A DNA stretch of 64,000 bases from assembly GCA_902626585.1 (NCBI GenBank), contig CACOGA010000004.1:1-64000 (forward strand), in the 5' to 3' direction. The stretch comes from an uncultured Bacteroidota bacterium (GTDB lineage Bacteria; Bacteroidota; Bacteroidia; Flavobacteriales; Flavobacteriaceae). The notes under the pieces were generated by a model. It was not told the origin of the DNA. It saw only the letters and a list, made by a program, of their open reading frames with translations, and searched no databases. Below are positions 1-64,000 of the stretch, piece by piece (the stretch's first letter is position 1; every line of letters starts with the position of its first letter). The translations under genes and the position numbers were made by a program.

Positions 1-13
1 GTGATTTAAGTTA

Positions 14-21
14 TACTTTTG
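14..21 (+). promoter_or_regulatory. -7 promoter element of rnr
   Basis: TACTTTTG matches the Bacteroidota -7 consensus TAnnTTTG exactly. It ends six bases before the rnr ATG, so the transcript would start almost at the start codon. The -33 element would lie outside the window. Confidence 0.6.
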
Positions 22-27
22 CATTAG

Positions 28-1992
28 ATGAAAAACTACAATAGAAAAAAGAGTAGTAAGAAATTATTTCAAGGAATAATTAACTTTTCTAATAAAAGAG
101 ATCCAATAGTTGAATGTGATAAAATCAATCATGTAATTAAATTAAGTAATAATATAGTTAATTTTCTACACGGAGATTTAGTAGAATTTGAAATACTTAA
201 CAGAAAAAGAAAAGGTTTTTATACAGCCAATATTATTTCGTTAGTTAAAAGAAATAAAGAAGAATATGTAGGAATTATTCAAATAAATAAAAACTTTGCC
301 TTTACTATTATTGATGATAGAAAAATTCACTCTGATATTTTTATTCCAAGTAATAATATTGGTGACGCACAGGATGGAGATAAGGTTCTTATAAAAATAT
401 TAGAATGGAAAAAACAGGATCTCTCACCGATTGGAAAAGTTGAGAAGGTTTTAGGTAAACCTGGCGAACACGAAACAGAAATGGACTCCATTTTAAGCCA
501 AAACAATATTAATTTATCATTTCCGATAGATGTTTTGGAACAAACAAAAAAAATAAGCGAAGAAATTTCTGATGAAGAAATAAAAAAAAGAAGAGATTTT
601 AGAAATGAACTTACTTTTACTATTGATCCTGTTGATGCAAAAGATTTTGATGATGCATTATCATTTAAAAAAATCGATGAAGATAACTATGAAATAGGAA
701 TTCATATTGCGGATGTCTCTCACTATGTTAAATCAGGAACAATACTTGATAAAGAAGCATATACTAGAGCAACGTCAATTTATTTAGTTGATAGAGTTAT
801 ACCTATGCTCCCCGAAAAACTTTCCAATAAGGTGTGTTCACTTAGACCACAAGAAGAAAAATTAACATTTTCTACTTGCATAACAATTAACAAAAATGGA
901 GATATCAAAGAACATTGGTTTGGGAGAACTGTAATAAAAAGCAACTATAGGTTTTCTTATTCAGAAGCTCAAGAAATTATTGAAACAAAAAAAAATAAAA
1001 TAAGCAAAGAAAACTCCCTTACAGGTAAACAATATGCAGTTGGTGATGAGGTAGTCGAAGCTATTTTGGTAATGGATGAAATAGCAAAAAAATCAAGAAA
1101 AAATAGAGAAAAGATAGGATCAATAAATTTCAATAAAAAAGAAGTATACTTTAAGCTTGATGAAAAAAATAATCCGGTTGGAGTATTTATAAAAGAATCT
1201 AAAGATGCTAATAAACTTATTGAAGAATTTATGTTGATTGCTAACAGAAAAGTTGCCGAACTTTTTACTGAGATAAAAAAACAAAAATATATTTATAGAA
1301 TACATGATCTTCCTGATAATGAAAAATTAAAATCATTAAAGCATATAGTTAAAAGCTTTGGTTATACACTAGATTTAACAAGTTCAAAAGGAATTTCAAA
1401 ATCCATAAATAAACTATTAAATCAAATTCATGGAAAAGAGGAGCAAAACCTAATTGAATCCTTAGCCCTAAGAAGTATGAGTAAAGCAGAATACTCAACA
1501 AATAACATAGGCCACTACGGTTTGGCTTTTGTAAATTACACCCATTTTACCTCACCCATTAGAAGATACCCTGATATTTTGGTCCACAGATTATTACAAG
1601 ATATACTCGACAAAATCTATGGAAAGATGGATAAAAACTTACAAAAAAAAGCGATACACTGCTCTGAGCAGGAAAACAATGCTGTAAAAGCAGAAAGAGA
1701 ATCCATAAAGTTTATGCAAATAAAGTTTATGCAAAATAAAATTGGGGAAACCTTTAGCGGAATAATTTCAGGGGTTTCAGATTGGGGAATATATGTTGAA
1801 CTAGAGAAAAATAAATGTGAAGGGATGGTTTATGTAAAGGATATCAAAGATGATAAATACTATTACAGTAATGAAGATGCCTCTCTAATCGGAAAGAAAA
1901 CCAAAAAGAAATACCAACTAGGGGATACTATTACAGTCGAAGTAAAAAATGCAGATTTAATTAAAAAGCACCTGGATTTTATAATTATTTAA
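28..1992 (+). CDS. rnr: Ribonuclease R (3'-5' exoribonuclease)
   Basis: Cytoplasmic processive 3'-5' exoribonuclease that degrades structured RNA. The 654 residues show N-terminal cold-shock/OB folds, then the RNB catalytic domain with the metal-binding signature DPVDAKDFDDA, whose aspartates 200, 206, 208 and 209 match the RNase II/R active site. A conserved TSPIRRYPD-type block follows near residue 510, and a C-terminal S1 domain spans about residues 570-645 (GIISGVSDWGIYVEL). It is somewhat shorter than many family members, mostly at the N-terminus. An in-frame stop at bases 7-9 and the -7 box just upstream fix the ATG as start. The lysine-rich tail typical of RNase R is short. Confidence is high. 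Confidence 0.96.
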   Translation: MKNYNRKKSSKKLFQGIINFSNKRDPIVECDKINHVIKLSNNIVNFLHGDLVEFEILNRKRKGFYTANIISLVKRNKEEYVGIIQINKNFAFTIIDDRKIHSDIFIPSNNIGDAQDGDKVLIKILEWKKQDLSPIGKVEKVLGKPGEHETEMDSILSQNNINLSFPIDVLEQTKKISEEISDEEIKKRRDFRNELTFTIDPVDAKDFDDALSFKKIDEDNYEIGIHIADVSHYVKSGTILDKEAYTRATSIYLVDRVIPMLPEKLSNKVCSLRPQEEKLTFSTCITINKNGDIKEHWFGRTVIKSNYRFSYSEAQEIIETKKNKISKENSLTGKQYAVGDEVVEAILVMDEIAKKSRKNREKIGSINFNKKEVYFKLDEKNNPVGVFIKESKDANKLIEEFMLIANRKVAELFTEIKKQKYIYRIHDLPDNEKLKSLKHIVKSFGYTLDLTSSKGISKSINKLLNQIHGKEEQNLIESLALRSMSKAEYSTNNIGHYGLAFVNYTHFTSPIRRYPDILVHRLLQDILDKIYGKMDKNLQKKAIHCSEQENNAVKAERESIKFMQIKFMQNKIGETFSGIISGVSDWGIYVELEKNKCEGMVYVKDIKDDKYYYSNEDASLIGKKTKKKYQLGDTITVEVKNADLIKKHLDFIII

Positions 1993-2004
1993 TAATTTTA
2001 AGAC

Positions 2005-2682
2005 ATGAAAAACATTACTTACATATTATTACTTTTTACAATATCAATCTTTTCTCAAGTAAAGATTGATAGAGAACTAGGCGACTTTTCAAAAGTTGCT
2101 GTATACGATGGAATAAATTTAGAGTTGATAAAATCTGAAGAAAATAAAGTAGAAATTTCAGGTAAAAATACAAGCTTCGTAGTTGTCAAAAACAAAAATG
2201 GAGATTTAAAAATCAGACTAAATTTAGAACGTAGATTTTCCGGAGACCGAACAAAGGTTAAACTCTACTATAAAACCCTTTATAATATAATTTCTCATGA
2301 AGGTTCTAATGTTTTTTCGAAAGACACATTGAATCAAGCCGACTTAAATGTCAAAGCTAATTCAGGCTCAACACAAAACTTTTTAATTAACCTTAATACA
2401 TTAAACACAGTTGCAGCTACAGGAGCTAACATAAATCTGTCAGGAAATGCTGAATATCATGACACTACGGTTTCAACAGGAGCAGAAATTAATGCAGAAA
2501 AACTAAGGACAACAGAAACATATGCGACTTCAACAACTGGAGGAGTACTTAATGTGTCTGCAACTAAAGAGCTTGAAGCTAACAGCAAATTAGGCGGAGT
2601 CATCAACGTTCACGAAAAAACTGACAAAATAACTGAAAGTATATCTGTTGGAGGCGTTGTTAATTATATTTACGATCAATAG
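2005..2682 (+). CDS. Secreted head-GIN domain protein (DUF2807)
   Basis: A 225-residue protein with an N-terminal signal peptide (MKNITYILLLFTISIFSQ) followed by a repetitive, Asn/Ser/Thr/Gly-rich beta-solenoid-like region with alternating hydrophobic residues. The opening ELGDFSKVAVYDGINLELIKS is typical of the putative autotransporter adhesin 'head GIN' domain (DUF2807). The protein is probably periplasmic or surface-exposed; the family function is unknown. It starts 12 bases after rnr and overlaps the lysE-like start by one base, so the three genes probably form one operon. Family call is good; function is not known. Confidence 0.82.
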   Translation: MKNITYILLLFTISIFSQVKIDRELGDFSKVAVYDGINLELIKSEENKVEISGKNTSFVVVKNKNGDLKIRLNLERRFSGDRTKVKLYYKTLYNIISHEGSNVFSKDTLNQADLNVKANSGSTQNFLINLNTLNTVAATGANINLSGNAEYHDTTVSTGAEINAEKLRTTETYATSTTGGVLNVSATKELEANSKLGGVINVHEKTDKITESISVGGVVNYIYDQ

Positions 2683-3299
2683 TGGATTTCAATGTTTTAA
2701 CCCCAATTACGGTAGGTTTTTTTACTGCGTTTATTATGGGTCCCGTATTTTGGGTCCTTCTAGAAACGAGTATAACCAAAGGGTTTAAAGCAGCAGTAGC
2801 ATTTGACTTGGGAGTTATGTTTGCTGATGTGTGTTTTATAGGTGTATGTTATTTAGGAAGTTTTCAGCTCTTAGAGGACGAACAAAATAAGCAAGGCCTC
2901 TTTGTCTTAGGTGGAACAATACTGCTTTTATATGGCCTATTTTCATGGATTAATAGAAATAAAAAAAGTAAGGATCAGCCAGAAATTCAGGAATCCAAAG
3001 AAAATTATTTTGGGCTTGCAGCAAAGGGGTTTGCCATAAATATCTTAAATGTCGGGGTGTTCATCTTTTGGGGAGGGGTTACCATTGTCTCATCGCCAGC
3101 AAGCGGTAAATCATTTACAAGCTTTGTTTTGTTTTTTTCAATAGTACTTCTTTCATACTTTATTACTGACCTATTAAAAATTTCTGTTGCAAACAGGTTT
3201 AAATCTCTTTTAACAGGAAAAGGAATAGTAATTGTGAATTCTATAGTGTCTTTAATACTTATAGTTTCTGGAGCAGTTTTAATATTAAAAGGGGTTTAG
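2682..3299 (+). CDS. LysE/RhtB-family amino-acid exporter
   Basis: A 205-residue inner-membrane protein with about six hydrophobic helices. The N-terminus ITVGFFTAFIMGPVFWVLLETSITKG carries the GP-containing first helix of the LysE/RhtB translocator family, which exports amino acids or related metabolites. The substrate cannot be read from sequence. Translation starts at a GTG whose G is the last base of the upstream TAG stop (TAGTG), which implies translational coupling to the DUF2807 gene. No ATG fits, because the first helix begins immediately. A hairpin with a T run follows the gene. Confidence 0.82.
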   Translation: MDFNVLTPITVGFFTAFIMGPVFWVLLETSITKGFKAAVAFDLGVMFADVCFIGVCYLGSFQLLEDEQNKQGLFVLGGTILLLYGLFSWINRNKKSKDQPEIQESKENYFGLAAKGFAINILNVGVFIFWGGVTIVSSPASGKSFTSFVLFFSIVLLSYFITDLLKISVANRFKSLLTGKGIVIVNSIVSLILIVSGAVLILKGV

Positions 3300-3319
3300 T
3301 AACTTAATTATAACAAAAA

Positions 3320-3344
3320 CCCCATTTTCATATATGGGGCTTTT
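3320..3344. terminator. Bidirectional intrinsic terminator between lysE-like gene and tRNA-Cys
   Basis: CCCCAT (3320-3325) pairs with ATGGGG (3334-3339) around an 8-base loop. It is followed by TTTT on the plus strand and by TTTTTG on the minus strand (bases 3315-3319 read in reverse). It can therefore terminate both converging transcripts. It is the only clear intrinsic terminator at a convergent junction in this window. Confidence 0.75.
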
Positions 3345-3350
3345 CAGTTG

Positions 3351-3421
3351 AGGCGCCTGGCGGATTCGAACCGCCGTACAAGGTTTTGCAGACCTCTGCC
3401 TAGCCACTCGGCCAAGGCGCC
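3351..3421 (-). tRNA. tRNA-Cys (GCA)
   Basis: Read on the minus strand this is a 71-base cloverleaf. The acceptor stem GGCGCCT pairs with AGGCGCC, and the discriminator base is U73, the cysteine identity element. The anticodon loop is CTGCAAA, with anticodon GCA at 3387-3389. The T arm is GGCGGTTCGAATCCGCC. The 3' CCA is not encoded. A -7 box lies at 3438-3445, so the gene has its own promoter. Confidence 0.97.
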
Positions 3422-3437
3422 ATTTAATTAGAGAGGG

Positions 3438-3445
3438 CAAAAGTA
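3438..3445 (-). promoter_or_regulatory. -7 promoter element of tRNA-Cys
   Basis: On the minus strand TACTTTTG fits TAnnTTTG exactly and ends 16 bases before the tRNA 5' end, giving a leader of roughly 12 bases. It lies between folB and the tRNA, so the tRNA need not depend on folB transcription. Confidence 0.6.
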
Positions 3446-3463
3446 AAATAAATTTTTTATTTA

Positions 3464-3829
3464 TTAAGAACCTCTTACAGCCTCCATAGTTACCGATACA
3501 GACTCCACATCAGCGTTGATGGGCGGGTTAAGTTTAGAAACTGTAACAGAAATCCTTTCTAAAACAGAAATTTCATCGAAACAAGAGTCTATAATTCTTT
3601 TTACTACGACTTCAAGAAGTTTTGATCTCTTTGACATTTCCTTTTTTGCTATTCTTGCTAAATCCACATAATCTACTGTTCCTTCAATATTGTCTTCCAG
3701 GGCGCCAGCCCCTACATTACATAATGCGCGCATGTTAATGACATAGTCACCCCCAATCACTTCTTCTTCTTTCATGCAACCATGAAAAGCATATATTTTA
3801 AGATTTTCAACTTTAACCGTAGCTTTCAT
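3464..3829 (-). CDS. folB: Dihydroneopterin aldolase
   Basis: Cytoplasmic folate-pathway enzyme that converts 7,8-dihydroneopterin to 6-hydroxymethyl-dihydropterin and glycolaldehyde. At 121 residues it is the normal family length. The N-terminal signature AFHGCMKEEEVIGGDY (residues 14-29) supplies the catalytic glutamate, and VTVSKLNPPI near residue 100 supplies the catalytic lysine. The only tRNA-side neighbour is tRNA-Cys. The gene is divergent from glnS, 47 bases apart. No exact TAnnTTTG box is seen on this strand before it. Confidence 0.93.
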   Translation of the reverse strand: MKATVKVENLKIYAFHGCMKEEEVIGGDYVINMRALCNVGAGALEDNIEGTVDYVDLARIAKKEMSKRSKLLEVVVKRIIDSCFDEISVLERISVTVSKLNPPINADVESVSVTMEAVRGS

Positions 3830-3844
3830 TTAGTATTCTTTTGA

Positions 3845-3852
3845 TAACTTTG
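3845..3852 (+). promoter_or_regulatory. -7 promoter element of glnS
   Basis: TAACTTTG fits TAnnTTTG and lies 24 bases before the GTG start of glnS, giving a leader of about 20 bases. No clear -33 TTG at the right spacing was found. Confidence 0.55.
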
Positions 3853-3876
3853 TAAACTTATTAAAAACAAATTATT

Positions 3877-5550
3877 GTGGAAAGTAAACCCGAAAATTTT
3901 ATAGAGCAAATAATTAAAGAAGACATAAGTTCTGGGTTCGCACCTCAAAAATTAAAGTTCAGGTTTCCTCCAGAGCCAAATGGTTACCTGCATATTGGCC
4001 ACGCCAAAGCAATAGGATTAAATTTTGGGCTTGGGGATAAATACAATGCCCCCGTCAACCTTAGGTTTGATGACACAAATCCCGAGAAAGAAGAAGTTGA
4101 GTACGTAAGGGCAATCAAAGAGGACATTTCTTGGCTTGGCTATAAATGGTCAGAGGAAACATACTCATCTGACAACTTTCAGCAACTATACGAATGGGCC
4201 CTGCTTCTAATTGACAGCGGAAAAGCTTATGTTGATTCACAAACCTCAGAACTCATGGCTGAGCAAAAGGGAACCCCCACTTCTGAAGGTAAAAACAGCC
4301 CATATAGAAACCGAAGCATTGAGGAAAATCATGAAATTTTCCAGCAAATGAAAAGCGGAAACTGTAAAGAAGGTGTCCACGTACTTAGAGCCAAAATAGA
4401 CATGGCTCACCCCAACATGCTAATGAGAGACCCGATAATATACAGGGTATTAGACAAGTCACATCATAGAACAGGGCAAGAATGGAAAATATATCCAATG
4501 TATGATTGGGCCCATGGGCAATGTGATTATATAGAACAGGTTTCACACTCATTATGCTCGTTGGAATTTAAGCCACACAGGGACCTTTATGAATGGTTTA
4601 TTGACGCCTTAAGACAAAATAGTAATAATCTCCCTGTATTTCCAAAGCAAAGAGAGTTTGCCAGGCTAAACTTAAGCTATACCATTATGAGTAAGAGGAA
4701 ACTAGCCGTGCTAGTTGAGAAAAAATTAGTGGATGGCTGGGATGATCCACGAATGCCAACAATTTCTGGCCTAAGGAGAAGAGGCTATACGCCAAAGTCA
4801 ATTAGAGAGTTTATTAATAAGGTTGGGGTTGCCAAGAGAGACAATGTTATTGACGTTTCCTTGCTAGAGTTTTGTGCAAGGGAGGATCTTAATAAAGAAA
4901 CAGACAGAAAAATGGTTGTTCTCGATCCTATCAAATTGACTGTTGTTAATTATCCAGACGGACACACAGAGATGTTAGAATCTGAAGATAACCCAGAAAA
5001 GGACGTAAACAAAAAAAGAAAAATACCTTTTTCAAAACACTTGTATATTGAAAGAGAAGATTTTAAAGAAGAAGCAAACAGAAAGTTTTTTAGGCTTACC
5101 ATTGGCAAAGAGGTTAGATTAAAAAGCGCGTTTATTATAAAAGGAGCAGGGGCTATAAAAGACAATAATGGGAACATCACAGAGGTGTTATGTGAATATG
5201 ATCCAAAAAGTAGAAGTGGATCAGGCTCTGAAGAAAGTTTAAGAAAGGTTAAGGGCACTCTTCACTGGGTAACACAAAATGACAGTATCGATATTACTAT
5301 TAATAGCTACGATAGGTTGTTTAAAGAGGAGTCTCCGGGGACAAATGAAGACGGAGATTTTCTTAAAGACATCAACCCAACTTCCTTACAAATTATTAAA
5401 GCAAAAGCAGAGCCTTCATTAGCCTTGGCTAACCCTGGTGAAGCCTTTCAGTTTCAAAGAAAAGGCTATTTTATAGTTGATAAAAAAAGCAAGGCCAACG
5501 ATATTATATTTAATAAAACCGTTGGCCTTAGAGACTCTTGGAAAAAATAA
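3877..5550 (+). CDS. glnS: Glutaminyl-tRNA synthetase
   Basis: Class I aminoacyl-tRNA synthetase that charges tRNA-Gln directly. The 557-residue length is typical of bacterial GlnRS. The HIGH motif appears as PPEPNGYLHIGHAKA near residue 35 and the KMSKS loop as IMSKRK near residue 271. The C-terminal two-beta-barrel anticodon-binding region is complete. The start is GTG; in-frame ATG codons come only after the conserved N-terminal residues. With gltX also in the window, both glutamine and glutamate tRNAs are charged by discriminating enzymes, so an indirect GatCAB route is not required for Gln. Confidence 0.96.
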   Translation: MESKPENFIEQIIKEDISSGFAPQKLKFRFPPEPNGYLHIGHAKAIGLNFGLGDKYNAPVNLRFDDTNPEKEEVEYVRAIKEDISWLGYKWSEETYSSDNFQQLYEWALLLIDSGKAYVDSQTSELMAEQKGTPTSEGKNSPYRNRSIEENHEIFQQMKSGNCKEGVHVLRAKIDMAHPNMLMRDPIIYRVLDKSHHRTGQEWKIYPMYDWAHGQCDYIEQVSHSLCSLEFKPHRDLYEWFIDALRQNSNNLPVFPKQREFARLNLSYTIMSKRKLAVLVEKKLVDGWDDPRMPTISGLRRRGYTPKSIREFINKVGVAKRDNVIDVSLLEFCAREDLNKETDRKMVVLDPIKLTVVNYPDGHTEMLESEDNPEKDVNKKRKIPFSKHLYIEREDFKEEANRKFFRLTIGKEVRLKSAFIIKGAGAIKDNNGNITEVLCEYDPKSRSGSGSEESLRKVKGTLHWVTQNDSIDITINSYDRLFKEESPGTNEDGDFLKDINPTSLQIIKAKAEPSLALANPGEAFQFQRKGYFIVDKKSKANDIIFNKTVGLRDSWKK

Positions 5551-5559
5551 AAAACTAAC

Positions 5560-6486
5560 CTATTCTTTTCCCTTTTTATTCATTCTAGCTTTTTTCATTT
5601 CCTCTCCTATTTGGTTGCTTGCAGTAAATGAAGCCACCATGTTATTTAGCATCTCAGACCCTGCTTGGGGAGAGTTAGGCATTAATATTAAATTGCTGTT
5701 TGCCTCAGCTCCGACAGACTGAAGGGTGTCATAGTGCTGTGTAACAACAATAAGCGCGGAAGCCTCTTGAGAGTTTATGTCCACACCATTTAATACTTTT
5801 ACAGAATCCTCAAGACCCCTTGCAATTTCACGCCTCTGATCAGCAATACCCTGCCCTTGAAGCCTCTTGCTCTCGGCTTCAGCCTTGGCTTTTTCAACAA
5901 TTAAAATTTTCTGAGCCTCACCCTCAAACTGAGCAGCAACCTTTTCTCTTTCTGAGGCATTAATCCTGTTCATCGACTCTTTTACCTGTGCATCAGGGTC
6001 AATATCGGTCACAAGGGTTTTAATTATTTGAAAGCCATATTCAGTCATAGCGTCTTGAAGTTCCGACTTGACAGCAATAGCAATATCATCTTTTTTCAGA
6101 AACACATCATCCAGTATAAGCTTTGGCACTTCTGCTCGAACAACATCGAAAATAAAACTGGTTATCTGATCAGCAGGATTGTCAAGCTTATAAAAAGCAT
6201 CATAAACTTTTTCTTTGATGACTTTAAACTGGACAGAAACTTTAAGCTTAACAAAAACATCATCTTTTGTTTTCGTCTCAACAACCACATCAAGCTGTTG
6301 GATTCTCAGGCTGAGCCTTCCGGCTACATTGTCAATAATTGGAATTTTCAGTTGAAGACCAGATTGTCTTACACTGACAAATTTTCCAAACCTTTCAACA
6401 ACTGCCGCAGACTGTTGTTTAACAATAAAGAAGGTAAAGAAAAGTAACAATAGCCCTAGGGGCAATACAATAGTATAAAATAGCAT
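5560..6486 (-). CDS. SPFH-domain (stomatin/prohibitin-like) membrane protein
   Basis: A 308-residue protein with one N-terminal membrane helix (about residues 3-22). An SPFH/band-7 domain follows (QQSAAVVERFGKFVSVRQSG, then the V-K-L-K-V-S-V-Q-F strand). A long Ala/Glu/Lys-rich coiled coil covers about residues 175-240 (NASEREKVAAQFEGEAQK). Such proteins oligomerise on the inner membrane and organise microdomains or proteases. The sequence resembles the stand-alone slipin/HIR-type branch rather than paired HflK/HflC, because no partner is adjacent. It converges on glnS with a 9-base gap. No exact promoter box was seen. Confidence 0.88.
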   Translation of the reverse strand: MLFYTIVLPLGLLLLFFTFFIVKQQSAAVVERFGKFVSVRQSGLQLKIPIIDNVAGRLSLRIQQLDVVVETKTKDDVFVKLKVSVQFKVIKEKVYDAFYKLDNPADQITSFIFDVVRAEVPKLILDDVFLKKDDIAIAVKSELQDAMTEYGFQIIKTLVTDIDPDAQVKESMNRINASEREKVAAQFEGEAQKILIVEKAKAEAESKRLQGQGIADQRREIARGLEDSVKVLNGVDINSQEASALIVVTQHYDTLQSVGAEANSNLILMPNSPQAGSEMLNNMVASFTASNQIGEEMKKARMNKKGKE

Positions 6487-6564
6487 TTTAAATAGTTTTT
6501 AGTTCGTAACTAACAATATAAAGAAAAGGACAGCTTTTAAAAAAATTATTATTTTAAAATAATG

Positions 6565-8055
6565 TTAAATGTTTTTTTTAATAAAACACTCTACTCGTTG
6601 TTGTACATCTTTTAATCCAATAAAAGAAACTATATTTTGAAGATCAACACCGCTTAAGTTTCCCACTAAAACCACTCTAGCGGTCATCATTATTTGTCCT
6701 GCTCCAAATCCGTTCTCATCACCCCACTGCTTTAAAGCCTCTAAAAAACCAGAAGTTTCCGTTCGTTCTTTAGCTAACGAAATTATTTTAGAGCAAATTC
6801 TATCCAAACCGTCTTTTTTTATTTTTTTCAAATCCTTTTCACCATACTCTCTTGGACTATAAAACAAGTAGCTCATTAGGCCCCAAAGATCAGTTGTGGT
6901 ATTTGCTCGCTCCTTAACTAGACTAACAGCAGCTTCCAGGTCTTCTGTTCTTATTTCTTTTGCGTCTTTACACAACAATTTAACCTCTTCAGCAAGCACG
7001 GCATCTTCCTGTCTTTGAATGTGTTTGTGGTTATACCATTTCATTTTTTCAAGATCGAAGTTTGCACCTGCCGAAACAACATTTTCCAGCTGAAACATTT
7101 TGGTGAGCTCGTCAAGGGATAAGATCTCCACGTTTTCTTCGGGCGTCCACCCAAGCGTTGATAAATAATTAATTAACCCCGAAGGGGTGAATCCATTTTC
7201 TTTGAACCCCTTAAGCCCATTAGGCCCACCCCATTCTATCGGAATCACCGGAAACCCGCCTTTTTCTCCACTTCTTTTACTAAGCTTGCCTTTGCCGTTA
7301 GGATTAAGTATTAGTGGCAGGTGTGCAAATTTGGGTTTTTGCCATTCAAATGCATCATATAAGAGAAAGTGTAAAGCAAGCGACGGCAACCACTCTTCTC
7401 CCCTTATCACATGTGTAATTTTCATCAGGTGATCGTCAACGACATTTGCAAAATGATATGTTGGTGTTCCGTCTGCTTTCATAAGGATTTTGTCGTCTAA
7501 AATTCTGCAGTCAATAGAAGATCTGCCCCTTATAATATCGATTGTTTGTACAGACCCTTCGCTTGGCGATAAAAACCTTACAACATGCCTTGCCCCCTTT
7601 TCTAGCAATTCACTGACAGCTTCTTTATCTAAGGAAAGTGAGTTTTTTAGTTTCATTCTATTTCGCCAATTGTATACAAAAGTTTGCCCATTTTTCTCAT
7701 GCTCATTTCTAAGATTACTAAGCTCATCTTCGGAGTCAAAGGCATAGTAAGCGCGGCCCATCTTGATAAGTTTTAATATTTTTGACTTGTATATCTCATT
7801 CCTTTCACTTTGTTTGTATGGGCCATATAGGCCCTTTTTCCATGGGCTTTCATCAGGCTCAATACCGCACCAACTTAAAGATTCTCGGATGTGCTTATCT
7901 GCACCTTTAACCTCTCTTTTTTTGTCTGTATCTTCAATCCTCAAAATAAAACTACCACCAGAGTTTTTTGTAAAGAAGTAATTAAAGAGCGCTGTTCTTA
8001 AGCCCCCTATATGTAGAGGCCCCGTGGGGCTTGGCGCAAATCTTACTCTTCTCAC
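6565..8055 (-). CDS. gltX: Glutamyl-tRNA synthetase
   Basis: Class I aminoacyl-tRNA synthetase that charges tRNA-Glu. The 496-residue protein has the HIGH-type motif PTGPLHIGGLRTALF at residues 10-24, the KMSKS-type loop GKGKLSKRSG near residue 260, and a complete helical anticodon-binding C-terminus. The start is a GTG giving MRRVRFAPSPTG, the usual N-terminus of the family. A -7 box sits seven bases upstream. It is divergent from ybeY with 69 bases between the start codons. Confidence 0.96.
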   Translation of the reverse strand: MRRVRFAPSPTGPLHIGGLRTALFNYFFTKNSGGSFILRIEDTDKKREVKGADKHIRESLSWCGIEPDESPWKKGLYGPYKQSERNEIYKSKILKLIKMGRAYYAFDSEDELSNLRNEHEKNGQTFVYNWRNRMKLKNSLSLDKEAVSELLEKGARHVVRFLSPSEGSVQTIDIIRGRSSIDCRILDDKILMKADGTPTYHFANVVDDHLMKITHVIRGEEWLPSLALHFLLYDAFEWQKPKFAHLPLILNPNGKGKLSKRSGEKGGFPVIPIEWGGPNGLKGFKENGFTPSGLINYLSTLGWTPEENVEILSLDELTKMFQLENVVSAGANFDLEKMKWYNHKHIQRQEDAVLAEEVKLLCKDAKEIRTEDLEAAVSLVKERANTTTDLWGLMSYLFYSPREYGEKDLKKIKKDGLDRICSKIISLAKERTETSGFLEALKQWGDENGFGAGQIMMTARVVLVGNLSGVDLQNIVSFIGLKDVQQRVECFIKKNI

Positions 8056-8062
8056 AACTTGG

Positions 8063-8070
8063 CAAATTTA
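8063..8070 (-). promoter_or_regulatory. -7 promoter element of gltX
   Basis: On the minus strand TAAATTTG fits TAnnTTTG and ends seven bases before the GTG start. The predicted transcript has almost no 5' leader. Confidence 0.55.
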
Positions 8071-8111
8071 TTTTTATCAAATATAAAACATTAATTTTTC
8101 AATTGATTGCG

Positions 8112-8119
8112 TAGTTTTG
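8112..8119 (+). promoter_or_regulatory. -7 promoter element of ybeY
   Basis: TAGTTTTG fits TAnnTTTG exactly and ends five bases before the ATG at 8125. It overlaps an in-frame TTG at 8107, which therefore cannot be the start. Confidence 0.6.
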
Positions 8120-8124
8120 CCTCA

Positions 8125-8547
8125 ATGATTGAGTTTATATACAACACAAATTATACGCTTCGGTATGAGAAAAAGGTTTTAGAATGGCTAATCTTTTTGG
8201 CGGATAACGAAGGTGTCTCTATCAAAAACCTTCAATATAATTATGTTTCCAAAAAGGAAATGCTGCGCATTAACAAGAAGTTTCTTGATCACAATTTTCT
8301 TACAGATGTAATCACTTTTGATTATTCCGAAAATGACCAGCTCTCAGGCGAAGTGTTTATTTGTCAAGACCAAGTAGAAAGCAACGCGAGAGAGTATGGT
8401 GAAACCGCTGATAATGAGACAGTTAGGGTTATTTCCCACGCTTTCTTTCACCTCTGTGGATATAATGATAGAACTCCAGATCAGAAATTAACAATGAGAT
8501 TAAAGGAAGATGAAGCCATAGCTGCTTTCCACACATTCCCTAAATAA
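8125..8547 (+). CDS. ybeY: Endoribonuclease YbeY (rRNA maturation)
   Basis: A UPF0054-family zinc metalloprotein that matures 16S rRNA and takes part in ribosome quality control. From the ATG at 8125 it is 140 residues. The family signature is present as HAFFHLCGYNDRTPDQK near the C-terminus. Two of the three zinc-binding histidines (HxxxH) are kept, but the third position of the classical HxxxHxxxxxH motif is Asp. I recall this substitution as common in Bacteroidota, so it is probably a lineage variant and not a defect. The start is set by the promoter box, which overlaps the longer TTG-initiated reading. Confidence 0.9.
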   Translation: MIEFIYNTNYTLRYEKKVLEWLIFLADNEGVSIKNLQYNYVSKKEMLRINKKFLDHNFLTDVITFDYSENDQLSGEVFICQDQVESNAREYGETADNETVRVISHAFFHLCGYNDRTPDQKLTMRLKEDEAIAAFHTFPK

Positions 8548-8549
8548 TA

Positions 8550-8557
8550 TATCTTTG
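8550..8557 (+). promoter_or_regulatory. -7 promoter element of the mnmG transcript
   Basis: TATCTTTG fits TAnnTTTG. It ends five bases before the ATG of a nine-codon ORF at 8563 and 27 bases before the mnmG ATG. Confidence 0.55.
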
Positions 8558-8562
8558 CACAA

Positions 8563-8592
8563 ATGTTCCACGTGAAACCCGCATATGTTTAA
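8563..8592 (+). CDS. Possible nine-codon leader peptide overlapping mnmG start
   Basis: ATG at 8563 reads MFHVKPAYV and stops at 8590-8592, eight bases inside mnmG. The ATG stands five bases after a -7 box, the same geometry as other leaderless genes here. The first six codons coincide with a parS-like palindrome, so the ORF may be a by-product of that site. It could couple translation to mnmG. Whether it is translated cannot be told from sequence. Confidence 0.3.
   Translation: MFHVKPAYV
8564..8579. promoter_or_regulatory. parS-like site 1 (ParB/Spo0J binding)
   Basis: TGTTCCACGTGAAACC matches the conserved chromosomal parS palindrome TGTTTCACGTGAAACA at 14 of 16 positions, with the CACGTG core intact. 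It lies in the 5' region of mnmG. Together with the site at 10458 it brackets the gene. Confidence 0.75.
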
Positions 8593-10456
8593 TCAAGAAT
8601 ATGACGTAATTGTAGTTGGTGGCGGCCATGCTGGTAGCGAGGCGGCAGCAGCATCAGCAAACCTTGGCGCCAAAACTCTTTTGGTTACTATGAATCTGCA
8701 AACAATTGGCCAAATGTCATGCAACCCCGCTATGGGGGGTATTGCTAAAGGGCAAATTGTTAGGGAGATTGATGCCATTGGCGGGTATAGTGGAATTGTC
8801 ACAGACAAGTCTTCTGTTCAATTCAAGATGCTTAACTTGTCTAAAGGGCCCGCAATGTGGAGTCCCCGAGCCCAAAATGATCGTGCTCTTTTTGCACAAT
8901 ACTGGAGAGAAATGCTCGAAGCCACCCCTAATCTTGATTTTTATCAAGAAATGGTTAAGGGTTTGTGGATTAAAAAAGACAAGTTATGTGGAGTTGTAAC
9001 AGGTCTTGGTCAAAAGATTAAATCCAAAACAGTTGTTCTCACAAATGGCACCTTTCTTAATGGGCTAATTCATGTAGGCGACAAAAATTTTGGTGGAGGA
9101 AGAGCTGGTGAAAAGGCTGCTACGGGAATTACCGAGCAATTGGTTTCATTGGGATTTGATTCAGGTAGAATGAAAACAGGCACGCCTCCAAGGGTAGACG
9201 GAAGGTCTCTAGACTATTCAAAAATGATTGAACAGCCTGGTGACACAAACCCGCAAAAATTCTCATTCCTAACTTCAACAACTAGCGTTACTAAACAGTT
9301 GTCGTGTCACATGACTTACACCAGCGATAAAGTACACGACCTCTTAAGGGAGGGTTTTGATAGGTCTCCAATGTTTAATGGAAGAATAAAAAGTGTAGGC
9401 CCGAGATATTGCCCTTCAATCGAAGATAAGATTCATAGGTTTTCTGAACGTGAGAGGCACCAGCTTTTTGTCGAGCCTGAAGGCTGGAATACTGTCGAAG
9501 TTTATGTAAACGGTTTTTCCACCTCCCTCCCTGAGGAAGTTCAATTTAACGCCTTAAGGGCCGTTCCTGGTTTTGAACAGGTAAAGTTTTTTAGACCAGG
9601 TTATGCAATCGAGTATGACTATTTTTTTCCGACACAACTTAAATATTCTTTGGAAACCAAAACGATTGACAACCTGTTTTTTGCAGGCCAAATTAACGGC
9701 ACAACAGGGTATGAAGAAGCTGGCTCTCAAGGCCTAATGGCTGGAATTAATGCCGTTTTGAAAATAAGAGAAAAAGAGCCGTTTGTTTTAAAAAGAGATG
9801 AAGCCTATATCGGGGTTTTAATAGATGACCTAATAACAAAAGGAACCGACGAACCCTACAGAATGTTTACCTCGCGAGCAGAATACAGAATGCTTTTAAG
9901 ACAAGATAATGCAGATCAGCGCCTAACCGCTGTAAGCCACAAATTAGGCTTAGCAAGTGACGAGCGACTTGCTATTTGTGACCATAAGTATAAGCAATCT
10001 CAAGGTCTAATTAAATTCTTAAAAAGCCAGAGCATTTTACCAAACGAAATAAACCCCATCCTATCAAATAAAGACTCAGCTCCTGTGAAACAGTCTGGAA
10101 AAGCGGACAAAATTTTATCAAGACCAAATATACGCCTGGAGGATTTAAAAGAATGCTCTAGTGTAGACTCCTATATTTCAGGCAACAACCTTCCTTTAGA
10201 GGTTCAGGATCAGGCTGAAATTCAAATAAAGTATAGCGGATATATTCAAAAAGAAAAGAACAATGCCGACAAATTAAATAGGCTTGAATCGGTTAGAATA
10301 CCAAAAGACTTTGATTACAAAAAGTTGAAATCAATCAGCGCCGAGGCTTTAGAAAAATTAAATAAAATCAAACCTGAAACCATATCCCAAGCATCAAGAA
10401 TCAGCGGGGTTTCCCCAAACGATATCTCTGTTCTACTTGTTTATATGGGGCGCTAA
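8585..10456 (+). CDS. mnmG: tRNA uridine-5-carboxymethylaminomethyl modification enzyme MnmG (GidA)
   Basis: FAD-dependent enzyme that works with MnmE to place the carboxymethylaminomethyl group on wobble U34 of several tRNAs. The 623-residue length is standard. The N-terminal Rossmann motif is VVGGGHAGSEAA. The family blocks CNPAMGGIAKG, TGTPPR and GTTGYEEAGSQGLMAG are all present, as is the C-terminal MnmE-interaction domain. It is preceded by a short parS-overlapping leader ORF and followed with no gap by a methyltransferase, so the two form an operon. MnmE (partner GTPase) is not in this window. Confidence 0.97.
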   Translation: MFNQEYDVIVVGGGHAGSEAAAASANLGAKTLLVTMNLQTIGQMSCNPAMGGIAKGQIVREIDAIGGYSGIVTDKSSVQFKMLNLSKGPAMWSPRAQNDRALFAQYWREMLEATPNLDFYQEMVKGLWIKKDKLCGVVTGLGQKIKSKTVVLTNGTFLNGLIHVGDKNFGGGRAGEKAATGITEQLVSLGFDSGRMKTGTPPRVDGRSLDYSKMIEQPGDTNPQKFSFLTSTTSVTKQLSCHMTYTSDKVHDLLREGFDRSPMFNGRIKSVGPRYCPSIEDKIHRFSERERHQLFVEPEGWNTVEVYVNGFSTSLPEEVQFNALRAVPGFEQVKFFRPGYAIEYDYFFPTQLKYSLETKTIDNLFFAGQINGTTGYEEAGSQGLMAGINAVLKIREKEPFVLKRDEAYIGVLIDDLITKGTDEPYRMFTSRAEYRMLLRQDNADQRLTAVSHKLGLASDERLAICDHKYKQSQGLIKFLKSQSILPNEINPILSNKDSAPVKQSGKADKILSRPNIRLEDLKECSSVDSYISGNNLPLEVQDQAEIQIKYSGYIQKEKNNADKLNRLESVRIPKDFDYKKLKSISAEALEKLNKIKPETISQASRISGVSPNDISVLLVYMGR

Positions 10457-11305
10457 ATGTTTCACGTGGAACAAAACCAAATACATATTAGTGTTGTTGA
10501 TCATTTCTTTTCGAAAGAAAAGTTTGACATAGTTAAAACTAAAACTACAGGTCTACTTCAAACACATCCTGCTCCAACCAAAAAAGAAATGTATAAATAC
10601 TACAATTCAAAAAAATACATTTCACATAATTCAAAAAAAACAGGTGTTTTTTATTTTTTATATAGGATATTCAGAGATTTCAATTTTTGGTTTAAATATA
10701 GAGCTATAAGCGATAAAGAAAACTGTAGCGACATACTAGACTTTGGTTCAGGAGAGGAATACTTTAAAGAAAGATTGGAACAAAGAAACCACAAAGTTTG
10801 TGGTGTTGATCCATTTAAAACTAATAGATCAAAAGAAATTTTCGAATCCATTTTTAGTAAAGAGTTGGATGGCAAGATATTTAATTGTATTACAGCTTGG
10901 CACTCACTTGAGCATGTTCATGATTTAGATTTAGTGATTTCTCGTTTTTACCAACTATTGGATGAAAAAGGCACTGTAGTTGTTGCCGTCCCAAATTATC
11001 GTTCACTAGATGCAAAATACTACAAAGGTTTCTGGGCAGCTTACGATGCCCCAAGACACCTTTGGCATTTTGACAGACAATCTATAAAGCAAGTTTTTTA
11101 CAAAAATGGCTTTAACCTTGTTAAATCTAAACCTTTGTTTTTTGATGCCTACTATGTTTCTTTGCTTTCAGAAAAATATAGAAAATCTAAACTTTGGCTT
11201 TTTAATTCCTTGTTGCTTGGAACCCTATCAAACATTAATGCTGTTTTCACAAAACAATACTCATCCAACATTTTCATTTTCAAAAAAACTAAGACAAGTA
11301 CCTAA
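10457..11305 (+). CDS. Class I SAM-dependent methyltransferase
   Basis: A 282-residue protein with a methyltransferase_11/23-type core. Motif I is DILDFGSGEEYF (around residue 95), followed by an acidic post-I block GVDPFK and the motif AWHSLEHVHDL. The substrate is unknown. It may act on an isoprenoid, lipid or sugar, as the N-terminal region resembles envelope-associated flavobacterial homologues. It begins directly after the mnmG stop codon. Its first six codons (MFHVEQ) are the coding read-through of a parS site, so the N-terminus is probably dictated by that DNA element. It converges on the lipid kinase gene with a 17-base overlap. Confidence 0.85.
   Translation: MFHVEQNQIHISVVDHFFSKEKFDIVKTKTTGLLQTHPAPTKKEMYKYYNSKKYISHNSKKTGVFYFLYRIFRDFNFWFKYRAISDKENCSDILDFGSGEEYFKERLEQRNHKVCGVDPFKTNRSKEIFESIFSKELDGKIFNCITAWHSLEHVHDLDLVISRFYQLLDEKGTVVVAVPNYRSLDAKYYKGFWAAYDAPRHLWHFDRQSIKQVFYKNGFNLVKSKPLFFDAYYVSLLSEKYRKSKLWLFNSLLLGTLSNINAVFTKQYSSNIFIFKKTKTST
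10458..10473. promoter_or_regulatory. parS-like site 2 (ParB/Spo0J binding)
   Basis: TGTTTCACGTGGAACA matches the parS consensus TGTTTCACGTGAAACA at 15 of 16 positions. It lies inside the first codons of the methyltransferase gene, starting at the second base of the ATG. Site 1 also starts at the second base of an ATG. Confidence 0.85.
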
Positions 11306-12203
11306 ACCCTTTTTTAATTACAGAATAATCAATTTTACCTGCGCCAAAAATTTCACCATCGCCCTGACACAATAAAAGACCCCTTTTAGAGCTTATTTTT
11401 GCAGAAGAGTCTAGCAGTGTCAAAACTTTGCGTTCCTTAAAAATAGACCCATTAAAAAGATTAAAAAAATTTTTAACAACATCAAATTTGCTAAATTCCT
11501 GCGCTATCGTAATGTTTAGCAAGCCATCATTGCCAGCTGGACTTTTAATTAATTGCATGCCCCCGCCGGTAAATTTGCAAATTCCCACACCAAGTAAAAA
11601 TATTTTTGTTTCAATTTCATTCATGGAAGTTTTTATTTTTATCTCAATATTTTGATACCGTGCAAAATTCATAATTGCGCAAACCAAGTACGCTAGTTTT
11701 CCAAGCCATTTATAATTATGAATTCTTTTTAGCATGAAAGAGTCAAAACCAACACCGGAGTATGTAACAAAGTATCTCGTTTTCATTTCATTTCCGTTAA
11801 TAATTTTAGCCACACCAACATCTTGATCATTAATTGTTCCGTTAACCAACAAATCAATACTTTTTGAAATGTTTACTGGAATTTGTTTTGATCTTGCCCA
11901 GTCATTCCCAGTGCCTGATGGAATTAAACCAAAAAGTATTTCTTCTTTAGGAATGTTTTTCTGCAAAACTATTCCCGCTACAACCTTTTGAACAGTGCCA
12001 TCACCACCAATAGCCAACATCTTTTTATAGTTTGATCTTGTGGCTAGCTCCACTAAGCCGATCTCATCTCCAGATTTTCTTGTCAAGTTAAGCTTGTATT
12101 TTATCGACCTGCTATCAAGCATTTTCAAGACTAAGTCAATCAAGTCTTTTCCTTTGCCTGAGTTCGAAGCGGGGTTGGCTATAATAAACCAGCCATCAAA
12201 CAT
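11289..12203 (-). CDS. Diacylglycerol kinase-family lipid kinase (YegS/DgkB-like)
   Basis: A 304-residue soluble or peripheral lipid kinase of the DAGK catalytic family, likely phosphorylating diacylglycerol or another lipid. It carries the NPASNSGKG N-terminal block, the nucleotide-binding motif AIGGDGTVQKVV near residue 65 and PSGTGNDWARS near residue 101. The C-terminal beta-sandwich (TIAQEFSKFDVV, QGDGE) is intact. Its ATG lies within the last codons of the upstream delta' gene (8-base overlap), which implies translational coupling. Its 3' end overlaps the converging methyltransferase gene. Confidence 0.92.
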   Translation of the reverse strand: MFDGWFIIANPASNSGKGKDLIDLVLKMLDSRSIKYKLNLTRKSGDEIGLVELATRSNYKKMLAIGGDGTVQKVVAGIVLQKNIPKEEILFGLIPSGTGNDWARSKQIPVNISKSIDLLVNGTINDQDVGVAKIINGNEMKTRYFVTYSGVGFDSFMLKRIHNYKWLGKLAYLVCAIMNFARYQNIEIKIKTSMNEIETKIFLLGVGICKFTGGGMQLIKSPAGNDGLLNITIAQEFSKFDVVKNFFNLFNGSIFKERKVLTLLDSSAKISSKRGLLLCQGDGEIFGAGKIDYSVIKKGFRYLS

Positions 12204-13224
12204 TTTGAAATGGTTTTACATGAAGTAGTCTAGTAAGCTTTATAGAAATATCAAGAAAAATAATTTTTGGATTCCCGTTTCTTTCAATATCGTTAAAGCC
12301 TCCTTGAATTACATCGTAAAACTCCTCTATGTTTTCCTCATGTACATAGGGCGAAAACTTATCTAGCACTAAGCCGTTTGAGTAGTTTCCCGAGTTGTTA
12401 CGCGCCTTATAGCCGTAGAGTATAGAGTCCCTAAAAACAGTTGAGCAATAGCTTAAAAAGTCTTTTTGCTCTTCACGCGTTCTTTTGCTTATTTTTTCTG
12501 AAAAACTAATAAGTTCACTAATTGCAGATTTACTGCTTTTTACCTTAAAAGCAGCTCTTACCCACTCTAAGAATAATGTTTCATTTTCAGAATTAAAGCC
12601 TTGATTATCAATACTTTGGGGCTTGATATAAATTTTTTGACACCTTGAGGTTATTGTTGGCAAAAGCTTTCCCTCATCCTCACAAACCAGTATAAATACC
12701 GTGCTCTTTGGGGGCTCCTCCAAGAGCTTTAAGAGCTTATTTGATGCGCTTATATTCATTTTTTCGACCATCCAAATTAGAAATATTTTTAAACCACCTT
12801 CGTATGATTTTAACGACGCAAGTCTAGAGATTTCTTCTGCTTCATCTTTATTTATTGCTGCCTGTTTATTACCAAGCTCTATTTTATCGTACCAGCTAGT
12901 AAGGCTTATCTCTTTGTTGCTTATTACAAAATCTCTCCACTTCTCGACAAAGTCTTTTGAGCTTGCTTTTGTTCTAACGCCGCTAGTAGTGTTAACTGGA
13001 TAAAAGTAGTGCACATCTGGGTTTGTTAGCGTTTTTAATCTCTCAAGTGAAGCCTGTTGTTGGTGTATTTCCAAATTTGAATAGGGGCTTTTTATAATTG
13101 ACCTAATCAGATCTAACCCGGCCCCCAATACATTCGAACTGCTTTTACCGACCAGCAAATAGGTATTCGCAACCCTTCCGTTTTTAACCGATTGTTTTAC
13201 TGAATTTAACTGAATTTGCCCCAT
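12196..13224 (-). CDS. holB: DNA polymerase III delta' subunit
   Basis: Clamp-loader subunit that helps load the beta clamp for replication. The 342 residues keep the AAA+ fold landmarks: an MNISASNKLLKLLEEPP sensor/helix region and the SRC motif TITSRCQKIYI near residue 190. The Walker A position reads VGKSSSNVLGAG and lacks the GK(S/T) P-loop arrangement of ATPase subunits, as expected for a non-hydrolysing delta' subunit. A zinc-binding cysteine cluster is not obvious. A -7 box is found 16 bases upstream. It is divergent from pgk. Confidence 0.85.
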   Translation of the reverse strand: MGQIQLNSVKQSVKNGRVANTYLLVGKSSSNVLGAGLDLIRSIIKSPYSNLEIHQQQASLERLKTLTNPDVHYFYPVNTTSGVRTKASSKDFVEKWRDFVISNKEISLTSWYDKIELGNKQAAINKDEAEEISRLASLKSYEGGLKIFLIWMVEKMNISASNKLLKLLEEPPKSTVFILVCEDEGKLLPTITSRCQKIYIKPQSIDNQGFNSENETLFLEWVRAAFKVKSSKSAISELISFSEKISKRTREEQKDFLSYCSTVFRDSILYGYKARNNSGNYSNGLVLDKFSPYVHEENIEEFYDVIQGGFNDIERNGNPKIIFLDISIKLTRLLHVKPFQNV

Positions 13225-13233
13225 TTAATTTGA

Positions 13234-13262
13234 TTGAAAACAAAGATAAAGAATTATATTTG
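13234..13262 (+). promoter_or_regulatory. Promoter of pgk (-33 TTG, -7 TATATTTG)
   Basis: TTG at 13234-13236 is followed after 18 bases by TATATTTG at 13255-13262, close to the Bacteroidota consensus TTG-N19-TAnnTTTG. The pgk ATG follows 11 bases after the -7 box. Confidence 0.65.
13241..13248 (-). promoter_or_regulatory. -7 promoter element of holB
   Basis: On the minus strand TATCTTTG fits TAnnTTTG and ends 16 bases before the holB ATG. It lies inside the spacer of the divergent pgk promoter, so the two promoters overlap. Confidence 0.6.
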
Positions 13263-13273
13263 ACACGTATCTT

Positions 13274-14461
13274 ATGTTCATGAAATCAATAAGTGAAATT
13301 TCTTTTTCTGGAAAAAAAGTCTTGATTAGGACTGACTTTAATGTACCGATTAATGAATTAGGCGAAATCAGTGATAACTCAAGAATAGTAGCCTCATTAC
13401 CAACAATCAAGCACGTATTATCATCTGGCGGGTCGTGTATTCTGGCGTCACATATGGGCAGGCCTAAGGGAAATAATGAAGAACTTTCATTAGCAAGATT
13501 AATTCCCGAGCTAAATAGACTGATTGATGCTGATGTGGTTTTCTTAGCAGATTGTATTGGACCCCACACTAAAGAGGTGTGTTTAAATTTAACCCCAGGG
13601 AAGGTTGTACTTTTAGAAAACCTGCGGTTCTACAAAGAGGAAATCTTAGCAGACTTCAATTTCGCTAAAGAACTCGCTAGCCTTGCAGATGTATATATTA
13701 ATGATGCGTATGGAACAACTCATAGAGAGCATGCCTCAACAGTAACAATTGCTCAATTTTTTAACGAGAAGTGCGCTGGAATGCTCTTGGAAAAGGAAAT
13801 AAATAGTTTAAAAAAATTGATGGACAAACCAAAAAAACCAGTTACTGCTATAATTGGTGGAGCCAAGGTTTCATCCAAAATAAGTGTCATTATAAATATT
13901 TTAGACTTTGTGGATAACCTAATTATTGGAGGCGGTATGGCTTATACATTTGTTAAACACAATGGTGGTAGAATCGGGGATTCAATATTTGAAAAAGACA
14001 GACTTAAAGATTGTAGCAATATTTTATTTCACGCAAACAAAAAAAATGTAAAGCTCTTTTTGCCAGACGACACAGTTGTGTCCGATCAATTCTCGGAAAA
14101 AAGCATTAAAAAAATAGTTGATATAAACGAGGTTCCAGATGGTTGGCTGGGCCTAGATATTGGCCCTAGAACTATTGAAAAATTTGAAAGAGTAATCAAA
14201 AATAGCAGAACTGTTTTGTGGAATGGGCCTATGGGTGTTTTCGAAATGTCATCCTATGAGAAAGGAACCTCATCGATTGCAAAATCAGTTGCTCAAGCAA
14301 CGATTAATGGAGCTTTTTCATTAGTTGGAGGAGGAGATTCTGTTGCAGCAATTAAGAAGTTCAATCTTGAAAACGATGTCAGCTTTATCAGTACTGGAGG
14401 AGGAGCCATGCTTGAAAGCCTTGAGGGGAAAGCCCTTCCAGGAATTAAAGCACTAATGTAA
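13274..14461 (+). CDS. pgk: Phosphoglycerate kinase
   Basis: Glycolytic/gluconeogenic enzyme that interconverts 1,3-bisphosphoglycerate and 3-phosphoglycerate with ADP/ATP. The 395 residues match family length. The N-terminal substrate site VLIRTDFNVPIN, the HMGRPKG block, the NDAYGTTHREHAS block, the nucleotide-site WNGPMGVFE and the C-terminal GGGDSVAA are all present. Two start codons are possible (13274 or 13280); both give the same core. The lytic transglycosylase gene follows after 7 bases and probably shares the transcript. Confidence 0.97.
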   Translation: MFMKSISEISFSGKKVLIRTDFNVPINELGEISDNSRIVASLPTIKHVLSSGGSCILASHMGRPKGNNEELSLARLIPELNRLIDADVVFLADCIGPHTKEVCLNLTPGKVVLLENLRFYKEEILADFNFAKELASLADVYINDAYGTTHREHASTVTIAQFFNEKCAGMLLEKEINSLKKLMDKPKKPVTAIIGGAKVSSKISVIINILDFVDNLIIGGGMAYTFVKHNGGRIGDSIFEKDRLKDCSNILFHANKKNVKLFLPDDTVVSDQFSEKSIKKIVDINEVPDGWLGLDIGPRTIEKFERVIKNSRTVLWNGPMGVFEMSSYEKGTSSIAKSVAQATINGAFSLVGGGDSVAAIKKFNLENDVSFISTGGGAMLESLEGKALPGIKALM

Positions 14462-14468
14462 AATAAAC

Positions 14469-15614
14469 ATGAAAATCGCTCAACTTGCTTTAATTATATT
14501 TTTGCTTTTTATTTCCTCTGCATTCTCTCAGACAGACAATAACATAGAATTAGTTTTACAGTCAAATTTTAATTCTGATACAATCAAAAACAGGCTTGAA
14601 AGATTAAATGCTAAAACTCCAATTGAACTGTTCTTTACCCCCAGTGTTGAAAAAACCATAAAGAGATATTTAAAAACGCGAATAGAGTTTTACAGGAATA
14701 ATATTGATAAGATCAGCTTTTATTTACCTCTGTTTGAAGAGCATTTGCAGAACAAACAAATTCCGAAGGAAATTAAATATTTGCCGATTATTGAATCACG
14801 ACTTGATCCCTCCGCTATTTCTAGGGTAGGCGCCACAGGCTTGTGGCAATTTATGTTTTACACAGCGCTTGAAAATGGCTTGACTATGAACAGCTATATT
14901 GATGAAAGGATGGACCCACAGAAGTCAACAGTTGCAGCAGCATTATATCTGAGCAAACTTTATGAAATACATAATGATTGGAATCTTGTTTTAGCCTCCT
15001 ACAATGCAGGACCGAGAACAATTTCTAGAGCCAAAACAAAATCAGGTGGCTATACTAATTACTGGAATATGAGGCCTTTTCTTCCTTCCGAAACAGCAAA
15101 CTACATCCCATCATTTATTGCAACGATGTATATACTTGAGTATTCAAAGGAACATGGGATAGATTTGGACAAGAGCGAAAAACCAATACTTAAAACAGAG
15201 AAAATTATTGTAAAAGAGAAAATAGCCTTTGAGCATATTTCATATTTTTTTAATTATTCCAAAGATTCAATAAAAAGCTTAAACCCATCATATATCCACA
15301 ATATTATCCCCGCTGACGGCAAAAATAAATTAAGGCTTCCAATTGATCTTGTTGATAGGTTTGTTATGCAAGAAGAAGATTTTTACAGTTTTGCAAAAGC
15401 TGAATTCGAAAAAAGAGAAAAGCCTTTACCAGACTTATACTCCATTGACTCAAAGCTAATATATAAGGTTAAGTACGGGGAGTTCCTCGGGAAGATTGCC
15501 AGAAAATTTGGTATAAAAGTCTCAGATTTAAAGCGATGGAACAACTTAAAAAGCGACAATATTAGGGAAAATCAAAAGCTTATAATTTTTCCTAAACGAA
15601 TACCCAAAAATTAA
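14469..15614 (+). CDS. Membrane-bound lytic transglycosylase (MltD-like) with LysM domain
   Basis: Periplasmic peptidoglycan-cleaving enzyme. It has a signal peptide (residues 1-20, ending SSAFSQ) and a GH23/SLT domain with catalytic glutamate in LPIIESRLDPSAIS. The block VGATGLWQFM and the later VLASYNAGPR follow. One C-terminal LysM domain (about residues 333-378, IYKVKYGEFLGKIARKFG) binds glycan. MltD of E. coli has two LysM domains; one is seen here. No lipobox cysteine is present, so it is probably soluble periplasmic. It converges with the S74 gene, two bases apart. Confidence 0.92.
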   Translation: MKIAQLALIIFLLFISSAFSQTDNNIELVLQSNFNSDTIKNRLERLNAKTPIELFFTPSVEKTIKRYLKTRIEFYRNNIDKISFYLPLFEEHLQNKQIPKEIKYLPIIESRLDPSAISRVGATGLWQFMFYTALENGLTMNSYIDERMDPQKSTVAAALYLSKLYEIHNDWNLVLASYNAGPRTISRAKTKSGGYTNYWNMRPFLPSETANYIPSFIATMYILEYSKEHGIDLDKSEKPILKTEKIIVKEKIAFEHISYFFNYSKDSIKSLNPSYIHNIIPADGKNKLRLPIDLVDRFVMQEEDFYSFAKAEFEKREKPLPDLYSIDSKLIYKVKYGEFLGKIARKFGIKVSDLKRWNNLKSDNIRENQKLIIFPKRIPKN

Positions 15615-15616
15615 AA

Positions 15617-16633
15617 CTATTTATCTCTTTTCATGAGTTTTTGAACCATTGCCTTTAGCTCAATTACTTCTTTTTGGTAATTATCTATTTTCCCTTGTTG
15701 TTCTTTCATCGCATTGATAAGTACAGGAATTAGCCCCTGATAGTTCACCGCTAAAATTTCACTTTCATTTTTACTTACAAGTTCAGGAAAAACCCCCTGA
15801 ATTTCTTGTGCAAGTAAACCTATCTTTTGCTTTCCTTTAAGCTCATATGACTTACCGTCTAGTTGTAATAGTTTAGTCAGTGTAGAACCGAGAGATTCGA
15901 TGTTTGACTTTAGTCTCTCATCAGATTGAACCTCAACATCTCCTGCTACAGTTAAGTCATTACTAATTGTAGCATCTCCGTTAAACATCACTTTGAAAGC
16001 ATCTGATAAATTTCCTGACGTTCCATTTCCGATTACAAATGCTGTATTTGATGTACTAAACGATGTGGCACTATTTGTAACTGATGAGCCTGAAGAATTG
16101 TACTGTCCTATCACTGTGGAGCCATAATCACTTGCTGTTGTGCTTCTCCCTGTTGCTGTAGAAACGCTACCGCTTGCCGTTGTACTTATTCCCATTGCCG
16201 TGGAATTATTTCCGTTCGCCGTTGTGCTTAATCCCATAGCGATAGAACTACTTCCACTTGCTGTTGTGGCATATCCCATAGCTGTAGAAACCTCACCACT
16301 TGCTAAAGTATTTGCTCCCATTGCAGTTGAGTTGTTTCCACCCGCTATTGTTTGATTCCCCATAGCTGTAGAACCGTCTCCACTTGCAGTTGTGTTTACC
16401 CCCATTGATGTGGAGGTGCTTCCGCTTGCTGTAGTTACATACCCCATAGCTGTACAATAACTTTCACTCGCTGTTGTTTGATATCCCAAAGCTGTTGAAT
16501 AATTTCCACTGGCCGTTGTTTGATATCCCAAAGCTGAAGAATATGTGCCCGAATTATTTGTCTCGTTTGTGCTTATTTGCGCATTCATAGTAAATGTGCT
16601 GATTAATGTTAAAAGCGTAAATAGTTTATTCAT
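15617..16633 (-). CDS. Secreted YadA-head-repeat protein with C-terminal S74 intramolecular chaperone
   Basis: A 338-residue protein with a signal peptide (residues 1-18, ending FTMNAQ). Ten tandem 14-residue repeats of form TTASGxxSTAMGxx (residues 39-178) are typical of trimeric YadA/Hia-type head beta-rolls. A linker and a peptidase_S74 domain (residues about 237-338) follow. The S74 start SDERLK places Ser237 and Lys242 five residues apart, the same spacing as the catalytic Ser-Lys pair of phage tailspike chaperones, so self-cleavage before Ser237 is likely after trimer folding. There is no YadA membrane anchor. No phage genes are nearby, so this looks like a cell-surface fibre rather than a prophage tail. 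Confidence 0.88.
   Translation of the reverse strand: MNKLFTLLTLISTFTMNAQISTNETNNSGTYSSALGYQTTASGNYSTALGYQTTASESYCTAMGYVTTASGSTSTSMGVNTTASGDGSTAMGNQTIAGGNNSTAMGANTLASGEVSTAMGYATTASGSSSIAMGLSTTANGNNSTAMGISTTASGSVSTATGRSTTASDYGSTVIGQYNSSGSSVTNSATSFSTSNTAFVIGNGTSGNLSDAFKVMFNGDATISNDLTVAGDVEVQSDERLKSNIESLGSTLTKLLQLDGKSYELKGKQKIGLLAQEIQGVFPELVSKNESEILAVNYQGLIPVLINAMKEQQGKIDNYQKEVIELKAMVQKLMKRDK
16100..16519 (-). repeat. Ten tandem 42-bp coding repeats (14-residue YadA-head units)
   Basis: Ten diverged 42-base units encode TTASGxxSTAMGxx repeats. Adjacent units are the most alike, for example those around 16480-16519. There are no spacers, so this is not a CRISPR array. Such repeats can change number by slippage. 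Confidence 0.9.
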
Positions 16634-16717
16634 CTCGAATTATTTTTAAGTTAAGATAGTAAGTTGTTTAGTATTCATCACAAAACAAATTGACAAAAAT
16701 TCTTGTAAATTGTATGC

Positions 16718-17665
16718 ATGAAAAAAATTACAATTATATACTTTGTTTTAGTATTTACATTGTCTTGCTCTGAAAGTCAACAAGGACTTCTGCCCTCGTC
16801 AAATGGAAACATTAACAATGTGTCTGTAGTCATAAATGAAGAACTTTGGGATGGAAAAGTAGGTGAGGTTATCAGAGAAAATTTTGGCAGGCCAATTTAT
16901 GGGCTTCCTCAAATAGAGCCAGTTTTCTCTCTTAGCCATATTCCAAGTAGAATATTTACTGGCTTTGCTACAAAATCAAGAACAATTTTAAAGATTGATA
17001 TTTCAGAAACAGAAGGTGTTTTTAATTTCAAAAACACATATGCAACACCCCAAAGAATCATTCAGATTACAGGAAAAACCCCAGAGAATATTATTTCGAA
17101 TATTAACAAAAACATTAATTCAATTTACTCAGCATTATATTTGAACGAAATTCAGGAAAAGCAGAGAAGAATTTCAAAAAACTTAAATCAAACAGAATCT
17201 GTTAAAAAAAGCACTGGCTTGACACTACGGTTTCCTTCTGCCTACCGAGTTGCAAAAGTTGACAGTAACTTTGTTTGGATAAGAAAGGATATAGAAACGG
17301 GTTCCGTTAATCTTTTTGTGTCCAGATATAATGATGAATACAGAAGAAAAGTTATTCAAATAAGAGATTCACTTTCCAAGAGGTATATTCCTGGACCAAT
17401 AGAAGGCTCCTTTATGTCAACAGACTTAATTTATGAACCAAACATAGAGGAGATTAATATTCGTGGCAAGCAATTATTGGAAACAAGAGGGCTTTGGGAA
17501 ATACCAGGGCAATTCATGGCTGGCCCTTTCTTAAACTATCTTTTAAAAATAGACAATGAAAAGGACGAGTACATAATGTTGGATGGCTTTGTATATTCGC
17601 CAGGATCTAATAAAAGAGATTATGTGTTTGAGCTTGAGGCTATAATGAGGAGCTTGAAGTATTAG
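16718..17665 (+). CDS. DUF4837 family lipoprotein
   Basis: A 315-residue predicted lipoprotein with lipobox VFTLSC near residue 17. The mature part begins with LPSSNGNINNVSVVINEELW and contains YGLPQIEPVFSLSHIP. These match my memory of DUF4837, a Bacteroidota-specific family of unknown function with two beta-rich halves. Position in the cell envelope is inferred from the lipobox. The gene ends with TTAG shared with the converging tatA gene, a 4-base overlap. Confidence 0.78.
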   Translation: MKKITIIYFVLVFTLSCSESQQGLLPSSNGNINNVSVVINEELWDGKVGEVIRENFGRPIYGLPQIEPVFSLSHIPSRIFTGFATKSRTILKIDISETEGVFNFKNTYATPQRIIQITGKTPENIISNINKNINSIYSALYLNEIQEKQRRISKNLNQTESVKKSTGLTLRFPSAYRVAKVDSNFVWIRKDIETGSVNLFVSRYNDEYRRKVIQIRDSLSKRYIPGPIEGSFMSTDLIYEPNIEEINIRGKQLLETRGLWEIPGQFMAGPFLNYLLKIDNEKDEYIMLDGFVYSPGSNKRDYVFELEAIMRSLKY

Positions 17666-17862
17666 TTTTCTTCTTTTTCTTCATTTTCATCGCCTTCCTC
17701 CAAAGCTTTTTTAAATTCCTTTACCCCCTTACCCGTTCCTTTAACTAGGTTCCCTAACTTTTTACCTAAACCAACAGGCCCGAACACTATTAGAGCAACA
17801 ACTACAATGACCACAATTTGAAAAGGTCCAATTGTAAACAGAGGCGCTATAAATAAATACAT
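17662..17862 (-). CDS. tatA: Twin-arginine translocase subunit TatA/TatE
   Basis: A 66-residue protein forming the pore component of Tat export of folded proteins. One N-terminal membrane helix (IGPFQIVVIVVVALIVFGP) is followed by the FGP hinge, an amphipathic helix rich in Gly/Lys (LGKKLGNLVKGTGKGVKEFKKAL as separate blocks) and an acidic tail of Glu/Asp/Asn. The usual FGPxKLPE is replaced by FGPVGLGKK. TatC is not in the window. No exact -7 box was found upstream. Confidence 0.88.
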   Translation of the reverse strand: MYLFIAPLFTIGPFQIVVIVVVALIVFGPVGLGKKLGNLVKGTGKGVKEFKKALEEGDENEEKEEN

Positions 17863-17950
17863 AGATTGATATTTTTAAGCTAAGTTAATAATAATACATG
17901 TAATAGTCGCTATATCAACTGTTAGTATTAAAGAGTAAGTTAATTTTGAG

Positions 17951-17958
17951 TATTTTTG
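17951..17958 (+). promoter_or_regulatory. -7 promoter element of the M23 peptidase operon
   Basis: TATTTTTG fits TAnnTTTG and ends six bases before a GTG at 17965. It overlaps an in-frame TTG at 17956, which rules out that longer start. Confidence 0.55.
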
Positions 17959-17964
17959 AATATT

Positions 17965-18831
17965 GTGAAAAATAAAGATCAAAACAAAGGATTTCTAAGA
18001 AGACTTTTAAATGATTACAAAGTCGTTATTTCAAGTGAAGATACTTTTGAGGAGAAGGCTTCATTTAGGATGAGTAAAATAAGTGCATTTTTATTGGCGC
18101 TAGCTTATTCCGCAATACTGATTTTATTTACAATTAGCGTTGTTTTCTTTACCCAACTTAGAGAGTTAGTTCCAGGCTATTCTTCATCAGAATTGTTAAA
18201 TAGAGCCATTTATCTTACAAAAAAGACAGACTCATTGGAAAAGCAAATTGCCCTAAATAATAAGTTTTACAAATCCATAGAAGATGTTCTTTCTGGAAAT
18301 ACCGAAGACTTAATTCCTAGAGAAAACCTCTCTATTGACAGCAATTTGGTTGACAACGGAAGCATTGATATTTATCCCAACTCTGAGGACTCAATATTAA
18401 GGCTATATGTTGAAAATCAGGATAAATTTAATCTAACTAAAAATGAGTTAGTAATAGAAAATAAAATGTTCTATTCTCCAATTAAAGGAGAAATAACACA
18501 GAATTTTAATTTTAAAGAAAACCATTTTGCAATTGATATAGCAGCAGATGTCGGTACGCCAGTGAAAGCAGTTCTTGAGGGAAAAATAATTTTTTCTGAA
18601 TGGTCATTGGAAACAGGTTATGTTATGATAATTGATCACGGAGAAAATATCATTTCAGTATATAAGCACAACTCAAAAAATTTAAAAGAGCAAAATGAGT
18701 TTGTACAGGCTGGAGAAATTATTGCCTACTCTGGAAATCAGGGAAATCTAAGTACAGGCCCACACTTACATTTTGAACTTTGGAAAAATGGTACTCCGAT
18801 AAACCCAGAGCCATTATTAAATTTTAACTAA
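17965..18831 (+). CDS. M23 (LytM) metallopeptidase, membrane-anchored
   Basis: A peptidoglycan-endopeptidase-type protein of 288 residues from the GTG at 17965. A short cytoplasmic N-terminus, one membrane helix (about residues 42-62) and a coiled segment precede the C-terminal LytM domain. The zinc ligands are all present: HFAID (HxxxD), a YKHN block and GPHLHFELW (HxH). It is therefore likely a catalytically active cell-wall hydrolase, unlike the degenerate LytM protein at 44730. The GH3-like gene begins two bases after its stop codon. Confidence 0.9.
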   Translation: MKNKDQNKGFLRRLLNDYKVVISSEDTFEEKASFRMSKISAFLLALAYSAILILFTISVVFFTQLRELVPGYSSSELLNRAIYLTKKTDSLEKQIALNNKFYKSIEDVLSGNTEDLIPRENLSIDSNLVDNGSIDIYPNSEDSILRLYVENQDKFNLTKNELVIENKMFYSPIKGEITQNFNFKENHFAIDIAADVGTPVKAVLEGKIIFSEWSLETGYVMIIDHGENIISVYKHNSKNLKEQNEFVQAGEIIAYSGNQGNLSTGPHLHFELWKNGTPINPEPLLNFN

Positions 18832-18833
18832 GA

Positions 18834-20336
18834 ATGCTAAAGCATGCACTATTAAAAGTAATAGCGAAGTTTGCTCAAAAGCAAATTTATGGTTGGGCAA
18901 ATAAACCGATTCAAACACAAGAAAAACAGCTTAGTTTTTTGATTAAGCACGCACAAAAAACACAGTTTGGGAAAGATCACAGTTTTTCTGAAATATCAAA
19001 TTATGAAGAGTTTAGAAACAAGGTTCCCATTAGAGATTATGAGGGGCTCCGGCAATACTTTGAGAAAATAAAATCTGGTAAGGAAAACATATTATGGCCA
19101 GGAAAACCTCTTTATCTAGCGCTAACCTCAGGAACAACCTCAGGATCGAAATATATTCCTATTACCAAGGAAAGTTTACCAAATCATTTAAATGGAGCAA
19201 AGAATGCTCTTTTGATGTACGTAGCAGAAACAGGCAAAACAGACTTTATTGACGGAAAGTTCATTTTTATTCAAGGTAGCCCAAACCTAACTAAAATTTC
19301 TGGGATTCTTAGTGGTAGACTTTCAGGAATTTCAGCTCATCACGTGCCTTCATATATGAAAAAAAACATGCTTCCAACATGGGAAACTAATACAATTGAG
19401 GATTGGGAAAACAAGGTAAAAAGTATTGTTCGTGAAACTGAAAATGAAAACATGACTATTATCAGTGGTATTCCATCATGGCTACAAATGTATTTTGAAA
19501 AAATAGTGGAGAAAACAAAAATGCAAGTTTCAGATGTTTTCCCCAATTTTGAACTTCTAATTCATGGGGGAGTAAATTTTGATCCATACAAGAAAAAATT
19601 TGAATCCCTGATTGGAAAGGTAGTTGATAGCATCGAGCTTTTTCCAGCTAGTGAAGGTTTTTTTGCTTTTCAAGACAGGCAAGAACAGAAAGATCTTCTT
19701 TTAATTCTCAACGCAGGAATCTTTTACGAGTTTATTGACGCAGAGGATTTTAGAAATAATAATTTTGACAGAGTATCACTCAAAAGTGTCCAAAAAGATA
19801 AAAATTATGTTATGATTATTTCTAGCTCTGCAGGACTATGGGGATATAATACCGGGGATACGGTAAGGTTTACATGTTTAAAACCATATAAAATTAACGT
19901 AACCGGTAGAATCAAGCAAAGCTTGTCTGCATTTGGCGAACATGTAATAGTCAAGGAGGTTGAACAAGCAATGGAGCGGGCAATTTCTCATACCAATACT
20001 TTGGTTATGGAATTTACTGTAGCCCCAAGATTTAAATCAGAATTATTACATGCTTGTCATGAGTGGTTCATAGAATTTGACAGCACTTTAGCAGATATTA
20101 GTAGTTTTGGAAACTTACTAGACAGAGAGCTGCAAAATCAAAACAAGTACTATAGAGATTTAATCGAAGGAAATATTATCGGAAAACCAGTGATAACAAA
20201 AGTTAAAAAAGGAGGCTTCAAAAAATATATGACAAGTATAGGTAAATTAGGAGGACAAAATAAAATTCCAAAAATAGCAAACGATAGAAAAATAGCAAAC
20301 GGGTTAAAAAAACTTAATCTTATCTATAGTGACTAA
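18834..20336 (+). CDS. GH3-family acyl-adenylating enzyme
   Basis: A 500-residue member of the GH3 (auxin-responsive promoter) family, which belongs to the ANL adenylating superfamily and in plants conjugates acyl acids to amino acids. The ATP-binding P-loop-like motif is LTSGTTSGSKYIPIT near residue 98. The block LFPASEGFFAFQ near residue 268 and the GDTVRFT block near residue 342 also fit. The bacterial substrate is unknown. It is translationally adjacent to the M23 gene and about 45 bases before the polysaccharide genes, so envelope modification is a reasonable guess only. Confidence 0.82.
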   Translation: MLKHALLKVIAKFAQKQIYGWANKPIQTQEKQLSFLIKHAQKTQFGKDHSFSEISNYEEFRNKVPIRDYEGLRQYFEKIKSGKENILWPGKPLYLALTSGTTSGSKYIPITKESLPNHLNGAKNALLMYVAETGKTDFIDGKFIFIQGSPNLTKISGILSGRLSGISAHHVPSYMKKNMLPTWETNTIEDWENKVKSIVRETENENMTIISGIPSWLQMYFEKIVEKTKMQVSDVFPNFELLIHGGVNFDPYKKKFESLIGKVVDSIELFPASEGFFAFQDRQEQKDLLLILNAGIFYEFIDAEDFRNNNFDRVSLKSVQKDKNYVMIISSSAGLWGYNTGDTVRFTCLKPYKINVTGRIKQSLSAFGEHVIVKEVEQAMERAISHTNTLVMEFTVAPRFKSELLHACHEWFIEFDSTLADISSFGNLLDRELQNQNKYYRDLIEGNIIGKPVITKVKKGGFKKYMTSIGKLGGQNKIPKIANDRKIANGLKKLNLIYSD

Positions 20337-20381
20337 AATAATTTATTAAATAATCCGTTTAAAAATAACCAAAACAAACAA

Positions 20382-21356
20382 ATGAAAAACAATTTAAAAG
20401 AAAATGATGAGCTAGACATAATAGTCCTGATTGAAAAAATAAAGCTTGCCCTGTTAAGCATTTTACTACAAATATTTAGGAGTACAAAAACATTCTTAAT
20501 GGGCTGGAAGCAACTTCTGTTAATCGTACTGGCGGGAGTTTTATTGGGGTATTTTCAAACCGATAATGATCAGCCAAATGCCAAAGAAGCCACCTTGCTT
20601 GTTAAAATTAATTTTGATGCTGGAAATTATGTTTATGACGCAGTAGATTTAATTAATCTAAAAATCCTCAGTGAAGATACTGAGTTTTTCACTCAAGAAT
20701 TTAAGCTAAACGCGGACGAACAGTTGGATGAAGTTTCGATTTCACCCGTTATTGATATTAAAGATATCATGGCTAAAGAAATAAATGCGAATGAGATAAG
20801 AGCTTTATTCGAAAATCTAGAGTATGAAGACGGCTTTTCTGTTACTGAAGGTTTCAAATCAGATTATGATTATCATTTTATTAATGTAGTTGTTTCAGGA
20901 AATTCAACAATCAGCACGGTCAATAAAATTGTTGATTATTTTAATAACAATCCGTTGTTTACTGAGCTGAAAGAAAGAAATATACAAAGAATTTCAAGTA
21001 TAATTTCTGACAATGAGCAAACAATAAAGCAAATCGATAAATTACTGGATTATTATACCAATGAGAATAAAACAAAAACGACACAACTTTACATTGACAA
21101 CAAGGATTTACGCCCTAATGAATTAATCAAAACAAAAGTTTCCTTGCAAAATGAAAATCAAGAATTAAAAAAAGAAAATCTAACAACAAAAGAGACAGTA
21201 ATGGCCATAAATGAGGCAAATATATTAATCGAAAATACATCTCTATTATCAAATAAAATGGTTTACTACCCATTACTGTTTTTATTTATTTATATTGTTT
21301 TTTCTGTATTGATTGGCCTTTACTCATATCTAGATAAATTAGACAGAGCTAGCTAA
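20382..21356 (+). CDS. Wzz-like chain-length/co-polymerase protein (tentative)
   Basis: A 324-residue protein with two membrane helices, near residues 43-60 and 297-317, flanking a periplasmic domain that ends in a coiled coil (ISDNEQTIKQIDKLLDYY). This is the topology of polysaccharide co-polymerases. I do not recognise the periplasmic sequence, and no conserved proline-rich second-helix motif stands out, so the family call rests on topology and position. It is the first gene of the polysaccharide block, and the flippase gene begins directly after its stop codon. Confidence 0.55.
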   Translation: MKNNLKENDELDIIVLIEKIKLALLSILLQIFRSTKTFLMGWKQLLLIVLAGVLLGYFQTDNDQPNAKEATLLVKINFDAGNYVYDAVDLINLKILSEDTEFFTQEFKLNADEQLDEVSISPVIDIKDIMAKEINANEIRALFENLEYEDGFSVTEGFKSDYDYHFINVVVSGNSTISTVNKIVDYFNNNPLFTELKERNIQRISSIISDNEQTIKQIDKLLDYYTNENKTKTTQLYIDNKDLRPNELIKTKVSLQNENQELKKENLTTKETVMAINEANILIENTSLLSNKMVYYPLLFLFIYIVFSVLIGLYSYLDKLDRAS

Positions 21357-22640
21357 ATGTCAATTAAAGATCTTACACAAAAGAGTTTTTCTGTTTTAAT
21401 CATCAGGTCTTTTGGGGTTTTACTTTTATTTGGTTTTACTCTATTCATTACCAATTTCTTTACACCTGAAAATGTTGGTAGGTATGATTTTGTGAGATCC
21501 ACAATAATGGTGCTCGGTGGGCTTGCCTTGATGGGCACAAACCAATCTATTATTTATTACTCAGGTCTTTTAAAGGCAAGAAAAAGTGTTGAGTCAATAA
21601 GAATAATATATTTCAAAATGTTACGTATAATTTTTGCTTTAAGTTTAATCATTTTGGGACTTTTTGTTGGCATATTTAATGAGGCAACCATATTACAAAT
21701 CTTTAAAAGCGAAGAGTCTTTTTCTCTGATTCTGAAATCAATATTTACTTTGATTTTTTTTTCCACCACTATGCTTAATATTGATACTATGCGCGCACTA
21801 GAAAAGACAATTCTTTCGGAAATGTATAGAAGCTTATTTAGATATCTTCCAGTGTTTGTGTTTGCAATTATTTTATTAAAAACTAACCGTCAATCTCTAC
21901 TAGTCGAAGCATATCTGTTAGGTTTTATCTTGCTTTCAATTTTTTCTTTTGTAAGGGTTTTCGCTTTGCTTTCAAAACTTGAAACACCCAGAGATGACTC
22001 GGAAAATTTTTCTGTAAAAGAAATATTCAAAACATCGGCACCAATGGCTCTTAGCGCCATAGCGTATTTCATTATGCAAAGCATAGATATTATTATCCTT
22101 TCTATATATGAAGGCTTTGATCAAATAGCATATTATTCCGTTTCTGTAAAACTAGCAATGGTTACAACCTTAGCCCTTATGTCGGTAAATATTGTCATTG
22201 CCCCACGAATTGCAGAAATATTTGAAAAGAAAAATATGCGTGAAATGCAACATCTAATTAAGCACTCAACTAGGATTATATTCCTTATTAGTACGTGTGT
22301 TTTAAGTGTTATGTTTCTATTTTCAGAAGAGATTTTAGGTATGTTTGGGCAAGCATATATACAGTCCAAAAAGGCCTTAATTTTTTTACTTATTGCTCAG
22401 TTTTTTAATTCTGTTTCGGGCCCTGGAGCAATATATTTAAATATGACTGGACGGCAAACAACACTTAATAAAATATTGGTTTTAGGACTTGTTATAAATA
22501 TTTCACTCAACTTTTATTTTATCCCTATTGAAGGCATTAATGGAGCTGCAAAAGCCACTCTTTTTAGCCTTATAATTTGGAATTCAATAACTACAGTATT
22601 TGTTTACTCGAGAGATAAAATAAAAATCTTTCTAACCTGA
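21357..22640 (+). CDS. Oligosaccharide flippase (Wzx-like, MOP superfamily)
   Basis: A 427-residue polytopic inner-membrane protein with about 12 hydrophobic helices. It starts SIKDLTQKSFSVLIIRSFGV and contains FFTPENVGRYDFVRS, the N-terminal pattern of polysaccharide-biosynthesis MOP flippases. It would move lipid-linked oligosaccharide repeat units across the inner membrane. A second flippase is at 42071. No gap separates it from the upstream gene and one base separates it from the sulfotransferase, so it is a tightly coupled operon member. Confidence 0.9.
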   Translation: MSIKDLTQKSFSVLIIRSFGVLLLFGFTLFITNFFTPENVGRYDFVRSTIMVLGGLALMGTNQSIIYYSGLLKARKSVESIRIIYFKMLRIIFALSLIILGLFVGIFNEATILQIFKSEESFSLILKSIFTLIFFSTTMLNIDTMRALEKTILSEMYRSLFRYLPVFVFAIILLKTNRQSLLVEAYLLGFILLSIFSFVRVFALLSKLETPRDDSENFSVKEIFKTSAPMALSAIAYFIMQSIDIIILSIYEGFDQIAYYSVSVKLAMVTTLALMSVNIVIAPRIAEIFEKKNMREMQHLIKHSTRIIFLISTCVLSVMFLFSEEILGMFGQAYIQSKKALIFLLIAQFFNSVSGPGAIYLNMTGRQTTLNKILVLGLVINISLNFYFIPIEGINGAAKATLFSLIIWNSITTVFVYSRDKIKIFLT

Positions 22641-22641
22641 A

Positions 22642-23541
22642 ATGAAAAAACCTAATTTTATAATCGCAGGCTTTCCAAAATGTGGCACAACTTCTTTATA
22701 CCACTATCTTAATGAGCACCCTGAAATATATATGCCTCAGAAAAAGGAGCTTCATTTTTTCACGCATAAAATTATCTCAAAACTTAGAAGTGGCCCCAAG
22801 GACAGTGTAGTAAAGGAGACGCAAATTAATAGTTCAGAAAAATACTTAGGCTATTTTAATAGTGTAACCAAAGAATTAGCAATAGGTGATGCATCACCAT
22901 CGTATATTAATTATCCGAGTGAATTTCCTCAAATAAAAAAGTACTTAAATGATCCTAAAGTAATTATTATTATTAGAGACCCAATAAATCGTGCATATTC
23001 AAATTATCTACACCTTAAAAGGGAGTACAGGGAAACCTTGACATTCAAAGATGCAATAAATAGTGAAGAAGATAGGATAAAAAATAAGTATTCAGATTTT
23101 TGGTACTATAAATTTAACTCAACTTATTATGACAAGATAGTAGAAGCCAAGCGGGTATTTAGCAAAGTACTTGTATTAACCGCTGAAGAATTAAATAATG
23201 ACCCATCTGCCACATTAAATAAGGTATATAAATTTTTAGCAGTAGACGACAGCTTTAGCTTTGAAAAAATTTCCACCAGGTTTAATGTGGGCGGTATTTA
23301 TAAAAAAAACCTTTTTACAAAATTTCTTTTTCAGCCCTCTAGGTTTAAAAATACCCTAAAGAAATTTATTAAACCAACTGCTTTTGTGAAAATAATTTTT
23401 ATGCGACTGTCGTCAATATTTAGATCTGAGCCAGAACAAATTGAAGAGGAGGTCATAGAACAGTTAAAGGGACACTTTAAAAACGATGTTGAAAATTTAA
23501 AAAATCTTAACATCAATGTGTCAAAATGGAATGACTATTAA
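22642..23541 (+). CDS. PAPS-dependent sulfotransferase
   Basis: A 299-residue sulfotransferase of the sulfotransfer_1/heparan-sulfate type. The 5'-phosphosulfate loop is IIAGFPKCGTTSLYHYL at residues 6-22. The 3'-phosphate block is VIIIIRDPINRAYSNYLH near residue 110. It would transfer sulfate from PAPS to a hydroxyl or amino group, probably on the polysaccharide built by its neighbours, since it sits inside the operon between flippase and polymerase. A sulfated surface glycan is inferred from this context. PAPS synthesis genes are not in the window. Confidence 0.9.
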   Translation: MKKPNFIIAGFPKCGTTSLYHYLNEHPEIYMPQKKELHFFTHKIISKLRSGPKDSVVKETQINSSEKYLGYFNSVTKELAIGDASPSYINYPSEFPQIKKYLNDPKVIIIIRDPINRAYSNYLHLKREYRETLTFKDAINSEEDRIKNKYSDFWYYKFNSTYYDKIVEAKRVFSKVLVLTAEELNNDPSATLNKVYKFLAVDDSFSFEKISTRFNVGGIYKKNLFTKFLFQPSRFKNTLKKFIKPTAFVKIIFMRLSSIFRSEPEQIEEEVIEQLKGHFKNDVENLKNLNINVSKWNDY

Positions 23542-24915
23542 ATGGAAAGCTTAAAAGTTCATAATATAATTATTTGGGTATTGCTTTTAGGAGTGTTTTT
23601 CATACCCTTTAATTCTTGGTCTGGGATTGGCTTTTTAGGGGAATATTACAGAGACTCTTGTTTTTTATTCTTTTCTTTTGCCTTTTTCCTTACACTATTT
23701 AAAAAAAGGATAAACATTCCTGTAAACAGCTTGATTTTTCAATTTTTAATCCTTTTTATTTTGTGGTCTGTCTTCGCCACACTTTTAAACTTAAACAATG
23801 TTTTGGAATACTATTTCAAACAAACTTCTGGAATTTCAAGATTTATTAATCAATTCGGCTCATTGATTATTGCTTCTGTTATTATACCTGTAACTTTCTA
23901 TAACGGTTTTAAAAAAATTAATATTGATAAAATATTTCGTTTAATTAGAGGAGTGATTTTAGCATCACTTTTAATAGCATTTATATATTCCATATTTGAG
24001 ATTCTAATCGTTAAATTAAACATGGTCTATTTAAAAAAATCAATTCTAAATCTTTTTGACTATTTTCCTTTTACCGAAGCTAAAACCGACATGAGACTTC
24101 GTAGAATCTCTTCTGTAACTTTCGAACCTCCAGCTTTAGGAACATATTTATTATCAATTGCTGGCTGGATGTTTAGTTATGTGTTTACAGAAAAGAATCG
24201 ATTAAAATACTTACCATCGTTAATAGTTATATTTCTTGGCTTTATGTCAGGGTCAAGGGCCGCTTTTTTCATAATCCTAATACAGCTTCTAGTTGCAATA
24301 ATATTCTTTATAAAACAAAGAAGTCGATCAAATAATATATATAAAATCTTTTTTGGCGTTTTCATATTTTCAGTGCTAACATTAGTATATTTTAATAAAC
24401 CAATATTTGAGTATGTAAAAAAGGAAATCAATTCTTTTAAATTAGATGATTCAACGCACGCTCTTTCAAATAAATCTAGATTTGGAATTCAGCAAGCTAT
24501 GCTTAGGGTTTTTAAAGAACATCCGATATCAGGGACAGGATACGGCCTTCAAGCCTTCGAATCAAGAAAAAAATATCCTGTATGGGCAAAGAAAAATAAT
24601 TGGGAATTCAGGTTAAAATATCTAAATCAAAACGACAAAAGATTTCCCCCAGGATATAATATGTATTTAAGAATTCTTAGTGAAACCGGCCTAGTAGGAC
24701 TTCTGTTTTTTGGACTAATAATCTTACAGATTTTTTTATGGTGTTATAATAACTTAAAGGCTAAAAACTCAATAGTTGCTTTTATAATTTTTATTTCAAT
24801 GATAGGTTTTTCACTTAATTGGCTTAAAATGGATTCATTTAGAATTTACTTTTTTTGGTTATGTTTAGCTTTAATTTGGATTGTTGAATCTAGAAAAAAA
24901 ATGCAAAATGAATAA
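23542..24915 (+). CDS. O-antigen polymerase/ligase-like membrane protein (Wzy/WaaL)
   Basis: A 457-residue polytopic protein with about 12 hydrophobic helices. The pattern of the Wzy_C/O-antigen ligase family is present: a GSRAAFF block before a membrane helix, a large periplasmic loop containing EHPISGTGYGLQAF, and a following ETGLVGLLFFGL helix. It would polymerise or ligate lipid-linked glycans at the periplasmic face. Sequence alone does not separate polymerase from ligase. It starts directly after the sulfotransferase stop codon and overlaps the glycosyltransferase gene by eight bases. Confidence 0.83.
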   Translation: MESLKVHNIIIWVLLLGVFFIPFNSWSGIGFLGEYYRDSCFLFFSFAFFLTLFKKRINIPVNSLIFQFLILFILWSVFATLLNLNNVLEYYFKQTSGISRFINQFGSLIIASVIIPVTFYNGFKKINIDKIFRLIRGVILASLLIAFIYSIFEILIVKLNMVYLKKSILNLFDYFPFTEAKTDMRLRRISSVTFEPPALGTYLLSIAGWMFSYVFTEKNRLKYLPSLIVIFLGFMSGSRAAFFIILIQLLVAIIFFIKQRSRSNNIYKIFFGVFIFSVLTLVYFNKPIFEYVKKEINSFKLDDSTHALSNKSRFGIQQAMLRVFKEHPISGTGYGLQAFESRKKYPVWAKKNNWEFRLKYLNQNDKRFPPGYNMYLRILSETGLVGLLFFGLIILQIFLWCYNNLKAKNSIVAFIIFISMIGFSLNWLKMDSFRIYFFWLCLALIWIVESRKKMQNE

Positions 24916-25705
24916 AAGATTGATCATAACAATACCACATTATAACAATCCTGACGGCTTGAAAAGAACAATTAAGTCTATCAATGAAGAATTTAAAATT
25001 GACATAGTAATAACAGATGATGGAAGCTCAAACAAGTTTAACGAAAAAGATATTAGATCATCTTACAAAAACAACGGTGATATATTCTTTCAATACCTAG
25101 ATAAAAACTGTGGTGTTGGGATTGCTGCAAATAAGTGTTTGGACTTTGTAAAAAAGGATAGCTATAAATATGTGGCAAGACTTGATGCGGGTGATATTTG
25201 TCATAAAAATAAGTTTATAAAGCAATTAAATTTTTTAGAAAATAACAAAGAAATTAAATTAGTTGGAACATGGGCAAGAGTTATAGATACAAGCGGAGTG
25301 TTTTTATTTGATATTAAACACCCAACAACCCACAATCAGATTAAAAAATATATGTATTTGAATAGCATGTTTGTTAACCCCACAGTTGTTTTTGAAACAT
25401 CTGTTTTAAAAGCTGTGACCCAGTACCCAATTCAATATAAACATGCAGCGCAGGATTACGCATTTTTTTTTAAAGTTATTCGGCAATTCAAATCTGCTAA
25501 TCTGCCAGAGATTCTTTTAGATTACATAATAGATCAAGACTCTATTTCGACAAAAAAAAGAAAATTACAGGTAAAAAATAGAATTAAAATCATCATTGAA
25601 AATTTTAAGCCTGGATTTTATCCGGTTTATGGATTAATTAGAAGTTTGGTTTTATATTTTTTCTCCAGAAGCTCAACAACTTCGATCAAAAAAAGACTAA
25701 ACTGA
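24908..25705 (+). CDS. Family 2 glycosyltransferase
   Basis: A 265-residue GT-A-fold transferase from the ATG at 24908 (MNKRLIITIPHYNNP). The nucleotide-sugar site VITDDGSS and the metal-binding DxD-like segment ARLDAGD are present. The donor and acceptor are not predictable. A longer reading from TTG at 24881 would add nine residues and overlap the previous gene more. The ATG gives the canonical beta-strand start and the common 8-base ATGAATAA overlap with the upstream stop, so I prefer it. The last 40 residues are basic and hydrophobic and may touch the membrane. Confidence 0.9.
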   Translation: MNKRLIITIPHYNNPDGLKRTIKSINEEFKIDIVITDDGSSNKFNEKDIRSSYKNNGDIFFQYLDKNCGVGIAANKCLDFVKKDSYKYVARLDAGDICHKNKFIKQLNFLENNKEIKLVGTWARVIDTSGVFLFDIKHPTTHNQIKKYMYLNSMFVNPTVVFETSVLKAVTQYPIQYKHAAQDYAFFFKVIRQFKSANLPEILLDYIIDQDSISTKKRKLQVKNRIKIIIENFKPGFYPVYGLIRSLVLYFFSRSSTTSIKKRLN

Positions 25706-25706
25706 T

Positions 25707-26921
25707 ATGCGAATAAACTTAGTTAAAACATACAACTATTTAGCAGCTCTTATTTGTATAGCGATTCCATTTATGACATATGCCAAAGCTTTTGTTAACA
25801 TATGTATGATATGTCTGTTTTTAATCTTTGTAATATCATTTAATAAACAAAAAGTTTATGAAATTGTCAGGCAGAAATACATCATAGCTTTTGCTGTTTT
25901 TCTTTTTTTCGTAGTCTCTTACTCCTTGCTAAACGGTTCTTTTTTTGTAGACTTTTCAGAGACTCGCAAACTGGCTCAAATAATTTTCTTGACTATTTTG
26001 TTCTCACTTGTAGAGGATAAGCGGTTTTTAATATATGGGTTTATTTTAGGGGTTTTTATAAGCACTCTAATTACAGATTTCAATATTATAAACTACTATA
26101 TAAATTCATTTGACTTTTTAATTTCCAAGTCATCAGTTGAGGAATTATTTATTACTCAAAGATTATACCTGGGTATACTTGTTGTTATTTCAATTGTCTT
26201 ATTATCGTTTTTATTTAACACCTTTAATACTAAAGAACAAAGAATTTTATACGCCATCCTCATTTTATACTTTGTTTTTACACTCTTTTTAATTTCATCC
26301 AGAAGTGCACTGCTAATTGCTTTTCTTCTTTTCATAACTGCAATTATATATAAATCAAAATCAATTTACACTCCAATCATAATGGCTGCTTCTTTGGCAA
26401 TTTTCTCAATAATAATCATAACAAATAAAAATCTGTCAAATAGGTTTCTATATTCTGAAGATTCGGTCAGGAAATCCTTTGTGGAAAAAATAAAAACTCA
26501 TGAGCCCAGGTATGATATATGGAAGTTTTCTTTTGAAATATTCAATGAGCAAAATATAGCTTTATTGGGTATAGGAACATATAGAACACAAGAATTATTA
26601 GTAGCAAAGTATAGGTTAATGCCCATTGAGAAAAGAAGAAACTGGTTTATCGAAAGAAATTTTAACACCCACAATCAGTATGTTGATATTGTTTTATCCT
26701 TTGGATTCATTGGGCTGATTTTGTTCGTGATATTTCTCAAAGAAATCATTATGTTAAGCTTTAAGAATATATATTCTTTAAGCCTAATTTTAAGTTTAAT
26801 ACTTTTTTTAACCATTGAAAATTTATTTCACAGGCAGCTTGGTTCATTTATTTTTGCATTAATTCTAATCTTGGCGACACACATAACTAATTTAAAAGAT
26901 GAAAAAGATATTAGTAGTTGA
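25707..26921 (+). CDS. Second O-antigen polymerase/ligase-like membrane protein
   Basis: A 404-residue polytopic protein with about ten helices. It again shows the SSRSALLIAFLLF helix start, a periplasmic loop with EPRYDIWKFSFEIF and LLGIGTYRTQELL, then NTHNQYVDIVLSFG. The His in NTHNQ followed by a helix is typical of the O-antigen ligase/Wzy family. It clearly differs from the protein at 23542. One of the two could be the polymerase and the other a ligase. It overlaps the downstream GT4 gene by 23 bases, which suggests coupling. Confidence 0.83.
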   Translation: MRINLVKTYNYLAALICIAIPFMTYAKAFVNICMICLFLIFVISFNKQKVYEIVRQKYIIAFAVFLFFVVSYSLLNGSFFVDFSETRKLAQIIFLTILFSLVEDKRFLIYGFILGVFISTLITDFNIINYYINSFDFLISKSSVEELFITQRLYLGILVVISIVLLSFLFNTFNTKEQRILYAILILYFVFTLFLISSRSALLIAFLLFITAIIYKSKSIYTPIIMAASLAIFSIIIITNKNLSNRFLYSEDSVRKSFVEKIKTHEPRYDIWKFSFEIFNEQNIALLGIGTYRTQELLVAKYRLMPIEKRRNWFIERNFNTHNQYVDIVLSFGFIGLILFVIFLKEIIMLSFKNIYSLSLILSLILFLTIENLFHRQLGSFIFALILILATHITNLKDEKDISS

Positions 26922-27990
26922 TTGGCTTGAAAAATATGGAGGTGCTGAAAGGGTTTTAACAGCCTTAAATAGGCAATTTGATTTTGAAAAATGTTATACG
27001 CTTATTAACATAATGTCTAATAATGATCTAACAAAAGTTTTTCTAAACAAAAATGTTCAAATTATTGAGTCTAACCTAAAATTTTTAAAGTCTAATTTTA
27101 GATACCTATTTTTTTTATTCCCTTATTTCATTTCAAAATTTGAAAATGATAAAGAAAATAAGTTGATTATATCTTCTTCATTTTCAGTTGCTAAAGGTTT
27201 TAAAAAGAAAACAGGTCAACTACATATTTGTTATTATCAGGCAAGAAACCAAAGGTATATTTGGGATAATGAAAAAATTTATTTTTTCAATTGGCAAAGG
27301 TTAATTTTGGCTCCCATTTTAAACATACTGCGCCGCATAGATATTAAACATTCAAAAAGACCAGACTATATAATTGCCAATTCTCATTTTGTAAAAAATT
27401 GGATAAAAAAAACATATAATCTTGACTCCACAGTTATATATCCACCAGTCGACACATCATTATTTAAGCTCGAAAAAAACAAGAAGGACTATTTTATAAC
27501 TACAGCAAGATTAGAGCCCTATAAAAGAGTTGATTTATTGGTTAAGGCTTTTAATCAGTCAAAAGACACCTTATATATTGTCGGTGATGGATCAATGAAG
27601 AGTAGATTAGAAAGTACATCTGATTCAAACATCAAGTTTTTTGATTTTCTCGAACCGGATGAGGTAAAGCAATTAGTTAGTAAGGCAAAAGCATTTGTTC
27701 ACGCGGGTATTGAAGATTTTGGAATAGCCCCTGTAGAGGCTCAATCAACAGGAACCCCGGTTATAGCCTATAACAAGGGTGGTCTTTCTGAAACAGTAGT
27801 TGAAGGAAAAACGGGGGTATTTTTTAATTCTCAGTCAGTTGAGGCAATTTTAGAAGCATTAACACGTTTTAAAAAAATTGAATTTGATTATGAGTTTATA
27901 AGTATGCATGCTGCTCAATTCTCAGAGAAAAATTTTGCAACGAATATTCGGAACTATATCGATTCAAAAATAAAAGAAAAAGTTTCCTAA
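26899..27990 (+). CDS. Family 4 glycosyltransferase
   Basis: A 363-residue GT-B-fold retaining glycosyltransferase. The N-terminus DWLEKYGGAERVL carries the Gly-rich acceptor-side loop. The C-terminal donor domain starts at ITTARLEPYKRVD. The signature EDFGIAPVEAQSTGTPVIAY contains the conserved E-x7-E. The sugar is unknown. Its stop codon overlaps the next gene's ATG by one base (TAATG). Confidence 0.93.
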   Translation: MKKILVVDWLEKYGGAERVLTALNRQFDFEKCYTLINIMSNNDLTKVFLNKNVQIIESNLKFLKSNFRYLFFLFPYFISKFENDKENKLIISSSFSVAKGFKKKTGQLHICYYQARNQRYIWDNEKIYFFNWQRLILAPILNILRRIDIKHSKRPDYIIANSHFVKNWIKKTYNLDSTVIYPPVDTSLFKLEKNKKDYFITTARLEPYKRVDLLVKAFNQSKDTLYIVGDGSMKSRLESTSDSNIKFFDFLEPDEVKQLVSKAKAFVHAGIEDFGIAPVEAQSTGTPVIAYNKGGLSETVVEGKTGVFFNSQSVEAILEALTRFKKIEFDYEFISMHAAQFSEKNFATNIRNYIDSKIKEKVS

Positions 27991-29348
27991 TGGTAAAAAA
28001 GTATGCGGGTAGATATTCAAAATATCTAAGACCAATTTCAATAATGTTTGATTTGTTGGTGGTTACTTCTTTTGTCTATTTGTTTTTGGATAAAAGTCTG
28101 CTTAAGGTCACCCCAATGCTTGTTTTTTCTTTTTCATGGATAATTTCAGCGTTTATAACAAAATTTTATGAAGTATACAGATTTACCAAATTAATCAAAA
28201 TCATTTCATATATTTTTTATCAGCTGTTATTATTCTCAATTTTGGTTTTTGCTTTTTTTGGAGTTGTGCAAAACCCTAGCCCCGGACTATCTCAGACCTT
28301 GGTGTTTTTGTTGTATACATTTATTATAATTTCTCTCTTTAAGTTTACGCTATTTTATGCTTTACAAAGCTATAGATTAGGGTTTGGCGGAAACTTTAGA
28401 AAGACTATAATAATAGGAAATGATGAGTCTGTAGCAGAATTGAAAGAGTTTTTTATTAATCAGAAGGAATTAGGTTATGAAAATAGAATGACATTTAAAT
28501 TTAATAAGCCGTCAGATTTAAATCTGCAAGAGTGTTTTGATTTTATTATTTCTAGAAATATCGACGAAGTTTACTGCTCAGCAAGTGAATTAGATGAAAG
28601 TCAAATTAGCAGTTTAATTACATTTTGTGAAAATAATTTTAAAATTTTAAAATTTATTTCAAAAAGGGGTGGCTTATTGTCAAAAAAATTAAAAACTGAC
28701 ACATACGGTCTTTCAACAGTTCAATCATTAAGAGAAATGCCACTCTCTAACGACCTTAATACAATTTTAAAACGAACCTTTGATGTTATTTTCTCACTAT
28801 TCGTAATTGTTTTTTTACTGTCTTGGATTACTCCGATTATAGCTTTAATAATAAAAATTGAGAGCCGAGGCCCAGTGTTCTTTAAACAAACCAGAAATGG
28901 AATAAAGTTTAGAGAGTTTATTTGTTATAAATTTAGATCAATGATTGAAAACAACGACGCAGATATTCAGCAAGCAACAAAAAATGACAAGAGAGTAACC
29001 AAAATTGGAAAAATTTTAAGAAAAACAAGTCTTGACGAGCTTCCGCAGTTTTTTAATGTACTAATTGGTAATATGTCTGTTGTTGGGCCAAGGCCTCACA
29101 TGATTAAAGAAAATGAGAGATATTCAAAGTCGGTTGATAAGTTTATGGTTCGCCATTTTGTAAAACCTGGTATTACAGGATTGGCTCAGGTAAAAGGATT
29201 TAGAGGAGAAGTTGAAACAGATGAAGATATAATAAACAGGGTAAAATATGACATCTATTATTTAGAAAACTGGTCTTTAATCTTGGATTTAAATATTGTA
29301 TTTTTGACAACAATTAATTTTTTAACCGGCCAAAAGAAGGCATATTAA
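27990..29348 (+). CDS. Undecaprenyl-phosphate sugar-1-phosphate transferase (WbaP/WcaJ-type)
   Basis: Initiating enzyme of the polysaccharide pathway, which puts a sugar-1-phosphate on undecaprenyl phosphate at the inner membrane. The 452 residues comprise four N-terminal membrane helices, a central Rossmann-like region (IIGNDESVAELKEFF) and the C-terminal bacterial sugar-transferase domain. That domain has a membrane re-entrant segment after KRTFDVIFSL, then KFRSM, TSLDELPQFFNVLIG and VVGPRP. The exact sugar (glucose, galactose or other) cannot be read. It closes the co-directional polysaccharide operon, and purD follows after 13 bases. Confidence 0.93.
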   Translation: MVKKYAGRYSKYLRPISIMFDLLVVTSFVYLFLDKSLLKVTPMLVFSFSWIISAFITKFYEVYRFTKLIKIISYIFYQLLLFSILVFAFFGVVQNPSPGLSQTLVFLLYTFIIISLFKFTLFYALQSYRLGFGGNFRKTIIIGNDESVAELKEFFINQKELGYENRMTFKFNKPSDLNLQECFDFIISRNIDEVYCSASELDESQISSLITFCENNFKILKFISKRGGLLSKKLKTDTYGLSTVQSLREMPLSNDLNTILKRTFDVIFSLFVIVFLLSWITPIIALIIKIESRGPVFFKQTRNGIKFREFICYKFRSMIENNDADIQQATKNDKRVTKIGKILRKTSLDELPQFFNVLIGNMSVVGPRPHMIKENERYSKSVDKFMVRHFVKPGITGLAQVKGFRGEVETDEDIINRVKYDIYYLENWSLILDLNIVFLTTINFLTGQKKAY

Positions 29349-29361
29349 ATTTTAAGACTTA

Positions 29362-30633
29362 ATGAATGTATTAATACTGGGCTCGGGAGGTAGGGAGCAT
29401 GCCTTTGCTTACAAGATCAAACAAAGTTCATTGTGTAAAAATTTATATGTAGCACCTGGGAATTCTGGAACAGGTGAAATAGCATCCAATTTAGAAATCA
29501 ACGTTAATCAATTCGAACAAATAGTAGAGGCTATTAAAAATTTAAATATTTCATTAGTGGTAGTTGGTCCTGAAGTTCCTTTAGTAAATGGCTTAACAGA
29601 TTTTATAAAAGGCTCTAGCGATTTGAAGGATATAATCGTAATTGGCCCAAACAAGCATGCTGCTCAGCTTGAGGGAAGTAAAGATTTTGCCAAGGATTTT
29701 TTAAATAGACATAATATTCCGACAGCTTCACACAAGACCTTTACCAATGAAAATATTAAAGATGCTTTCTCATATATTGATGAAATGAAATCCCCGTATG
29801 TTTTAAAGGCTGATGGGTTAGCAGCAGGCAAAGGGGTATTAATAATTAAAGATCCTAATGAAGCTAAAAAAGAGCTTGAAGAAATGCTGATAAATTCGAA
29901 ATTTGGAGATGCGAGTAAAAGTGTTGTTATTGAAGAATTCTTAGATGGCATCGAAGTAAGCTGCTTTGTTATTACTGACGGTAAAAATTACAAGTTGTTA
30001 CCAAGTGCCAAGGATTATAAAAGGATAGGTGAAGGTGATACAGGCCTAAACACTGGGGGTATGGGTGCTGTTTCACCTCCAACTTTTTTGACAAAAGAGT
30101 TTATGGAAAAAGTTGAAAATCAGGTTATTAAGCCTACCGTTGAGGGGCTAAAAAAAGATAATATAAATTATCAAGGGTTTATATTTTTTGGGCTCATCAA
30201 GGTAAATGAAGAACCTTATGTTATCGAATATAATGTAAGAATGGGTGATCCTGAATCAGAGGTGGTATTACCAAGAATAAAATCTGATATTATGGAGATG
30301 TTTTTTTCAGTAGGTAAAGGAACTTTAAAAGACCACAAAATTATAATTGACAATAATAAGGCGGCAACTGTTTTTTTAGTTTCTGGCGGATACCCTGAGA
30401 AATATGAGAAAAATAAGGAAATTTTTGGCCTAGATTTAGTTCAAGACTCGATGGTTTTTCATGCTGGAGCCAAGTATGAAGATGGTAAACTCAAAACAAA
30501 CGGAGGAAGAGTTGTCGCTGTTACTTCAAAAGCTAATACAATCGAAGAGGCATTAGAAATGTCTTATGATTCAATCAAAAAAATCAGCTTTGAAAAAATG
30601 AATTATCGAAAAGACATAGGATTTGACTTATAA
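29362..30633 (+). CDS. purD: Phosphoribosylamine-glycine ligase (GAR synthetase)
   Basis: Second step of purine synthesis, joining glycine to phosphoribosylamine with ATP. The 423 residues carry the GARS N-terminal GSGGREHAFAYK, the ATP-grasp signature GLAAGKGVLI near residue 152 and the DTGLNTGGMGAVSPP block, plus EYNVRMGDPESEVVLP near residue 291. All are typical. It follows the sugar transferase by 13 bases without a visible promoter, so it may be transcribed with the glycan operon. Its 3' end overlaps the converging DUF6341 gene by six bases. Confidence 0.96.
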   Translation: MNVLILGSGGREHAFAYKIKQSSLCKNLYVAPGNSGTGEIASNLEINVNQFEQIVEAIKNLNISLVVVGPEVPLVNGLTDFIKGSSDLKDIIVIGPNKHAAQLEGSKDFAKDFLNRHNIPTASHKTFTNENIKDAFSYIDEMKSPYVLKADGLAAGKGVLIIKDPNEAKKELEEMLINSKFGDASKSVVIEEFLDGIEVSCFVITDGKNYKLLPSAKDYKRIGEGDTGLNTGGMGAVSPPTFLTKEFMEKVENQVIKPTVEGLKKDNINYQGFIFFGLIKVNEEPYVIEYNVRMGDPESEVVLPRIKSDIMEMFFSVGKGTLKDHKIIIDNNKAATVFLVSGGYPEKYEKNKEIFGLDLVQDSMVFHAGAKYEDGKLKTNGGRVVAVTSKANTIEEALEMSYDSIKKISFEKMNYRKDIGFDL

Positions 30634-30855
30634 ATAGTCGTGAGCAGTAATGCTTGTGTCTTCTTCGTTATTGTCATCAAATTTTTTTAACTGAACCATC
30701 CAATAGCAAAAAGCGATAGTTCCAATCGCGGTAAATATCCATGCCATAATATTTGCTAGCCACCAGTTATAGTCGCCAACTTCTCTAAGCACGTCAAAGG
30801 GGATAAAAAAATAATTAACAAAAAGATTTTCAATTCCGTAAAATATCTCTTTCAT
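30628..30855 (-). CDS. Small membrane protein, DUF6341 family
   Basis: A 75-residue protein with one clear membrane helix in the middle (NIMAWIFTAIGTIAFCYWMVQL) and the conserved DYNWWLAN just before it. The tail ends in an acidic stretch and TAHDYL. The pattern matches a flavobacterial family I recall as DUF6341, of unknown function. A longer reading from 30888 would include the -7 box at 30878-30885, so the start is the ATG at 30855. It is divergent from the DUF6427 gene. Confidence 0.75.
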   Translation of the reverse strand: MKEIFYGIENLFVNYFFIPFDVLREVGDYNWWLANIMAWIFTAIGTIAFCYWMVQLKKFDDNNEEDTSITAHDYL

Positions 30856-30877
30856 TTCACATAATATATTTACTTTG

Positions 30878-30885
30878 CAAATATA
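30878..30885 (-). promoter_or_regulatory. -7 promoter element of DUF6341 gene
   Basis: On the minus strand TATATTTG fits TAnnTTTG and ends 22 bases before the ATG at 30855. It decides the start, because it lies inside the alternative longer reading. Confidence 0.55.
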
Positions 30886-30896
30886 CAAATCTTTAA

Positions 30897-31790
30897 ATGA
30901 TAATAAGGTTTTTCAAATTCACAAAATTAGCTCAGGTAATAGTTGCAATGATTGTGTCATTCGTAATTATGCTAGCTTTAAAAAACCAATATTTTTTAAT
31001 TACTGATTTAAGTTCTCAGCTAGGCATATATTTAATATTTTTTTTATCGCTCTTTATTATTTCAAAAAACACAATTTTAAAAACCAATCAATACCTAACT
31101 ATTGGGCTAATACTATTTTCAGGAGTATATTTTAAAATGCCATTTGATTTAAAATTAACAGCGTCATACTTTTTTTTGTTGCTTTCCATTAGAAGAATTT
31201 ACAGTCTAAAATCAAAAAAAAATATAAACAAGAAGTTATTCGACATCGGATTTTGGTTTTCTATTTCAACATTTTTACACGAAATAAATATTCTGTTTCT
31301 TATTACCATTTTGTCAGGATCTTATATGTTTTACAAATTAAACTTTGCAGGCTTTTTTAAAATATTAATTGGTTACATCGGAGCATCTTTAATCATTTTT
31401 GTATTTCTAAACCCTATAGTTGATTTTGAATTTTCCGTCAATTCCTTGGTCAAATTTTTAGATTTGATTTGGATTAAACTTGAACCAATTAAAATTTTAT
31501 CTGAGTTAAATCTTATACACTCGTCTTTTGCTATAATATGCTCATTAATATTTGCTTTTTATGCCTTAAATTATTTTGGAAGTAATCTTTCCGAAAGAAT
31601 AAAAAGTTTATTTCTTTTGGTCTTTTTTATCAACTCTATCCTTTTGGTATTCTTAATAAAAGAGTATTCTATTTTCTTATTTTTTCCATTTCTGGTAACT
31701 TTGATAAAAATAATTTCAGAATTTAGAGATGATTTGTTTTTTGAAATAACACTTTTAACTATTATTTTAATTAACTCTTATCCCTTCTAA
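30897..31790 (+). CDS. Polytopic membrane protein, DUF6427 family
   Basis: A 297-residue inner-membrane protein with about nine hydrophobic helices and few charged loops. The opening IIRFFKFTKLAQ, the block LKLTASYFFLLLSIRRIYSLKSKK and FDIGFWFSISTFLHE agree with my memory of DUF6427, found next to DUF6341 in Flavobacteriia. The function is unknown. The fixed association of the two genes here suggests a joint membrane role, which is only an inference. Confidence 0.72.
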   Translation: MIIRFFKFTKLAQVIVAMIVSFVIMLALKNQYFLITDLSSQLGIYLIFFLSLFIISKNTILKTNQYLTIGLILFSGVYFKMPFDLKLTASYFFLLLSIRRIYSLKSKKNINKKLFDIGFWFSISTFLHEINILFLITILSGSYMFYKLNFAGFFKILIGYIGASLIIFVFLNPIVDFEFSVNSLVKFLDLIWIKLEPIKILSELNLIHSSFAIICSLIFAFYALNYFGSNLSERIKSLFLLVFFINSILLVFLIKEYSIFLFFPFLVTLIKIISEFRDDLFFEITLLTIILINSYPF

Positions 31791-31810
31791 TACTAATAAA
31801 ACCAACCTAT

Positions 31811-32197
31811 ATGAAAGTGGAAGTCTCCAACGGCGAGCTATTAGATAAACTAACAATTTTAGAACTAAAATTGTCTAATATAACAGATAAACAAAAATTG
31901 ATTAATGTTAACAAGGAACACAGCGAATTAAACCCCCTTGCTCTTCGGCTATTTGAAGAGTACGGTAATGATTTAAAAAGGCTTTATTTAGAATTAACAG
32001 CAATTAATACTGAGCTATGGAAAATAGAAGATGATATCAGAGAGTGTGAAAGAAATAAAGATTTTGGAGATCAATTTATAAGTTTAGCCAGGTCAGTATA
32101 TTTTACAAACGACAAAAGAAGCGATGTTAAGAAAGCTATTAACTTACTTACAGACTCAGGATTTATTGAAGAAAAGTCCTATGAAGATTACAAATAA
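31811..32197 (+). CDS. DUF6165 family protein
   Basis: A 128-residue soluble, mainly helical protein starting MKVEVSNGELLDKLTILELKL. This matches a family I recall as DUF6165, often coded beside LPS glycosyltransferases, with unknown function. The gene is 10 bases upstream of the GT9 gene, in line with a link to LPS or capsule assembly. No catalytic motif is seen. The start ATG is unambiguous. Confidence 0.68.
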   Translation: MKVEVSNGELLDKLTILELKLSNITDKQKLINVNKEHSELNPLALRLFEEYGNDLKRLYLELTAINTELWKIEDDIRECERNKDFGDQFISLARSVYFTNDKRSDVKKAINLLTDSGFIEEKSYEDYK

Positions 32198-32207
32198 TTG
32201 ATTTAGT

Positions 32208-33209
32208 TTGAGCAAACACATATTAATAATTAGATTATCAGCTTTTGGAGATGTTGCAATGACAGTTCCCGTTATTAGTGTATTAAGAACTCAAAACCCT
32301 GAAATAAAAATTACAATTTTAACAAAAAAGTTTTTTTCAGCATTATACAATCAAATTCCAGATATTAATTTTCTTTTTTTTAACCCTAAGCATAAAAGTG
32401 TTCTGGGATTATTTCAGCTTTCTAGAGAGATTTGTAAAATAAAACCTGATCAAATTATTGATTTGCATGATGTTCTAAGAACAAAAACTTTAAGACTCTT
32501 TTTGTCATTTAGATTCAAAAATATTTTTGTGATAAATAAAGGTAGAAGAGAAAAAGAATCTCTGATTAATGGGTTAAATTTTAGTAGACTAAAATCAATG
32601 CATCAAAGATATGCTGATATTTTTTCTTACCTAGAAATTGATATTAATTTAGACTCTTTTACCCCTTACAGAAAGATTAAAATCGATGAAAAAAATCATG
32701 AATTTAATTTAAACAATAAGCTAGTTGGAATTGCACCTTTTGCCCGTCACTCATGTAAAGAATATTCAATAACCAATATTCTAAAGCTAATTGATTTAAT
32801 TGACCCTAGTTATCAAATACTTATTTTTGGCGCTCCGATTGAGGAAGATAAGATGAAAAATATTGTCGCTAAAAAAAGAAACGTTTTCATAATTTCTTCA
32901 AATTATTCACTAGATGAACAGATGGCTATCATTTCAAATCTTGACATTATGATTTCAATGGATTCTGCAAATGGTCATGTTGCTGCTTTATTTGGTCTAA
33001 ATGTAATTACTATTTGGGGCGCAACCCATCCTTATTCTGGCTATGGTCCAATTAATCAGCCAGATGAAAACTCCATAATTCCTGATTTAAATTTATTTCC
33101 AAAGATTCCAGTAACAATTTACGGATCAAATTGCCCAGAGGACTATGTAAATGCAATAAACAGCATAAGTCCAAAAAAAATATTAGAGAGAATTAGCGTA
33201 TTGATCTAA
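32208..33209 (+). CDS. Family 9 glycosyltransferase (heptosyltransferase-like)
   Basis: A 333-residue GT-B enzyme. The N-terminal HILIIRLSAFGDVAMTVPV is the classical acceptor-side block of ADP-heptose:LPS heptosyltransferases. The C-terminal SMDSANGHVAALFGLNVITIWGATHP is the donor-side block. It probably adds a sugar to the LPS core. The start is a TTG at 32208; the conserved N-terminal strand begins at once, and no ATG or GTG fits. It ends with CTAA shared with the converging ferredoxin gene (4-base overlap). Confidence 0.9.
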   Translation: MSKHILIIRLSAFGDVAMTVPVISVLRTQNPEIKITILTKKFFSALYNQIPDINFLFFNPKHKSVLGLFQLSREICKIKPDQIIDLHDVLRTKTLRLFLSFRFKNIFVINKGRREKESLINGLNFSRLKSMHQRYADIFSYLEIDINLDSFTPYRKIKIDEKNHEFNLNNKLVGIAPFARHSCKEYSITNILKLIDLIDPSYQILIFGAPIEEDKMKNIVAKKRNVFIISSNYSLDEQMAIISNLDIMISMDSANGHVAALFGLNVITIWGATHPYSGYGPINQPDENSIIPDLNLFPKIPVTIYGSNCPEDYVNAINSISPKKILERISVLI

Positions 33210-33490
33210 ATATCATCTGAATCAAAGTATATTTCTTCTGATGTTGGGTAGGCCTGACAAGTGAGAATTAAGCCTTCATCAATTTCACTATCAGTGAGAA
33301 TGTAATTCTGCTCTAATTCTACAGTACCAGATTTTAGTCTACCGATGCAAGAGGCGCAGGCACCACCTCTGCACGAATATGGGGCATCAATATCATTCTC
33401 GATTGCTGTGTCAAGGAGTGTTTTGTTTTTGTCACCCTCTACAGTAGTTTCAACACCGTCAACCTTAAAAGTTATTTTAACTGACCCCAT
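33206..33490 (-). CDS. 2Fe-2S ferredoxin
   Basis: A 94-residue plant-type [2Fe-2S] ferredoxin for electron transfer. The four cluster ligands are visible: CRGGACASC (three cysteines in C-x4-C-x2-C spacing, near residues 40-48) and LTCQAYP (fourth, near residue 77). No fused reductase is present, and the redox partner is not nearby. The sequence is like the C-terminal ferredoxin domain of PaaK/KshB-type reductases, but stand-alone. The N-terminal strand VKITFKVDGVETTVEG is normal. Confidence 0.93.
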   Translation of the reverse strand: MGSVKITFKVDGVETTVEGDKNKTLLDTAIENDIDAPYSCRGGACASCIGRLKSGTVELEQNYILTDSEIDEGLILTCQAYPTSEEIYFDSDDI

Positions 33491-33544
33491 AACTATAATT
33501 ATATGCGAATTTATATATTTTAGATTTCATAATGAAAAGATGAG

Positions 33545-33552
33545 TATTTTTG
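33545..33552 (+). promoter_or_regulatory. -7 promoter element candidate for sprE operon
   Basis: TATTTTTG fits TAnnTTTG and lies 58 bases upstream of the TTG start at 33611, so the transcript would have a leader of about 54 bases. Confidence 0.4.
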
Positions 33553-33610
33553 TCATACACACAATATCCTCATTTATATTAAGTTTTAATCTAACAACTG
33601 AGCTAAAAAA

Positions 33611-36124
33611 TTGAAAAAATCGTTTACAAATATTTTACTAATTTTTTTACTTTCTGTCATCGTTATAGGATGCTCGAGAAAAAAAGATAAATTTTTAAAT
33701 AAAAATTTCCACTCTTTAACCACAAAATATAATTTCTTGTTTAATGGGAACAATTTATATGCCGAAGGCTTGATTGACTTAGAGAATGAAGTCAAAGAAA
33801 ACTTCTGGGGATTATTACCGATTGAAAAATTTAAATACTATGATATTGATGATGAAGATCGTGAAACAAATTTTACTAGATCTGAGGAGAAAGCTACATT
33901 AGCCATACAAAAACATTCCATGAATGTAGACGGAAAAGAAAGAAATCCAATTATGGATCAGGCTTATTTCCTATTAGGAAAATCCAGATATTTTGATAAT
34001 AGATTTATACCTGCACTTGAGGCATTTAATTATATTTTGTACAAGTACCCCACAAGTCAATATATAAATATGGTAAAAATATGGAAGGAAAAAATAAATA
34101 TTAGACTAGAACAAAATAAGTATGCAATTGATAATTTAAAAGAACTATTAGATGAAAATAATCTTCAAATAGAAGAACGTTCGCTGGCGAACTCCTACAT
34201 AGCACAAGCATTTATCAATATTGAACAAATTGATAGTGCCGCTTATTATTTAAAGAGGTCAAATCAACAATTTAAAAACCTAAAGAATGATCCGAGAAAG
34301 ACCTTTTTGTTAGCCCAACTATATCAAGATATGTCTATTAATGATACCGCATATGACACATATACTGAAGTGATTAATCTAAATAGAAAGATTCCAAGAA
34401 AATTTTATATTCAGTCTTTTATCAATAGGTCAAATGTTTCCGATTCGATTGACAATTCAATCTCAGAGTTAAAAGAATTAACCGAAAATTTTGAGAATAA
34501 TAACTTCTTTGATATTATATACCATCAAATTGCTGTACTGAATCTTAAAAAAAATGATGATGACCCTGATTCAACAGATTCTTTGAGAATTTTAAATGAC
34601 TCTTTGGCAGTTCTAAATTTTAATAAATCCTTACGATCTGATTCTGATGATGAAATATTAATCGCAAAAAACTACAATGAATTAGCCGAGCTAAATTTTA
34701 GAAATAAAGACTATTTACAAGCAGGATTATATTACGATAGTACGCTTAGCGAATTGAATAGTAGATCACGTGATTTTAAGAAAATTAAAAGAAAAAGAGA
34801 TAACCTAAATGATCTCATTTTCTACGAATCAATAGCAATGGAACTTGATAGCATCATCAATTTAATTAATATGCCTGACGAAAATAGAAGAGTTTTCTTC
34901 AGTGATTATGTAGAACAATTAAAAGCAAGAGAGAATAAGGCTAAGAGGAATAATGATAATTTTGGATCTTCAAATTCGATTGCCAACAGTATGGATTCGG
35001 AATCAGCCCTATTTTATTTTTACAATTCTACCGCGGTTGCCTTCGGAAAAAATGATTTCAAAAATAGATGGGGGAATAGGAGGCTTAAGGATAATTGGAG
35101 ATGGTCTATTTCTAGTGCTAGTATTGCTAATAAAAATGCTGAAGCTCAATCGAAAAATCTAAACAAGGATAGTATTTTTTCTGTTGAATATTACATAGGT
35201 CTTATTCCAGATGAACCAATTACTGTAGACAGTATAAACAACAGGCGCAATGATGCCTATTTTAGACTTGGTTCAATTTATAAAGATCAGTTTGATGAAT
35301 ATCAAATTTCAAATGAAAGATTGTTTGGACTTCTGAGCAATGAACCACTTAAAGATTTAATACCTCCTTCTAAGTATTTTATTTACAAGAATTATATTTC
35401 CCTAGACTCTTTAAATAAAGCTGAAGAATTTAAACAAGATATTATTTCTGATTACAGAGATTCAAAATATGCAGAAATATTGCTTGATCCGAGTGCAATT
35501 TCAAAGCAAACACTGAATTCAAATGAAGTTTATGAAAAATTATATCTTGAGTTTACAAACCAAATGTATAACAAAGTAATTGATGAATGTGACAAATATA
35601 TTTTAGATTTTAATGGAGAACCAATTGTTGCCAAATTTGAACTCCTTAAAGCTTTGGCAATTGCACGGGTTTATGGGTTTAAAGAGTATAGAAAAGCTTT
35701 AACATTTATTAAGTTAAATTATTCAAGTACAGCTGAAGGAAAAGAGGCAGAATTAATTTTAGATAATGTAATGCCCTTAGTTGAAAATGATAAGTTTATA
35801 AACAACAATATGTCAGATAATTATAAAATTATATACCAGTTTGAAAAAGGATCTAAAGATAAAATTGTAAATCAGATTGAGAAATTGAGTGAATACATTG
35901 ATAATGTTGATTACTTAGACTTGAAAGTATCTGAAGATTTTTATAATAATATTGTTACATTTGTTGTAGTACATGGGCTTAAGAGTTATGATGGAAGTCT
36001 AGGACTCGCTGAAAGACTTGAAAAATCCATTGACATTCAGGCAGATTCGTTTTTTGTAGTATCCTCTGATAACTATAAAACGATTCAAATTCATAAAAAT
36101 TTAGATAAGTTTGAAAATAAATAG
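33611..36124 (+). CDS. sprE: Type IX secretion/gliding motility TPR lipoprotein SprE/PorW
   Basis: An 837-residue predicted lipoprotein (lipobox VIVIGC near residue 21) made largely of helical TPR-like repeats. The mature start KNFHSLTTKYNFLFNGNNLYAEG resembles SprE of Flavobacterium and PorW of Porphyromonas, which are needed for type IX secretion and gliding and link the trans-envelope motor to the secretion channel. The start is a TTG followed by two Lys and a hydrophobic helix; no ATG gives a better signal peptide. The bactofilin gene follows after six bases. Core T9SS genes (porK-N, sprA) are not in the window. Confidence 0.82.
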   Translation: MKKSFTNILLIFLLSVIVIGCSRKKDKFLNKNFHSLTTKYNFLFNGNNLYAEGLIDLENEVKENFWGLLPIEKFKYYDIDDEDRETNFTRSEEKATLAIQKHSMNVDGKERNPIMDQAYFLLGKSRYFDNRFIPALEAFNYILYKYPTSQYINMVKIWKEKINIRLEQNKYAIDNLKELLDENNLQIEERSLANSYIAQAFINIEQIDSAAYYLKRSNQQFKNLKNDPRKTFLLAQLYQDMSINDTAYDTYTEVINLNRKIPRKFYIQSFINRSNVSDSIDNSISELKELTENFENNNFFDIIYHQIAVLNLKKNDDDPDSTDSLRILNDSLAVLNFNKSLRSDSDDEILIAKNYNELAELNFRNKDYLQAGLYYDSTLSELNSRSRDFKKIKRKRDNLNDLIFYESIAMELDSIINLINMPDENRRVFFSDYVEQLKARENKAKRNNDNFGSSNSIANSMDSESALFYFYNSTAVAFGKNDFKNRWGNRRLKDNWRWSISSASIANKNAEAQSKNLNKDSIFSVEYYIGLIPDEPITVDSINNRRNDAYFRLGSIYKDQFDEYQISNERLFGLLSNEPLKDLIPPSKYFIYKNYISLDSLNKAEEFKQDIISDYRDSKYAEILLDPSAISKQTLNSNEVYEKLYLEFTNQMYNKVIDECDKYILDFNGEPIVAKFELLKALAIARVYGFKEYRKALTFIKLNYSSTAEGKEAELILDNVMPLVENDKFINNNMSDNYKIIYQFEKGSKDKIVNQIEKLSEYIDNVDYLDLKVSEDFYNNIVTFVVVHGLKSYDGSLGLAERLEKSIDIQADSFFVVSSDNYKTIQIHKNLDKFENK

Positions 36125-36130
36125 TTTATT

Positions 36131-36520
36131 ATGAGCAATACAAATCAACAAAATATGATAACCCAGGGAACAACTTTAGTCGGCGATATTTTTAGTGAGG
36201 GCGACTTCAGAATAGAGGGTAATATTAAAGGGAATATTAAAACTTCAGGAAAAATTGTTGTAGGTAAAACCGGGGTGATTAATGGAAGTCTTGAGGGAGA
36301 AAATGCTGATTTTGAGGGAGGGTTTTCTGGAAAGCTTAAGCTTTCGGGAATGCTGACTTTAAGGTCGTCTGCTTACATAGAAGGTGAAGTCGAAATTGCT
36401 AAACTTTCAGTGGAACCAGGAGCAACTTTCAATGCTACATGCTCTATGAAGGGTGGAGTAAAAGAATTAAATAATAGTGAAGAGAAAAACACCCCTGAAA
36501 AGAAAGAAAAATCGGCATAG
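36131..36520 (+). CDS. Bactofilin
   Basis: A 129-residue polymer-forming cytoskeletal protein. The central DUF583 beta-helix core runs from about residue 12 to 110, with repeated Gly turns (GDFRIEGNIKGNIKTSGKIVVGKTG). A short N-terminal tail and a Lys/Glu-rich C-terminal tail flank it. Bactofilins form membrane-associated filaments that localise cell-wall enzymes and other machinery. It is in an operon with sprE and overlaps the downstream AtpZ-like gene by 44 bases in another frame. Confidence 0.93.
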   Translation: MSNTNQQNMITQGTTLVGDIFSEGDFRIEGNIKGNIKTSGKIVVGKTGVINGSLEGENADFEGGFSGKLKLSGMLTLRSSAYIEGEVEIAKLSVEPGATFNATCSMKGGVKELNNSEEKNTPEKKEKSA

Positions 36521-36704
36521 TTTTGTAATTTATTCTCAGTTAGCTTTTCATATGTTAGCTGTGATTGTAATTGGTGTATTTATAGGGCTTAAGCTTGATG
36601 AAATATATCCAAACCAGTATTCTGCATTTACACTTATATTTGCTTTAATCTCAATCTCGTTGTCGATATACTATACAATAAGTCAGGTATCTAAGGATGA
36701 ATAA
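36477..36704 (+). CDS. AtpZ/AtpI-like small membrane protein
   Basis: A 75-residue protein with two hydrophobic helices (AFHMLAVIVIGVFIGLKLD and a following segment ending SLSIYYTISQ), the pattern of the AtpZ/AtpI family coded before F-type ATP synthases. The family assists c-ring assembly or carries divalent cations. The start is GTG at 36477, which overlaps the bactofilin gene by 44 bases. A shorter start at the internal ATG codon at 36552 would remove the basic N-terminus, so I keep GTG. It overlaps the DUF6168 gene by eight bases. Confidence 0.78.
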   Translation: MKRKTPLKRKKNRHSFVIYSQLAFHMLAVIVIGVFIGLKLDEIYPNQYSAFTLIFALISISLSIYYTISQVSKDE

Positions 36705-37083
36705 TTTTTTTATAAAAACCAGATATTTTTTTCTTCTATCTATTTTTACAGTAATCCTTTTTTTTATTCATGAATTTTTAATTTCAGAATATTTTGGGGT
36801 AAAAAATATACCATTAATACCCATATATACTTTTAATTATGTTGCGGTTATAATTCTTGTATATGCATCTAAGTTTAATTTGCGTCACCATTTTACAAAT
36901 CCGTTAACTTTTTTTGTGATACTAACATTTATAAAAATGCTTTCTGTAGTTGCTTTTTTTCTATACTTCAAGCAATATTTTAATTATGATATTATAGCTC
37001 TTGTTTATCATTTTTTTCCGGTATATTTTGTGTTGTTAACTTTGGAAATATGGGGTCTAAAAAAATCGTTGAACAATATTTAA
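36697..37083 (+). CDS. DUF6168-like membrane protein (atpI position)
   Basis: A 128-residue protein with four hydrophobic helices. By position between the AtpZ-like gene and atpB, and by its four-helix pattern, it could act like AtpI. The sequence agrees with a flavobacterial family I recall as DUF6168, of unknown function. Its ATG overlaps the AtpZ-like gene by eight bases. A strong promoter for atpB lies just downstream, so it is probably the last gene of the sprE transcript. Confidence 0.68.
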   Translation: MNNFFIKTRYFFLLSIFTVILFFIHEFLISEYFGVKNIPLIPIYTFNYVAVIILVYASKFNLRHHFTNPLTFFVILTFIKMLSVVAFFLYFKQYFNYDIIALVYHFFPVYFVLLTLEIWGLKKSLNNI

Positions 37084-37103
37084 AACTTCTTGATTTATTT
37101 TGT

Positions 37104-37133
37104 TTGAAATTTCCTTTAATGTGCTTACATTTG
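37104..37133 (+). promoter_or_regulatory. Promoter of the atpBEFHAG operon
   Basis: TTG at 37104-37106, a 19-base spacer and TACATTTG at 37126-37133 give a perfect match to the Bacteroidota consensus TTG-N19-TAnnTTTG. It is the best promoter seen in the window. The atpB ATG is 33 bases further; a three-codon ORF (ATG AAA TTT TAG, 37150-37161) lies in the leader. Confidence 0.75.
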
Positions 37134-37166
37134 CAACCATATTAATAGGATGAAATTTTAGCAAAA

Positions 37167-38515
<1,349 letters not shown>

Positions 38516-38541
38516 TATATAAATTATTTTAATTAATTAAT

Positions 38542-39036
38542 ATGGATTTAGTTACACCAGACATTGGTCTTATCTTTTGGACAACTATCTCGTTTGCTAT
38601 TCTCTATTTCATACTTGCAAAATTTGCATGGAAGCCTATTTTAGGCGCTGTAACTGATAGGGAAAAGTCTATTAAAGATGCCCTTTCTGCTGCTGAAAAA
38701 GCTAAGGAAGAGATGGCAAATTTAAAAGCCGATAACGAAAAGATTTTAAACGAAGCAAAGCTTCAGAGAGAGTCTTTATTAAAGGAGGCAAGAGAAATTA
38801 AGTCAAAAATTATCGCCGACGCTGAAAGTGAGGCTACAGAAAAGGCCAATAAACTAGTTGAATCTGCAAAAATTGCTATTGAAAACGAAAAATCAGCCGC
38901 AATGAAAGAGTTGCAAAATACTGTTGTTGATTTGTCACTCAATATTGCCGAAAAACTTCTTTCCAAAGAACTTGATAATAAAGAAAAACAGGTGCAAAAC
39001 ATACAAGACATCTTAGACAAAACTAAACTTAACTGA
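38542..39036 (+). CDS. atpF: ATP synthase F0 subunit b
   Basis: Peripheral-stalk subunit of 164 residues. One N-terminal membrane helix (IGLIFWTTISFAILYFILAK) is followed by a long charged coiled coil (DREKSIKDALSAAEKAKEEM and on). Length is normal. Its stop codon overlaps the atpH start by one base (TGATG). One b gene only is seen, so the stalk is probably a homodimer. Confidence 0.95.
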   Translation: MDLVTPDIGLIFWTTISFAILYFILAKFAWKPILGAVTDREKSIKDALSAAEKAKEEMANLKADNEKILNEAKLQRESLLKEAREIKSKIIADAESEATEKANKLVESAKIAIENEKSAAMKELQNTVVDLSLNIAEKLLSKELDNKEKQVQNIQDILDKTKLN

Positions 39037-39566
39037 TGCATTCAAGAGCAGCCATAAGATATGCTAAAGCAGTTTATGAAATTGCGGATGAAGAAAATTT
39101 TATAAATGAAGTACACTCTGACATGAACTGTATTAATGAATTAAATAGTGCCTCACTTGACTTTAGAAATTTATTATCTAATTCTCAGATAGATTATTCA
39201 GAAAAGAAAAAAGCAATCCTATCTTTAATCGATAATAGTAATTTTCTAACTGAAAAATTGATTGATTTATTAATACTTAATAAAAGAATTACAATTATTA
39301 GTGATATCGCAAATAGCTTTACCCAACTATATAATAGACGTAATAATATCAAAGAAGCTACAATAATAACTGCTTTACCAATTGATGATGAAATGGAATC
39401 AAAAATTTTGTCAATCATTAATACTGATGATTTAAAATCGGTCAGCCTTACTAATATTGTAGACCCTGATATTATTGGTGGTTTTATAATTAGGTTTGAC
39501 GGCAAAGAATATAATGCGAGCGTAAAACAGAACTTAAATAACTTAAAAACAGAACTTACAAATTAA
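39036..39566 (+). CDS. atpH: ATP synthase F1 subunit delta
   Basis: Peripheral-stalk cap of 176 residues joining subunit b to the alpha3beta3 head. The start [17 protein letters not shown] is the six-helix OSCP/delta N-terminal domain. The C-terminal part contains the conserved [22 protein letters not shown]. Translation is coupled to atpF through a one-base overlap, and atpA follows five bases after the stop. Confidence 0.94.
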
Positions 39567-39571
39567 AAACT

Positions 39572-41146
39572 ATGGCCGAAGTAAACCCAGCTGAGATTTC
39601 AGCTATATTAAAAAAACAACTTAAAGACTTCAACTCTACATCAAAATTAGATGAAATTGGAAGTGTATTGACCGTCGGGGATGGAATTGCCAGAGCATAT
39701 GGGCTTTCAAATGCTCAGTATGGGGAATTAGTTGAATTTTCTAATGGAACCCAGGGAATTGTACTAAATCTTGAGGAAGACAATGTCGGTATTGTATTAC
39801 TTGGATCTTCTACAGATATTAAAGAAGGTGATACGGTTAAACGAACTTCTAGAATTGCATCTGTAAAAGTAGGAGAAGGAATTGTCGGAAGAGTTGTTGA
39901 TACGCTTGGTAATCCAATTGATGGTAAAGGAGAATTAAAGGGAGAATTATTTGAAATGCCACTAGAGAGAAAAGCTCCTGGAGTTATTTTTAGACAGCCA
40001 GTTAACGAGCCTTTGCAGACTGGTATAAAATCTGTTGATGCCATGATCCCCATTGGTCGTGGCCAAAGAGAGCTGGTTATTGGTGACAGACAAACGGGAA
40101 AGACTACAGTATGTATTGATACAATTTTAAATCAAAAAGAATTTTATGATGCTGGAGAGCCTGTTTATTGTATTTATGTTGCAGTAGGACAGAAAGCCTC
40201 AACAGTTGCTGGTATAGCAAAAATATTAGAAGATAAGGGTGCTTTGGCTTATACGACTATCGTTGCCGCTAATGCTTCCGATCCTGCCGCAATGCAGGTG
40301 TATGCTCCTTTTACTGGGGCTTCAATCGGGGAATACTTTAGAGATACTGGCAGGCCAGCTTTAATCATATATGATGACCTTTCAAAGCAAGCGGTGGCAT
40401 ACCGAGAAATATCTTTATTATTAAGAAGACCACCAGGAAGAGAAGCTTATCCTGGTGATGTATTTTATCTTCATTCTAGATTACTAGAAAGGGCAGCAAA
40501 AGTTATAAACGATGATGCTATTGCAAAAGGAATGAATGATTTACCTGAATCATTAAAAGAAATTGTTAAAGGAGGCGGCTCGCTTACTGCACTTCCTATA
40601 ATTGAAACACAAGCTGGTGATGTTTCAGCATATATTCCGACTAACGTAATTTCAATTACAGATGGTCAAATATTTTTAGAGTCAGATTTATTTAATTCTG
40701 GAGTCAGACCAGCGATTAATGTAGGTATTTCTGTTTCTAGGGTTGGAGGATCAGCTCAGATTAAATCAATGAAAAAGGTCTCAGGAACATTAAAGTTGGA
40801 TCAAGCCCAATTTAGGGAATTAGAAGCTTTTGCTAAATTCGGTTCAGACTTGGACGCAGCAACATTAAATGTAATCGAAAAAGGAAAAAGAAATGTTGAA
40901 ATTTTAAAACAAGCCCAAAATGATCCTTTTAAGGTAGAAGACCAAGTTGCTATTATATACCTAGGCTCTAAGAACTTGTTGAGAGATATTCCTGTTGACA
41001 GAATCAAGGAGTTCGAATCAGAATATATCAGGTTTCTTAATGATAAACATTCAAAAATTTTATCAACTATTAAGCAGGGGAAATTAACAGATGAAGTTAC
41101 TGCTACGCTTGAAAAAGTTTGTTCTGAATTGGTTACAAAGTTTTAA
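39572..41146 (+). CDS. atpA: ATP synthase F1 subunit alpha
   Basis: Non-catalytic nucleotide-binding subunit of 524 residues. The P-loop GDRQTGKTT is at residues 171-179, with Lys177. The family signature [17 protein letters not shown] near residue 380 is present. Length is normal. The partner atpD (beta) is not in this operon, in keeping with the split ATP synthase loci known for Flavobacteriia. Confidence 0.97.
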
Positions 41147-41149
41147 AAA

Positions 41150-42004
41150 ATGCCAAACTTAAAAGAAATTAGAAATAGAATTTCATCAGTGTCTTCTACG
41201 ATGCAGATTACAAGTGCTATGAAAATGGTTTCTGCTGCAAAGTTAAAAAAAGCACAAGATGCTATTACAGCTATGCGCCCTTATTCTGATAAGCTTACAC
41301 AAATGTTGGTTGATCTTTCATCTTCTGTAGACTTTGAAAATGTTTATTTAAAGCCACGAAAAGTCAAAAATAAATTAGTTGTTTGTATTACTTCAAATAG
41401 AGGTTTATGTGGTGCATTTAACTCAAATATTATTAAGAAATGCAATGAAATAGCTGAATTATCTGAAGAAAAGGTATCATTCTTTTGTATTGGGAAAAAG
41501 GGTGGTGACATATTATCAAAAAGTCATAATGTAGTTGATTCTAATAATGAAATATTTGATGAGTTAACATTTGAAAATGTTTCTTTAGTCGGGGAGTTTT
41601 TAATGAATAAATTTCTTGAAAAAGATTATGATAAAATAGAAATAGTATACAACAAGTTTAAAAACGCTGCTACTCAGATTGTGACTACAGAACAATATCT
41701 ACCTATTGAAAATAACAGTAATAAAGAAGAAGAGCAAGATTCTGCAGACTATATATTTGAGCCATCACAAATTGAAATTATTTCTGAGCTAATCCCTAAG
41801 TCTTTGAAAACCCAACTATATAAATCTGTAAGAGATTCATATGCATCAGAGCATGGCGCCAGAATGACTGCTATGCATAAAGCAACAGATAATGCAACGG
41901 AGTTAAGAGATCAGCTTAAATTGACATATAATAAGGCTAGACAAGCTGCGATCACCAATGAAATTCTTGAGATTGTTGGAGGAGCTGAGGCCCTAAACGG
42001 GTAG
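41150..42004 (+). CDS. atpG: ATP synthase F1 subunit gamma
   Basis: Central-stalk rotor subunit of 284 residues. The N-terminal helix NLKEIRNRISSVSSTMQITSAMKMVSAAKL is split here into LKEIRNRISSV and MQITSAMKMVSAAK, and the C-terminal helix carries the conserved ASEHGARMTAMHKATDNA segment. It is the last gene of the atp operon; atpD and atpC do not follow. A 66-base gap separates it from the flippase gene. Confidence 0.96.
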   Translation: MPNLKEIRNRISSVSSTMQITSAMKMVSAAKLKKAQDAITAMRPYSDKLTQMLVDLSSSVDFENVYLKPRKVKNKLVVCITSNRGLCGAFNSNIIKKCNEIAELSEEKVSFFCIGKKGGDILSKSHNVVDSNNEIFDELTFENVSLVGEFLMNKFLEKDYDKIEIVYNKFKNAATQIVTTEQYLPIENNSNKEEEQDSADYIFEPSQIEIISELIPKSLKTQLYKSVRDSYASEHGARMTAMHKATDNATELRDQLKLTYNKARQAAITNEILEIVGGAEALNG

Positions 42005-42070
42005 TTGCTTTCTTCTCTTTTTGTTTTCCAAGTATTATTACTTTATTTTTAGCATATAAACTTACAAAGT

Positions 42071-43537
42071 TTGGGAAATTTTCTACAACTATTTAGGCAA
42101 ACCTTTGTGTATGGAATAGCTACTGTTTTTCCAAGACTAGTAAGTGTTATTTTAGTCAGAGTTCATACAGATAAAAGCGTTTTAAGTGAGGTTTCTGAAT
42201 TTGGCACATTATCACTGGTTTTCTCTTATATTATACTTTTTAATGTTATTCTTTCATACGGTTTAGAAACATCATTTTTTAGATTTTATAATACTGAGAA
42301 AAATAAAAAAGATGTATTAAATACCGCAACAATTTCTATTATCATTTCATCACTAATTTTCGCATCTGTTTTTAGTATTTTCAAATTAAATATTTCAGAT
42401 TTTACTGGAATTAATGTTAGCTATCTTAGTATTATAGTGTGGATATTAGTAGCTGATGCTCTTGCTGTTATTCCTTTTGCATATCTAAGATTAAAGGGTT
42501 CTGCCCTTAAATATTCTGTAGTCAAAATTATAAACGTATTAGTTTATTTTTCGTTAAATATTTTTCTTTTAATCTTGTTAAAAGATCTTTCGGCTTCTTA
42601 TGAGATCTTTGAAAAAATATATTTTGATAATTTTGAAGTTGCTTATATTTTTATCGCAAATCTTATTGCTAGTATTGTTTCTCTACTATTACTCCTTCCT
42701 TTTTATTTTAAATTAAATTATCGGGCAAACTTTAAATTATTAAGAAAAATGTTACTTTATGCTTTTCCTATACTCATTTCGGGTTTAGCATTTACTATAA
42801 ACGAAACATTTGACAAAATTTTATTAGATTTTTTACTGCCTGCCTCAATTGCAAAAACTGAAATAGGAATGTATGCTGCATGTTATAAATTAGCAATTTT
42901 TATGACATTATTTTCTGCTGCGTATAAATTAGCGATTGAGCCGTTTTTCTTTAGCGAGGCCGATAAACAAACCTCTAAACGTAGTTATGCGCTTGTTTTG
43001 GAGACCTTTGTTATAATTGGTTCTTCAATAATGGTCTTAATTGTTGTTGCTCTCGATATTTTAAAAGTTATATTCATTGGCGACCCTGAATATTGGCAAG
43101 CTATGTATATAGTTCCGATAATTTTATTCGCTAACTTCTGTCTTGGGATATATCAAAATTTGTCAGTTTGGTATAAGGTTACTAACCGGACTAGGTTTGC
43201 CGCTTACATTTCATGTATTGGTGCTTTTATTACTTTGGCATTAAACCTGACTCTAATTCCTGACTATAGTTACTTGGGATCTGCTTTGGCCACACTAATT
43301 GCATATTTTACTATGGCTTTATTATCATACATAATCGGAAAACGATATTATCCTATACCTTACAATACCTCTAAAATATTATTTTACATAGTACTTTCTG
43401 TTACTCTTTCATATATTTCATTTTATGGTTTTAGAGATAATTTATTAATTGGAATCATATGCATATTCGTTATGAATCTTGTAATTTTAATTAAAGAAAA
43501 GGCTCGAATTTTAAAACTGATTAATTTAATAAGATGA
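42071..43537 (+). CDS. Polysaccharide/lipid flippase (MOP superfamily), second copy
   Basis: A 488-residue polytopic membrane protein with about 14 helices. The start [28 protein letters not shown] is the usual start of the flavobacterial MOP/Wzx branch. It is not close to the flippase at 21357 and lies outside the glycan operon, so it may serve another lipid-linked substrate. The start is a TTG at 42071 because the conserved LFRQTF helix begins immediately and no upstream ATG fits. It overlaps the dut ATG by four bases. Confidence 0.86.
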
Positions 43538-43965
43538 TTGTAGATATAGTTAACCTTTCTAAAAATGAACTGCCAAAATATGAGACTTTACTGTCTGCTG
43601 GAATGGACATAAGGGCTAATTTAGATGAACCAATTACAATAAAGCCAAATCAAAGATCGCTAATAAAAACAGGTTTATATATTTCATTGCATGATGGATA
43701 TGAAGCTCAAATTAGACCGCGCAGTGGATTGGCTCTTAAAAAGGGGATAACAGTTCTTAATTCACCTGGAACAATTGATGCAGATTATCGAGGTGAAATT
43801 GGAGTAATAATTGCTAATTTATCGGATTCAGATTTTACCATTAAGTCTGGAGATAGAATAGCTCAGATGGTTATTGCTAAGTTCGAGAAGATTTCTTGGA
43901 AAGCGGTAGATAAATTAGACGATTCATTAAGAGGTAATAAGGGTTTTGGAAGTACCGGTATATAG
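43534..43965 (+). CDS. dut: Deoxyuridine 5'-triphosphate nucleotidohydrolase (dUTPase)
   Basis: Trimeric enzyme hydrolysing dUTP to dUMP and pyrophosphate, which prevents uracil in DNA and supplies dTMP synthesis. The 143 residues show all five motifs: [40 protein letters not shown] and the C-terminal GNKGFGSTG arm. The ATG overlaps the flippase end by four bases (ATGA), so it is translated in the same operon. Confidence 0.96.
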
Positions 43966-43968
43966 AAA

Positions 43969-44730
43969 GTGATTATGAAAAAACTTATCCTTTTATTGAC
44001 AATTGTTTTTTTTAGTTCATGCTCTTTATTTTACAACACTTCAAAATATACAACGGATGACAGAAAAAAACTTACAATAAAAAAATCTATACGTTTAGCC
44101 AACAAAGCAATTAATAGTATAGATTTTATCCAGGCTAAAGCAAAAGTATCCTTTAGAGATAATAATAAAATTAAATCCAATACTATAACTCTTAGAATTG
44201 ATTCAGACGACAAACTATGGATTAATTCCTCCCTTGGTGCGGCCAGAGTTCTAATTGATACAGATTCTATAAGATTTTATAACAAAATTGAAAAAAACTA
44301 TTTTGTTTCAGATTATGCTTACATAAATAGTAAACTTGGTTTTGATGTAAATTTTTCAATATTACAAGACCTTATTCTTGGCATTTTAATTAATGAATTC
44401 AAGCCCTCCGATTTTTTGATAGTTAGCGATAAAAATTATGTTTTCATAGATGATAATTTTGTTTTTAATTCCAAAACTGTTAAGTATTCTGTTTTTATTG
44501 ATCCTTATACTTCCGCAGTCAAAAAGCAAATATTTACCTTTCAAGACAACCTATTTGAGGTATTATATAATGACCATACTAAAGTAAATGGCCAATTAAT
44601 TCCAACTAAAATCCAATTCCTAAACAATGGTACCGAAAGTTTACTTATTGATTTCAAATCTGTATCCTCTTTAGAAAAGATTAATATACCCTTCAGAATT
44701 CCTTCAAATTATAAGCGTATTAAACTGTAA
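43969..44730 (+). CDS. DUF4292 family lipoprotein
   Basis: A 253-residue predicted lipoprotein with lipobox IVFFSSC near residue 18. The mature part has repeated amphipathic beta strands (FIQAKAKVSFRDNNK, WINSSLGAARVLID, RFYNKIEKNYFV), in line with DUF4292, a Bacteroidota family with a LolA/LolB-like look. A lipid-carrier role is speculative. Two start codons (ATG at 43969 or 43975) give nearly the same signal. It overlaps the next ORF by one base (TAATG), so the two proteins may act together. Confidence 0.8.
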   Translation: MIMKKLILLLTIVFFSSCSLFYNTSKYTTDDRKKLTIKKSIRLANKAINSIDFIQAKAKVSFRDNNKIKSNTITLRIDSDDKLWINSSLGAARVLIDTDSIRFYNKIEKNYFVSDYAYINSKLGFDVNFSILQDLILGILINEFKPSDFLIVSDKNYVFIDDNFVFNSKTVKYSVFIDPYTSAVKKQIFTFQDNLFEVLYNDHTKVNGQLIPTKIQFLNNGTESLLIDFKSVSSLEKINIPFRIPSNYKRIKL

Positions 44731-45920
44731 TGAATCCTTTAAGAATACTTATAATTTTTCTTTTGCTTTTCTCCATGCAAATTAATTCGCAAACAAAAGA
44801 TCAGTTAGAAAATCAAAAAAGGCAAATACTAAAGGAAATTAAAGACATAGAGTTAAAATTATCAAATAGCAGTAAGAAAAAAGAATCAATCATTTCTAAT
44901 GCGGAGGACATTAATTATAAAATTACTCTTCAACAAAATCTAATTAGTAATATTAACAATCAATTAAATAATATTTTAAATGAAATTGATTATAATGAAA
45001 TAAGGTTATCAAACTTAAGAGAAAAAGAGATATCATTAAAAGAAGAACTCTCCAAAATGCTTGTAACGGGTTACAAGAAAAAATCTAATTTAAACAAACT
45101 GATGTTTATTTTTTCATCATCATCTTTCCAACAGGCATATAAACGAATCCAATACTTTAAACAGTATACCAATTTTCAAAACAAAACCTTAAAAAAGATA
45201 AAATTAACTTCCGCAGAAATTGAAAATATTATAATAGCTCTAGATACACAGAAGAGTAATAAGGAATTATTAATAGATGAAAATGAGATTATAAAAAAAC
45301 AATTGAATATTGAATATAGTGGACTTAACAAATTAATAGCTGAAGTTAATAAAAACCAAAAAAGATATAATTCGCAAATCAGACAAAAACAAAAGCTATC
45401 AAAAGATATTGACAAAAAAATCCAAAAGATAATAAACGAAGCTTTAGCAAAAGCAAAAAGAAAAGACGGAGGCTTTAAACTTAGTGAGGAGGCTCAGCTA
45501 ATTTCAAAAAATTTTAATGCAAATAAAGGAAGATTGCCTTCACCCGTTTTAAGGGGTAATGTAGTATTAGGCTTTGGTAAACAGCCTCATCCAATTGTAA
45601 AAACAACGACCATTCAAAGTAATGGTGTTAGAATAAGGACTTCAAGTGATGTTGAAGCTAGGACTATTTTTGACGGAGAAGTTTATTCAATAATCATTTC
45701 AAAAAGCAATACTAAGACCGTTCTGATCCAACACGGAAATTTCTTTACAGTATATAAAAACCTGTCAGAGATAAATGTTTCAAAAGGGGATAAGTTAAAG
45801 ACTAAGCAGGTAATCGGTAAAATCGCAACAGATCCATTAAATGGTCAGACAATTTTAAGCTTCAGCATATTTTATAATGGTATTCCACAAAATCCAAGAT
45901 CATGGATTTATAAACTATAG
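44730..45920 (+). CDS. EnvC-like LytM regulator without zinc ligands
   Basis: A 396-residue exported protein. A signal peptide (IIFLLLFSMQINSQ) precedes a long coiled coil (about residues 20-245, TKDQLENQKRQILKEIKDIE onward) and a C-terminal LytM/M23 domain (about 275-396). The domain lacks catalytic ligands: the HxxxD motif is replaced by IQSNGVRIRTSSD and the HxH motif by TILSFSIFYNG. Only the QHGNFFTVYKN histidine remains. It thus resembles EnvC/NlpD-type activators that switch on amidases for cell separation. This is inferred from the lost residues; no amidase gene is nearby. Confidence 0.85.
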   Translation: MNPLRILIIFLLLFSMQINSQTKDQLENQKRQILKEIKDIELKLSNSSKKKESIISNAEDINYKITLQQNLISNINNQLNNILNEIDYNEIRLSNLREKEISLKEELSKMLVTGYKKKSNLNKLMFIFSSSSFQQAYKRIQYFKQYTNFQNKTLKKIKLTSAEIENIIIALDTQKSNKELLIDENEIIKKQLNIEYSGLNKLIAEVNKNQKRYNSQIRQKQKLSKDIDKKIQKIINEALAKAKRKDGGFKLSEEAQLISKNFNANKGRLPSPVLRGNVVLGFGKQPHPIVKTTTIQSNGVRIRTSSDVEARTIFDGEVYSIIISKSNTKTVLIQHGNFFTVYKNLSEINVSKGDKLKTKQVIGKIATDPLNGQTILSFSIFYNGIPQNPRSWIYKL

Positions 45921-45921
45921 C

Positions 45922-46455
45922 TTATGAAAACAGGGCTTTTAGTTCAGTTGCATCATTTGCATTCATTTTACCTGCCAATACAAGACTGAGCTGCTTTCTT
46001 CTAAGGGCCGCTTCATATCTTTCTTTTTCTTCTTGAGTTTCTGGGTGAATTTTATCAATTTTTGTTGGCTTTCCAAATTTATCCACAGCTACAAAGGTGT
46101 ATATAGCCTCATTAGCTTTTATTTTTTTACCACTTTTGTCATCAACCCAAACATCGATAAAAACCTCCATTGAAGTTGTGAAGGCTCTTGAAACTTTTGC
46201 TTCAATTGTGACGGTGGTGCCAATAGAAATTGCTTTTCCAAAAGACACATTATTTACTGAAGATGTAACAACAATTTCTTCAGCGTGACGACTCGCTGAG
46301 ATACTAGCTGCCCGATCCATTCTTGCCAATAATTCCCCTCCAAACAGATTATTTAGTGCATTTGTTTCTCCTGGTAAAACAGAATCGGTAAGTATTGTAA
46401 GTGAGTCTTTAGGAGTTTTTATATCTAAAAGTTTTAGTTTTTTATCAAAAGCCAA
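45922..46455 (-). CDS. Acyl-CoA thioesterase (hotdog fold)
   Basis: A 177-residue hotdog-fold thioesterase of the YciA/BACH type that hydrolyses acyl-CoA to free acid and CoA. The catalytic helix LPGETNALNNLFGGELLARMD carries the conserved NxxxxxxGG pattern, and the strand VVTSSVNNVSFGKAI follows. It normally works as a dimer or hexamer. Its start lies 22 bases inside the upstream HU-SPOR gene, which implies coupled translation. It converges on the EnvC-like gene with one base between stops. Confidence 0.88.
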   Translation of the reverse strand: MAFDKKLKLLDIKTPKDSLTILTDSVLPGETNALNNLFGGELLARMDRAASISASRHAEEIVVTSSVNNVSFGKAISIGTTVTIEAKVSRAFTTSMEVFIDVWVDDKSGKKIKANEAIYTFVAVDKFGKPTKIDKIHPETQEEKERYEAALRRKQLSLVLAGKMNANDATELKALFS

Positions 46456-47306
46456 GCACTTGTGTCTTCATTAATCCTAATGTTAGAAAGAGCCAACCTA
46501 GCCTCTTCAACAGTATCATAGCTGTTGTAAGCAACTTGTAATAATCCAAATTTATTTACTCCTACTTGTCTAGCTTCTATGAATCCTTTTTCCTTGAGCT
46601 GAGATATTAGTTTTAATGAATTCTCTTGTAGTCTAAAAGAGCCTGCTATTATGTGAAAATTTCCATACTGTTTTCTAACAGGAAGCTTCACAGTAGGAAG
46701 TGAAGTATTAATATTGAATGTAGCTTTTTGTATTTTTCTCTCAATTTCTAGATTTGCTTGAGCGTATGAAGCCTCATTAAATTCACTGACATTGTCAAAA
46801 TAGTTTTTTGTAAATAATCCCGCAAGCGATAAACATATTATAAATATTGCAGCATACTTTAAATAAGGATTATTGACATTCTTTTGGGTTCTGATAATTT
46901 CAGATGAATCCATTGAACCAAAGCCGTAAGAACTTTTTAGTAAAATTATATTTTGGTTAGGAACAAAAATATATTTATTACTTTCCAAAGAAATAGAGCC
47001 AATATTTTTTATTTCGATATATTGTTGCTTTTGAATTTTTTTATTTGTCCTACGAACCCAATTTGTTACTTTTTCTTCTGCAAGCTCATAGCTAACTTGT
47101 TCCTTCGATGAAATATTATTTATAAGCAATCCATCGTTTTTAACGAGGTTTTTATTGAACGAGACTTCTTTTTTTGGAGGGAATATTTTAGAACCATCTG
47201 AACTAATTTTTGCAGAAACATTTCTTGTAACAAAAGCTCCAAAATCTGGGATAATTACACAATCATGCTCGCGTAATAAATCAAAAATATGCGTACTAAT
47301 TTTCAT
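46434..47306 (-). CDS. HU-CCDC81 and SPOR-domain membrane protein
   Basis: A 290-residue membrane protein. The N-terminal part (residues 1-130) has two HU-fold-like CCDC81 domains (LREHDCVIIPDFGAFVTR; then the second). A single membrane helix follows at about residues 148-166, and a C-terminal SPOR domain at about 213-288 (FHIIAGSFRLQENSLKLI). SPOR binds denuded septal glycan strands. The topology suggests a cytoplasmic nucleic-acid-like fold tied to a periplasmic division-site sensor. The role is not known. It is upstream of the thioesterase with a 22-base overlap. Confidence 0.85.
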   Translation of the reverse strand: MKISTHIFDLLREHDCVIIPDFGAFVTRNVSAKISSDGSKIFPPKKEVSFNKNLVKNDGLLINNISSKEQVSYELAEEKVTNWVRRTNKKIQKQQYIEIKNIGSISLESNKYIFVPNQNIILLKSSYGFGSMDSSEIIRTQKNVNNPYLKYAAIFIICLSLAGLFTKNYFDNVSEFNEASYAQANLEIERKIQKATFNINTSLPTVKLPVRKQYGNFHIIAGSFRLQENSLKLISQLKEKGFIEARQVGVNKFGLLQVAYNSYDTVEEARLALSNIRINEDTSAWLLIKN

Positions 47307-47355
47307 GTGAAAGGCTATTGAAATCTAAGATATAAAATTATATGAAATTTCTGTT

Positions 47356-48336
47356 TTAATATCCTAACTTTTTGCGTACTCTATTTAAAACTTTTTCTGC
47401 TGTAATCATTGCTTTTGATGCACCCATCTTTAGAATTGCCTCAACTTCATTTGGGTTTGAAATATAATGATTAAACGTATTTCTTTCTGCTGAATATTTT
47501 TTAAGAATTAATTCTAGAAAATCTTTTTTCGCATGTCCATATCCATAACCTCCTGCTTCGTAATTTGCTTTCATTGTTTCTATTTGGTCTTCATCTGCTA
47601 TTAGTTTGTATAAGTTAAAAAGATTACATTTTTTCCAATCTTTTGGGCTCTCCAATGATGATGAATCAGTTTCTATGGATTGAATTTGTTTTTTTAATTC
47701 GCTTTCTGATCCAAAAATATTAATAACATTGTTCTTACTTTTACTCATTTTTTCTCCATCAGTTCCGGTTATTAATTGCGATTCTTGCTGTAAATATTCT
47801 TTTGGTAGAACGAAGGTTTCTCCGAAGGTATTATGGAATCTATTTGCAACACTTCTTGTTATTTCTAAGTGCTGCAGTTGATCTTTTCCAACAGGAACAA
47901 CATCCGCATCATAAAGTAAAATATCAGCAGCCATTAACATTGGATAGTTAAAGAGCCCACAGTTTACATCATCTAACCTGTCTTTTTTATCTTTAAAACT
48001 ATGAGCAAGTGTTAGCCTATTATATGGAAAAAAGCAACTCAGATACCAGGATAGCTCTGTAACCTGTGGCACATCGCTTTGTCTGTAAAAAATTGCTTTG
48101 GATGGATCCAAACCACATGCTAACCAAGCTGATGCAGTATATAAGGTATTTTGTTTTAGTAATTCAGAATCTTTTATTTGGGTAAGAGAATGGAAATCAG
48201 CAATAAATAGATATGTTTCAACATCATTATTATTTGAAAAATTTATGGCTGGAATTATAGCTCCCAGAATATTTCCCAAATGAGGGATTCCTGTACTTTG
48301 AACACCAGTCAATATTCTCTTCGATTTTTTACTCAT
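47356..48336 (-). CDS. trpS: Tryptophanyl-tRNA synthetase
   Basis: Class I synthetase of 326 residues charging tRNA-Trp. The HIGH-type motif is GIPHLGNILGA near residue 17 and the KMSKS motif GEKMSKSKNN near residue 195. Length and motifs are normal. A -7 box lies five bases upstream of the ATG, so the message is probably leaderless. It is divergent from plsC with 51 bases between start codons. Confidence 0.96.
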   Translation of the reverse strand: MSKKSKRILTGVQSTGIPHLGNILGAIIPAINFSNNNDVETYLFIADFHSLTQIKDSELLKQNTLYTASAWLACGLDPSKAIFYRQSDVPQVTELSWYLSCFFPYNRLTLAHSFKDKKDRLDDVNCGLFNYPMLMAADILLYDADVVPVGKDQLQHLEITRSVANRFHNTFGETFVLPKEYLQQESQLITGTDGEKMSKSKNNVINIFGSESELKKQIQSIETDSSSLESPKDWKKCNLFNLYKLIADEDQIETMKANYEAGGYGYGHAKKDFLELILKKYSAERNTFNHYISNPNEVEAILKMGASKAMITAEKVLNRVRKKLGY

Positions 48337-48341
48337 TATAA

Positions 48342-48349
48342 CAAAGTTA
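48342..48349 (-). promoter_or_regulatory. -7 promoter element of trpS
   Basis: On the minus strand TAACTTTG fits TAnnTTTG and ends five bases before the trpS ATG. No clear -33 TTG is seen. Confidence 0.55.
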
Positions 48350-48373
48350 AATTTTTTATTAAAATAAATTAAT

Positions 48374-48381
48374 TAGTTTTG
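48374..48381 (+). promoter_or_regulatory. -7 promoter element of plsC
   Basis: TAGTTTTG fits TAnnTTTG and ends six bases before a GTG at 48388. It overlaps an in-frame TTG at 48379, so that TTG is not the start. Confidence 0.55.
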
Positions 48382-48387
48382 AAACTT

Positions 48388-49143
48388 GTGAAAGTAGCAA
48401 AATACATTTTCTGGACATTTTACAATATATGGTTTTACTTGTTAGTATTTGTATTTACTATTATAATTATTTTACCATCCTTTCTTATTATTCTTTTAAA
48501 TAAAAACTGGTACAAAAGTTTTTATGTCATGGGTGTATTATGGTCTGATCTAATTTTATTTGGTATGGGTATGTTCCCATCAAGAATTGGTAGTTTAAAA
48601 ACTAAAAAAGGAAGTTCATATATTTTTGTTGCAAATCATGTCTCTATGATTGATGTAATGTTATTGGTTTCTACTGTTAGAAAAAACCCTTTGGTTTTTA
48701 TAGGAAAAAAAGAATTGGACAGGATTCCAATTTTTGGTTCTATTTATAAAAGAACCATGATTTTAGTTGATAGATCAAGTAACGATAGTAAGAAACAAGT
48801 ATTTGAACAAACAAAGAAAAAATTAAATACAGGAATTAGTTTAGGGATTTTTCCAGAAGGAACAGTTCCTGATTTAGACATTGAACTAGCCCCCTTTAAG
48901 CATGGTGCATTTACAATGGCAATAGAGCATCAGGTTCCGATTGTTCCGATGACTTTTTTGGATAATAAAAAACTTTTTCCATGGAGTTTCGGTGGACTAA
49001 TTGGCGGATCAAAAGGCAAGCCAGGTAAATTGAGAGTGAAGATTCATGAACCAATTGAAACCAAAGGAATGGTAAAAGATGATAGGACAGAGCTTAGCAA
49101 TACAGTTAGAAAATTAATGCTAGATGATTTGAGAAATTCTTAA
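48388..49143 (+). CDS. plsC: 1-acyl-sn-glycerol-3-phosphate acyltransferase
   Basis: Inner-membrane enzyme making phosphatidic acid. From the GTG at 48388 it is 251 residues. One or two N-terminal membrane helices are followed by the catalytic motif NHVSMIDVM (HxxxxD), then a [12 protein letters not shown] block and the FPEGTVPD motif that binds the phosphate. It converges with recA by a 4-base overlap (TTAA). The longer reading from TTG 48379 adds three residues and includes the -7 box. Confidence 0.92.
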
Positions 49144-50132
49144 ATGACTTCTTTAAGTTTTGTCTCAAGCGTTTCCATCAAATCTGGATTATCTTTTAAC
49201 AGAGTTTTTACAGCATCCCTACCTTGCCCCAGTTTTGTGCCCTCATAACTAAACCAGGACCCACTCTTGTTGATTATTTCAGATTCGACCGCCAAGTCAA
49301 TCACCTCTCCAACTTTAGAAATACCCTCTCCATACATAATATCAAATTCAGCTAATTTAAAAGGGGGAGCAACTTTATTTTTGACAATTTTGACTCTTGT
49401 TTTATTACCCATAACCACTCCGTCACTACTTTTGATTTGTGTTGATCTTCTTATGTCAAGACGAATTGAGGCATAAAATTTCAGAGCATTACCACCAGTT
49501 GTTGTTTCTGGATTTCCAAACATAATCCCAATTTTCTCCCTCAACTGATTAATGAAAATTACAGTGCAGTTTGTCTTACTAATTGAAGCGGTTAGTTTTC
49601 TTAGAGCTTGTGACATTAGTCTGGCATGAAGTCCCATTTTTGAATCTCCCATTTCACCTTCAATTTCACTTTTGGGAGTAAGTGCTGCAACCGAGTCAAT
49701 TATCACCATATCAATTGCTCCAGACCTGATCAAATTATCAGCAATTTCCAAAGCTTGCTCACCATGATCAGGCTGCGATATTATAAGGTTCTCAATATCG
49801 ACGCCTAAATTTTCAGCGTAGAACCTATCGAAGGCGTGTTCAGCATCGATGAATGCAGCTATACCACCTTTTTTTTGACATTCAGCGATGGCATGTAAAG
49901 TTAAAGTTGTTTTTCCAGATGACTCAGGCCCATATATTTCTATAACTCTGCCTTTTGGGTAACCACCGACGCCTAAAGCTATATCTAAGCCTAAAGAACC
50001 TGATGAAATTGCCTCAACATTTTCGTCTGGTGAATCCCCCATTTTCATAACTGTGCCTTTTCCATATGTCTTGTCCAGTTTATCGAGGGTTAATTTTAGT
50101 GCTTTTAATTTGTCTGCTTTGTCGTTGGCCAT
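49140..50132 (-). CDS. recA: Recombinase RecA
   Basis: DNA-strand-exchange ATPase and SOS co-protease of 330 residues. The Walker A motif GPESSGKTT is near residue 71 and Walker [11 protein letters not shown] near residue 145. The MAW motif [20 protein letters not shown] near residue 200 is complete. The usual acidic C-terminal tail is short. The gene has a consensus promoter and no LexA-box-like palindrome that I can find, so SOS control cannot be stated. Confidence 0.97.
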
Positions 50133-50151
50133 AATACAATTTTTTACATTA

Positions 50152-50182
50152 CAAATTTAGGACATCTTTTTACACAATACAA
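50152..50182 (-). promoter_or_regulatory. Promoter of recA
   Basis: On the minus strand TTG (50182-50180), a 20-base spacer and TAAATTTG (50159-50152) fit the Bacteroidota consensus. The ATG follows 19 bases later. Confidence 0.6.
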
Positions 50183-50213
50183 TATAGTTATAGATGATTT
50201 TTATCTTTTTTTC

Positions 50214-50221
50214 TACTTTTG
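50214..50221 (+). promoter_or_regulatory. -7 promoter element of trhO
   Basis: TACTTTTG fits TAnnTTTG and ends 22 bases before the trhO ATG. It is part of the divergent recA/trhO control region of 111 bases. Confidence 0.55.
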
Positions 50222-50243
50222 TTACTAAATAAAAAAGTATAGC

Positions 50244-51275
50244 ATGCAACTGTACAATAAATTAAGCTCAGACCAGCGATCTAAAATTTTAGACGCATCT
50301 GGTCAAAAAAGAATTAATCTTTCATTTTATCAATACGCAAAGATTCATGATCCAAAAAGCCTTAGAGATGAATTATACATTTTTTGGGACTCAATAGATG
50401 TCCTAGGAAGAATATATATTGCAAAAGAGGGTATAAATGCTCAACTATCACTTCCAGAAAAATTCATAAATACTTTTTCTAAACATCTTAAATCAATTTC
50501 ATTTTTAAAAAATGTTAGAATTAACATTGCTTTAAAACATGAGACCAAGTCTTTTCTTAAATTAAAAATCAAAGTAAGGGATAAAATTGTTGCGGATGGC
50601 TTGAATGATGATACCTTTGATGTCACGAAAAAGGGAATTCATTTAAACGCTGAAGAGTTTAATAAATTGATGGATGAAAAAGATACAATTGTTCTAGATA
50701 TGAGAAATCACTATGAAAGTGAGATTGGACATTTTAAAAATGCAATCTGCCCTGATGTCGATACTTTTAGAGATTCACTTGATGTAATTGAAAATGAGCT
50801 TAAAAGTCATAAAGAAGATAAAAACTTGCTTATGTATTGTACGGGCGGAATAAGATGTGAAAAAGCCAGTGCTTATTTTAAACATAAGGGTTTTAAAAAA
50901 GTTTATCAGCTTGAAGGCGGAATCATTGAATATGTTCGTCAAGTGAGAAATAATAAATTAGAAAATAATTTTATAGGCAAGAATTTTGTTTTTGACAACA
51001 GACGAGTAGAGAAAGTTAGTGATGATATTATTGCAAATTGTCATCAATGTGGAGCCCCCTTTGACGTACATACAAATTGCGCGAATGATGCGTGCCACTT
51101 ATTATTTATTCAGTGTAATAAATGTAAAATAAAAATGAAGAATTGCTGTTCTCAAAGATGTCTTGAAATTAGTGAAATGCCATTTGAGGCTCAAAAAAAA
51201 ATGAGGAAAGGTTATAAAAATATTAATGACATTTTTAAAAAAGGTAGAACAAATAATATAACAACTTTTAAATAA
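50244..51275 (+). CDS. trhO: tRNA uridine(34) hydroxylase (rhodanese family)
   Basis: Oxygen-dependent enzyme that makes 5-hydroxyuridine at wobble U34 of tRNA. The 343 residues contain the N-terminal acylphosphatase-like domain (IYIAKEGINAQLS) and a rhodanese domain with the active-site loop MYCTGGIRCEKA near residue 194. A cysteine-rich C-terminus (CHQCGAP and CNKCKIKMKNCC) completes it. All match the YceA/TrhO family. The gene is upstream of gldH, with one base between. Confidence 0.93.
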   Translation: MQLYNKLSSDQRSKILDASGQKRINLSFYQYAKIHDPKSLRDELYIFWDSIDVLGRIYIAKEGINAQLSLPEKFINTFSKHLKSISFLKNVRINIALKHETKSFLKLKIKVRDKIVADGLNDDTFDVTKKGIHLNAEEFNKLMDEKDTIVLDMRNHYESEIGHFKNAICPDVDTFRDSLDVIENELKSHKEDKNLLMYCTGGIRCEKASAYFKHKGFKKVYQLEGGIIEYVRQVRNNKLENNFIGKNFVFDNRRVEKVSDDIIANCHQCGAPFDVHTNCANDACHLLFIQCNKCKIKMKNCCSQRCLEISEMPFEAQKKMRKGYKNINDIFKKGRTNNITTFK

Positions 51276-51276
51276 C

Positions 51277-51756
51277 ATGTTCCCTAAAATATTTCTAATT
51301 TTTGTTTTTTTATTAGCATCTTGTAATCCAAATATTGAGTACATTCAATATAATTCTGTTAATGGCATTTGGCACAAGGATTCTATTCAAAATTTTAGTT
51401 TTGAAATTGAATCTGCGGGGAGTAAATCATATAAATCTTTTATTAATCTTAGAATTAATGAAAAATACCAATTCAATAATATCTTTTTAATTGTATCAAT
51501 TAGGGACTCTCTAAACTTGATTTCCAAAGATACTCTAGAATATAAACTTGCGGACAAGTATGGAAATTTTATAGGGAAAAAGAAAATTAATATTGTAGAG
51601 AATACACTATTACACAAAGAAAACCTTAGTTTAGATGAGCAAAATAAATATTTTATTTCAATTGAACACGCCATGCGAATTATTAATAAAGTTGGCGGTC
51701 TGGAGTCTTTAAGTGGGGTTATTGATGTTGGATATAAAGTCGAAAAAATAAATTAG
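51277..51756 (+). CDS. gldH: Gliding motility lipoprotein GldH
   Basis: A 159-residue lipoprotein (lipobox VFLLASC near residue 15) that matches GldH, needed for gliding motility in Flavobacterium and part of the gld set tied to type IX secretion. Family landmarks are GIWHKDSIQNFSF, DTLEYKLADKYGNFIGKK and the late SIEHAMRIINKVGG. It is usually coded next to a class A PBP, as here; ponA follows two bases later. The presence of gldH does not prove motility. Confidence 0.87.
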   Translation: MFPKIFLIFVFLLASCNPNIEYIQYNSVNGIWHKDSIQNFSFEIESAGSKSYKSFINLRINEKYQFNNIFLIVSIRDSLNLISKDTLEYKLADKYGNFIGKKKINIVENTLLHKENLSLDEQNKYFISIEHAMRIINKVGGLESLSGVIDVGYKVEKIN

Positions 51757-51758
51757 AA

Positions 51759-54074
51759 TTGGAGAACAGGCATAAATTTTATTCATATTTAATGTGGTTG
51801 TTTTTTTTAACCCCAATTATACTCATTGCATCAATATTTTATTTTGCATCGGTTGGTGGTTTTGGTGATATGCCTGATTTAGAGGTTTTAGAAAATCCAA
51901 AAACTAACTTAGCGAGTGAAGTAATTAGTTCAGACGGTAAGACACTTGGAAAATATTATTTCAATGATAACAGGACTCCAGTAACTTTTGATGAGCTTCC
52001 TCGACACCTTGTAGATGCTCTAATAGCAACTGAGGATATTAGGTTTTACTCTCATTCTGGAATAGATTTTAAGAGGACATTTGGAGCTGCATTAAAGTTA
52101 GGAAAAGATGGTGGTGGAAGTACTATTACTCAGCAATTAGCAAAGTTGCTTTTTACTGGTGAAGGCTCAAGAGATATAATTGAAAGACTAGCCCAGAAAT
52201 TTAAAGAATATATTATTGCTGTTAGATTAGAAAGGCACTACACCAAGGATGAAATCATCACTCAATACTTAAACTTATATGATTTTGGTAATAACGGAGA
52301 TGGTATTAGAAGTGCTGCGAGAATATACTTTGGTAAAGAGCCAATTGATTTAGACATAAATGAATCAGCAATTTTAGTAGGAATGCTAAAAAACTCTTCA
52401 TTGTATAATCCTAGACCTCACAGAAACCCTGTTGGGGTTAAAAACAGAAGAAATGTTGTTTTAGGTCAAATGAAAAAGTATGATTATCTAAATGAATCTT
52501 TAGTTGACTCTCTCAGAGTGCAACCTTTGAACCTAAATTATACTCCCGAATCACATCGTGAAGGTTTGGCAACTTACTTTAGAGAATACTTAAGGGCCCA
52601 CATGAAAATGTGGATCAATGATGAAAAAAATAGAAAGCCTGACGGCTCTAAGTATAATTTAAATACTGACGGGCTAAAAATTTATACAACGATAAATTAT
52701 TCAATGCAGGAAATGGCTGAAAATGCTGTATTACAACACATGCCTAGGCTTCAGAAAGAGTTTTTTGAACAAAATGAAACCCTGGATGACTCAATCGCTC
52801 CCTTCCGCGATCTGACTAGTGGGGCCGTTGACACACTACTTAGAATATCAATGAGAAGGTCAGAAAGGTGGAGGAAAATGAAATATGATTTGAAAAAAAA
52901 TGATGAAGAAATCGAAGAGTCATTTTACATACCCAAGGAAATGACTGTCTTTTCTTGGAAAGGTGAAATTGATACTACGATGAGTCCTTTGGATTCTATG
53001 AAATATTACAAGTCTTTTTTCAGGCCTGGAATGATGTCAATGGATCCAACAAACGGCTATATCAAAGCCTGGGTTGGGGGTATGAATTACAGACATTTTC
53101 AATATGATATGGTAAAAAAAGGCAAGCGTCAAATTGGCTCAACCTTTAAGCCATTTGTTTATGCAGCTGCAATAGATCAGTTAAAATTATCTCCTTGTGA
53201 TACATTTCCTGACAGCCAGTTTTGTATTGAAAAAAATAAGTTTGGTAATGTTGAACAATGGTGTCCAAAAAACTCGGGAGATAAGTACGGAAGAACAAGA
53301 ACTTTAAAAAATGCTTTAGCAAATTCAGTTAATACTGTTACTGCCAGATTAATAGACAGAATTGGCCCGCGTACCGTTGTCAAATTAGCTAAAGATTTGG
53401 GTATCGAACAAAGAATACTTCCTGTTCCATCGATTGCTTTGGGAACACCAGATCTTAGCGTTTATGAAATGGTAGCAGCGTATTCAACTTTTGCGAACAA
53501 AGGAGTATATACACAACCAGTTTTTATTGAGAAGATTGAAGATAAAAATGGTACAACCTTATATGAAAATCAACCTATAACTAGAGATGTGCTAAGCGAA
53601 GAAGCTGCTTATGTTACAGTCAATTTATTAGAGGGTGTTACCAAAGCAGGCTCTGGAACAAGACTGAGAACAACAGGTGCTGATGAATTTAACAAGGCAT
53701 ATCAAAATGTGGTAACGGGTTATCCATATGAGTTTACTAATCCCATTGCCGGAAAGACTGGTACGACACAAAACCAAAGTGATGGTTGGTTTATTGGAAT
53801 GGTGCCAAATTTAGTTACAGGTGTTTGGGTTGGAGCAGAGGATAGAGCAATTCACTTTGAGGATATAGCATATGGCCAAGGGGCTTCAATGGCTCTGCCA
53901 ATTTGGGGAGTTTATATGAAAAGTGTTTATCAAGATTCAACCTTACTAATTTCTAGTGGACCTTTTGACCAACCTAAAAGATTGAGTATTGGTTTAGATT
54001 GTAATAAAATCATGACAGACAGCTTACAATCTGGAAAGACGGTTGAGCAGGAGATTTTAGATATTGACTTTTAG
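51759..54074 (+). CDS. Bifunctional penicillin-binding protein 1A
   Basis: Class A PBP of 771 residues with glycosyltransferase and transpeptidase activity in cell-wall synthesis. One N-terminal membrane helix is followed by the GT51 domain with catalytic EDIRFYSHSGID (Glu near residue 90) and the GGGSTITQQLAK block. The transpeptidase has SxxK in GSTFKPF, SxN in LANSVNT and KTG in GKTGTTQ. The start is TTG at 51759; the first ATG (residue 12) would remove the basic N-terminus. It ends with an 18-base overlap with the converging acetoacetyl-CoA synthetase gene. Confidence 0.95.
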   Translation: MENRHKFYSYLMWLFFLTPIILIASIFYFASVGGFGDMPDLEVLENPKTNLASEVISSDGKTLGKYYFNDNRTPVTFDELPRHLVDALIATEDIRFYSHSGIDFKRTFGAALKLGKDGGGSTITQQLAKLLFTGEGSRDIIERLAQKFKEYIIAVRLERHYTKDEIITQYLNLYDFGNNGDGIRSAARIYFGKEPIDLDINESAILVGMLKNSSLYNPRPHRNPVGVKNRRNVVLGQMKKYDYLNESLVDSLRVQPLNLNYTPESHREGLATYFREYLRAHMKMWINDEKNRKPDGSKYNLNTDGLKIYTTINYSMQEMAENAVLQHMPRLQKEFFEQNETLDDSIAPFRDLTSGAVDTLLRISMRRSERWRKMKYDLKKNDEEIEESFYIPKEMTVFSWKGEIDTTMSPLDSMKYYKSFFRPGMMSMDPTNGYIKAWVGGMNYRHFQYDMVKKGKRQIGSTFKPFVYAAAIDQLKLSPCDTFPDSQFCIEKNKFGNVEQWCPKNSGDKYGRTRTLKNALANSVNTVTARLIDRIGPRTVVKLAKDLGIEQRILPVPSIALGTPDLSVYEMVAAYSTFANKGVYTQPVFIEKIEDKNGTTLYENQPITRDVLSEEAAYVTVNLLEGVTKAGSGTRLRTTGADEFNKAYQNVVTGYPYEFTNPIAGKTGTTQNQSDGWFIGMVPNLVTGVWVGAEDRAIHFEDIAYGQGASMALPIWGVYMKSVYQDSTLLISSGPFDQPKRLSIGLDCNKIMTDSLQSGKTVEQEILDIDF

Positions 54075-55961
54075 TTTTAAAAAGTCATCTATACATTCAG
54101 GATTCCTCATTGCACCTTTGGAAACTACATCATCTATATTTTGCCCCAGTAAAATTTTCTTTATTGGAATTTCCATTTTTTTCCCACTAATCGTGTACGG
54201 TACCTGAGAAATTGAAAATATTAGGTTTGGTGTATGACGTGGAGAACATTTATTTTTAATTACTTCATTAATTTTATTTTTGAGATTTTGGTTTAATTTA
54301 TTTTCAGATTCAACAAATAAAATTAGTTTACTACTAGTATCAGTATTTAAATCAATTATCAGTGAATCTTTGATTTCACTAACACTGTCTAAAGCAGAAT
54401 AAATCTCAGATGTACCAATTCTAATCCCGTTTCTATTTAATGTTGCATCTGATCTTCCTTGCATTAAGACTCCCTTTAAATCATCGATGTATATCCAATC
54501 TCCGTGAGTCCAAACTCCAGGATTTTTTACGAAATAAGAATTATGATATTTTTTAAAATTATGATCTCCCCAAAAGTATATCGGCATTGATGGCATTGGT
54601 TCCGTAATAACTAATTCACCTGTCTCTCCTTTAATATTTTTACCATTTTCGTCCCAAGCTTGAATTGATGCACCAAGCATATTACATTGTAAAAAACCAG
54701 CGTAAACGGGTAATTTACTACAACCGCCAATAAAAGCTGAACATACATCGGTACCTCCACTTAATGAAATTATTTGGGCTTTTGGCAGTTTTTTTTGTAA
54801 CCATTTAAAAGCCTCAACTGATAAAGGAGAGCCAGTTGCTCCAATGGTCTTAATAAATTTTAAATCTTTATCATTAACATCATCAATGTCTTGCTTCATG
54901 CTTGCAATAAACAGCGGAGATCCATTTCCAAAATGATTAATTTTAGACTCCTTAGCAAATCGCCATTGCACTCCAATATCTGGGAAATTTGCTGAACCAT
55001 CGTAAAGGCAAAGGACTGCTCCACAAAGAAAAGATCCTATTGCATAGTTCCACATCATCCATCCCGTTGTGGTATTCCAAAAGAATCTATCACCACTCAC
55101 TATATTCTGGTGTAACGAAAGAGATTTGTACTGTTCTAATAATATACCCCCTGTGCTGTGGGTTATTGCTTTTGGTTTCCCAGTTGTTCCAGACGAAAAA
55201 AGAACCCATAAGGGGTGGTCGAAGTTCACCGATTCAAATTCATAATCTATCCAATAATTAGAATTTAGATTCCAATTGTCAAAGCTAGAGTCAAATAGTA
55301 TGGTTTTTTTTAATGATGGGAGAAAACGTTGAAGCTGATTAATTTTATCTTCTTGATCAAATTTTTTTCCATTATATGAATATTTTTGATGTGCCAAAAG
55401 AAGAGAAGGTTTTAATTGACCAAATCTATTTACTATGCTTTCTACGCCAAAATCTGGGGAACAACATGACCATACTGCACCCAAAGAATTAACCGCAATA
55501 AAAGAGGCTATTGTATCGGGATGATTTAATAAATAACCCACAACAACATCGCCTTTTTTAATATTATATTCTAGTAGGTTATCCCTTATTTCTTTGACTT
55601 TTTCTAATAAGCTATTCCATGAAATTTCAACTATATTTTTTGATTCGCTTTTATATACTATAGCAGTTTCATTATTTTTTGCATGACGTAAAATGTGAGC
55701 CGCATAGCTAAGTTTGGATTTTTCAAACCATTTGGTTTTATAAAAAGGAGTTTTTTTATTTATAATAAACTGATAAGGTTTATCAAATTTAATTTTATAA
55801 AATTCACTTATTGATTTCCAAAAACTATCTAGATTCATAATTGACCACTCATGTAGTTCATTATAATTTAAAAAAGACAAATTATATTTTTCCTTTAAAA
55901 ATATTTCAAATTGAAATAAATTTGAAGAGTTATAATTTTTTGGATCCCAAATTTTTTCCAT
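54057..55961 (-). CDS. Acetoacetyl-CoA synthetase
   Basis: A 634-residue ANL-superfamily enzyme that activates acetoacetate to acetoacetyl-CoA with ATP. The ATP motif is LFSSGTTGKPKAIT near residue 257. The block WNTTTGWMMWNYAIGSF, the C-terminal GRSDATLNRNGIRIGTSEIY hinge and the catalytic lysine region SGKKMEIPIKK are present. Length and motifs fit acetoacetate-CoA ligase better than acetyl-CoA synthetase. It lies two bases after the ABC ATPase gene, so it is in one operon with it, and a role in ketone or PHB carbon use is inferred. Confidence 0.9.
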   Translation of the reverse strand: MEKIWDPKNYNSSNLFQFEIFLKEKYNLSFLNYNELHEWSIMNLDSFWKSISEFYKIKFDKPYQFIINKKTPFYKTKWFEKSKLSYAAHILRHAKNNETAIVYKSESKNIVEISWNSLLEKVKEIRDNLLEYNIKKGDVVVGYLLNHPDTIASFIAVNSLGAVWSCCSPDFGVESIVNRFGQLKPSLLLAHQKYSYNGKKFDQEDKINQLQRFLPSLKKTILFDSSFDNWNLNSNYWIDYEFESVNFDHPLWVLFSSGTTGKPKAITHSTGGILLEQYKSLSLHQNIVSGDRFFWNTTTGWMMWNYAIGSFLCGAVLCLYDGSANFPDIGVQWRFAKESKINHFGNGSPLFIASMKQDIDDVNDKDLKFIKTIGATGSPLSVEAFKWLQKKLPKAQIISLSGGTDVCSAFIGGCSKLPVYAGFLQCNMLGASIQAWDENGKNIKGETGELVITEPMPSMPIYFWGDHNFKKYHNSYFVKNPGVWTHGDWIYIDDLKGVLMQGRSDATLNRNGIRIGTSEIYSALDSVSEIKDSLIIDLNTDTSSKLILFVESENKLNQNLKNKINEVIKNKCSPRHTPNLIFSISQVPYTISGKKMEIPIKKILLGQNIDDVVSKGAMRNPECIDDFLKLKVNI

Positions 55962-55963
55962 AC

Positions 55964-57643
55964 TTAGATAGATGCTTTAATTAGTTTTTTGGTGTAACTA
56001 TCTTTTGGCTTTTCAAACAATGAATCAGCATCTTCGTATTCAACTATTTTTCCATTGTATAATACTACAACTTTGTCAGACATGTGTTTAACCACAGAGA
56101 GATCATGAGAAATAAATATATATGTAAAATTATATTTTTCTTTTAACATATTTAATAGGTTTAGTACCATAGCTTGAACTGAAACATCAAGTGCAGAAAC
56201 AGATTCGTCGCATACCAATACCTCAGGATTAACACTAATTGATCTAGCAATACAAACTCTTTGTCTTTGACCCCCCGACAGCTCGTGTGGATATCGATTT
56301 AAAAATGTTTCGTCAAGACCAACATCGTATAATAGCTCTTTGCATTTTTCATAAACTTTTTCTTTGCTACAAATTCTGTGAAATTTTATGGGCTCTGAAA
56401 TAATTTCAAGAATATTTTGTAGTGGGTTAAGAGAAGCATAAGGATCTTGAAAAACAATTTGAATACTTTTTCTAAATTCTAATAATTCTTTCTTTTTAAT
56501 TTTTGAAATATCTTTTCCGTGAAAAAATATTTCTCCTTTATCAAATTCATGAATTTTAAGAATTGAATTTGACAATGTTGTTTTTCCAGATCCAGACTCC
56601 CCAATTAAACCTAAGGTTTCTCCTCTGTATAATTGAATACTAATATTTGACAAAGCTTTAAACCCTTTATTTTTTACAAATAATTGTTTTGAAGTATTGT
56701 AGAATTTTGATAAGTTTTTGATTTCCAAAATAGGCTTAGATGAATATATGCTTTTTAGTCTCTTTTTTCTTTGACTTTTAGTTTCAACTTGTTGTTTGAT
56801 ATTATTGTCAAAACTATCGATGGTTGGTAATTTTTTTAACCTCCTTTTATCGTTAATAATCAGTGATAAAAGTGCTTTTGTATAATTTTCCTTAGGGGAT
56901 TTAAGAATTTTATTTTTCTGACCTTGCTCAATTATTTTACCCCTTCTCATAATTAAAATTCTGTCAGAAATTTCAGACACAAGTTTTAAATCATGAGAGA
57001 TGAATAAAATTGATAAGTTCTCGCTTTTTTGTAAATCTTTTAAAATTTCTATTATTTCCTTTTGAATTGTAACATCTAATGCGGTTGTAGGCTCATCTGC
57101 TATGAGTAGTTTAGGCCCACATGAAAGAGCCATAGCAATCATTACTCTTTGTTTTTGACCCCCTGAGATCTGATGAGGGTATTTTTCCAGTAAATCTTCA
57201 ACACTATCTAGTCTAACTTTTTTAATTAATTTTTTTATTTTTTTTGTAGCATCCTCAAAGGTTATTTTTTTATGTGCTTTGAAAATTTCGAAGAGTTGTT
57301 TTCCAATTTTCATGGTAGGATTTAAAGCACTCATTGGTTCTTGAAAAATCATTGAAATTTCAGAACCCCTAATCCTCATCATTTCATTTTCATCAAGACT
57401 TAGAATATTTTTTCCATTAAATAAAACTTGCCCTGAAACATTAAATTTATTCTTTTCGAGAAGACCAAGAATGCATAATGAGGTTAGAGATTTTCCACTA
57501 CCTGATTCCCCTATTAGACCAACTATTTCATTTCTTTTTACTTTAAATGAAATTCGTTTAATTAAATTTTGAACTTTTTCTTTTTCTGTTGTACTAACAG
57601 CAAGATTATTTATTTCTAGCAGTATTTCTTTTTCTGAAATCAA
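55964..57643 (-). CDS. Fused double ABC ATPase of peptide/nickel type (YejF-like)
   Basis: A 559-residue protein with two complete ABC ATPase domains in tandem, like YejF or fused DppD-DppF. Domain 1 has Walker A GESGSGKS (near residue 42) and signature SGGQKQR; domain 2 has GESGSGKT (near residue 345) and LSGGQRQR. Both have H-loops in SHD. No permease or binding-protein gene is adjacent, so the transport partner is elsewhere. It sits in an operon between the serine hydrolase (upstream) and acetoacetyl-CoA synthetase. Confidence 0.93.
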   Translation of the reverse strand: MISEKEILLEINNLAVSTTEKEKVQNLIKRISFKVKRNEIVGLIGESGSGKSLTSLCILGLLEKNKFNVSGQVLFNGKNILSLDENEMMRIRGSEISMIFQEPMSALNPTMKIGKQLFEIFKAHKKITFEDATKKIKKLIKKVRLDSVEDLLEKYPHQISGGQKQRVMIAMALSCGPKLLIADEPTTALDVTIQKEIIEILKDLQKSENLSILFISHDLKLVSEISDRILIMRRGKIIEQGQKNKILKSPKENYTKALLSLIINDKRRLKKLPTIDSFDNNIKQQVETKSQRKKRLKSIYSSKPILEIKNLSKFYNTSKQLFVKNKGFKALSNISIQLYRGETLGLIGESGSGKTTLSNSILKIHEFDKGEIFFHGKDISKIKKKELLEFRKSIQIVFQDPYASLNPLQNILEIISEPIKFHRICSKEKVYEKCKELLYDVGLDETFLNRYPHELSGGQRQRVCIARSISVNPEVLVCDESVSALDVSVQAMVLNLLNMLKEKYNFTYIFISHDLSVVKHMSDKVVVLYNGKIVEYEDADSLFEKPKDSYTKKLIKASI

Positions 57644-57645
57644 AG

Positions 57646-58791
57646 CTATTCTATTGCAGTTGCTAGTTTATATCCTTCAGCTATGTAGTTGTATAAATCG
57701 CCTGACTGATTACTAACCCTTCCCTTCATATTATAGTCCCCCTGTCTTACAATAATTATATTATCATCAGGGAAAGAGATAACAAATTGTCCTCTATGGC
57801 CATTCATTGTAAAAACTCTTTTACCATTATATTCGTATAGCCACCAACCATATCCATAGAAAGGGCTATCGTCAAATACAGGTTTTAATGAAAGCTCGAC
57901 AAATGATGAATCAAGAATTTCCTTTTCACCCCATTGCCCTTTATTTATATAGAGTTTACCAAATCTTGCAAAATCTCTGGCAGTAGCTGCAATACAACAG
58001 TATGCTTTTTCCATACCATACTCTTCACTGTCAATTTGCCAAAGTGCACTTCTTTCTGCACCCATCGGCTCCCAGAATTTTTCGGTTAAATAATCTGAAA
58101 TATTTGTTCCAGTCGCTTTTTCTATTACCATAGCTAATAGTTGGGTATCTCCACTAGAATATCTAAAACTTTGCCCAGGTTTATTCTCAATTTCTTGCCT
58201 TAAGATAACGGACCTTAAATCGTTTGTAAAATAACTTTCGGATGTAATATTTATTACACTATAATATTTCTCATTCCATTTCATTCCAGATGACATTGAG
58301 GCTAAATCTCCAACAGTTAATTCAGCTGCAATCCCATCTTTATATTCTTCAAAAAAATCACTTACTGGTTGGTCTAAACCTTTGATTTTACCCTCCATAA
58401 TTGCTTTTCCCATCATACTTGTAACAATACTTTTTGCAACAGAAAATGAGTTTGAAATATCATTTTGCGTATGACCATCATAATACTTTTCAAAAAGTAT
58501 ACTATCATTCTTTATGACCAAGAATGATTTTGTTTTTCTTTCTTCATTTAATTTTTTCAACTTTTCAGACTCTTTGACAGTATTGTATTGCTTATGAAGA
58601 GACCAAGGTTTAGGATTGCTAGTAATTATCTCCCTGTTGTCAAAATACTCGTAGTCTGAAATAAACGCCGTGTTATTTCCGGTAAAATAAATTGTTCTTA
58701 CACCTTTAAATATATAATCAATATTAAATGTGTAAATCAATAAAACAATTGCCCCCAAAACAATTCCTGACCACTTAATAATCTTATTCAT
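57646..58791 (-). CDS. Serine hydrolase of the class C beta-lactamase family
   Basis: A 381-residue exported or membrane-anchored (N-terminal helix residues 7-24) beta-lactamase-superfamily protein. The catalytic motif SxxK appears in NSFSVAKSIVTSMM near residue 117, the YSS motif in FRYSSGDTQLLAMV, and an HRG motif in MNGHRGQF takes the KTG position. It is probably an esterase or peptidase of the EstB/6-aminohexanoate type, rather than a true beta-lactamase. A -7 box lies 16 bases upstream. It begins the operon that continues into the ABC ATPase. Confidence 0.88.
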   Translation of the reverse strand: MNKIIKWSGIVLGAIVLLIYTFNIDYIFKGVRTIYFTGNNTAFISDYEYFDNREIITSNPKPWSLHKQYNTVKESEKLKKLNEERKTKSFLVIKNDSILFEKYYDGHTQNDISNSFSVAKSIVTSMMGKAIMEGKIKGLDQPVSDFFEEYKDGIAAELTVGDLASMSSGMKWNEKYYSVINITSESYFTNDLRSVILRQEIENKPGQSFRYSSGDTQLLAMVIEKATGTNISDYLTEKFWEPMGAERSALWQIDSEEYGMEKAYCCIAATARDFARFGKLYINKGQWGEKEILDSSFVELSLKPVFDDSPFYGYGWWLYEYNGKRVFTMNGHRGQFVISFPDDNIIIVRQGDYNMKGRVSNQSGDLYNYIAEGYKLATAIE

Positions 58792-58807
58792 CTTCTGTTA
58801 TTTTTGC

Positions 58808-58815
58808 CAAAGATA
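58808..58815 (-). promoter_or_regulatory. -7 promoter element of the serine hydrolase operon
   Basis: On the minus strand TATCTTTG fits TAnnTTTG and ends 16 bases before the ATG at 58791. It probably drives the serine hydrolase, ABC ATPase and acetoacetyl-CoA synthetase genes, which are two bases apart. Confidence 0.6.
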
Positions 58816-58924
58816 TGAATTTAATATTCTAATTATTTGTATTTAGGTGTTATGAAAATTTCCAGGTTTTTAAATTATTACTAAATTTATTTTAAACTAA
58901 CCGTTAAGCCATTCAAATAATATA

Positions 58925-60358
58925 ATGTCTAAAAATAATATTTCGTTAAGCTCAAGAATTTTTTATTACATGATGGTTTTTATCGTAGTTGAGTCTATAA
59001 TGATTGCTGGGGTTACGTTATATCAATTCAATAAAAAAAATTCTGAATATCATGAAGGGAGATTAGAAAGAAAAGAGAATAATATATTAATTGATATCAA
59101 ATATGAGTTAGAAAAAAAAGGACTTAATTCGATCAGCTCCATAAACAATAGTATGATTTTGGAAATGGCAGATGTACACAATTTAGAATTTGAACTTTAT
59201 AATTTGGATGGGGTACTATTAAAAAGCTCAACTGCACTAACAGGCATAAGAGGAATGACAGTTTTAGACGATGAAATATTAGATTATTTTAAAAATGAAA
59301 ACCCCTCAAGATATGTGATTGATGATAAAAACTCAAGCTACTTTAAATCTTCATATAATTTAGTTACAAACTTTCAAAACAAACCCTTAGGAATTATATA
59401 TATTCCATATTTTGCTGATGATTCTAGCAGCAAGGAAGAATTAAATGGATTTCTAATCAGTTTAGGTTTCGTCCACGGAAATATGATTTTAATAGCGTTT
59501 ATTATTGCATATTTCATTTCAAACTTTGTCACTAAATCACTAGACTCAATAGGGGATACAATCAAAAAAACTAATCTTCAAAATAAAAATATAAAAATCA
59601 ATGTAAAAAATACTCCAACAGAAGTGGTTGCACTAATTGAATCTTATAATACAATGATAGATGAGTTAAAAAGTAGTGCTGTTAAACTTGCAAAAAGCGA
59701 AAGAGAAACGGCATGGAGAGAAATGGCAAAACAAGTAGCACATGAAATTAAAAATCCTTTAACGCCTATGAGGCTAAGTATTCAAACTTTTGAAAGAGGA
59801 TATAGCGAAGGGAAAGAGTTCAGCAAACAAAGAATTAAAGAATTTAGTGACTCTTTAATTCAGCAGATTGACACCATGAGTTCTATTGCAACAGCTTTTT
59901 CAGATTTTGCAGAAATGCCTGAGCCAAAAAAAGAAGAATTAAATGTTGTGGAGGTAGTTGAGTTAGCTATTGATATTTTTAATCGTGAGCATATTAGTTT
60001 TAGTTCTTCGTCAAAAAAAATTCTGGCTAATTTTGACAGAACTCAACTAATCAGAGTTGTTACCAACTTACTCAAAAATGCATTTCAAGCAATTCCGGAA
60101 GATAGAACACCCGAAATTGACGTAACAATTTCTGATAAAGATGATAATGTAAAAATTTCAATTTCTGACAATGGATACGGTATATCAAAGACAGATACTG
60201 AAAAAATATTTGAGCCTAGTTTTACGACAAAATCAAGTGGAATGGGATTGGGTCTATCGATGATAAAAAGCATTGTTACTGCATACAACGGTCAGATAAC
60301 TTTTAAATCAAAGAGTAACGTCGGAACCACATTTGATATAACCTTCCCAAAAAAATAA
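58925..60358 (+). CDS. Membrane sensor histidine kinase (NtrY-like)
   Basis: A 477-residue kinase. Two membrane helices (about residues 13-32 and 176-198) bracket a periplasmic sensor, followed by a HAMP linker, a HisKA domain with His273 in QVAHEIKNPLTPMRLSIQTF, and the HATPase domain (NLLKNAFQA, ISDNGYGI, GMGLGLSM). The HEIKNPLTPM motif is typical of NtrY-type kinases. No response-regulator gene is adjacent, so the partner is elsewhere. The crotonase gene begins five bases after the stop. The ligand cannot be inferred. Confidence 0.93.
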   Translation: MSKNNISLSSRIFYYMMVFIVVESIMIAGVTLYQFNKKNSEYHEGRLERKENNILIDIKYELEKKGLNSISSINNSMILEMADVHNLEFELYNLDGVLLKSSTALTGIRGMTVLDDEILDYFKNENPSRYVIDDKNSSYFKSSYNLVTNFQNKPLGIIYIPYFADDSSSKEELNGFLISLGFVHGNMILIAFIIAYFISNFVTKSLDSIGDTIKKTNLQNKNIKINVKNTPTEVVALIESYNTMIDELKSSAVKLAKSERETAWREMAKQVAHEIKNPLTPMRLSIQTFERGYSEGKEFSKQRIKEFSDSLIQQIDTMSSIATAFSDFAEMPEPKKEELNVVEVVELAIDIFNREHISFSSSSKKILANFDRTQLIRVVTNLLKNAFQAIPEDRTPEIDVTISDKDDNVKISISDNGYGISKTDTEKIFEPSFTTKSSGMGLGLSMIKSIVTAYNGQITFKSKSNVGTTFDITFPKK

Positions 60359-60363
60359 TTAAT

Positions 60364-61140
60364 ATGGAATACAAAAATTTGAAATACGAAATTGAAAATA
60401 GAGTTAATGTAATTTCTATTAATAGGCCAGAAAAGCTAAATGCTTTAAATATTGAAACTTTCGCAGAAATTGATCATGCGGTAAAATCATCAGTAGCTAA
60501 TTCTGATGTTAGACTAATTATCATAACAGGAGTCGGAGACAAAGCTTTCGTAGCTGGTGCTGATATTAAAGAGTTTATAAATTTTTCCATGGAAGAAGGA
60601 TATGAACTTTCCGAGTCAGGACATAAAGTATTAACTGAAACTATAGAAAGTTGCTCAAAACCAATAATAGCTGCCATAAATGGATATGCGCTTGGTGGTG
60701 GATTGGAGATAGCATTGGCATGTCATATTAGAGTTGCCTCAGAAAATTCAAAAATGGGTCTTCCCGAAGTTTCTTTAGGTGTAATACCTGGTTATGGTGG
60801 TACTCAAAGACTTCCCCAATTAATTGGTAAAGGAAGAGCTATGGATATGATTATGACAGGAAAAATGATAGATTCAAATGAAGCTCTAGCATTTGGTTTA
60901 ATAAATTATAAAACCTCTCAAAATGAATTAATGAATTTTACGAAAGACCTAGCAAAAAAAATTCTGTCCAATTCTTCTAATGCTCTAAAAAATGCCATAA
61001 GATGTGTAAATGCTAATTTTCAGCAAGGAGTTAATGGTTTTGAAGTTGAGATTAACGAATTCAGTAGATGTTTTGAAACTAAAGAATTTATTGAAGGAAC
61101 TTCAGCTTTTTTAAACAAAAGAAAGCCTGACTTTAACTAA
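60364..61140 (+). CDS. Enoyl-CoA hydratase/isomerase (crotonase)
   Basis: A 258-residue crotonase-fold enzyme. The oxyanion-hole loop is VAGADIKEF near residue 61 and the CoA-binding region GGGLEIALACHIR near residue 104. The second catalytic glutamate lies in LPEVSLGVIPGYGGTQRLP near residue 135. Both glutamates of 3-hydroxybutyryl/enoyl-CoA hydratases are present. It hydrates short-chain enoyl-CoA; in beta-oxidation or butyrate pathways this would fit the nearby acetoacetyl-CoA synthetase. It is co-transcribed with the kinase by spacing. Confidence 0.93.
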   Translation: MEYKNLKYEIENRVNVISINRPEKLNALNIETFAEIDHAVKSSVANSDVRLIIITGVGDKAFVAGADIKEFINFSMEEGYELSESGHKVLTETIESCSKPIIAAINGYALGGGLEIALACHIRVASENSKMGLPEVSLGVIPGYGGTQRLPQLIGKGRAMDMIMTGKMIDSNEALAFGLINYKTSQNELMNFTKDLAKKILSNSSNALKNAIRCVNANFQQGVNGFEVEINEFSRCFETKEFIEGTSAFLNKRKPDFN

Positions 61141-61201
61141 AAATTATAGGTTTTTTAACACCCCTTTAAACTAATAATCAAGATATTCGAACAAAATATT
61201 T

Positions 61202-63226
61202 GTGTTGAAAAAAGCATTATTACTATTAACAATTCTTTCTGTAAATTTTTTAATTTCTCAAGATAATGACTTTATTGAAATTAATATCAATGCTACTGTA
61301 TTGGACTATGATAGTCAGAATGAGATACCATTTTCTGAGGTAAAATTCTTAAATAAGAACATAGGTGCGATTTCTGACAATGATGGGAAATTCTCATTGA
61401 ACTATTTGCAAAGAAGCATTAAAAAGAATGATATTTTTATGATTTCAGCCTATGGTTATGATACCATAAAAACAACAGCAGATAATCTATATAAATTTTT
61501 AAATAACACTAATAAATTCTATTTAAAGAAAACTAATAATTCATCTTCATGGTTTAATGAAGAAGACGAAAGTGATAATTTCATATTTGGAAAGGTTTTT
61601 AGTGTAAAAGGCCCTATTCAGGGAGCTTCAATAAAAGTTAAAAATTCTCTGATTGAAGCTAAATCAGATTTTGAAGGTTTTTTTAAAATCAAAGCAGATG
61701 TAAATGATGTCATTGTAATTAACTTTTTAGGAATGACAGAAAAACAAATGCTAATTGAGAATTTAGATGATAAGTATATTTTACTTAAAACTGATGCACA
61801 AATTTTAGATCAAGTAACTATTACCGGTACAACTGAATTGAGTGATGAGGTTGATACCGGCTATGGTAAGAGAAAGAAAAAATCTATTGGGTTCTCAACT
61901 TCAACCATTACATCAGACGATATCTCACCTGGTGCTGTTTCAATAGTAGATGCAATTCGTGGCAAATTCACCAATGTTCAAGTCGCATATAATCAAGACG
62001 GGGCAGCAACGGGAAATAAAACTCAAATTTATGTTAGGGGTGGCTCACTTTCTATTAATAATTCGGCTGCAGCTATTTTTGATATTGAGGGTCTGATATA
62101 TAATGAAGTTCCTGATTTTATTGATCCACAACAGATTGAAAGTATTACACTACTAAGATCTCTTGCTGCTACAAACCGCTATGGAAGCCAAGGAAGAGGT
62201 GGAGTATTTTTGGTGAAAATGAAATCCCTATCGAGAAAAGCTCAAAGGCTATTAGACAACCTAAAAGTCAAAGGGAATGATTACAAAGAACAAACACCAA
62301 GTATCATTCTTGATTCGTTAAAGCCAAACTATATCAATGATTACAGCTCAACAAAATCTTTAGATGAAGCTAAAAACCAATTTTTAAGACTTAGTAATGA
62401 GATTTATAAATTGTCCGTGAAATTTCACATTGAATCGTTCAACTATTTTAAAAATATCGATACAGATTTTGCAATTAGCATATTAAAGTCTATTGCTAAA
62501 AAGGCAAAAGATAACCCGAAAGCTTTAAAAACTATTGCATACCATCTTGAGAAGATTGGGGACTTTCAAAATGCAAAAACTATATATCAAAGATTATTAT
62601 TAATTAGACCACTAGATGAACAATCTTACAGAGATTTAGTGTTAATTTATAAAGAAAATCAAGACTATGAATTAGCAGCTAGTCTTTATAACTTAATGTT
62701 AAATAATAAAATCAAAAATGTTAATATGCTTGGCCTTCAAGAAACTGTGGTCAATGAAGCTGCACATTTATATTGGACTAAGTTTGACAAGCTGAGCCAA
62801 ACTGATTTTCCCTTAAAAACACTAAAAACCTACATACCAAAAAATGATTGGAGAAAGTTTGGGTTTGATTATAGAATCATTTTTGACTGGAATGATCCTG
62901 CGGTTGAATTTAATGTACAATTTGTTGATCCAAAAAATAAATATTACAATTGGTCTCACACAATATTGGATGATAGAGATTTATTAGAAGATGAGCTAAA
63001 TTATGGATACAACACCGAGGAGTTTATAATTGAGAAATCAGACCGTGGCAAGTGGATAATTAATATTGAAAATTATTCAATTCAAGATAATTCAAATCCA
63101 ACTTACATAAAATATACAGTTTATAAAAATTATGGTAGACCTAACGAGATTAAAAAGGTTGAGGTTATCAATTTAGATAAGCTTAGTCAAAAGGTCAATC
63201 TTGATATTCTGAGGTACTATAACTAG
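61202..63226 (+). CDS. TonB-plug/TPR chimeric protein with two carboxypeptidase-like regulatory domains
   Basis: A 674-residue exported protein (signal MLKKALLLLTILSVNFLISQ). Two CarboxypepD_reg-like beta-sandwiches cover about residues 28-110 and 127-195. A SusC-type TonB-receptor plug covers about 220-340 (DAIRGKFTNVQV, IDPQQIESITLLRS, YGSQGRGGVFLV). Where a SusC protein would have its barrel there is a helical TPR-like part (about 440-500) and a beta-rich end (about 550-674, FDWNDPAVEFNVQFVDPKN) resembling DUF2135. No outer-membrane barrel exists. The role is unknown. The start is GTG at 61202 or TTG at 61205; both keep the signal peptide. It overlaps brxB by four bases. Confidence 0.75.
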   Translation: MLKKALLLLTILSVNFLISQDNDFIEININATVLDYDSQNEIPFSEVKFLNKNIGAISDNDGKFSLNYLQRSIKKNDIFMISAYGYDTIKTTADNLYKFLNNTNKFYLKKTNNSSSWFNEEDESDNFIFGKVFSVKGPIQGASIKVKNSLIEAKSDFEGFFKIKADVNDVIVINFLGMTEKQMLIENLDDKYILLKTDAQILDQVTITGTTELSDEVDTGYGKRKKKSIGFSTSTITSDDISPGAVSIVDAIRGKFTNVQVAYNQDGAATGNKTQIYVRGGSLSINNSAAAIFDIEGLIYNEVPDFIDPQQIESITLLRSLAATNRYGSQGRGGVFLVKMKSLSRKAQRLLDNLKVKGNDYKEQTPSIILDSLKPNYINDYSSTKSLDEAKNQFLRLSNEIYKLSVKFHIESFNYFKNIDTDFAISILKSIAKKAKDNPKALKTIAYHLEKIGDFQNAKTIYQRLLLIRPLDEQSYRDLVLIYKENQDYELAASLYNLMLNNKIKNVNMLGLQETVVNEAAHLYWTKFDKLSQTDFPLKTLKTYIPKNDWRKFGFDYRIIFDWNDPAVEFNVQFVDPKNKYYNWSHTILDDRDLLEDELNYGYNTEEFIIEKSDRGKWIINIENYSIQDNSNPTYIKYTVYKNYGRPNEIKKVEVINLDKLSQKVNLDILRYYN

Positions 63227-63633
63227 CAATGCTCGTTATATGCTCCCATTAAGTTTTGAGAAATCATTTCAGCAGATCTTCCTTCAATATGATGTCTTTC
63301 CAGCATATGTACTAATTCACCATCTTTAAATAATGCTATTGCTGGTGAGCTAGGTGGGAAAGGGGCTAAATAATATCTTACTTTTTCAACAGCCTCTCTA
63401 TCAACTCCGGCAAATGCTGTTGTTAGGTTATCGGGTTTTTTTTCGTTTAAAAGGCTTGTTAATGCACCGGGTCTTGCATTGGCTGCAGCACACCCACAAA
63501 CTGAGTTGACAACAACTAGCGTTGTGCCTTTGTTAGCAATCATTTCGTCAACATCGCTAACTGATTTTAGCTCAGTAAAACCATGATCTGTAAGTTGTTT
63601 CCTCATCGGTAAAACTAGTTCCTCTGGGTACAT
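63223..63633 (-). CDS. Bacilliredoxin BrxA/BrxB-family thiol protein
   Basis: A 136-residue DUF1094/YphP-type protein of thioredoxin-like fold. The redox motif is CGC in VVNSVCGCAAANARPG near residue 49. The block DREAVEKVRYYLAPFPPSSPAIALF is typical. In Firmicutes this family removes bacillithiol from proteins, which fits a Bacteroidota that makes bacillithiol. Whether this organism makes it is not visible here. A -7 box lies 24 bases upstream. Confidence 0.93.
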   Translation of the reverse strand: MYPEELVLPMRKQLTDHGFTELKSVSDVDEMIANKGTTLVVVNSVCGCAAANARPGALTSLLNEKKPDNLTTAFAGVDREAVEKVRYYLAPFPPSSPAIALFKDGELVHMLERHHIEGRSAEMISQNLMGAYNEHC

Positions 63634-63657
63634 ATCTAGAATAATTATAAATTAATG

Positions 63658-63665
63658 CAAATATA
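63658..63665 (-). promoter_or_regulatory. -7 promoter element of brxB-like gene
   Basis: On the minus strand TATATTTG fits TAnnTTTG and ends 24 bases before the ATG at 63633. Confidence 0.55.
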
Positions 63666-63719
63666 AAACGTTTTCTGATAATATTTGATTTGTTTTATTA
63701 TTTTCGTCAAAACATATTT

Positions 63720-64000
63720 ATGGAAAATATAGCGACTACTTTGGAAGATTTTTTTGTTGGTTTAGGCAACCCTATATTACAAGCTTTTATTGCAGGATTA
63801 TTTACCTGGATACTAACAGCACTTGGAGCTGGATTAGTTTTCTTTTTTAAGTCTGCTAACCGAAAGTTACTAGATGCTTCACTCGGCTTTACAGGTGGTG
63901 TAATGATAGCTGCAAGTTTTTGGTCACTTTTATCACCGGCTATTGATGCTGTAGAAAAGCAACATGAATTAGGGCTAACAAGTCTGCCTTCATTTTTACC
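63720..64000 (+). CDS. ZIP-family metal transporter, 5' part (runs off the window)
   Basis: An open frame from ATG 63720 (MENIATTLEDFFVGLGNPIL) continues to the window end with 93 codons and no stop. It shows two hydrophobic helices and the block FTGGVMIAASFWSLLSPAID, the start of ZupT/GufA-type ZIP transporters that import zinc or other divalent metals. The metal-binding helices 4 and 5 lie outside the window. It is divergent from brxB. No exact TAnnTTTG is seen on this strand. Confidence 0.85.
   Translation, partial: MENIATTLEDFFVGLGNPILQAFIAGLFTWILTALGAGLVFFFKSANRKLLDASLGFTGGVMIAASFWSLLSPAIDAVEKQHELGLTSLPSFL

What the first reader, a model, noticed from the sequence alone, without database searches (positions are those of the whole stretch)
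15617..16633. Self-trimming trimeric surface fibre: YadA head repeats plus S74 chaperone without membrane anchor
Ten 14-residue YadA-head repeats are joined to a peptidase_S74 domain with Ser237 and Lys242 in catalytic spacing. Phage tailspikes use this domain to fold trimers and then cut it off. Here it has a signal peptide and chromosomal neighbours that are not phage. The mature product would be a short trimeric beta-roll fibre with no obvious anchor, so attachment and export route (general secretion, then how across the outer membrane) are open questions.
Basis: partly seen in the sequence, partly recalled or inferred. Interest (0 to 1): 0.55.

Follow-up and report, generated by a model that had tools for sequence, protein, structure and literature searches.

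The report
Self-trimming surface fibre, secretion-linked family
A marine bacterium carries a gene for a short three-stranded surface fibre that probably cuts off its own folding helper, and related fibre genes often sit side by side with cargo of the type IX secretion system, which suggests how such fibres might reach the cell surface.

Summary
Window 15617-16633(-) encodes 338 aa: a non-lipoprotein signal peptide, YadA-head repeats in a 14-residue register (11 motifs, 10 full periods), a neck, and a Peptidase_S74 domain with Ser237 and Lys242 in the catalytic S-x4-K spacing, ending in a coil. No YadA anchor, lipobox or type IX (T9SS) sorting domain is present. Near neighbours are cellular, not phage structural, genes. 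The gene is under purifying selection, and the S/K pair is intact in every homologue examined that covers it. Cleavage itself is inferred, not shown.

This family is a different mosaic: constant S74 end, variable N-terminal head. Two findings go further. (1) Among the 78 closest loci in named genomes, S74 fibre genes are often operonic with T9SS cargo genes (28 of 52 tight neighbours against 16 of 406 controls), with a 4-bp overlap in 8 genomes: a candidate export or anchoring partner. The window's own gene lacks such a neighbour. (2) In the genus, fibre genes come and go at several chromosomal sites, and many S74 modules (less clearly the window's) look exchanged between loci and species.

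The parts
15617..16633 (-). complete gene of the YadA-head/S74 fibre (P0001, 338 aa)
16580..16633 (-). signal peptide, residues 1-18 (cleavage before Gln19 inferred); no lipobox Cys
   Evidence: sequence; 0 of 77 complete distinct S74 proteins has a lipobox and 62 of 77 pass a first crude signal-peptide rule; by a second crude rule 71 of 77 pass, against 0 of 70 complete viral S74 proteins and 229 of 666 control ORFs
16106..16552 (-). YadA-head beta-roll, residues 28-176, 14-aa register
   Evidence: Pfam; register; AlphaFold2 block pLDDT 86-96 for residues 31-150
15926..16105 (-). neck/spacer, residues 177-236 (conserved AFVIGNGT...SDAFKVMFNGD segment)
   Evidence: alignment A2 of 10 sequences
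15776..15925 (-). Peptidase_S74 (intramolecular chaperone/autoprotease), residues 237-286
   Evidence: fold match to MyRF ICA 7dc3, E=6.6e-5
15923..15925 (-). codon of Ser237, predicted nucleophile; cleavage predicted just before it
   Evidence: invariant in A1 and; solved chain 3gud begins at the equivalent Ser
15908..15910 (-). codon of Lys242, second residue of the dyad
   Evidence: invariant
15623..15742 (-). C-terminal helix, residues 298-337 (the equivalent helix trimerises MyRF)
   Evidence: models; MyRF from passages of PMC8326128
14469..15614 (+). flanking MltD-like SLT+LysM gene; its stop lies 2 bp from the fibre gene's stop (convergent)
16718..17665 (+). flanking DUF4837 gene; 10-48 bp from MltD in 9 relatives without the fibre gene

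Best explanation
This is a Sec-exported bacterial (not phage) trimeric fibre. After export, three chains meet through the C-terminal coil and the S74 domain (inferred). The S74 trimer registers and folds the neck and the YadA-type beta-roll head (inferred). The Ser237/Lys242 dyad then cuts before Ser237, freeing an approximately 218-residue head-neck trimer from an approximately 102-residue chaperone (inferred from homology; not shown). The head works as an exposed, variable adhesin or surface-recognition rod (inferred). The fibre has no anchor of its own. In this family the crossing of, or attachment to, the outer membrane is most likely helped by T9SS-delivered partner proteins, because sister fibre genes are operonic with T9SS cargo. 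For this particular gene the partner would have to act in trans. Confidence by step: self-cleaving S74 fibre about 0.8; extracellular or surface about 0.65; T9SS partnership about 0.4.
For: Domains. Dyad: S, D and K invariant in 20 of 20 diverse sequences of the order; S..K in 130 of 130 genome rows covering both sites (136 rows, 6 not covering; 114 distinct segments, some genes present twice) and in 102 of 102 viral rows; 9 of 9 S74 proteins examined in a distant family. The collection searches used patterns away from the dyad. Fold: S74-alone model with mean pLDDT 86 matches MyRF ICA 7dc3 (prob 1.00) and chaperone 3gw6 (prob 0.97, E=0.025); a profile matches six solved sequences, among them 6f45, 7dc3 and 3gud. 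Purifying selection: dN/dS 0.06-0.24 in 8 comparisons, the lowest with saturated dS. Non-phage: 0 of 941 matching phage records cover 80% of the protein and all are below 60% identity; signal-peptide rule 71 of 77 bacterial against 0 of 70 viral. T9SS: SprA_N present; 25 sorting-domain hits in the genome, 24 over the cut-off. Tight neighbours of S74 genes carry a sorting domain in 28 of 52 cases against 16 of 406; clusters at 50% identity 15 of 31 against 12 of 241; per-locus sign test 25 to 3 with 14 ties.
Against: No direct evidence of cleavage, trimer or location. The window's gene has no T9SS gene next to it. No ~230-aa dedicated partner was found in this incomplete genome: of its 8 matches three are listed, two covering only the sorting domain and one at 26% identity. 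Of 92 S74 genes in the 78 loci, 64 show no tight sorting-domain neighbour and 39 have no tight same-strand neighbour at all, some because contigs end. The 78 loci are the best-scoring part of 447 relatives. The refined sorting-domain profile was seeded partly with S74-neighbouring genes. The ~510-aa partner type is a generic T9SS module that also occurs in large proteins away from S74. The head model gave no PDB fold match at E<=0.001 (best 7o23, E=0.62). The S74 part was mostly below pLDDT 50 in the full-length monomer model.
Confidence: 0.7

Rival explanations
1. Prophage tail-fibre remnant: a phage fibre gene left in the chromosome.
Against: Signal peptide present, as in 71 of 77 bacterial but 0 of 70 viral complete S74 proteins. 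Seven neighbours have cellular Pfam domains, one of them DUF4837. Among 10 neighbours the informative PHROG hits are shared enzyme domains such as SLT, M23 and clamp loader, plus some families of unknown function. Closest relatives found (up to 83% identity) are on bacterial contigs of the same genus. dN/dS is low.
Confidence: 0.06
2. S74 acts only as a trimerisation chaperone and is not cut; the uncleaved C-terminal coil holds the fibre on the cell.
For: No cleavage data exist here; a C-terminal coil is present in all ten close homologues aligned.
Against: Ser and Lys are invariant (130 of 130 covering genome rows); the Bdellovibrio MAT Bd3182 cleaves and its S782A form does not (PMC10769870, passages); MyRF S587A and K592A are not cleaved (PMC8326128, passages).
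Confidence: 0.15
3. Periplasmic protein: the trimer folds and stays in the periplasm.
For: Sec signal only; no sorting domain, lipobox or anchor found in the protein.
Against: Adhesin-type head of variable sequence and repeat number; operons with T9SS cargo in sister loci; MAT fibres were detected on the outside of the cell (PMC10769870, section 9).
Confidence: 0.15
4. Released fibre: the mature head is shed into the medium or vesicles rather than kept on the cell.
For: No anchor; cleavage would separate head from chaperone.
Against: No positive evidence; the short N-terminus before the head is similar in close homologues and could be an attachment peptide.
Confidence: 0.25

Closest known systems
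Mosaic adhesive trimer (MAT) proteins of Bdellovibrio bacteriovorus, S74 subgroup (Bd3182)
   Same: Chromosomal, signal peptide, trimeric fibre, C-terminal S74 with SDxxxK, self-cleavage at Ser shown for Bd3182, multigene family, surface display (PMC10769870: abstract, sections 9 and 16, passages).
   Different: All 21 MATs share an approximately 130-aa beta-rich domain after the signal peptide, are typically about 1,000 aa, and vary at the C-terminal tip. Here the head starts about 10 residues after the signal peptide, the C-terminal S74 is the constant part and the N-terminal head varies; many sister genes are tied to T9SS cargo.
Phage tailspike/fibre S74 proteins (endosialidase chaperone 3gw6, long tail fibre 6f45, neck appendage 3gud, L-shaped fibre 8hqz)
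   Same: S74 intramolecular chaperone; sequence and fold matches.
   Different: No signal peptide by my rule (0 of 70 complete viral S74 proteins); part of virions; different N-terminal parts.
Trimeric autotransporter adhesins (YadA, BpaC; type Vc secretion) and CbpF
   Same: YadA-head beta-roll repeats (phmmer to BpaC 7o23 E=1.5e-24 and CbpF 9u93 E=6.7e-13).
   Different: No YadA_anchor beta-barrel in the protein or the incomplete genome; S74 at the C-terminus instead.
MyRF ICA domain of a eukaryotic transcription factor
   Same: Best fold match of the S74 model (7dc3); same Ser/Lys spacing.
   Different: Intracellular membrane-tethered transcription factor.
eCIS tail fibres with an S74 fold (e.g. 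Microscilla marina)
   Same: S74 fold in a Bacteroidota fibre (PMC12923769, passages; that Microscilla is a Bacteroidota genus is recalled).
   Different: Injection-system fibres; this protein has a signal peptide. I did not search the genome for an eCIS.

Membership tests
Peptidase_S74 / ICA (intramolecular chaperone autoprotease) | S74 domain above family cut-off | tested here: met
   49.1 bits against cut-off 22; fold match 7dc3
Peptidase_S74 / ICA (intramolecular chaperone autoprotease) | Ser-x4-Lys catalytic dyad at the domain start | tested here: met
   S237/K242; invariant
Peptidase_S74 / ICA (intramolecular chaperone autoprotease) | autocleavage before the Ser | not testable with these tools
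   needs expression
Peptidase_S74 / ICA (intramolecular chaperone autoprotease) | trimer | not testable with these tools
   only monomer modelling available
Trimeric autotransporter adhesin (type Vc) | YadA-head repeats | tested here: met
Trimeric autotransporter adhesin (type Vc) | C-terminal YadA_anchor barrel | tested here: not met
   no Pfam match in the protein; none in the 87%-complete genome
Bdellovibrio MAT superfamily | signal peptide plus fibre ending in S74 or another tip | tested here: met
   (signal peptide by crude rule; trimer inferred)
Bdellovibrio MAT superfamily | conserved ~130-aa beta-rich domain directly after the signal peptide | tested here: not met
   head repeats begin at residue 28; judged by length, no MAT N-domain model was run
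T9SS cargo | C-terminal sorting domain (Por_Secre_tail) | tested here: not met
   no Pfam match in the protein; 0 of 135 S74 proteins of the set, fragments and duplicates included, match my profile at the C-terminus
Phage tail fibre | encoded among virion genes | tested here: not met
   20 ORFs of the contig put to PHROGs, the rest not scanned

The most novel reading that the evidence does not exclude
Marine Flavobacteriaceae run a T9SS-linked, self-cleaving fibre system: S74 fibres without any sorting signal are coupled, often by a 4-bp gene overlap, to T9SS cargo proteins (a small ~230-aa type that looks dedicated, a ~510-aa type and a rarer ~205-aa type) that carry or pin the trimer at the surface in trans. 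The S74 module is passed between loci and species, so that new heads can be displayed: a bacterial counterpart of phage tail-fibre switching. The window's gene would be a free-standing, older copy using a shared partner.
Probability: 0.3. Interest if true: 0.75.

Novelty: new variant of a known kind. Interest (0 to 1): 0.5.

Why it matters
If right, it gives a second, unrelated bacterial lineage that uses the phage folding-and-trimming domain for its own surface, with the mosaic built the other way round from Bdellovibrio. It also turns 'how do anchorless S74 fibres cross the outer membrane?' into a direct test: delete the adjacent T9SS gene or the T9SS core in a cultured relative and look for the fibre. 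It would add passengers without their own sorting signal to what the T9SS may handle.

Tried and rejected
Prophage origin: disfavoured. Type Vc anchor: not found. Sorting domain inside S74 proteins: 0 of 135. A small ORF next to DUF4837 in G001 as a fibre remnant: it is a different 86-aa ORF. 'Head-only' genes in relatives as true S74-less proteins: in G001, G004, G008 and G016 they stop at contig ends (contig lengths), so they are assembly breaks; in G003 site C (123 aa) and in L249 the truncation or frameshift lies inside the contig. Full-length structure model: head good, S74 poor; repeated for the S74 part alone. Head fold search gave no significant hit. The first sorting-domain profile (5 seeds) missed some ~205-aa and ~230-aa partners; I rebuilt it with seven more sequences, all taken from genes beside or near S74 genes, which favours adjacent genes. 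The first version, free of that, already gave 26 of 134 against 18 of 508 (p=9e-9). Module exchange: codon bias of a highly expressed gene was not excluded, the close species pair G016/G008 shows no excess, and the window's own module shows it less clearly.

Literature, seen as search listings unless said otherwise: searches listed no title or abstract start on S74 fibres with T9SS or on YadA-head/S74 proteins of Bacteroidota. Searches (5,056 papers, 25 listed; 86, 15 listed; 17, 15 listed) were not listed in full. Two papers holding both 'S74' and 'type IX secretion' were not opened. The top paper concerns polinton-like viruses of protists (not opened). Most subscription papers are not held.

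Full report
The gene. Window 15617-16633(-) encodes a 338-aa protein. Pfam finds YadA_head (5.9e-26) and Peptidase_S74 (7.2e-13, residues 237-286) and nothing else at E<=1. The head has an exact 14-residue register, with motifs at residues 32 to 172. The first 18 residues are a signal peptide of signal peptidase I type by inspection, with Gln at +1 and no lipobox. The C-terminal coil follows S74 directly. The genome (1.49 Mb in 35 contigs, about 87% complete) has two further S74 genes, one cut by a contig end, and no YadA_anchor match.

Is it a working gene? Against four homologues in other species, dN/dS is 0.06-0.24 for head and S74 (8 comparisons; dS is high and in part saturated, so the lowest values are uncertain). 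The Ser and Lys of the dyad are invariant: 20 of 20 in a deliberately diverse alignment; 130 of 130 rows that cover both sites in the genome set (136 rows, 6 not covering; 114 distinct segments, some genes present twice); 102 of 102 viral rows; and 9 of 9 S74 proteins examined in a distant family of the order. The collection searches used patterns elsewhere in the domain, so for those loci this is not an artefact of retrieval.

Fold. Modelled alone on a 65-sequence alignment, the S74 part reaches mean pLDDT 86. Its best PDB matches are the MyRF ICA domain (7dc3, E=6.6e-5) and the intramolecular chaperone 3gw6 (probability 0.97, E=0.025). A sequence profile matches six solved sequences, among them a long tail fibre subunit, MyRF and a neck appendage protein, whose solved chain begins at the equivalent Ser. 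The YadA head is supported by sequence (BpaC 7o23, phmmer 1.5e-24) and modelled with high confidence, but Foldseek gave no significant structural hit for that model.

Not a phage gene, as far as tested. Seven neighbours put to Pfam have cellular domains, one of them of unknown function (DUF4837). Ten neighbours (window 10457-22640) put to PHROGs matched shared enzyme domains, unknown families or nothing. Ten further ORFs about 52-62 kb downstream gave two strong and one weak match to families of unknown function, one insignificant match to a virion family (E=0.007) and six blanks. The remaining contig was not scanned. In 50,697 phage records, 941 match but none covers 80% of the protein and all are below 60% identity. 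By one crude rule, signal peptides occur in 71 of 77 complete distinct bacterial S74 proteins, 0 of 70 viral ones and 229 of 666 other ORFs; another rule gave 62 of 77.

Presence and absence. One search covered 13 genomes of the genus; 12 (own included) have the flanking DUF4837 gene. The S74 gene is beside it in 2: G000, and G008, whose contig ends inside the S74 gene. In 9, MltD and DUF4837 are 10-48 bp apart; in G001 an unrelated 86-aa ORF lies between them. G016, examined separately, also has an S74 gene there, with small ORFs between it and DUF4837. Sister genes occupy at least four other sites, which I call B, C, D and E. The window protein's best relative (83% identity) is at site B of G016, so genes are gained, lost or moved between sites. 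Decayed copies occur: G007 at site B keeps a 54-residue start with a stop, and G011 has a copy with an in-frame stop.

Constant end, variable head. Between the site-B genes of G016 and G008, dN is 0.11 in the head and 0.019 in the S74 part, and the number of head repeats differs among close homologues.

Exchange of the S74 module. Between G016 and G003, four-fold degenerate sites are 45% identical in 18 flanking genes (n=1372; four partner or fibre families left out) but 69-92% in 9 pairs of S74 cores, including cores at different sites (34-37 sites each). Several other pairs of more distant species (such as G016/G012, G008/G012, G004/G003) give similar contrasts. The close pair G016/G008 shows no excess (flanks 81%, cores 69-86%). 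Some cores are not near-identical to the rest: G013_1, G011_F, G020 and the site-E type share only about 56-79% DNA identity with most others. The coil after the core follows the site, not the core: G016 and G008 at site B share one coil, G012 and G003 at site D another. This fits recombination of the middle module. The window's own module shows it less clearly: 50-68% with G016 against 52% in flanks, 60-67% against 45% with G008, 58-63% against 37% with G012. Codon bias of a highly expressed gene is not excluded.

The T9SS link. One search found 447 relatives in named genomes and kept the best 80 (78 loci, 92 S74 genes). Same-strand neighbours within 60 bp carry a C-terminal T9SS sorting domain in 28 of 52 cases, against 16 of 406 members of other tight pairs in the same loci (Fisher p=1.6e-19; loci are not independent). 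Collapsed at 50% identity it is 15 of 31 against 12 of 241 (p=1.5e-9), and by locus 25 to 3 with 14 ties (p=2.7e-5). The profile behind these counts was seeded partly with S74 neighbours; an earlier profile built only from the window genome's own sorting domains gave 26 of 134 against 18 of 508 (p=9e-9). Two kinds of partner recur: about 510-520 aa directly downstream; and about 230 aa directly upstream, overlapping the fibre's start by 4 bp in 8 loci of 8 different genomes (L254, L257, L264, L265, L266, L271, L284, L287). A third, about 205 aa, lies downstream in L251 and L253 and about 440 bp away in L263. Pfam confirms Por_Secre_tail above the cut-off in 6 of the 7 partners tested (the seventh, in G024, scored 16.1 against 27) and in the 522-aa partner. 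The ~230-aa type looks dedicated: of 7 full-length copies in the genus, 3 lie beside an S74 gene, and the other 4 lie 42-49 bp from a contig end, where the remaining bases open an ORF starting MKKITLLF (2), MKKTILLF or MKKLILLF, like the fibre signal peptides. The ~510-aa type is a generic module also found in large proteins. Three loci (L218, L268, L280) also contain a headless 170-175-aa S74 protein. The window genome has SprA_N and 25 sorting-domain hits, 24 over the cut-off. Its paralogue on contig 24 is followed 11 bp away by the ~510-aa partner, cut by the contig end. The window gene itself stands alone.

Comparison with what is known. The Bdellovibrio MAT family (abstract, sections 9 and 16, and passages of PMC10769870) already has signal-peptide-bearing S74 fibres with SDxxxK; Bd3182 cleaves and its Ser-to-Ala form does not, and the tagged members tested were seen on the surface. 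The present protein works like them but lacks their shared ~130-aa N-terminal domain, and has the mosaic reversed. It is not a type Vc autotransporter, as the anchor is absent. I therefore call it a new variant of a known kind.

What is shown and what is inferred. Shown: sequence architecture, dyad conservation, selection, chromosomal setting, operon statistics. Inferred: trimer, cleavage, surface location, adhesive role, help from T9SS.

Noticed in passing
A large fibre repertoire reminiscent of the Bdellovibrio MAT set.
   Followed up: partly
L082:6680-9982(+): A 1,100-aa protein joining a SASA (sialic acid-specific acetylesterase family) domain to YadA heads and S74: an apparent trimeric enzyme fibre in a bacterium, like phage tailspike enzymes.
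   Followed up: no
L218:901-1413, L268:827-1339, L280:7342-7869: Headless S74 proteins of 170-175 aa with a signal peptide, lying after a fibre gene and before another fibre or a T9SS cargo gene.
   Followed up: no
L079, between 4613 and 5871: In G016 the gap between the fibre gene and DUF4837 holds small ORFs and three near-repeats (CATAGGCATATCTTC...), possibly traces of repeated insertion (seen by eye).
   Followed up: no
L102 8307-18484 (contig 4, about 68-78 kb in window coordinates): A run of mostly small ORFs, many without relatives in the loci compared, two matching PHROG families of unknown function strongly (5e-65, 4e-28): a possible genomic island about 52 kb from the fibre gene.
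   Followed up: partly
L067:7581-8135(-): In G013 a 184-aa signal-peptide protein follows a P0001-like fibre gene by 12 bp; a relative (family f44) lies at L102:16062-16625 of the window's contig.
   Followed up: no
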